Virus record (IMG/VR): IMGVR_UViG_3300042197_003983
Location: 1-22,411 of that record
Length of the DNA stretch: 22,411 nucleotides
Strand: one strand, 5' to 3'
From: a virus
Shown: in pieces, positions 1-22,411 of the stretch
Numbering within the stretch: the first letter of the stretch is position 1
How the letters are laid out: every line of letters begins with the position of its first letter
The notes under the pieces: model-generated
The model's database searches: none
The model's input: only the letters and a program-made list of their open reading frames with translations
What the model was told of the DNA's origin: nothing
Position numbers and translations under genes: made by a program

Positions 1-345
1 AATTTCCTGCACAACAAGTTCTTCCCCCAGCTACGCGCTCCCAAAGGTCGCAATTTACCCAAAGGGCCAGTGTTGGCCTTGATCGAAGACAAGTTTGGTG
101 ATTTTGATGCATTCAAAGAGGCCTTCAAAGAAGCGGCTATGAAGATCCAGGGATCAGGATGGGCGTATCTTTCTACTGGTGGTGACATCAAGACCATACC
201 TAACCACCAGGTCAGAACTGATATCTGCGTGCTGGTAGACTGGTGGGAACACGCCTGGGCCCTAGATTACCAGGCCGACAAAGAGCGGTATCTCGACAAC
301 ATCTGGCGCATCATCGACTGGGACGTTTGCAATCAACGGTTATAA
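1..345 (+). CDS. Superoxide dismutase (Fe/Mn family), C-terminal part
   Basis: Open from the first base, so the 5' part lies outside the window; 114 residues remain. The enzyme converts superoxide to oxygen and hydrogen peroxide. Visible family marks are the GSGWAYL motif (residues 51-57) and the metal-binding signature DWWEHA (80-85), where Asp80 and His84 match the Asp and His metal ligands; the tail IWRIIDW fits the usual C-terminal helix. A PNHQ stretch (67-70) sits about where Mn-type enzymes carry their second-shell Gln, which hints at Mn or cambialistic use, but the metal cannot be decided. It is followed 12 bases later by an Fe-S carrier gene. In a phage context this is most likely an auxiliary gene protecting the infected cell. 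Family assignment is firm; the missing N-terminal half holds the other two His ligands. Confidence 0.93.
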   Translation, partial: NFLHNKFFPQLRAPKGRNLPKGPVLALIEDKFGDFDAFKEAFKEAAMKIQGSGWAYLSTGGDIKTIPNHQVRTDICVLVDWWEHAWALDYQADKERYLDNIWRIIDWDVCNQRL

Positions 346-346
346 T
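341..346 (+). promoter_or_regulatory. Possible promoter -10 (TATAAT) before erpA-like gene
   Basis: A perfect TATAAT overlaps the end of the SOD gene and lies 11 bases before the ATG at 358. No good -35 is seen at 16-18 bases spacing, and the string TATAATATAG also resembles the TAAATA late motif of this phage. Either would give a very short leader. It is a candidate only. Confidence 0.4.
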
Positions 347-357
347 ATAGGTCTATT

Positions 358-681
358 ATGAACATCGCTGAATCTGCTGTTACCCGCCTGCGCGAACTGC
401 GTGCAGAAGAAAACAATCCTGGTCTCAAGTTCCGAGTGTTCGTACAGGGCGGGGGGTGTGGGGGAATGAGCTACGGTTTTACTTTTGACGAAGCACAGAA
501 CGAGGACGATTTTGACTTCCAGTTCGATGATCTCACAGTGTTGGTAGACTCCATGAGCATGGAATATCTCCGAGATGCCAGCATAGAATTCCGCGAGGAC
601 GCTATGGGTGCCAGTTTCGTGATCGAGAACCCCCAGGCACAGACCACGTGCGGATGCGGATCTAGCTTCAGCCCTTACTAG
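358..681 (+). CDS. erpA: A-type Fe-S cluster carrier (ErpA/IscA/HesB family)
   Basis: The 107-residue product has the usual length of ErpA. It receives an iron-sulfur cluster and passes it to apo-enzymes in the cytoplasm. The three conserved cysteines are present: Cys34 in GGGCGG and Cys98/Cys100 in TTCGCGSS near the C-terminus. The [12 protein letters not shown] and YGFTFDEAQ segments are close in pattern to bacterial ErpA. HesB/ErpA-like genes are known as auxiliary genes in marine T4-like phages. Here it follows an SOD gene by 12 bases, suggesting a joint role in keeping Fe-S enzymes alive during infection (inference). No clear Shine-Dalgarno is seen before the ATG. Confidence 0.92.
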
Positions 682-696
682 CTCAAGCCTTTCCGG

Positions 697-702
697 TAAA
701 TA
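697..702 (+). promoter_or_regulatory. T4-like late promoter, TAAATACTG
   Basis: TAAATA followed by CTG, 24 bases before the ATG at 727. It belongs to a set of near-identical motifs in this window that precede structural, phoH and lysis genes, and it resembles the T4 late consensus TATAAATA. It should drive the fibre genes from 727 on. Confidence 0.75.
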
Positions 703-726
703 CTGTGACCTCAAGGACACAGATAG

Positions 727-1419
727 ATGGCCAACACCGGAAACACCCAACAACAGATCGACTACGGCGCCGCCGCCAATGACGGGCAGGGAGATCCTTT
801 ACGCACCGCGTTCATAAAGACCGACGATAACTTTGATGCCATCTGGAACACCGGACCAGTGGGCTCGAACATAACCATCCTCAACAATGTCATACAGAGC
901 AACAATGTTAACGGCAACATCGTGATCCGCCCCAACGGTGTGGGCGTGATACAGGCCAATGCGTCGATCCTACCCAACACAGCGAACCTGCGCGATCTTG
1001 GTAGCACGGGCCAGAGATGGCGCGCAGCCTACATAGGTTCGGGTGGGCTGTCGGTTGACGGCAATGTCACGGTAACGGGCAATCTCACAGCAGGCAACAT
1101 CTCTTATACCGGCAACGTTTTCGTGGGAGATCTGCAGGGTTCGGTGTATGCGGATGACAGCACGATCATGGTAGATGCCGTAGACAATGCTATGTTCGCA
1201 GATTCCGCCACTTTTGGCCAAGCTACGATTGCTGGCAATATCTCGGCAAACAATGTCAATAGCACCACCAGTTTCGGATTGCCTGTATATGCCAATGCCA
1301 CTGTGAGAGACTCCTCAATCGCCAGTCCACGACCTGGCATGATGGTTTTTGTCACCGGCACGGGCCTGCAGGTGCGAGGGGCTACAGCCTGGAATACCGT
1401 GGCGGGAACAGCCACATAA
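727..1419 (+). CDS. Tail-fibre-like structural protein
   Basis: A 230-residue protein. The N-terminal part (about residues 13-40) carries the pattern NDGQGDPLRTAF..TDDNFDAIW, a motif common at the start of cyanophage and pelagiphage fibre or baseplate-attached proteins and repeated in the next gene. The middle is low-complexity beta-rich sequence full of Gly, Asn, Thr and Val (VTVTGNLTAGNISYTGN), typical of beta-helical fibre shafts. The C-terminal part resembles short fibre tips (RPGMMVFVTGTGLQV). The gene starts at ATG 727 behind a TAAATA late promoter, with the weak purine stretch AAGGA (713-717) upstream. Exact role in tail or baseplate is not known. Confidence 0.82.
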   Translation: MANTGNTQQQIDYGAAANDGQGDPLRTAFIKTDDNFDAIWNTGPVGSNITILNNVIQSNNVNGNIVIRPNGVGVIQANASILPNTANLRDLGSTGQRWRAAYIGSGGLSVDGNVTVTGNLTAGNISYTGNVFVGDLQGSVYADDSTIMVDAVDNAMFADSATFGQATIAGNISANNVNSTTSFGLPVYANATVRDSSIASPRPGMMVFVTGTGLQVRGATAWNTVAGTAT

Positions 1420-1435
1420 CCAGACCAAAACTCGC

Positions 1436-1441
1436 TAAATA
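1436..1441 (+). promoter_or_regulatory. T4-like late promoter, CTAAATACAG
   Basis: TAAATA followed by CAG, 21 bases before the ATG at 1463, with GCGAGGA (1450-1456) between as a likely ribosome-binding site. It is one of the cleanest members of the late motif set. Confidence 0.75.
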
Positions 1442-1462
1442 CAGCCAAAGCGAGGACCCAAC

Positions 1463-1723
1463 ATGGCTCTAGAAGTTATCAACGTGGGTGCTGTGCCCAA
1501 CGACGGCACAGGCGACCCCATACGCACCGCATACCAGAAATGCAATGCCAATTTCGCTGAGATCTTCAGCAGATTCCAGCAGAACATACCGGCCACCGCT
1601 GTGGGCTCAACAGGCGATGCCGCGGGCATGTACGCAGCAGATGCCACACACTTTTACTACTGCTTCCAGGATTACGATGGCAGCAGTGAAATCTGGCGCC
1701 AGATCGCAGGAAGCACGTTCTAA
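1463..1723 (+). CDS. Short fibre-like protein with NDGTGDPIRTAY module
   Basis: An 86-residue protein whose first 35 residues (NVGAVPNDGTGDPIRTAYQK and the following NANFAEIF) repeat the N-terminal module of the protein from 727. The remainder ends in a compact domain with YYCFQDYDGSSEIWRQI. Sharing the module suggests that both proteins dock on the same tail or baseplate component (inference). It has its own late promoter, and the following gene starts only two bases after its stop, so the two should be co-transcribed. Function beyond virion structure is not recognised. Confidence 0.78.
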   Translation: MALEVINVGAVPNDGTGDPIRTAYQKCNANFAEIFSRFQQNIPATAVGSTGDAAGMYAADATHFYYCFQDYDGSSEIWRQIAGSTF

Positions 1724-1725
1724 TC

Positions 1726-4503
1726 GTGGCACAACCGCAGTGGATCACACCCGCCGGCAGCCTGGGAGTCATTCCGGAAGGTGTGTTCTATTCGGTGGGC
1801 ATCCAGGCCGTGGCCGACGGCGAAGATGTGAAATTCCGATTGATAGCGGGCGAACTGCCCGACGGAGTGCAGGTCACGCCCAATGGCATCATAGAAGGCG
1901 TGCCCAAGAACGTGGCCCGGGTGCAAGGCGTTCCCCAGGAAGTTTCCGTGGATACCACATCAAGATTCGCGATCCGCGCGTTCACCACCCGGGTGATCAA
2001 CGGTCGCATCGTGGTGGATCGCCTGGCGGATCGTACTTTCACGCTCACGATCACAGGGCAGGACATTCCTGAGTTCGTGACACCACCGGGCAACATCGGC
2101 AGCTTCTATGACGGCGATCCCGTGGAGATCCAGATAGAATTCACCGATACAGACCCCGATGAGACCGTGACCATACGGCGGCTCACGGGAGAACTGCCGC
2201 CGGGTCTGGTCTTGGATCCGCGCACTGGCTTGATATCAGGAGTGATAGCCCCCTTGGTGGGACCACCCGACACAGCACCGGCGGGCTATGACGCCACGGC
2301 CTACGATCAGTATCCATTTGATTTCTCCACCCGCAGCACCAGCAAGAATTTCCAGTTCAGCCTGGAGATAACTGACGGCAAAGATGCCAACGTGCGTTCG
2401 TTTGAGATCTTCGTGTATAGCAAAGATTCCATGACCGCTGACACCACGGATTTCACCGCGGACAACACTTTCATCACCGCGGATGTAGTGCCCACGCGCA
2501 CCCCTGTGTTACTCACACCACCTGGTGATCTTGGCATCGTTCGGGCTGACAACTTCTATGCGTTCAAGTTCGACGGATTTGACTTCGACGGCGATCCCAT
2601 AGAGTACTCTGTGACCACCGGTGCTGGCATAGGATTCGACAGTGGTCTCACACCGGGCTCACCTGGCAGCTACGATGTGGATGGATTCGATCGTGGGGCT
2701 TTCAGCCTACCACCAGGACTGGTGATCAATCCCGACACCGGCTGGTTCTACGGCTACATCCCCGATCAGGGTGCCACGGAGCAGACCTATAGATTTGCTG
2801 TGCGCGTGCTGAAAAAGAACCAGCCGTCGATCATATCTGGTTTCTACTATTTCACCATCACTATCACCGGCAATCTCAACACAGCAGTGACCTGGCTCAC
2901 TGACCCAGATCTTGGCACAGTCTTGAATGGATCTATATCTACGCTCGCAGTCGAGGCTGTGAATGTCGGTGGCCGGGCCCTTCAGTACAGACTGGCCTCG
3001 GGCACCAACAGCCGACTTCCTCAAGGTCTCACCCTGCAGCCTTCGGGCAACATCACAGGTCGTGTGAGCTTCAATACCTTCGCCCTGGATGGTGGCACCA
3101 CCACTTTTGACATCGACCTTGACACACGCCTTGACATCTTGGAGACCACGTTTGACAGCGCCTACAGTTTTACAGTGAACGCTTTCGCGGCCGAATCCGA
3201 ACAGGTAGGTTTCCAAGTGGGTTCCATCGCTGTGGTCTCAGGAGGCTCGGGCTACTCCAGCCAGCCCACAGTGACAATATCCGCACCACCCGATACAGCC
3301 AACGCCATACAGGCCACCGCCGGAGTGGTGACCATAGTCAGTGGAGTGATCACTGCCATCGCCGTGGGCAATCCCGGGCGTGGCTACACCTCCACACCTA
3401 CGGTGACCATCACGGGCGGCGGCGGAACATCAGCCACTGCCACTACCACCATAGTGGAAGCTGAAATCACCAACGCTGTGAGCGTGTTCCGCAGGTTCAC
3501 TGTGACAGTGGATCGTTACTTCAACGAACCTTATCAGAAGCTCTACATCAAGGCCATGCCTCCCGAAGCGGATCGGGCGCTGATCAACCAGCTGGTGCAA
3601 AACCAGGATATCATCCCGCAAAATCTAGTGTATCGTGCAGACGATCCCAACTTTGGTGTGGCCCGGTCAGTGGTATACGATCATGCCTATGGACTGGACA
3701 CTGCCAGCCTTGAAACATATGTAGAGAGCCTGGATATCAATCACTACTGGAAGAATCTTACCTTGGGTCAAATAAAAACGGCTCAGGCCCTGCGGCCGGA
3801 TGGTACTGTGCTGTACGAAGTGGTATACAGTGAAATCATCGACGATCTGGTCAATAACGAGGGCGAGAGCGTGAGCAAAGAGGTAACCTTACCGTTCCCT
3901 GTGAATCCCGGAGATTCAACAGAGATTTCTGAAGTATATCCCAACAGCTTGATCAACATGAGAGATCAGGTCATAGACACAGTGGGGCAGATCTCGCCAC
4001 CCTTGATCCCGGTGCTGCCGGCCTGGATGACTTCCAAACAAGCCAATGGTCGTGTGCTAGGGTTTACCGCAGCCTGGGTCATCGCTTATGTGAAGCCAGG
4101 ACAATCAGCCCGGGTGGCTTACAACATACAGGAACTGTTCGGCGATCAGCTGAACCTTGTGGACTACAAAGTTGACCGTTACGAGCTGGATCAGAGCCAG
4201 ACCTATCAATGGGACGAAACCACCAAGAAATGGCTGCCACAGCCACCCGAAGCCACGACCTTTGATCTGTTCGAACAACCATCCCAGCTGGTGGCCTGGC
4301 AGAACAACTCTGCGCAGACCACTTTCTGGCAGAATATCTCAAATGTTCCGGTATTCTGGGTCACACCCACCCAGGGCTTGCCGCAGACTGGCACAATATT
4401 CGACGGTGGCAGCACCAGATTTATCACCCCCACTGTGCAATGGAGGCCCACTGACGAATTCGATAAATATTTACTGTTCCCACGCATTAATATCCTGGAA
4501 TAA
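1726..4503 (+). CDS. Large virion structural protein with Ig-like (He_PIG) repeats
   Basis: A 925-residue protein starting at GTG 1726, two bases after the previous stop. It holds at least four repeats of the putative Ig-fold pattern (L)PxGxxxxPxxGxIxG: near residues 45-60 (GELPDGVQVTPNGIIEGVP), 160-180 (GELPPGLVLDPRTGLISGV), 325-350 (LPPGLVINPDTGWFYGY) and 425-445 (LPQGLTLQPSGNITGRV). Two further GYxSxPTVTI repeats lie near residues 508 and 553. The C-terminal 300 residues are not repetitive. Such proteins are common in the structural block of T4-like cyanophages and are thought to be tail- or baseplate-associated and possibly to bind surface glycans. No signal peptide is seen. Role in host binding is inference. 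Confidence 0.85.
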   Translation: MAQPQWITPAGSLGVIPEGVFYSVGIQAVADGEDVKFRLIAGELPDGVQVTPNGIIEGVPKNVARVQGVPQEVSVDTTSRFAIRAFTTRVINGRIVVDRLADRTFTLTITGQDIPEFVTPPGNIGSFYDGDPVEIQIEFTDTDPDETVTIRRLTGELPPGLVLDPRTGLISGVIAPLVGPPDTAPAGYDATAYDQYPFDFSTRSTSKNFQFSLEITDGKDANVRSFEIFVYSKDSMTADTTDFTADNTFITADVVPTRTPVLLTPPGDLGIVRADNFYAFKFDGFDFDGDPIEYSVTTGAGIGFDSGLTPGSPGSYDVDGFDRGAFSLPPGLVINPDTGWFYGYIPDQGATEQTYRFAVRVLKKNQPSIISGFYYFTITITGNLNTAVTWLTDPDLGTVLNGSISTLAVEAVNVGGRALQYRLASGTNSRLPQGLTLQPSGNITGRVSFNTFALDGGTTTFDIDLDTRLDILETTFDSAYSFTVNAFAAESEQVGFQVGSIAVVSGGSGYSSQPTVTISAPPDTANAIQATAGVVTIVSGVITAIAVGNPGRGYTSTPTVTITGGGGTSATATTTIVEAEITNAVSVFRRFTVTVDRYFNEPYQKLYIKAMPPEADRALINQLVQNQDIIPQNLVYRADDPNFGVARSVVYDHAYGLDTASLETYVESLDINHYWKNLTLGQIKTAQALRPDGTVLYEVVYSEIIDDLVNNEGESVSKEVTLPFPVNPGDSTEISEVYPNSLINMRDQVIDTVGQISPPLIPVLPAWMTSKQANGRVLGFTAAWVIAYVKPGQSARVAYNIQELFGDQLNLVDYKVDRYELDQSQTYQWDETTKKWLPQPPEATTFDLFEQPSQLVAWQNNSAQTTFWQNISNVPVFWVTPTQGLPQTGTIFDGGSTRFITPTVQWRPTDEFDKYLLFPRINILE
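4464..4469 (+). promoter_or_regulatory. Possible late promoter, GATAAATATT
   Basis: A TAAATA core inside the end of the 925-residue gene, 36 bases before the ATG at 4506. The following bases (TTT) differ from the TAAATA-C-T/A-G form of the better sites, so it is a weaker candidate. Confidence 0.45.
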
Positions 4504-4505
4504 CA

Positions 4506-5732
4506 ATGGCCCTACCTTATACCTTTGGCACGCAGACCGGAACCATTCCACTCAATGAGCTGGACGAGAACTTCACTTATCTTGAAAATCTTGTTCCTGC
4601 GCTGGCGGTGGCGGCTGGCACCGTGATCACTGCCAGCCAACCCAACATCACGTCAGTAGGCACTTTGACAGCATTGACCTGTTCCGGAACTGTATCCGCG
4701 GGCACTGTAACAGCCAACATTATAAATGGCACCCTCAGCGCAGCGTCACAACCCAACATCACCGAGATTGGGACCTTGGCCAATCTCACAGTGACCAACA
4801 CCTTATTAGCGGGCACTGTGACAGCAACCACGGTGGGCACACCAGGCGGTAGCCTGGTTGGCACGGTGGCCACGCCTGCTCAGCCCAACATCACTAGCCT
4901 TGGTACCCTGTCTGCATTGTCTGTGTCAGGATCTATCACCGGTACCCTGGCCACAGCAGCACAGCCTAATATCACGTCAGTGGGCACTCTTAGCAGCCTT
5001 ACGGTGGGAGGTGCGCTGTCAGCATCCACCATTGCCGGCACTCTGACCACGGCTGCCCAGCCCAATGTCACATCACTGGGCGCTCTATCCGGTCTCACTG
5101 TCAATGGCAGCGTTACTGCAATCACACTGGCGGGTACCGTTACCACAGCTTCGCAGCCCAATATAACCAGTCTGGGAACCCTTACCTCTTTATCGGTGAA
5201 CGGAACTTCCACGCTTGCGGGTACTGTGACAGCACCCACGGCTGCCAATGGTGTCAGCAACACACAAGTGGCCACCACAGCATTCGTGCAAAATTCTCTG
5301 GCCAATTCAAGTTTAGTGCCCAGCGGCGTAATCCTATTGTGGTCCGGATCCGTGGCATCCATACCCGCAGGATGGTTCCTATGCGATGGTACAAACGGCA
5401 CGCCTGATCTGCGCGACAGGTTTGTTGTGGGTGCTGGCAGCACATACAATCCGGGTGTGACAGGTGGCAGTGCTGATGCCATAGTGGTGTCGCACACACA
5501 CACTGCCTCCAGCGTGGTAACAGATCCCGGACATGCCCATTCATATCAGTTAGCGTCTGGCAGTGGCGGCAGTTTTGGTTTTGGTGGAGATTTTGATTTT
5601 GCCACCACAAGCACCACAGGTAGCCAAACCACCGGTATCACTGTTGCTACCACTGTAAACAGCACAGGCAGCAGCGGAACCAATGCCAATCTGCCGCCCT
5701 ATTATGCCCTGGCCTATATAATGAAGGCCTAG
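4506..5732 (+). CDS. Tail fibre with QPNITS repeats and phage tail collar domain
   Basis: A 408-residue protein. Residues 5-30 (FGTQTGTIPLNELDENFTYL) look like a docking segment. Residues 42-231 hold six copies of the repeat A-x-QPNITSxGTLxxLxV, expected to form a trimeric beta-structured shaft. Around residues 270-312 lies a tail collar domain (PSGVILLWSG..IPAGWFLCDGTNGTPDLRDRF), and near 328-345 the histidine-rich SHTHT and GHAHS segments resemble the metal-binding HxH sites of the T4 short tail fibre gp12. The C-terminus LPPYYALAYIMK is typical of collar-domain fibres. It is very likely a receptor-binding fibre. It begins two bases after the preceding stop and is the fourth gene of the late structural run. 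Confidence 0.9.
   Translation: MALPYTFGTQTGTIPLNELDENFTYLENLVPALAVAAGTVITASQPNITSVGTLTALTCSGTVSAGTVTANIINGTLSAASQPNITEIGTLANLTVTNTLLAGTVTATTVGTPGGSLVGTVATPAQPNITSLGTLSALSVSGSITGTLATAAQPNITSVGTLSSLTVGGALSASTIAGTLTTAAQPNVTSLGALSGLTVNGSVTAITLAGTVTTASQPNITSLGTLTSLSVNGTSTLAGTVTAPTAANGVSNTQVATTAFVQNSLANSSLVPSGVILLWSGSVASIPAGWFLCDGTNGTPDLRDRFVVGAGSTYNPGVTGGSADAIVVSHTHTASSVVTDPGHAHSYQLASGSGGSFGFGGDFDFATTSTTGSQTTGITVATTVNSTGSSGTNANLPPYYALAYIMKA
4629..5198 (+). repeat. Six-copy QPNITS coding repeat in tail-fibre gene
   Basis: Six copies of an 18-residue unit with consensus T-A-x-QPNITSxGTLxSLxV, separated by variable spacers of roughly 10-30 residues rich in Gly, Thr, Ala. Copies start at about residues 42, 74, 119, 147, 178 and 214 of the fibre. 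The DNA copies have diverged, so this is mainly a protein-level repeat. Confidence 0.85.
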
Positions 5733-5741
5733 ATCACATGA

Positions 5742-5747
5742 TAAATA
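5742..5747 (+). promoter_or_regulatory. T4-like late promoter, GATAAATATAG
   Basis: TAAATA followed by TAG, 25 bases before the ATG at 5773 and just after the stop of the collar-domain fibre gene. AGGACGA (5762-5768) may serve as ribosome-binding site. Confidence 0.72.
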
Positions 5748-5772
5748 TAGACACATAATCTAGGACGACAAG

Positions 5773-6654
5773 ATGGCATCAAACATTAACCCACAGAACA
5801 TCGACGGCGCTTATCCGGTTGCCGGACAGGACAACGACAGCCAGGGATTCCGTGACAATTTCACGAATACCAAGACCAATTTCACTTTCGCTGCCGCTGA
5901 GATCACGGATCTCCAGAACAAGGCTGTGCTCAAAGCGGCCTTAGATGGCACAGTGCTTAACAACGACATGGGTGGCAGCATACTGAGCAACGCCCAACTA
6001 CAGGACATGAGCGAAACCCGTGTGGCCCTGGGCACTGTGACTGGAGCGCAGACCATCAACTATGCGGCAGGTCCTTACTACACCTTGACCACTTCGGGAT
6101 CTGTATCCATCGCGTTCACCAATTTTCCACCTGCAGGACAACTGGGACGGCTGCGCCTGCAGATATCAGTGGCCAGCACTGCTCATACCTTAACACTACC
6201 TGCTGCGGTCACAGTGGGCACGGCCAACATCCAAGGATATTCAGCTAATATCGTCACATTCAACCAGACCGGCACCTTTGAGTTTGAGTTCGAAACTAAT
6301 GATGGCGGCAGCACTATAACCATCATAGACCAAAACCGCAATCTGGATCCGATCTATCTGCCTTCCTCTGAGGATCTGGCAGATGCTGCCGCTGCCAGCC
6401 TTACGGTGACCACCAGTTACATCGTGACCGGCGGTTCGGGTGAAACGGCAACCTTGGCAGCGGGAGTACCAGGACAAATCAAGCTGTTTGCCATGACCAC
6501 AGACGGTGGCGGCGACATGGTGATAACCGTGACCAACGCAGCCTGGGGCGGCGCCGGAACCATCACTTTTGGTGATGTGGGCGATGGCTGCACCCTGATC
6601 TACATCAATTCCAAATGGTGCTGCGTGGGCAACAACGGGTGCGCATTCGCCTGA
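5773..6654 (+). CDS. Tail-fibre-like virion protein (NPQNIDGAYPVAGQDNDSQG type)
   Basis: A 293-residue protein. Its N-terminus (INPQNIDGAYPVAGQDNDSQ, then GFRDNFTNTKTNF) is a pattern often seen in cyanophage and pelagiphage structural proteins; the xDNFxxxKxNF part echoes the N-terminal modules of the genes at 727 and 1463. The body alternates short beta-like segments rich in Thr, Gly, Ala and Val. Two cysteine-containing turns lie at the end (KWCCVGNNGC). It has its own late promoter and a strong terminator follows the stop by about 20 bases, marking it as the last gene of the structural run. Virion location is an inference from context and composition. Confidence 0.8.
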   Translation: MASNINPQNIDGAYPVAGQDNDSQGFRDNFTNTKTNFTFAAAEITDLQNKAVLKAALDGTVLNNDMGGSILSNAQLQDMSETRVALGTVTGAQTINYAAGPYYTLTTSGSVSIAFTNFPPAGQLGRLRLQISVASTAHTLTLPAAVTVGTANIQGYSANIVTFNQTGTFEFEFETNDGGSTITIIDQNRNLDPIYLPSSEDLADAAAASLTVTTSYIVTGGSGETATLAAGVPGQIKLFAMTTDGGGDMVITVTNAAWGGAGTITFGDVGDGCTLIYINSKWCCVGNNGCAFA

Positions 6655-6663
6655 TCAAAACAG

Positions 6664-6692
6664 TTGACAGCACGGGCCCTTGATGCTAACAT
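6664..6692 (+). promoter_or_regulatory. Sigma70-type promoter TTGACA-N17-TAACAT
   Basis: A perfect -35 TTGACA (6664-6669), 17 bases of spacing and TAACAT (6687-6692; 4 of 6 matches to TATAAT). Transcription would begin near 6699, in the second arm of the terminator hairpin. The resulting leader of about 15 bases carries AAGGG (6699-6703) ten bases before the ATG at 6714. It is likely a host-polymerase (early) promoter for the following block. Confidence 0.65.
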
Positions 6693-6710
6693 AGCAACAA
6701 GGGCTTTTTC
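6676..6710 (+). terminator. Rho-independent terminator of the structural block
   Basis: Seven base pairs (GCCCTTG with CAAGGGC), one A/A mismatch, then five more pairs (TGCTA with TAGCA) around an ACA loop, followed by TTTTTC. It starts about 20 bases after the stop of the last fibre gene. It overlaps a sigma70-type promoter and abuts the next start codon. Confidence 0.88.
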
Positions 6711-6713
6711 TTT

Positions 6714-6953
6714 ATGGAACATCCACTCATATCCAATCTTGATGATCTCTCAATGGAACAATTGCAGGAGAAGATCACAGAACTCAGCCGCAAGGTGGGT
6801 ATAGCGCACAGGACTGGCAATGCGCATCTACGGCACCAAGTGCAGATGGCCTTGGAAACATATCAGACAAAGTATCGAGAACGCATGGAACAGAGCTGGC
6901 GCAAAACGGATGGAACTGATCCGGACTTTTCGGATCGCATAGACATATCATGA
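6714..6953 (+). CDS. Conserved small phage protein, unknown function
   Basis: A 79-residue, mostly helical, charged protein beginning MEHPLISNLDDLSMEQLQEK. Heptad-like spacing of Leu, Ile and Met over residues 10-65 suggests a coiled coil. Small proteins of this pattern occur in many T4-like cyanophages, from memory, without known function. The ATG lies directly after the U-tract of the terminator; only a transcript begun at the overlapping promoter would have a leader suited to it, with AAGGG as ribosome-binding site. An internal start at Met14 (6753) is possible. It overlaps the next gene by ATGA, so the two are coupled. Confidence 0.8.
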   Translation: MEHPLISNLDDLSMEQLQEKITELSRKVGIAHRTGNAHLRHQVQMALETYQTKYRERMEQSWRKTDGTDPDFSDRIDIS

Positions 6954-7549
6954 ATGTGAGATTGATCAAGACTTGGTATTGGCAGTCCGGTCGTGTGTTG
7001 GCCGGAGACTGCTATATCAATTCCTATACCGCACGTGTGCAGATGCATACCACTGCCATGGACGCTGCGGAGCATTCGGTAGCCTATGAACGACTGGATC
7101 ACTGGTTCAACAGCGTGATGCAGGATTCGGTCCTGATCTCTGCCGAGGATTCCAAACTGCGAGCCTACAGTGCCACAGGACAACGGCTCTTGATCTTCCC
7201 GGAAGATCCCGTGGATCAACTGGTGGGCATCATGCTATGCATCAAACTCAACTGTATCACCGAAGGTCGCCTGGTGATCACCGATGTAGATTTGAGCAGC
7301 ATCAACGGAGAGGAAATGACATATCAGCACAACCATACCGAAGCCACTGGCCCCATGGCCACAGCAGGTTGGTGGCAGGATCCTCGACCTACCTGGATGA
7401 CACCTGGTACCCGGAATCCATCCACCAAGATAGTGGCCTTGTCGAGATCACCTGAATGGCACACGGTGGGGCTGGACTGGCCGAGCCGAACTGCCACACC
7501 AGATTCGGCCGTGGTGTTCGCGGATTTCGATCGAGATGATCACAAATAA
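6950..7549 (+). CDS. Conserved phage protein, unknown function
   Basis: A 199-residue protein starting in an ATGA overlap with the previous gene. It begins VRLIKTWYWQSGRVLAGDCY and contains FPEDPVDQLVGIMLCIKLN (about residues 83-101), then a Trp/Pro-rich tail (GWWQDPRPTWMTPGTRNPST). No catalytic motif, signal peptide or membrane segment is recognised. The pattern resembles hypothetical proteins encoded next to replication genes of marine T4-like phages. It overlaps the next gene by 14 bases in another frame. Translational coupling suggests an early or middle role. Confidence 0.8.
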   Translation: MNVRLIKTWYWQSGRVLAGDCYINSYTARVQMHTTAMDAAEHSVAYERLDHWFNSVMQDSVLISAEDSKLRAYSATGQRLLIFPEDPVDQLVGIMLCIKLNCITEGRLVITDVDLSSINGEEMTYQHNHTEATGPMATAGWWQDPRPTWMTPGTRNPSTKIVALSRSPEWHTVGLDWPSRTATPDSAVVFADFDRDDHK

Positions 7550-8057
7550 ATTTGGAGAGATCGTGCTGTCAGAATCGGATCTCTGTGACCTCGTGATGCA
7601 GGGCAGAGATCTGACCACCATGGAGCGTGTGACCGTGGATCCGGCCGTGGATCTAGAAAAGATGCTACAGCACCTGCAAGAACCCAGATCATTGCTGACT
7701 TGGACATTGCCCGAGGCATCCGATATTTCTGTACCCGAGTTTGACCTGCAGCGACAGGCCCGATGGCTCATGCCCGATGAATACAAAAACATAGATATAG
7801 CACAGCATGTATTGGATCTCTGTACAACGCAGGCTCAACTGCAAAGGGCCGGAGAAGAACTGCTGCTGTTCCAGGAACATGGGCTGTTTGATCTCTTGAG
7901 ATATCTGCGCTATCTAGTACACACGATGCAGCAAAATCATGTGATCTGGGGAGTGGGCCGTGGCAGCTCTGTGGCCAGCTATGTGCTGTACCTGCTGGGT
8001 GTGCATCGCATAGATTCCATGCACTATGATTTAGACCCCCGAGAATTCCTGCGTTAA
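7536..8057 (+). CDS. DnaE-like fragment protein (DNA polymerase III alpha segment)
   Basis: A 173-residue protein. Residues 103-160 match a short conserved stretch of bacterial DnaE: the RxxxELxxxxxxGxxDxxxxLRYLV helix followed by GVGRGSSVASYVLYLLGVHRID (139-160), which corresponds to the GPGRGSxAGSLVAYxLGITxxDP signature of the polymerase palm. The protein ends at YDLDPREFLR, just where DnaE continues into the segment with its catalytic aspartates, so it cannot be an active polymerase by itself. The N-terminal 100 residues are not recognised. It sits between unknown proteins and the clamp-loader gene. Possible roles are decoy, regulator or partner of the host or phage replisome (inference). 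Confidence 0.82.
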   Translation: MITNKFGEIVLSESDLCDLVMQGRDLTTMERVTVDPAVDLEKMLQHLQEPRSLLTWTLPEASDISVPEFDLQRQARWLMPDEYKNIDIAQHVLDLCTTQAQLQRAGEELLLFQEHGLFDLLRYLRYLVHTMQQNHVIWGVGRGSSVASYVLYLLGVHRIDSMHYDLDPREFLR

Positions 8058-8060
8058 ATA
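8055..8060 (+). promoter_or_regulatory. T4-like late promoter, GTTAAATAACG
   Basis: TAAATA overlapping the stop of the DnaE-like gene, 23 bases before the ATG at 8084. The strong ribosome-binding site GAGGAG (8072-8077) lies between. The trailing ACG differs slightly from the commoner CTG or CAG. Confidence 0.65.
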
Positions 8061-8083
8061 ACGTATCTCACGAGGAGAAAACA

Positions 8084-8500
8084 ATGACTAGGAAAGTATA
8101 TAGGACCGCCCAGGGCAAGATAGTGGATCTCGGTGCCCTGCAACTGCGCAACGAAAACGTGCGTGCAGTGGGCAACATGCAAGTGAATGCGCGTGGCGAC
8201 CTTATCGACAGTGGCAATCGTCCGATAGACACCAGGAACAGCCAGGTAGCCCGTCAATACCGCCGCCAGACCACCAATGTCTCAGATGCACCTGTGCGGG
8301 CCAGCCAGTCTTCTGCTGCGACCATGCCCCAACCTCCAGAAGATTTCCAAGATGATTTTGTCAAACAGCCGGCACCAGAAGCCGCTGCACCCGCTGCGGG
8401 GTTGGCCGCGGCCATCGCCCGCGCCAGAGAGATACGCCAGGATCCCCTCCGTACCCACCATAGCATAGCCCAACATCAATCTCAAACAGGAAACTCATGA
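8084..8500 (+). CDS. Conserved phage protein, probably late, unknown function
   Basis: A 138-residue basic protein beginning MTRKVYRTAQGKIVDLGALQ. The first 65 residues (RNENVRAVGNMQVNARGDLI) are of a kind recurring in cyanophage and pelagiphage genomes; the rest is low complexity with an Ala/Pro-rich linker (about residues 92-115) and a short helix. A late promoter and a strong GAGGAG ribosome-binding site precede it, which suggests a virion or assembly protein rather than a replication factor, although it lies in the replication block. The stop overlaps the next start as ATGA. Confidence 0.82.
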   Translation: MTRKVYRTAQGKIVDLGALQLRNENVRAVGNMQVNARGDLIDSGNRPIDTRNSQVARQYRRQTTNVSDAPVRASQSSAATMPQPPEDFQDDFVKQPAPEAAAPAAGLAAAIARAREIRQDPLRTHHSIAQHQSQTGNS

Positions 8501-8880
8501 TCGCAGCATTCGCTCCACACCGTATCCAGAATCTCCGAGCGCTGGGCAACACTGTGATCGTGGCCGACATGGAGTTCCAAGGGCGCACTCTCAGTTCAGG
8601 TATCATCCTACACAACGACAACGGTACCACTGCCGGCATCAGACCTCGCTGGGGCCAGATCTATGCGGTAGGACCAGAACAACGAGACGTGCGTCCAGGA
8701 CAATGGATATGCGTGGCGCACGGACGTTGGACCCGAGGTCTTGACATAGAAGACGATGATGGTATCAAAACCATAAGAAAAATCGATCCCGACGATATCC
8801 TGTTGGTGTCAGACCAAGAACCCGGCACTGATGACACCATCTCGGCCGCCATCCAAGCACAAGCCAAAAACCGTTTCTAG
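8497..8880 (+). CDS. GroES-like (gp31-type) co-chaperonin candidate
   Basis: A 127-residue protein. Residues 13-107 follow the GroES fold pattern: LGNTVIVADMEF at the start, SSGIIL at the position of the mobile loop, GQIYAVGP (like GEVLAVG), PGQWICVAHGRW (like the VKVGDxVxF segment) and a closing IRKIDPDDILLVSD that mirrors the GroES C-terminal strand. T4 uses gp31 in place of GroES to fold its capsid protein with host GroEL. The roof and loop details differ, so it may be a diverged GroES-fold protein with another task. It overlaps the previous gene by ATGA and the next by one base. Confidence 0.68.
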   Translation: MIAAFAPHRIQNLRALGNTVIVADMEFQGRTLSSGIILHNDNGTTAGIRPRWGQIYAVGPEQRDVRPGQWICVAHGRWTRGLDIEDDDGIKTIRKIDPDDILLVSDQEPGTDDTISAAIQAQAKNRF

Positions 8881-9104
8881 TGGGTTTCCAAAAACCTGAT
8901 CTCAACATGGCCAGATTGGCCATCGGAACCTGCCTGGTGGAAATCCGCAGTCCCTACAACGATGGCTGGACCGGTTCCGCTTGCAAACAAGAACTTTATC
9001 TGTTAAAATCGTGGTTAGATGATGAATACAATCGTCTACCCAAATTCAGCGGAGAAGAACAATGGGAACAAGAACGCATCGTTGACATACTGAAAAGGAA
9101 ATAG
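8880..9104 (+). CDS. Small conserved phage protein, unknown function
   Basis: A 74-residue protein with GTG start overlapping the previous TAG by one base; an alternative ATG at 8907 would shorten it by nine residues. The core IRSPYNDGWTGSACKQELYL (about residues 22-41) and KFSGEEQWEQERIVDIL are reminiscent of small conserved proteins beside replication genes in T4-like cyanophages. No catalytic motif is recognised. It ends two bases before the clamp-loader gene, whose ribosome-binding site AAAGGA lies inside it. Confidence 0.75.
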   Translation: MGFQKPDLNMARLAIGTCLVEIRSPYNDGWTGSACKQELYLLKSWLDDEYNRLPKFSGEEQWEQERIVDILKRK

Positions 9105-9105
9105 C

Positions 9106-10026
9106 GTGAAGAAACTATGGACAGAAGCCTATCGACCCAGAACTATTGGTGATTATGTGTTCCGCGATTCGGCACAACGACAACAGGTGCAGGCCTGGGT
9201 GGATGCAGGTGCCATACCACATCTGTTGTTTAGTGGTGCTCCGGGTGTGGGCAAGACTACCTTGGCCAAGATCTTGATCGCAGAACTTGGTATCGACGAC
9301 TATGATGTGTTGGAGATCAATGCCAGCCGTGAAAACTCCGTGGACACCATACGCGACAAGATCACTGGCTTCGTGCAGACCATGCCGTTTGGTGAATTCA
9401 AGGTGGTGTTGCTGGATGAGGCGGATTATATTTCACCCAACGGCCAGGCCGCACTCCGCGGAGTGATGGAGATGTATCATGCTTCGGCCAGATTCATACT
9501 CACTTGTAACTATCCAAATCGCGTTATCCCTGCACTGCACAGCAGATGCCAAGGATTCCATATTGAGCGCGTGGATGTCACAGAGTTCACTGCTCGTGTG
9601 GCCACTGTGTTGGTCACTGAGGGCGTGGAGTTTGATCTAGATACCTTGGATACCTATGTCAAAGCCACCTATCCTGATCTGCGCAAGTGTTTGAACATGT
9701 GCCAGATGAACTCTGTGAATGGTATCTTGGTATCACCCACGGGCGACGAAGGAGGCATCAAGGAATGGAAACTGGAAGTGGTACAACTGTTCAAGGCCGG
9801 AAGGGTGCAGGATGCCCGGCGGATGTTGTGTGCCAATGCCCGGCCCGAAGAGATGGAAGAGATATTCCGCTGGATGTATGACAACCTTGGGCTATGGAGC
9901 AAAGATCCGGAAAAACAAGATCAGGCCATCGTGATCATACGCAATGGCCTGGCAAACATACCCATGGTGGCCGACCAAGAGATCAATCTCGCTGCCACCA
10001 TGATCGAACTGGCAGCACTGAGATGA
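9106..10026 (+). CDS. 44: Sliding-clamp loader large subunit (gp44, AAA+ ATPase)
   Basis: A 306-residue AAA+ ATPase of the replication-factor-C/gp44 family; it opens the sliding clamp and places it on primer-template DNA. Visible are the N-terminal EAYRPRTI segment, Walker A GAPGVGKT (residues 44-51), Walker B LLDEAD (102-107), sensor 1 FILTCNYPN (about 129-137) and the arginine-finger motif SRC (about 147-149). The C-terminal third is helical as in other loader subunits. Length is near T4 gp44 (319). GTG start at 9106 with AAAGGA (9094-9099) upstream. The partner subunit gp62 and clamp gp45 are not recognised in this window. Confidence 0.95.
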   Translation: MKKLWTEAYRPRTIGDYVFRDSAQRQQVQAWVDAGAIPHLLFSGAPGVGKTTLAKILIAELGIDDYDVLEINASRENSVDTIRDKITGFVQTMPFGEFKVVLLDEADYISPNGQAALRGVMEMYHASARFILTCNYPNRVIPALHSRCQGFHIERVDVTEFTARVATVLVTEGVEFDLDTLDTYVKATYPDLRKCLNMCQMNSVNGILVSPTGDEGGIKEWKLEVVQLFKAGRVQDARRMLCANARPEEMEEIFRWMYDNLGLWSKDPEKQDQAIVIIRNGLANIPMVADQEINLAATMIELAALR

Positions 10027-10325
10027 GATATTTCATAGTAAAATACATCCGCCGACCCAATGGCAAGATGGACGAACAGGTAGAGGCCAGCAAGCGGCTG
10101 CGCAATAAAGATGTGCAGACGGCCGCAGTGATCTTGGATTTCCAGACCCAGCGTGTGTTACAAAGCACGCTGGAAGGTCGTACTGTGCCCAAAGATTGGT
10201 GGCGGATCCGAGATTTCTATCACCAACACTACAAAGCCATGATCGAGGATCTTGAAGCCTTCAATGGTCTAAAAATAATTGAAAATCCAGCAGTTCATGG
10301 TAATATGACTGATGCACAGCCATGA
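10023..10325 (+). CDS. Conserved small phage protein following gp44
   Basis: A 100-residue basic protein starting in an ATGA overlap with the clamp-loader gene. The core reads YIRRPNGKMDEQVEASKRLR and then QTAAVILDFQTQRVL, followed by VPKDWWRIRDFYHQHY. The position is that of gp62 in T4, but the sequence does not resemble what I know of gp62, so I leave it unnamed. It resembles small hypothetical proteins of T4-like cyanophages. It is the last plus-strand gene before convergent minus-strand genes; no clear terminator lies in the ten-base gap. Confidence 0.78.
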   Translation: MRYFIVKYIRRPNGKMDEQVEASKRLRNKDVQTAAVILDFQTQRVLQSTLEGRTVPKDWWRIRDFYHQHYKAMIEDLEAFNGLKIIENPAVHGNMTDAQP

Positions 10326-10335
10326 TATCGATCAG

Positions 10336-11382
10336 TTATTGTATGGCCATGATCCGCTCGACCAAATTCTCTATCCGACTGTTAATTTCATGGAGTGCAA
10401 ATGCTTCAATTTTCTCACGGCAGATGCGCGATAGTATTTTGTGTTTTGTCAAAAGATCAAAATTATTTTCAAATCGTTGCCGATTTTTGCAAAAAAAATC
10501 CTGTAATCTATCTAGGTCGGTTAGCACCGACAAATTCTTATTGATCGCCTGATAACATCGATCAAAAGGCATTGATTCTTGCTGGTAGGAATGATCGATT
10601 AAGTCGTCAAATACGTCAAATCCCAGCGTGCGCATATGGTCTGCGATAAGATATCCGCCAACCCAGATTGGAACAGTGCCGCCATAAATGGCCATGACGG
10701 TTTTTTCGGTAATCATGGTCTCGTGCTCATCGTATAAAGGTTCAGTGATCAGCGAAACAAAACTGGGCTCATATATTGATTGTTTCAACAGGTTTTCATA
10801 GACTTTTCCATTGCTGTTGAGTGTACCGTTAAATTCAATATAGTTGTCCGAGGTCAATGACTGATCAGGTGTCAAATACACTGATTGATCTTGCTGTTCA
10901 CAATGGAATATGGCGTCGACAACGGTTCGGTCTAGGCTAGACGATATGTCTTTTTCTTGTATCCAATGGCTGTGTTTTGGCCATGATTGGCTGTAAACAA
11001 AATTGGAGAGATTAAAATAATTTACCAGTCTAGACAAAATCAATCGGCTGGGTCTTACTTTGTTTGCGATAAAGTTGAAAGTTTTTTGTTTATTATCCCA
11101 TTTTACAGCATTCACTGCAAGCATAAATTGTTCTACTTGTAATGCGGTCCTGCCTGGAAAACAAACATGTTGATAGGATTCGAAATCTTGGCACGACAAA
11201 AAATCGTCGAACACGATCAAATGTGACCCGGGGTCGCATGTACTGTTGTCAAGCAATTGTTTTATGGGATAATGCTTTGTATCTGCATCAAAATGATGAT
11301 CTATGATCCATAACACCGTGGGTTCCGTCAAAACCTCACCACGGTAAACGTATCCAGGACCAAAGATTTTCATCACATTCAT
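10336..11382 (-). CDS. Glycosyltransferase-like protein, conserved in aquatic phages
   Basis: A 348-residue protein. The C-terminal half carries ITEKTVMAIYGGTVPIWVGG (224-243) followed by LGFDVFDDLIDHSY (253-266), matching a pattern of phage and bacterial GT-B-type glycosyltransferase-like proteins (E-KT--PI--G-PFI, then LGF-TF---ID-SYD), related to the sugar-nucleotide site of fucosyltransferases. Upstream, NKVRPSRLILSRLV (107-120) fits the same family. The normal Pro-Phe after the Gly is replaced by VPIWV. It would transfer a sugar to an unknown acceptor. It overlaps the gene before it (11379-11382) by ATGA, and it is clearly AT-richer than the plus-strand blocks around it, which suggests recent acquisition. 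Confidence 0.72.
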   Translation of the reverse strand: MNVMKIFGPGYVYRGEVLTEPTVLWIIDHHFDADTKHYPIKQLLDNSTCDPGSHLIVFDDFLSCQDFESYQHVCFPGRTALQVEQFMLAVNAVKWDNKQKTFNFIANKVRPSRLILSRLVNYFNLSNFVYSQSWPKHSHWIQEKDISSSLDRTVVDAIFHCEQQDQSVYLTPDQSLTSDNYIEFNGTLNSNGKVYENLLKQSIYEPSFVSLITEPLYDEHETMITEKTVMAIYGGTVPIWVGGYLIADHMRTLGFDVFDDLIDHSYQQESMPFDRCYQAINKNLSVLTDLDRLQDFFCKNRQRFENNFDLLTKHKILSRICREKIEAFALHEINSRIENLVERIMAIQ

Positions 11383-12203
11383 TGGTTGACTTTCACATAA
11401 AATTTGCAGATATCATTGAGCAGTGACTGATCTGGAACACAGATTCCTATCGAACGATATAGATTGAGTAGAGCCCGATATAATACATCAGAGTCACGAA
11501 ACGATTCCACACTGAAACTCAACTGTGGTTGTTGGTGATTGCTAGGATGACATGTCACCGTGTCCAATGAGCAAAAAATTTTGCTCGACGCATCATTGAC
11601 TATGTATTGATTCCAAAATTCTTGCGGGTCCATGCGTACTTCTTTGACATTATTATACTGTTTTGCCAGCACGCTGCGTTTGTCGCTGCAGAAATCAGGA
11701 TGATCTTGCTTGATCACAAATACTCCAGGCTCTCTCTCAAAATATAACTTCCTTAATTTAGCCCTGTGATACCATGTGATGGCATCTTGAGTGTCAAACA
11801 ACATGTTTATCACTATACATCTGTTGACATAGGCCAATGGCACTGCGCACTTGTTTAATATCAACACGATTTTTTCTTCCCCGCGGTAGTGATCGAGAAA
11901 GAGATCGTCTTGATTTTCCTGTGCCTTGCGCAACAAAGTCTCGTGAGTGATATCGTTACCTCGATCAAATCTGTTGCTGATAAAATCCAGTTTGTACGGA
12001 ACCTCAGGTTCGATCTTGAGATAATTTTTCCAGTCGCGGGTAAAATGGTTTTCAAACCAACGCAGAATTGACAAAGACCTTGTTGTTTTTTGTTGTTCTA
12101 TTTCAGGGTACCAGGCAGCCACATCTCGAGATAACTGTAAACAACAACTGAGAAATTTGCCCCCGCTGCCGGGGGCATATCTGACCAATAAAAATTTGTG
12201 CAC
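11379..12203 (-). CDS. P-loop protein, sulfotransferase-like
   Basis: A 274-residue protein with GTG start at 12203. The N-terminus LLVRYAPGSGGKFLSCCLQL (5-24) has a P-loop-like YxPGSGGKFL, comparable to the YPPGGGGNHL of the protein at 21346 and to the PAPS 5'-phosphosulfate loop of sulfotransferases. The rest lacks motifs I can name; EREPGVFVIKQDHPDF and a helical C-terminus are visible. Close overlap with the glycosyltransferase-like gene suggests a shared glycan-modifying role (inference). It starts 17 bases after phoH ends and may share its transcript. The AT-rich composition matches the following gene, not phoH. Confidence 0.65.
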   Translation of the reverse strand: MHKFLLVRYAPGSGGKFLSCCLQLSRDVAAWYPEIEQQKTTRSLSILRWFENHFTRDWKNYLKIEPEVPYKLDFISNRFDRGNDITHETLLRKAQENQDDLFLDHYRGEEKIVLILNKCAVPLAYVNRCIVINMLFDTQDAITWYHRAKLRKLYFEREPGVFVIKQDHPDFCSDKRSVLAKQYNNVKEVRMDPQEFWNQYIVNDASSKIFCSLDTVTCHPSNHQQPQLSFSVESFRDSDVLYRALLNLYRSIGICVPDQSLLNDICKFYVKVNQ

Positions 12204-12220
12204 AGACTATTTACGTAGAC

Positions 12221-12988
12221 CTAATTTTCGTAGAGTTTTAATAAATCTCCAATCATAGGATGCCGCTGGATATCGCGAGAATCCAAGGTACAGACATCTA
12301 GCCCAGATATTGCCCTGGCCCGTAGTCTGTTTGACAGGTCAAGCAGTCCGTTGCTGGGAGCCGATCTATCAGTCTGTTCAACGTCTCCCGTGACCAGAAT
12401 GCGACTGTTTGCGCCAATGCGTGTGAGCAACATCTTCATCTGATTGGGAGTGGCATTCTGCATCTCATCTGCCACTATCCAGGCGTTTTTAAAAGTGCGG
12501 CCTCGCATGAAAGCCAAGGGCGCGATCTCAATGATACCATCTGCCAACATGTTGGCCACTTCTCTGGGATGATAGAATTCTCGCAAGATGTCCAGCAAAG
12601 GACGGGTCCAGGGTTCCATCTTGGCAGTGAGATCTCCAGGCAGAAATCCATGTCGTTCGTCATCTACTCCCACAGCAGGTCTAGTAAGAACGATTCGGTC
12701 GCATTCTCCGCTGCGCAGAGCACGCATCGCTGCCAGCATGGCCAGGTAGCTCTTGCCCGTGCCAGCAGGGCCTAGCGCTATCACGATATGCTGGTCGAGA
12801 TCATTCAAAGACAGTACCAGACGTTCTTGATTGCGGCTTTTGGGAACTAGTTCAATGGTCCTGGGTTTGGACTTTACGGTGGGTCGGAAATCTATGGTGT
12901 TTTCTACTGTGGAATACTGCTGCTGTTGTTGACGGCGTTGCGCTTTTGCACCTCTGGCTCTGCTCAAATCCCATTCTCCTTTGGACAT
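12221..12988 (-). CDS. phoH: PhoH-like ATPase
   Basis: A 255-residue cytoplasmic P-loop ATPase. Visible are Walker A GPAGTGKS (73-80), the PhoH-typical RPAVGVDDERHGFLPGDL (103-120), IEIAPLAFMRGRTF (153-166), Walker B IVADEMQN (171-178) and the closing TGDVEQTD (200-207). The N-terminal 60 residues are a basic, Gln-rich tail seen in phage versions. PhoH is widespread in marine phages; its biochemical role during infection is unsettled, with RNA-related functions proposed. A late promoter motif lies upstream on the minus strand and AAGG serves as ribosome-binding site. It is divergently arranged with the gene at 13130. Confidence 0.95.
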   Translation of the reverse strand: MSKGEWDLSRARGAKAQRRQQQQQYSTVENTIDFRPTVKSKPRTIELVPKSRNQERLVLSLNDLDQHIVIALGPAGTGKSYLAMLAAMRALRSGECDRIVLTRPAVGVDDERHGFLPGDLTAKMEPWTRPLLDILREFYHPREVANMLADGIIEIAPLAFMRGRTFKNAWIVADEMQNATPNQMKMLLTRIGANSRILVTGDVEQTDRSAPSNGLLDLSNRLRARAISGLDVCTLDSRDIQRHPMIGDLLKLYEN

Positions 12989-13006
12989 GATTTCGCTACC
13001 TTGCAG

Positions 13007-13012
13007 TATTTA
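13007..13012 (-). promoter_or_regulatory. T4-like late promoter for phoH, CTAAATACTG
   Basis: On the minus strand the sequence reads CTAAATACTGCAAGG, with TAAATA ending 18 bases before the phoH ATG. It is a full match to the TAAATACTG form at 697 and 19060, and shows that phoH and probably the two genes behind it are expressed late. Confidence 0.75.
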
Positions 13013-13118
13013 GGCCGCGATCTAACGACGTTTTCTGGGTGTGTTTAAACCTACGCAAAATGCTAAGTATTAGACTGTGCTTCTCCAAACCAAAACTTCT
13101 ACTAGACCATGTAGACAA

Positions 13119-13124
13119 TAAATA
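13119..13124 (+). promoter_or_regulatory. T4-like late promoter, ATAAATACAG, at very short distance
   Basis: TAAATA followed by CAG, ending only five bases before the ATG at 13130. By T4 spacing (the motif ends at -6) the transcript would start at the A of the ATG. No Shine-Dalgarno is present. Confidence 0.62.
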
Positions 13125-13129
13125 CAGTC

Positions 13130-13684
13130 ATGCCCTTGGACAAAGACATATTTAAAAATCACGAAGACTACTGGCTAGTGGCTGAAAACATCAGAGACAT
13201 CTACCTTTCCGACGGTAGCCTGCTGAGCCTGATTGATTTTGAGCGTGTGCTGGACGAGCTAGATCTCTATGCATTTAAGAACTGGCAACTGGGCGAACTG
13301 GTAGCAGGACCTGAGATCGGTAGATACACTGTGAGCTGCACATTCATGTGGCCCGAACGCCTGATGCCCGATCCCAGAGGCGCACGCCGTCTTTTGCCAT
13401 TTGACTGCCGAGTGAAATTCAAAAAAACCACCATCAAGATACCGATCAAGATCGAAGAACCCGATGACTTCATACCGGGCACGCACAAAGCACGCCTGGT
13501 GAAGAAAATGGTGTGGCTGGTGGAAATCACCATGCCCAAGAGCTTGATGAATGATATCCGCACTGGATCCATAGAACTGGAAGATCAAGACATCGATCTG
13601 CAGGATCTGGATGCTGCCTATGAAGAAGATCTAAACCAACAGGAATTCAGACAAGATGACCAAGCCGCCGTTCCCACTGTGTGA
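13130..13684 (+). CDS. Conserved T4-like phage protein, unknown function
   Basis: A 184-residue acidic protein beginning MPLDKDIFKNHEDYWLVAEN. The core (DGSLLSLIDFERVLDELDLY, then PDPRGARRLLPFDC) is of a kind that recurs in cyanophage and pelagiphage myoviruses, from memory, usually next to the homologue of the following gene. No enzyme motif is seen; the last 30 residues are strongly acidic. It lies behind a late promoter motif so close that the transcript would lack a leader. The end overlaps the next gene by 29 bases in another frame, so the two are very likely co-translated. Confidence 0.85.
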   Translation: MPLDKDIFKNHEDYWLVAENIRDIYLSDGSLLSLIDFERVLDELDLYAFKNWQLGELVAGPEIGRYTVSCTFMWPERLMPDPRGARRLLPFDCRVKFKKTTIKIPIKIEEPDDFIPGTHKARLVKKMVWLVEITMPKSLMNDIRTGSIELEDQDIDLQDLDAAYEEDLNQQEFRQDDQAAVPTV

Positions 13685-14201
13685 AGCCCTGGAGTACAAG
13701 GACATGGAGGGCATGATCAAGCCCACCCTGCACGTTGACGAGTTCGCCTCCAAGATGGGCGACGACGATGACATCATAGTGGTATCATTTTTCGTGCGCA
13801 GCCAGCAGGCGGCTCGGGATCTCATGAATTGGTTTGAAAAAGGGTACGACTGGGTAATGGATGCTGATGTTAGCCCTGGTGAGATCAGTCCCGGTCGGTA
13901 TTTGGTCTATATTGAAATGCGCCGGCGCAGCTCGGCCGGACAAAAGTTAGCGGATGCTGTGCAGGATCTGGAAACTCTAACCGAACTAAAACTTGCAGAC
14001 TGGACCATGCACTACGGCGATAGAACCGTGCCTTTTACCCGAGAAATATTTGATCAAATGGTGCCCTTGAGTCCAAAAGAATATCGTGCCCGGCGAGAGA
14101 GCGATCTTAATGAAATGCGCGCAGCAGCTGGCATAGATACGGTACCGGTGTTCGAACGCGATAGAGATATCCGCCAGCTACAGTCCGCAGCCGGTATATA
14201 A
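13656..14201 (+). CDS. Conserved T4-like phage protein, unknown function
   Basis: A 181-residue protein beginning MTKPPFPLCEALEYKDMEGM. The segment MGDDDDIIVVSFFVRSQQAA and then RDLMNWFEKGYDWVMDADVSPGEI (about residues 34-79) is highly conserved in pattern among T4-like phages of aquatic bacteria; a helical tail rich in Arg and Glu follows. Function is unknown. It overlaps the end of the gene at 13130 by 29 bases, and the pair probably forms one functional unit. The start ATG at 13656 is the first in frame, with CAAGATG upstream giving a poor ribosome-binding site, in line with translational coupling. Confidence 0.85.
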   Translation: MTKPPFPLCEALEYKDMEGMIKPTLHVDEFASKMGDDDDIIVVSFFVRSQQAARDLMNWFEKGYDWVMDADVSPGEISPGRYLVYIEMRRRSSAGQKLADAVQDLETLTELKLADWTMHYGDRTVPFTREIFDQMVPLSPKEYRARRESDLNEMRAAAGIDTVPVFERDRDIRQLQSAAGI

Positions 14202-14207
14202 ATCCAA

Positions 14208-14843
14208 ATGCAGTTAACCAGTCACGGCTGTAGTTTTATCTACGGCAGCGAATTATCATCGCCATCATTGTCTTGGCCGTCTTTGATCGCTCGAGATCTA
14301 GGCTTTCGTCATGATTGCTATGCAGTACCAGGCATTGGTAACCTACAGATCATGGAATCTGTTCTGTTAAATGCGGGTGCTGCTGATCTGTGCTTAATCA
14401 ATTGGTCCTGGATAGATCGTTTTGATTTCGTCAACGCTGTGGATGAATCATGGCACACTCTACGTCCTGCATTAGATCATGATCAGGCTACACATTATTA
14501 TCAATACCTACATGGTCAGTACAGAGACATGCTGACCAATCTCAGTTACATTGCGATCACGATAGATTTCCTCCATATTCGACAGATACCATTCGTGATG
14601 ACTTTCATGGATCAATTGCTATTTGATACTGTGTTGGCACAATGGCATCCGCCTGATGCTATAGAGTACCTACAACAGCGAGTGCGACCACACATGATGG
14701 ATTTCGAGGGGCAGAATTTTCTTGATTGGAGCCGAAGCCGGAACTTTGCTATCAGTGCTGCTTGGCATCCACTGGAACAGGCACATGCGGCAGCTGCTGA
14801 TCTTATGATACCTGTTATCGATGCCATTCTGCATAAAGCCTGA
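14208..14843 (+). CDS. SGNH/GDSL-hydrolase-like protein
   Basis: A 211-residue protein. The N-terminus LTSHGCSFIYGSEL has Ser9 in a block I-like GxS motif; PGIGNLQIM (41-49) resembles the block III Gly-x-Asn; ISAAWHPLEQAH (182-193) resembles block V, with His187. The Asp normally three residues before that His is replaced by Ala, so activity is uncertain. SGNH enzymes remove acyl or acetyl groups from sugars and lipids. With the methyltransferase and sulfotransferase-like genes nearby, a role in surface-glycan modification is possible (inference). It starts six bases after the previous stop and its end overlaps the convergent methyltransferase gene by 29 bases. Confidence 0.7.
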   Translation: MQLTSHGCSFIYGSELSSPSLSWPSLIARDLGFRHDCYAVPGIGNLQIMESVLLNAGAADLCLINWSWIDRFDFVNAVDESWHTLRPALDHDQATHYYQYLHGQYRDMLTNLSYIAITIDFLHIRQIPFVMTFMDQLLFDTVLAQWHPPDAIEYLQQRVRPHMMDFEGQNFLDWSRSRNFAISAAWHPLEQAHAAAADLMIPVIDAILHKA

Positions 14844-15345
14844 CCACTTGCCCGTTTGTCTCGCTCTGTTCATTATACTGATGGAAGTTGTGTAAAGCCG
14901 CAAAATCCTGTAACCTGCGATGTGTCCAAGGATAGAACGGAATACCTTGGCATTTTTCAGATGCATGGTCTCTGCGCCCAGGATTGAGACGCCAATAGAT
15001 ACGGGCTGTGGGTTTGAGACAGTCTACCACTTTTCGTATCTGGCGTGAAATGATAGCATCATCACCAAAGTTTAGGCTACCCAGGCAGACCGCAACATCA
15101 AATTTCTTGCTAGCATGGAACTCCTCAATGGTCACACGAAAATCAGCTTCGTCTCGGGCCGGATCGATGCCTACCACATTCTGCACCAAGGTCTTGAAAG
15201 GATTGGCACCACAGCCCACATCTAACAACCATTCGTGGGGAAGGATTTTCGTGGCTATGGTGGCATAGGCGCTATAATTATAGGCATCCACACTGGGCTG
15301 CCAGTGATGTCGAAAATAATCGTTGAGGTATTCTTGATCATGCAT
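14815..15345 (-). CDS. SAM-dependent methyltransferase-like protein
   Basis: A 176-residue protein with class I methyltransferase motif I WLLDVGCGANPF (39-50), an acidic residue after the next strand (VVGIDPARD) and a motif IV-like FDVAVCLGSLNF. The C-terminal half (ARIYWRLNPGRRDH) is compatible with a small phage methyltransferase; the substrate is unknown. I chose ATG 15345, which places the start in a 12-base palindrome shared with the divergent gene at 15340; an upstream in-frame start at 15408 would add 21 residues but would run far into that gene. The 3' end overlaps the SGNH-like gene convergently. Confidence 0.8.
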   Translation of the reverse strand: MHDQEYLNDYFRHHWQPSVDAYNYSAYATIATKILPHEWLLDVGCGANPFKTLVQNVVGIDPARDEADFRVTIEEFHASKKFDVAVCLGSLNFGDDAIISRQIRKVVDCLKPTARIYWRLNPGRRDHASEKCQGIPFYPWTHRRLQDFAALHNFHQYNEQSETNGQVVRLYAEWHR

Positions 15346-15348
15346 GAT
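15337..15348. repeat. 12-base palindrome holding two divergent start codons
   Basis: ATCATGCATGAT is a perfect palindrome. The plus-strand membrane-protein gene starts at ATG 15340 and the minus-strand methyltransferase at ATG 15345, so both proteins begin Met-His-Asp. The two coding regions overlap head to head by six bases. Confidence 0.7.
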
Positions 15349-15567
15349 AAGACAGTGATAGTAAAATGGGCCAGTGCGGTAATCATACTTATAGCTATGG
15401 TATTCCATGTGCTAGGAATCACCCCTTGGAACAGTTTCCTGCAACTGATAGGCGCAGCTGGTTGGGTGTATGTGGGATACAAATGGAACGAAAAAGCCAT
15501 CATCTTGAATTTCCTGCCGCAGTTCGCTATCATCATTCCGGGATTGATCTATCTATGGCTCAAATGA
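15340..15567 (+). CDS. Small membrane protein, three predicted segments
   Basis: A 75-residue protein with hydrophobic stretches at about residues 9-27 (KWASAVIILIAMVFHVLGI), 32-45 (FLQLIGAAGWVYVG) and 56-74 (LNFLPQFAIIIPGLIYLWL). Small inner-membrane proteins of this pattern occur in T4-like phages of aquatic hosts; function unknown. A holin role is possible from size and topology but it is not next to the lysis genes. Longer in-frame extensions upstream lie opposite the methyltransferase gene and are unlikely. It ends in an ATGA overlap with the sulfotransferase-like gene, so both are coupled. Confidence 0.72.
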   Translation: MHDKTVIVKWASAVIILIAMVFHVLGITPWNSFLQLIGAAGWVYVGYKWNEKAIILNFLPQFAIIIPGLIYLWLK

Positions 15568-16145
15568 TCCTGCCCCAAAGGGTGTTCTTCGTGGGGGCTC
15601 CAGGCAGCCGCTGGAGTGGTATTGCGCAAAATATCGAGACTCTAGACGGATTCAATGTCACTGATCGAGACCCTCAACGCCAGTATGAGCATCATGGATT
15701 TACCGGACATATGGGTGCCTACTTTGGCACGGGATGGGAATTTGATCTCAGCCTCGATCCTGAAAATCTGGATCGCCCGTTCACGCACACCGCCGGCACA
15801 CGCATACTCAAGAGCCATGAATGGGCCTACCATCTGGACGAGATCCGCGCACGCTATCCTGATGACTGGATCATGCTGGTGCATCGTCCGGACATGAGCT
15901 GTTTCGCATGGTGGCACGAGGCCGGGGGCTTTACAATAAAATATCCAGATTATTTGCCCTATTATCGTGACTCGATAAATATGTTCGCAGAGATACAAAG
16001 GATGAACCAGAGTATGTTTGCATTCAGCCAGAAGCATGATCTTGCCTGGCATCACATATCATCATCTTGGATCGAAGCCACTTTTGGCCGGGCAGTGGAG
16101 CCCACGGTCCGTCTAGCAGACACCCTTGTGTGTTGTTTGAAGTAA
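15564..16145 (+). CDS. Sulfotransferase-like P-loop protein
   Basis: A 193-residue protein. RVFFVGAPGSRWSGI (6-20) is a phosphate-binding loop like the PAPS 5'-phosphosulfate loop; GTRILKSHEWAYHLDEIR (78-95) and IMLVHRPDMSCFAWWHEAGG (103-122) match the later core, where the Arg-Pro-Asp region corresponds to the 3'-phosphate-binding segment. The pattern GAYFGTGWEFD (51-61) recurs in a family known from cyanophages. It would move a sulfuryl group from PAPS to an unknown acceptor, if active. The ATG at 15564 overlaps the previous stop as ATGA; an ATG at 15555 is also possible. Confidence 0.75.
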   Translation: MILPQRVFFVGAPGSRWSGIAQNIETLDGFNVTDRDPQRQYEHHGFTGHMGAYFGTGWEFDLSLDPENLDRPFTHTAGTRILKSHEWAYHLDEIRARYPDDWIMLVHRPDMSCFAWWHEAGGFTIKYPDYLPYYRDSINMFAEIQRMNQSMFAFSQKHDLAWHHISSSWIEATFGRAVEPTVRLADTLVCCLK

Positions 16146-16164
16146 TCCTACAAGGAAACTAAAC

Positions 16165-17130
16165 ATGAAACGAGTAATAGCAACCCTGTTGCTGTGTGCC
16201 TCTGCGAGTGCATGGGCCTGGCAACCATCAAAACCTGTAACTGTGCTGATCGGATTTGCTCCAGGCAGCGGTAACGAAATGAGCTTCCGCGCTATGGCAC
16301 AACAAGTGGAAAAAACCACCGGGGCCACATTCGTGGTGGTCAATCAACCTGGAGCAGATGCAGCCATCAGCCTCAACAACTTGGTGGCAGCACGACCTGA
16401 TGGACATACTATCAATGTGGCTAGCCAGCAGGGCACCTGGGTCATGGCCGATGTAATTTCAAAAGACATAATCAAATTCACTCCAGAAAGTTTTGAATAC
16501 ACTCTCAATATCGCCAAGAGTCCTCTCGCGCTGATTGCCCCTGTCGACAGCACGGTCAACACGCCACAAGAATTCGTGCGGTTGATCGAATCCGGCACCA
16601 AGCAGGTCAACATAGCGGTAGGTGCCAGCAGCCATAAACTGGCCTATGAATATGTGATGTCGCATACCCGTGCCAAAAAAGACACCGTCGTTGCGGTCAA
16701 TTACAAAGGTCCGGCGCCAGCTGGAGTTGATGTAGCCGGAGGCCAAGTGGACTTTGGTATCATCCCTGCAGCCGTGGCCTACAACTTGGTCAAAGCCGGC
16801 AAAGTAAAGTACATCGGTCTTTTCGGTGAGCAACGATTGAACCGGATCCCGGATGTCCCACTAATGAATACCGTGGTACCTGGTGCCAATGTCTATGCCG
16901 GTTGGGGAATTTTGTTACCCGCTGGCACACATTCTGACATAATTAAATGGTATCATGAAAATTTCTTGCGCGCCATACGCACTCCAGAAGCGACCAAGTT
17001 CTTCGCGGAAAATCTCATGTTCGTGGAAGAACGCGAGCTCACCCCTGAGGGATACAAACGGAGCATGCTTGACCTGCGCCGAGTATGGTTGCCTATAGCG
17101 CAAAAGATGGACTTTGGAACATCAAAATAG
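16165..17130 (+). CDS. Tripartite tricarboxylate transporter binding protein (Bug/TctC family)
   Basis: A 321-residue periplasmic solute-binding protein of the usual family length. Residues 1-18 form a signal peptide (MKR, hydrophobic core, cleavage after ASAWA). The mature part has the family marks KPVTVLIGFAPGSGNEMSFR (24-43), VVVNQPGADAAISLN (58-72) and ARPDGHT, which form the carboxylate-binding pocket. Such proteins bind citrate, other dicarboxylates or similar acids for TctAB-type permeases; the membrane subunits are not in this window, so it would have to work with host permeases or act alone. AAGGAA (16152-16157) is a good ribosome-binding site. The family is very abundant in Betaproteobacteria. 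A phage copy is likely an auxiliary metabolic gene. Confidence 0.92.
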   Translation: MKRVIATLLLCASASAWAWQPSKPVTVLIGFAPGSGNEMSFRAMAQQVEKTTGATFVVVNQPGADAAISLNNLVAARPDGHTINVASQQGTWVMADVISKDIIKFTPESFEYTLNIAKSPLALIAPVDSTVNTPQEFVRLIESGTKQVNIAVGASSHKLAYEYVMSHTRAKKDTVVAVNYKGPAPAGVDVAGGQVDFGIIPAAVAYNLVKAGKVKYIGLFGEQRLNRIPDVPLMNTVVPGANVYAGWGILLPAGTHSDIIKWYHENFLRAIRTPEATKFFAENLMFVEERELTPEGYKRSMLDLRRVWLPIAQKMDFGTSK

Positions 17131-17137
17131 GACTGAT

Positions 17138-17974
17138 ATGACAGCACGACGCATCCTTATCATGGGCCTGCCTGGATCAGGCAAGACCTTCCTGGCCCAG
17201 GCCTTGAAGCAGTATATCGAGACTAATTCGGCATTTTTCCGGCCCCAGGCTGAAGCCTTGTACGGCAGCTATGCCATGGTGGAGTGGTTCAATGCCGACG
17301 ATGTTCGCAAACGCTTCAATGACTGGGACTTCAGCTCGGAAGGTCGCATAAGGCAGAGCCACAGGATGCGTGAGCTGGCGGATAAAAGTAACGCAGATTT
17401 CGTGATAGCGGATTTTGTCTGCCCGCTCACAGAGATGCGCAACAACTTCAAGGCCGATTGGTGCATCTGGGTAGATACCATAGAAGCCGGCAGGTACGAG
17501 GACACCAACCGTATGTTCGTACCGCCTGAGTTCTATGATTTCCGCATCACTGAACAGGCTGCAGAAAAGTGGTCGGAATTCATAGGCAATCACATCCTGG
17601 AAAATCGCCGTAGACCTAGGTTTGACTGGAAGGCACCCACTGTTGAGCAACTCGGTAGATGGCAACCTTGGCACGCTGGACACCGAGCATTATTTGAGAG
17701 ATTGATACAACGTACCGGACAGGTCTGTATCATGATACGTGACTGCCAAGGGTGGAATCAGTCAAATCCATTCTCTTGGAGTACAGTGAAAGATGCCATA
17801 CGCCGAGACCTAGATCCGCTCTATCAAGGACAATATGAAATATTAGTAGTTCCTAATATCACTCACATTGGATACGGTCGCGGAGTAGGCTACACGATAG
17901 AAGAAGAGAAGTTTGATGAATCTATTACAAGCATTTCAGGAACTGAGATACGCCGACAAATGGGACTGAAGTGA
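17138..17974 (+). CDS. Adenylylsulfate-kinase-like / nucleotidyltransferase fusion
   Basis: A 278-residue two-domain protein. The N-terminal domain has Walker A GLPGSGKT (10-17), WFNADDVRKRFNDWDFSSEG (50-69) and VIADFVCPLTEMR (89-101), a pattern close to APS kinase (CysC) and its phage relatives. The C-terminal domain is an HxGH nucleotidyltransferase: GRWQPWHAGH (173-182) and ISGTEIRR (266-273), as in NMN adenylyltransferase, cytidylyltransferases and, more distantly, ATP sulfurylase. Together they could produce activated nucleotides, perhaps PAPS for the sulfotransferase-like proteins nearby; substrate identity is not proven. Start ATG 17138 with TAGGA upstream; earlier in-frame ATG 17114 lies in the previous gene. 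A GTGA overlap joins it to the next gene. Confidence 0.82.
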   Translation: MTARRILIMGLPGSGKTFLAQALKQYIETNSAFFRPQAEALYGSYAMVEWFNADDVRKRFNDWDFSSEGRIRQSHRMRELADKSNADFVIADFVCPLTEMRNNFKADWCIWVDTIEAGRYEDTNRMFVPPEFYDFRITEQAAEKWSEFIGNHILENRRRPRFDWKAPTVEQLGRWQPWHAGHRALFERLIQRTGQVCIMIRDCQGWNQSNPFSWSTVKDAIRRDLDPLYQGQYEILVVPNITHIGYGRGVGYTIEEEKFDESITSISGTEIRRQMGLK

Positions 17975-18636
17975 GCCGAGAGCATGTTCGCTATCAGCAG
18001 GCTAAAAATTATATCCAAGCCTGTACTAACGGACCATTAACATATTTGCGCACTCTCAAAAATGCCAGCAGTTTTTTTTACAACAGTTTTACCGGCAGTT
18101 TAAGGTGGTGGCCAATCTCCTGGGCCGAAATACAATGGCACGAAACGCATGTTTTCTCGCATATCCAGGATCCGGTGGAACGGCGGCATAAGGGCATACT
18201 GGAGTACCTATTAATCACAAATTGTGAAGATCTATTGCTGGACACAAAGTTCCAGAGATTGATCAAACATGTACCTTGCATGGACGAACACACCGTGAGC
18301 CTGTTTGAAATGTATGGTTCATGGTGCCATAGCATTGATTGGATTCCTTTATATCCCGATCATGCCATGACCACAGCATTGACTGAAAAACTGCTGAAAG
18401 TTTACGGTCAACGCCTGTTTCCGTGGGATCATGCCGAAGCCAGGCCGGCCTCTGACAAAATGCGAGAACTGTGTCAACTGCTGCGAGATATCTGGATCGA
18501 TGCGGACCAAGGTTATCTTCCCGGGCACACTAAGGCATATCTATCGAGAGATTTGGATCTGTACGACAAAGTGATGTCAAAGTTCAATCCCCATGGTGAC
18601 CAATGGTCAAGTTGTTCATGGTTGAGACAAGAATAA
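17971..18636 (+). CDS. Sulfotransferase-like protein
   Basis: A 221-residue protein with GTG start overlapping the previous stop (GTGA). Residues 26-40 (LRTLKNASSFFYNSF) resemble the 5'-phosphosulfate loop (K-A-S/T) of carbohydrate sulfotransferases, and VFSHIQDPVERRHKGILEYL (61-80) resembles their 3'-phosphate motif (RxPxxRxxS), although the first Arg is replaced by Gln. DEHTVSLFEMYG and SIDWIPLYP are further recurring marks of this phage family. Direct coupling to the APS-kinase-like gene is the best contextual argument for a sulfation role. It could equally be a diverged non-catalytic relative. Confidence 0.72.
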   Translation: MSREHVRYQQAKNYIQACTNGPLTYLRTLKNASSFFYNSFTGSLRWWPISWAEIQWHETHVFSHIQDPVERRHKGILEYLLITNCEDLLLDTKFQRLIKHVPCMDEHTVSLFEMYGSWCHSIDWIPLYPDHAMTTALTEKLLKVYGQRLFPWDHAEARPASDKMRELCQLLRDIWIDADQGYLPGHTKAYLSRDLDLYDKVMSKFNPHGDQWSSCSWLRQE

Positions 18637-18641
18637 GATCA

Positions 18642-18872
18642 ATGGATCAAACCAAAACTGTCAACCGCTATCATATCCGGTACAATACCGCGCACGGTGA
18701 GACGGATCTGGTGTGGCGGGTGTTTGAAAACGGTCGGGAGCATCTAGTAAAAAACTTTGAGATACGAGTGCCCGTGCGCGGTGAATCCACCATGGAACAT
18801 GGCATACAAAAGTGGAATGTTGTGTGTGAAGGACACATGCAGATACGGGATGGCGTTGCTGTAATTGAATGA
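18642..18872 (+). CDS. Small conserved phage protein, unknown function
   Basis: A 76-residue protein starting at ATG 18642, five bases after the previous stop; an earlier in-frame ATG at 18603 would overlap the sulfotransferase-like gene. The core YHIRYNTAHGETDLVWRVFE (8-27) followed by EHLVKNFEIRVPV matches a kind of small hypothetical protein common in cyanophages. A beta-rich fold is suggested by alternating residues; no catalytic motif is seen. No function can be assigned. Confidence 0.78.
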   Translation: MDQTKTVNRYHIRYNTAHGETDLVWRVFENGREHLVKNFEIRVPVRGESTMEHGIQKWNVVCEGHMQIRDGVAVIE

Positions 18873-19124
18873 CAGTCGTATCCGTAGCATTGTCAAAACC
18901 CTGACCTGGCGAGTGGCAGTTTCGCCACTTTTCTCATAGCCTGGATCATAGGTGGCGATCTCGCCGTGGCAGGTACCATAGCAGTGATACAGATTATCGC
19001 CAACACTATCTTGTATCATTGCCATGAAAGGGTATGGAATTTGATCTCGTGGGGCCGGATAAATACTGCCACAAAGGAGATAGACGCATGCAACTCACAG
19101 AAAATTTCAGCCTCAACGAAATGA
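18865..19124 (+). pseudogene. Frameshifted DUF2061 membrane protein gene
   Basis: The first part, from a TTG at 18865, reads SRIRSIVKTLTWRVAV and then stops at 18937-18939. One frame over, from about 18924, reading continues ATFLIAWIIGGDLAVAGTI and YHCHERVWNLISWGRI to a stop at 19122-19124. Joined, they give the typical DUF2061 protein (RSxxKTxTWR, TFLIAW, a second membrane segment, HERxW). One base is missing, or a -1 shift is needed, between 18919 and 18926. A 6-bp hairpin (AGTGGC/GCCACT, 18912-18929) followed by TTTTC sits exactly there. No classic slippery heptamer is seen, so a true mutation or assembly error is likelier than programmed frameshifting. The 3' end overlaps the endolysin start. 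Confidence 0.82.
19060..19065 (+). promoter_or_regulatory. T4-like late promoter of the lysis genes, ATAAATACTG
   Basis: TAAATA followed by CTG, 22 bases before the ATG at 19088, with AAGGAG (19074-19079) between as a strong ribosome-binding site. It should drive endolysin and both spanins late in infection. Confidence 0.78.
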
Positions 19125-19552
19125 TCAAGAGCGAAACCGCACTACGACACGGTATCGATAACACACCGCCAGAAGATGTGATAGAAAATCTACGCACATT
19201 ATGCGAGCAGGTTCTGCAACCCTTGCGCACGGCCTACGGTCGTGGCATCAAGGTCAATTCGGGATATCGTTCACCAGATGTAAATGCAGCAGTGGGTGGA
19301 AGCCGTACTTCTGATCACTGCAAAGGCCAGGCCGCAGATATCGAGATTCCCGGCATACCCAATTACGATCTCGCAAAGTATATCGAGGATTATTTCCAGT
19401 ACACCCAGCTGATTTTGGAATTCTACACTCCGGGCATACCGGATTCGGGCTGGGTACATGTAAGTTACGATCCCAACAATCTCAAGAAACAGAGCCTCAC
19501 TGCCATGCGCGAAAACGGCAAGACCGTGTACAAACCAGGATTGCTGGCTTGA
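19088..19552 (+). CDS. M15-type peptidoglycan peptidase, probable endolysin
   Basis: A 154-residue protein of the Peptidase_M15_3 type. It begins LTENFSLNEMIKSETALRHG and has the family core IKVNSGYRSPDVNAAVGGSR (53-72), SDHCKGQAADIE (75-86) and GWVHVSYD (120-127). The His and Asp of SDHCKGQAAD and the His of GWVHVS fit zinc ligands. Such enzymes cut peptide stems of peptidoglycan (D-Ala-D-Ala or L-Ala-D-Glu). ATG 19088 is preferred over the in-frame ATG at 19034 because the late promoter and AAGGAG lie between them. The two spanin genes follow directly. Confidence 0.9.
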   Translation: MQLTENFSLNEMIKSETALRHGIDNTPPEDVIENLRTLCEQVLQPLRTAYGRGIKVNSGYRSPDVNAAVGGSRTSDHCKGQAADIEIPGIPNYDLAKYIEDYFQYTQLILEFYTPGIPDSGWVHVSYDPNNLKKQSLTAMRENGKTVYKPGLLA

Positions 19553-20031
19553 TCATAGGTATACTCCCCGCCATACGCATGATACTTGTCGTGGTGGTGG
19601 TCACGATCATCGCAGGTGGCCTCTACTATGTGATCAATCTCAAAGCAGATCTAGCCACCAGTGAGGCCAACAATCGCGAACTTGTGTCAGCCACCCGTGA
19701 ACAGAACCTGCTGATCGAACAGATGAAGCGAGATGTCACTGCCATACAACAGGCCAATGCCGATCTGCAAAACCAAGCCGAACGGCAACGCCGTGACGTC
19801 GAGGCCCTCAGCTCAAAATTCAGCAAGAGAGATTTCGGTGCCTTGGCAGCCGAACGCCCCGAGGCCGTGGAAAGGTCTGTGAACCGTGGCACAAAGAACG
19901 CTCTGCGCTGCCTGGAACTGGCAGCAGGTGCCCCACTCACAGACGAAGAAAAACAAGCCAAGACCCCCATGGAGGCCAATCGTGAATGTCCGAACCTTAT
20001 TGATCGCAATTACTCTGCCCCTGGTCCTTAG
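19549..20031 (+). CDS. Inner-membrane spanin (Rz-like)
   Basis: A 160-residue protein with an N-terminal membrane segment (about residues 10-30, MILVVVVVTIIAGGLYYVI) and a long Gln/Arg/Glu-rich coiled coil (about 31-95), the layout of an i-spanin that reaches through the periplasm. The C-terminal part has two cysteines (ALRCLEL and NRECPNL) usable for dimer bonds. It starts at TTG 19549 in a TTGA overlap with the endolysin; ATG 19579 is an alternative. Its last 50 bases overlap the outer-membrane spanin gene in another frame, a normal Rz/Rz1 arrangement. Together they fuse inner and outer membranes at lysis. Confidence 0.82.
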   Translation: MIIGILPAIRMILVVVVVTIIAGGLYYVINLKADLATSEANNRELVSATREQNLLIEQMKRDVTAIQQANADLQNQAERQRRDVEALSSKFSKRDFGALAAERPEAVERSVNRGTKNALRCLELAAGAPLTDEEKQAKTPMEANRECPNLIDRNYSAPGP

Positions 20032-20365
20032 TGGCTGTGGATCGTTTGGTTGGCGCAGCGTTGAGCCCATAGAGCTACACAAACGGGCGGTGGAACGCAC
20101 ACCACTTAATCTGCCGGATCCTGCACCTCCCAGGGCACGCGAAATGGAATGGATAATCATCACTCCCGACAATGCAGCAGCCACATGGCAACGACTGCGT
20201 GATGCCAACACCGATGTGGTGTTGTTCGCGCTCACAGATGATGGCTATGAGACCCTGGCTCTCACGATGGCCGAACTGCGCAACTTTATCGCCCAGCAGC
20301 GCGGTATCATCCTGAAATACCGAGAATATTACGAAACTAAAAAGGCAGATGAAGCAGCAAAGTGA
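19982..20365 (+). CDS. Outer-membrane lipoprotein spanin (Rz1-like)
   Basis: A 127-residue protein with GTG start at 19982 inside the 3' end of the i-spanin gene. The signal sequence VNVRTLLIAITLPLVLSGC ends in the lipobox LSGC with Cys19 as lipid-bearing residue. A proline-rich stretch (LNLPDPAPPRAREMEW) follows, and then a globular helical part (TPDNAAATWQRLRDANTDVV), which is longer than classic Rz1. An o-spanin is anchored in the outer membrane and binds the i-spanin, so the host is expected to have a Gram-negative envelope. No in-frame ATG gives the signal peptide, which supports the GTG start. Confidence 0.85.
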   Translation: MNVRTLLIAITLPLVLSGCGSFGWRSVEPIELHKRAVERTPLNLPDPAPPRAREMEWIIITPDNAAATWQRLRDANTDVVLFALTDDGYETLALTMAELRNFIAQQRGIILKYREYYETKKADEAAK

Positions 20366-21356
20366 TCTGCCGGTCATCAACAGCCACGACAGCTGGAGTC
20401 CGCTACAAGAAGCATGGTTGGGTGATGTGTACCCTGTAGAGTGGTACGAACATCTTGATGCTCCTGTGCGAGATGTTTTCCAGCGGCTGACCGAAATCAC
20501 ACAGCAAGATCTGGCCGCGATCCAGCAAACCCTGGAATCATTTGATGTCCTAGTGCAGAGACCCCGTTACCAACACATCGATCACTATCTGCGAGATGGC
20601 AATCTCATCAAGCCCGATATCTGTCCCCGAGACACTTGCTTGGTGGTAGGAAACTGCCTCATGTTGCCAGAGTCTTACCGGCCCTGGCAACACGCGATCA
20701 ACCAATACAGCCAGGACTCAAGATGCCAGATACAGCCCGGTTTCACTGGCACGATCAATGGTGCCAATGTTGTGAGGATTGGCCGAGACATCATCATTGA
20801 TCGCGACTGTTATGATTTTGAATATGACCATCGCTGGCCTGGGTATCGCGTACAAGTGGTCAGCAACGGCGGACACATGGATGGTTGCTTCGCCATCCTC
20901 AGGCCTGGTCTGATCTTGGCCAATCACTACTGGGACGATTATGAGCGCACCTTTCCTGGCTGGGAGATCATACGATTAGATGACCCTACCTATCATGCGG
21001 CACCCAGCACAGGTTATCAACAACCCTATCCGGTATACAACGGCAAGTTCTGGGATACCACTGTGGGCAATAACCGCAGTTTTAACCAGCATATCATAGA
21101 TCATGCCCTTGATTGGGTGGGTTGTTATACAGAAACCTATTTTGAACTCAATTGTTTAGTGATCGATCCTGCCAACGTGATCATGCTGGCAGAAAACCAA
21201 ACCTTGGCTGACACGCTGTACAGTCGCGGTATCACTGTGCATTGGGTGCCCTTCCGGGCGCGTAGTTTTTGGGATGGTGCTATGCACTGCCTCACTGTGG
21301 ACATCCGCCGGTTAAGCCAGATCACGGACTATTTCCCAGAGCGCGATGGCCATTAA
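20349..21356 (+). CDS. Glycine-amidinotransferase-like enzyme
   Basis: A 335-residue protein of the pentein-fold amidinotransferase family; length is near bacterial members. Aligned by eye to glycine amidinotransferase: INSHDSWSPLQEAWLGDVYP at the N-terminus, CPRDTCLVVGN (92-102), GANVVRIGRDII (138-149), HMDGCFAILRPGLILAN (176-192) and WDGAMHCLTVDIRR (308-321). His176, Asp178 and nucleophile Cys314 match the catalytic His, partner Asp and Cys. The catalytic Asp usually found in FDAAD/N is Asn137 here (TINGAN). The family moves an amidino group from arginine to an amine acceptor. Its acceptor is unknown. It overlaps the o-spanin gene by 17 bases and the next gene by 11. Confidence 0.86.
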   Translation: MKQQSDLPVINSHDSWSPLQEAWLGDVYPVEWYEHLDAPVRDVFQRLTEITQQDLAAIQQTLESFDVLVQRPRYQHIDHYLRDGNLIKPDICPRDTCLVVGNCLMLPESYRPWQHAINQYSQDSRCQIQPGFTGTINGANVVRIGRDIIIDRDCYDFEYDHRWPGYRVQVVSNGGHMDGCFAILRPGLILANHYWDDYERTFPGWEIIRLDDPTYHAAPSTGYQQPYPVYNGKFWDTTVGNNRSFNQHIIDHALDWVGCYTETYFELNCLVIDPANVIMLAENQTLADTLYSRGITVHWVPFRARSFWDGAMHCLTVDIRRLSQITDYFPERDGH

Positions 21357-21972
21357 CATCATGGTTTATCCGCCCGGAGGTGGAGGCAATCATCTCAAAA
21401 ATCTTCTAGAACTCAATGGTCGGTTCTGTGATCAATGGCCGTGGCCTTGGGTGCGCGAACAGCGGGTGGGATTGGCGCCCTACGATCGACCTCCGGGCCC
21501 CCCTGGAGAGGTGCACAGCCTTCCAGGGCGCAACATACACGCTGTTTTCGTGGATCATGTCAACCAACATGCTCACGGAGACTATCTCCTCCACGGACAT
21601 TTTGGCGAACTGGCAGAACATGCGGATAGAATTAGATCTTGGACCGATGTGCGGTGGTTGATAGAGACCATGGACGATCAGCAAGATAGAGATCTACTGC
21701 GGCAACGACAGCACCGTCTTGATTACCATCCCTACTGGCAGGACGAAGAACAGATTTTCTTGTATCGACCAGAGATGTATCGCAGATATTTTGGTGCGGA
21801 TCCGGCCCGGATCTGTGCGCTGCCCGTGAGATTGTTATGGCAGAGAGATATCGTGGCCAGTGGTGTTTTAGAGATATTGCAAACAGCATTTGACATTGTG
21901 ATAGATCAGCAGGCAGCCCAGTATCTGCACAGCAAGTGGTGCGATCTGAATTTTGGACCCACTGTAGTTTGA
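21346..21972 (+). CDS. P-loop protein, sulfotransferase-like, conserved in aquatic phages
   Basis: A 208-residue protein beginning INIMVYPPGGGGNHLKNLLE. The YPPGGGGNHLKNLL loop (8-21) resembles a phosphate-binding loop and parallels YAPGSGGKFL of the minus-strand protein starting at 12203. Other recurring marks are PPGEVHSLPGRNIH (52-65), LLHGHFGELAEHADR (81-95) and LDYHPYWQDEEQIFLYRPEMY (124-144). I do not see a clear 3'-phosphate motif, so sulfotransferase activity is uncertain. It overlaps the amidinotransferase gene by 11 bases, suggesting coupled translation and perhaps a shared modification pathway. Confidence 0.62.
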   Translation: MAINIMVYPPGGGGNHLKNLLELNGRFCDQWPWPWVREQRVGLAPYDRPPGPPGEVHSLPGRNIHAVFVDHVNQHAHGDYLLHGHFGELAEHADRIRSWTDVRWLIETMDDQQDRDLLRQRQHRLDYHPYWQDEEQIFLYRPEMYRRYFGADPARICALPVRLLWQRDIVASGVLEILQTAFDIVIDQQAAQYLHSKWCDLNFGPTVV

Positions 21973-21996
21973 TGCCAGTGGGCTTGGTGCTATAAT
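21969..21996 (+). promoter_or_regulatory. Sigma70-type promoter with extended -10 before dnaJ-like gene
   Basis: TTGATG (21969-21974), 16 bases of spacing, then TGC-TATAAT (21988-21996), an extended -10 with perfect hexamer. Transcription would start about 22002-22004, at the ATG at 22003, which again implies a leaderless or nearly leaderless message. Confidence 0.6.
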
Positions 21997-22002
21997 TACT
22001 AC

Positions 22003-22411
22003 ATGAAGGATTATTACGCCACACTGGGCATAGGTCGCGGTGCGTCTCACACAGAAATCAAGCGCGCCTATCGCAGGTTGGCCAGCCAGCATCATCCTGA
22101 CAAGGGTGGAAGCAAGGATCGATTCCAAGAGATAGAAGAAGCTTACCGTGTGCTCAGCGATGCTGCCGCTCGTCAAGAATACGACAATCCCAGACCTCAA
22201 GCTCATTTCTCCTCGGCAGGATTCAACCTCGACGAGATATTCACGATGTTTGGCGGTCGGTTCCAGCAACAGGTCCGGCAGCCTATCGCCAATCTCCAGC
22301 TCTGGATCACCCTGCAAGATGTGGCCAATCCGGGTCCTAGGGTGATAGCAGTGAGTTCACCCTACGGACAGAGCCAGATCGAGATACAGGTTCCTGCCGG
22401 CATAAGAGATG
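22003..22411 (+). CDS. DnaJ-like co-chaperone, 5' part
   Basis: Open to the window end, 136 complete codons. It starts KDYYATLGIGRGASHTEIKR and carries the J-domain with the HPD motif in QHHPDKGG (29-36) and a normal helix IV (FQEIEEAYRVLSD). After a Phe/Gly stretch (HFSSAGFNLDEIFTMFGGRF) comes a C-terminal domain I pattern (LWITLQDVANPGPRVI, then IQVPAGIRD), as in DnaJ type B proteins; no zinc-finger region lies between. J-domain proteins stimulate the ATPase of host DnaK. In a phage it may redirect the chaperone to replication or assembly. An extended -10 promoter lies directly upstream. Confidence 0.9.
   Translation, partial: MKDYYATLGIGRGASHTEIKRAYRRLASQHHPDKGGSKDRFQEIEEAYRVLSDAAARQEYDNPRPQAHFSSAGFNLDEIFTMFGGRFQQQVRQPIANLQLWITLQDVANPGPRVIAVSSPYGQSQIEIQVPAGIRD

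Follow-up and report, generated by a model that had tools for sequence, protein, structure and literature searches.

The closest described systems are the animal PAPS synthetases PAPSS1 and PAPSS2, in which an N-terminal APS kinase is joined to a C-terminal HxGH nucleotidyltransferase acting as Sat-type ATP sulfurylase. CysD belongs to another fold family. In phages, cysC and cysH occur as genes. In Sat, sulfate is coordinated by the QxRN motif, and in CysC from Mycobacterium tuberculosis the residues Asp480, Arg483, Phe492, and Arg497 were identified to bind APS (PMC4373884). Phage genes of the Sulfotransfer_3 family are also known and their function was called unclear (PMC10580990). In the literature that we searched, we found neither a PAPS synthetase fusion from a phage nor the nucleotidyltransferase family described here.

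The gene studied here, KNT, is encoded in a stretch of 22,411 nucleotides of viral DNA (the window; IMG/VR record IMGVR_UViG_3300042197_003983, positions 1 to 22,411) and consists of an APS-kinase domain fused to a compact HxGH nucleotidyltransferase (NT). KNT is probably a compact phage PAPS synthetase supplying nearby phage sulfotransferases, as judged from sequence comparisons and gene neighbourhoods. The following features of the window are relevant:

11379 to 12203, minus strand: P-loop-like gene with the motif APGSGGK, no family match
14208 to 14843, plus strand: gene initially called SGNH-hydrolase-like, no family match, recurrent in KNT loci
14815 to 15408, minus strand: methyltransferase-like gene (Methyltransf_23, 0.0035)
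15564 to 16145, plus strand: S15564, 193 residues, candidate sulfotransferase-family protein by the motifs G.PGS.WSG, KSH and HRPD..WW, its relatives and an AF2 model
16165 to 17130, plus strand: TctC, solute-binding protein of a tripartite tricarboxylate transporter (PF03401, 1.4e-29)
17138 to 17974, plus strand: KNT, whole open reading frame, 278 residues
17138 to 17626, plus strand: kinase domain of KNT, residues 1-163, assigned by PF01583, PDB profile, Foldseek and alignments
17627 to 17974, plus strand: NT domain of KNT, compact HxGH nucleotidyltransferase, assigned by alignment, NadM match and the SAR11 and Marinimicrobia contexts
17971 to 18636, plus strand: S17971, 221 residues, overlapping KNT by GTGA, sulfotransferase likeness at motif level only
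21346 to 21972, plus strand: P-loop-like gene with the motif PPGGGGNH, no family match

KNT starts with a domain carrying the P-loop GLPGSGKT, and its C-terminal part contains, in this order, the motifs GRWQPWHAGH, IRD, NPF, YGRGVGY, and ISGTEIR. Both domains, which the initial annotation had recognized as an APS-kinase-like/HxGH fusion, were confirmed, the kinase by the Pfam cut-off and NT by its HxGH motifs. As relatives are encoded in at least 504 stretches of IMG/VR, KNT is far beyond chance; it is a genuine and widespread phage gene of uncultured viruses. The fused form is also present in one SAR11 and in another Pseudomonadota genome, and in SAR86 kinase and NT are adjacent genes. What the sequences show directly is the fusion, which family its kinase belongs to, that the catalytic motifs are invariant and that gene neighbourhoods are conserved.

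By sequence, the kinase half belongs to the APS-kinase family. It passes the cut-off of the Pfam model APS_kinase PF01583 (24.3 bits, cut-off 21.1), the P-loop domain also just passes the KTI12 model, and it stays below the cut-off of the NCBIfam equivalog apsK (21.2 vs. 138.7). In a profile search against the PDB the best 16 distinct chains are all APS kinases, with 2yvu at the top (7.5e-17) and PAPSS1 at 1.5e-13. Foldseek likewise returned APS kinases as top matches, including full-length PAPSS1 across 249 columns; the structure-prediction alignment left out isolate-phage rows. The four APS-binding residues of CysC have their counterparts in D54, R57, F65, and R70 of KNT, which are invariant in an alignment of 25 phage and cellular fusions. 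The first aspartate of the LDGD motif, Asp478 in CysC, is mostly Asn in the phage copies and Asp in the others. The lid, i.e., the region of CysC Lys562 and Phe576, is shortened and difficult to align, and no residue of KNT clearly corresponds to the catalytic Lys562.

For NT, the profile search against the PDB yielded the NadM NMN adenylyltransferases as best matches (1f9a, 8.9e-11), the match being confined to the first ~75-76 columns; the NMN-binding C-terminal segment of NadM is absent from NT in this search. The NCBIfam models of NadM were matched below their cut-offs (PRK01153, 24.6 vs. 127 bits; TIGR01527, 22.5 vs. 181). The Sat model PF01747 was matched weakly by 3 of 12 NT members and its cut-off was not reached (best E 0.0035, 17.2 vs. 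24.3 bits). NT carries the Sat-like motifs HxGH, GR[DG], and an S[AG]TxIR-like motif, and the block YGR[DG]VGY is invariant; the QxRN part of the Sat motif QxRNxxHxxH is absent from the NT alignment. These matches to NadM are the basis of the main rival to the PAPS-synthetase reading, namely that KNT acts in NAD salvage, NadR-like with reversed domain order, the kinase phosphorylating nicotinamide riboside and NT converting NMN to NAD, e.g., to make up for NAD that host defences have destroyed. A NADAR gene overlapping KNT in Stenotrophomonas phages, a nucleotide-metabolism context, would also fit. We consider this unlikely, as profile and fold place the kinase half with APS kinases and not with ribosylnicotinamide kinases, as NT is devoid of the NMN-binding part, and as the cellular NT genes adjoin aprMBA in SAR11 or follow CysC or other APS-kinase genes in Marinimicrobia. 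The initial annotation had named clustering with NAD or sugar-nucleotide enzymes as an argument against a role in PAPS formation: by sequence NT does fall with NAD-type enzymes, the kinase half does not. Because of the gene contexts of its relatives in SAR11 and Marinimicrobia, NT is best read as likely being a compact ATP sulfurylase.

Among heterotrophic bacteria in surface ocean waters, SAR11 are the most abundant group. In 67 of 71 SAR11 loci, aprM is immediately preceded by the gene of a stand-alone NT of 126 residues, and in 66 loci aprB and aprA lie in the same stretch (AprB by Pfam); of the remaining loci three run straight to TauE and one has apr on the opposite strand. ATP sulfurylase was reported to be missing from most SAR11 (PMC10356861), and Sat (PF01747) was found in none of the 16 NT-carrying SAR11 genomes examined. 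NadD is already present in five of eight SAR11 genomes, which further argues against NAD salvage. A screen for CysD/CysH (PF01507) gave weak matches in frames of ~520 residues resembling GuaA, with the exceptions of one 290-residue and one 355-residue frame in one genome each; as the matches are weak and mostly GuaA-like, this is not proof of an absence of CysD/CysH in SAR11. The APS reductase of SAR11 was shown to be under strong purifying selection, and from the AprBA context a net oxidation of sulfite, i.e., consumption of APS, is predicted (PMC12636525). This could mean that NT breaks APS down, either with phosphate to ADP and sulfate or only with pyrophosphate to ATP and sulfate, and that the phage fusion removes or recycles APS. 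We regard this as unlikely for KNT, beside which sulfotransferases are clustered, and in SAR11 a separate HIT-domain gene, present in 22 of 71 loci, could be the consumer of APS. As ATP sulfurylase is reversible, a single enzyme may work either way.

In Marinimicrobia, NT was found in 16 of 245 genomes, on a long branch. In 14 of these 16 it directly follows an APS-kinase gene on the same strand, overlapping or abutting it, and two of these kinases are canonical CysC (PF01583, 2e-70 and 1.4e-67). Sat is present in two of the 16 NT-bearing genomes and CysD in none. Where a genome without Sat or CysD pairs NT with a canonical CysC, a source of APS is needed, which opposes a role of NT in APS breakdown. 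Among 25 small Sat-less Marinimicrobia genomes, a block picked post hoc, the co-occurrence of NT and APS kinase was 13/0/1/11 (p 2.7e-6). One of the Marinimicrobia NT genes lies in a polysaccharide gene cluster that also encodes a Sulfotransfer_3 protein. HxGH domains of the nucleotidyltransferase superfamily also make donors such as ADP-heptose or CDP-glycerol, so that KNT might activate a sugar or polyol phosphate for glycan decoration; glycan genes lie near KNT, and four of the NT genes in Marinimicrobia face a convergent gene resembling the heptose-kinase half of HldE (by eye only). Such a role appears very improbable, given that the kinase half has retained the APS contacts of the APS-kinase family to which it belongs, that the HldE-like genes are on the opposite strand and in a minority of cases, and that no sugar genes lie beside NT in the SAR11 loci. 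By a modest balance of the sequence data, we favour the view that ATP sulfurylases comprise, in addition to Sat and CysDN, a third type represented by NT, which would be derived from NadM-like nucleotidyltransferases and serve sulfite oxidation in SAR11, glycan sulfation in Marinimicrobia, and, fused to APS kinase, PAPS formation in hundreds of phages.

Across 140 phage loci, which fall into 107 nonredundant groups, the gene cluster most often found near KNT contains sulfotransferases; it is present in 30 of the groups, and all seven of its members that were sampled pass the Pfam cut-off. These genes are upstream of KNT in 43 of 44 cases, always on the same strand, at a median distance of 1.15 kb. 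TctC, located between S15564 and KNT in the window, recurs in the vicinity of KNT in 15 of these 107 groups, and the methyltransferase-like gene recurs beside KNT in 15 of 80 loci. The window copy of S15564 itself has no match to Sulfotransfer_1/2/3 or another family, and its profile found no match in a PDB sequence search; six of 20 relatives match Sulfotransfer_3 (best 1.3e-5), and the confident AF2 model (pLDDT 92.8) comes closest, albeit weakly, to sulfotransferase folds (E ~0.02). The assignment of S15564 as sulfotransferase-like is thus partly confirmed, by its relatives and nearest folds and not by a family match of its own, and it alone among the four candidates of the window has sulfotransferase-family support. 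At contig level, S15564-type motifs were counted in 8 of 11 contigs with KNT vs. 7 of 21 without (p 0.06); as such genes occur in a third of the KNT-less contigs, the association is suggestive only. A first contig test with PF13469 looked very strong, with hits in 6 of 8 contigs carrying the KNT fusion vs. 0 of 24, and was dropped because the model misses many S15564-type proteins; at locus level, counting motifs in six frames across gp44 loci had the same problem and was dropped as well. A sibling phage has retained S15564 with KNT reduced to its first 26 residues.

The remaining candidates fared differently. The coupling of S17971 to KNT is visible in the sequence, the GTGA overlap holding the KNT stop and the S17971 start. 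Its two relatives are divergent (39% and 29%) and are both encoded immediately 3' of KNT in loci fetched with KNT; neither S17971 nor these relatives match a sulfotransferase in Pfam, nor does S17971 in PHROGs. Pattern scans of IMG/VR gave no relatives for the genes at 17971 and 11379 and one (90%) for that at 21346; the latter two genes look P-loop-like by motifs only. A sulfotransferase identity of these three, which had been proposed as a sulfotransferase-like gene and two P-loop relatives, is unsupported by the Pfam and PHROGs scans and by relatives. The calls as SGNH-hydrolase-like (14208) and glycosyltransferase-like (10336) lack a supporting family match, and those as methyltransferase (14815) and amidinotransferase (20349; ADI 0.029, and a PHROG of unknown function at 7.9e-13) keep weak matches.

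What NT catalyses and in which direction, the step of transfer, and what is sulfated are inferred from these data. NT would act as ATP sulfurylase converting ATP and sulfate to APS and pyrophosphate, and the kinase domain would phosphorylate APS at the 3' hydroxyl to PAPS. PAPS would then be used for sulfation during infection by S15564 here and by Sulfotransfer_1/3 proteins in many relatives, the target most likely being a surface glycan or a part of the virion. The idea of a PAPS-forming enzyme beside sulfotransferases, raised in the initial annotation, is thereby strengthened by the kinase family, the NT contexts and the upstream sulfotransferases, and loses three of its four sulfotransferase-like genes in the window. 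If true, this would provide a concrete source of PAPS for phages and a role for the sulfotransferases of unclear function (PMC10580990), and would suggest sulfation as a common phage activity. In SAR11, an enzyme of 126 residues encoded next to aprMBA would complete the pathway and allow it to yield ATP. A tiny PAPS synthetase might also be of interest for PAPS production in enzymatic sulfation.

Compared to known systems, NT shares HxGH, GRD, and SGTxxR motifs and the proposed reaction with Sat (PF01747), from which it differs by lacking an above-cut-off family match, QxRN, and the N-terminal domain. With NadM/NadR it shares the motifs GRxQPxHxGH, NPF, and [SG]TxxR, NadM being its best sequence match; in contrast to these, it has the invariant YGR[DG]VGY and no NMN-binding segment, and in SAR11 and Marinimicrobia it is linked to APS genes instead of NAD genes. 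PAPSS1/2 contain a Sat-type ATP sulfurylase, whereas NT of KNT is NadM-like, without QxRN, and has ~115 residues; the kinase lid is short, and KNT comprises 278 residues compared to 563-630 in the PAPSS chains of the PDB. To our knowledge, KNT would be the smallest PAPS synthetase. With PAPSS1/2 it has in common the N-terminal APS kinase, the C-terminal HxGH nucleotidyltransferase, the conserved APS contacts and, as proposed here, the same two-step reaction.

The window, a 22.4 kb IMG/VR viral record, is probably a fragment of a T4-like phage. It encodes PhoH, DnaJ, a clamp-loader-like AAA protein and an Fe-S assembly protein, and it also has tail genes and a superoxide dismutase gene of which the C-terminal part is present. 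The genes discussed here are:

11379-12203, minus strand: sulfotransferase candidate
15564-16145, plus strand: sulfotransferase candidate (S15564)
16165-17130: TctC, solute-binding protein gene (PF03401), carried by phages of this group
17138-17974, plus strand: kinase-nucleotidyltransferase fusion (KNT)
17971-18636, plus strand: sulfotransferase candidate (S17971)
21346-21972, plus strand: sulfotransferase candidate

KNT (278 residues) consists of a P-loop kinase domain fused to an HxGH nucleotidyltransferase domain (NT) and is joined with the next gene by a GTGA overlap. Pattern scans found relatives in at least 504 IMG/VR stretches, and only five isolate phages encode one (36-38% identity). 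The kinase domain stands alone in two phage contigs (G276 and G277), in which NT was not found at E 1e-10. In a sibling contig KNT is cut down to its first 26 residues ahead of a peptidase gene (L254:17349-17426) amid flanking genes that are mostly 82-99% identical, and the KNT stretch is therefore a variable cassette.

The single KNT protein narrowly passes the Pfam APS_kinase cut-off. A much clearer result was obtained with an 11-sequence kinase profile: APS kinases, human PAPSS1 among them, take all of the top 16 places among distinct PDB chains (from 7.5e-17), and Foldseek with an AF2 model (pLDDT 85, pTM 0.71) agrees. For CysC, Asp480, Arg483, Phe492 and Arg497 were reported to contact APS (PMC4373884); by alignment with canonical CysC their counterparts in KNT are D54, R57, F65 and R70, invariant in a 25-row alignment. 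Weak points are the short lid, the unclear counterpart of Lys562 and the replacement of Asp478 by Asn in most phages. The fusion proposed in the initial annotation holds.

The closest sequence likeness of NT is to NadM NMN adenylyltransferases and is confined to the first ~76 columns, and NT fails the curated cut-offs for both Sat and NadM. Its sequence therefore does not identify its substrate, which is suggested by context. The main rival reading of KNT, NAD salvage, draws on this likeness and on a NADAR-domain gene overlapping the KNT start in Stenotrophomonas phages (L082:5562-6005, L085:4562-5005). It is opposed by the APS-kinase family membership of the kinase half, by the contexts of NT in SAR11 and Marinimicrobia, and by the missing NMN-binding segment, in place of which NT has an invariant or nearly invariant YGR[DG]VGY block. 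A neighbouring gene named cysteine dioxygenase in one record (L086:1120-1815) has no Pfam match.

In SAR11, NT is a stand-alone gene with a CADD-family gene upstream and aprM-aprB-aprA downstream in nearly all of 71 loci; aprM follows directly in 67, and in three the next gene encodes a TauE-type exporter. The CADD-family gene (TIGR04305, 1e-89; e.g., L103:5292-5957) is directly adjacent in most loci. Sat is absent from sixteen NT-bearing SAR11 genomes, and ATP sulfurylase is likewise missing from most SAR11 in the literature (PMC10356861). In 22 of the 71 loci aprMBA and TauE have a HIT-domain gene in their vicinity (e.g., L146:8836-9234), which could encode an APS-consuming enzyme. NT was found in 16 of 245 Marinimicrobia genomes. 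In 14 of these it adjoins an APS-kinase gene on its upstream side, with or without overlap, the kinase being canonical CysC in G155 and G067. Only G155 and G178 of the 16 encode Sat and none encodes CysD, so that G067 has no known APS-making route (such genomes may be partial). In a block of 25 small genomes lacking Sat, picked after the data were seen, 24 have either both NT and APS kinase or neither. Kinase and NT are overlapping genes in SAR86 and fused in two other cell genomes. The NT tree unites the copies from metagenomic phages (94/96) and sets isolate phages in a second group, with SAR86 and two Marinimicrobia copies near the phage group; support is weak at most forks and the Marinimicrobia branch is long.

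Sulfotransferases are contained in the commonest cluster of neighbours in 140 phage loci with KNT (107 nonredundant), which occurs in 30 of the 107 groups, and 7/7 sampled members pass Pfam cut-offs. Such genes lie upstream of KNT in 43/44 cases and on the same strand in 44/44, at a median of 1.15 kb (near-copies inflate the count); plus-strand ORFs generally are about as common upstream as downstream. The more divergent S15564 type occurs in 13 further groups. Its sulfotransferase likeness is partly borne out, as 6/20 relatives match Sulfotransfer_3 and the nearest folds of its AF2 model are sulfotransferases, with weak E-values. This type is also found without KNT and was kept in a close sibling phage after KNT loss; its PAPS may therefore come from the host, or its role may be a different one. 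The sulfotransferase assignment was not upheld for S17971 or the candidates at 11379 and 21346; the coupling of S17971 to KNT was confirmed, and its two known relatives, in loci fetched via KNT, likewise follow KNT directly.

Other genes recur beside phage KNT. A P-loop-like family (ILILTGPQGAGNHLWSK; L046:6756-7376 and 16 others) occurs in 12 groups, mostly directly upstream; tested members have no Pfam match, and the family may also be sulfotransferase-like. Carbamoyltransferase (L201:3166-4863) and cytidylyltransferase (L055:153-635) genes, in 12 groups each, hint at a wider glycan-decoration region. Transporter parts recur in 15/107 groups; the sibling L254 carries a TctA permease gene (PF01970, 3.5e-93; 14112-15554) and a second solute-binding-like gene without family match (15578-16663).

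Synthesis of PAPS by the KNT region, as initially proposed, has become better supported than at first reading, mostly through relatives, and KNT would act as a PAPS synthetase. Breakdown of APS by KNT or NT and sugar-nucleotide synthesis by KNT are less likely. APS is the one metabolite common to AprBA, CysC and the phage kinase. Read most simply, NT is a putative ATP sulfurylase that would make APS or, in SAR11, unmake it.
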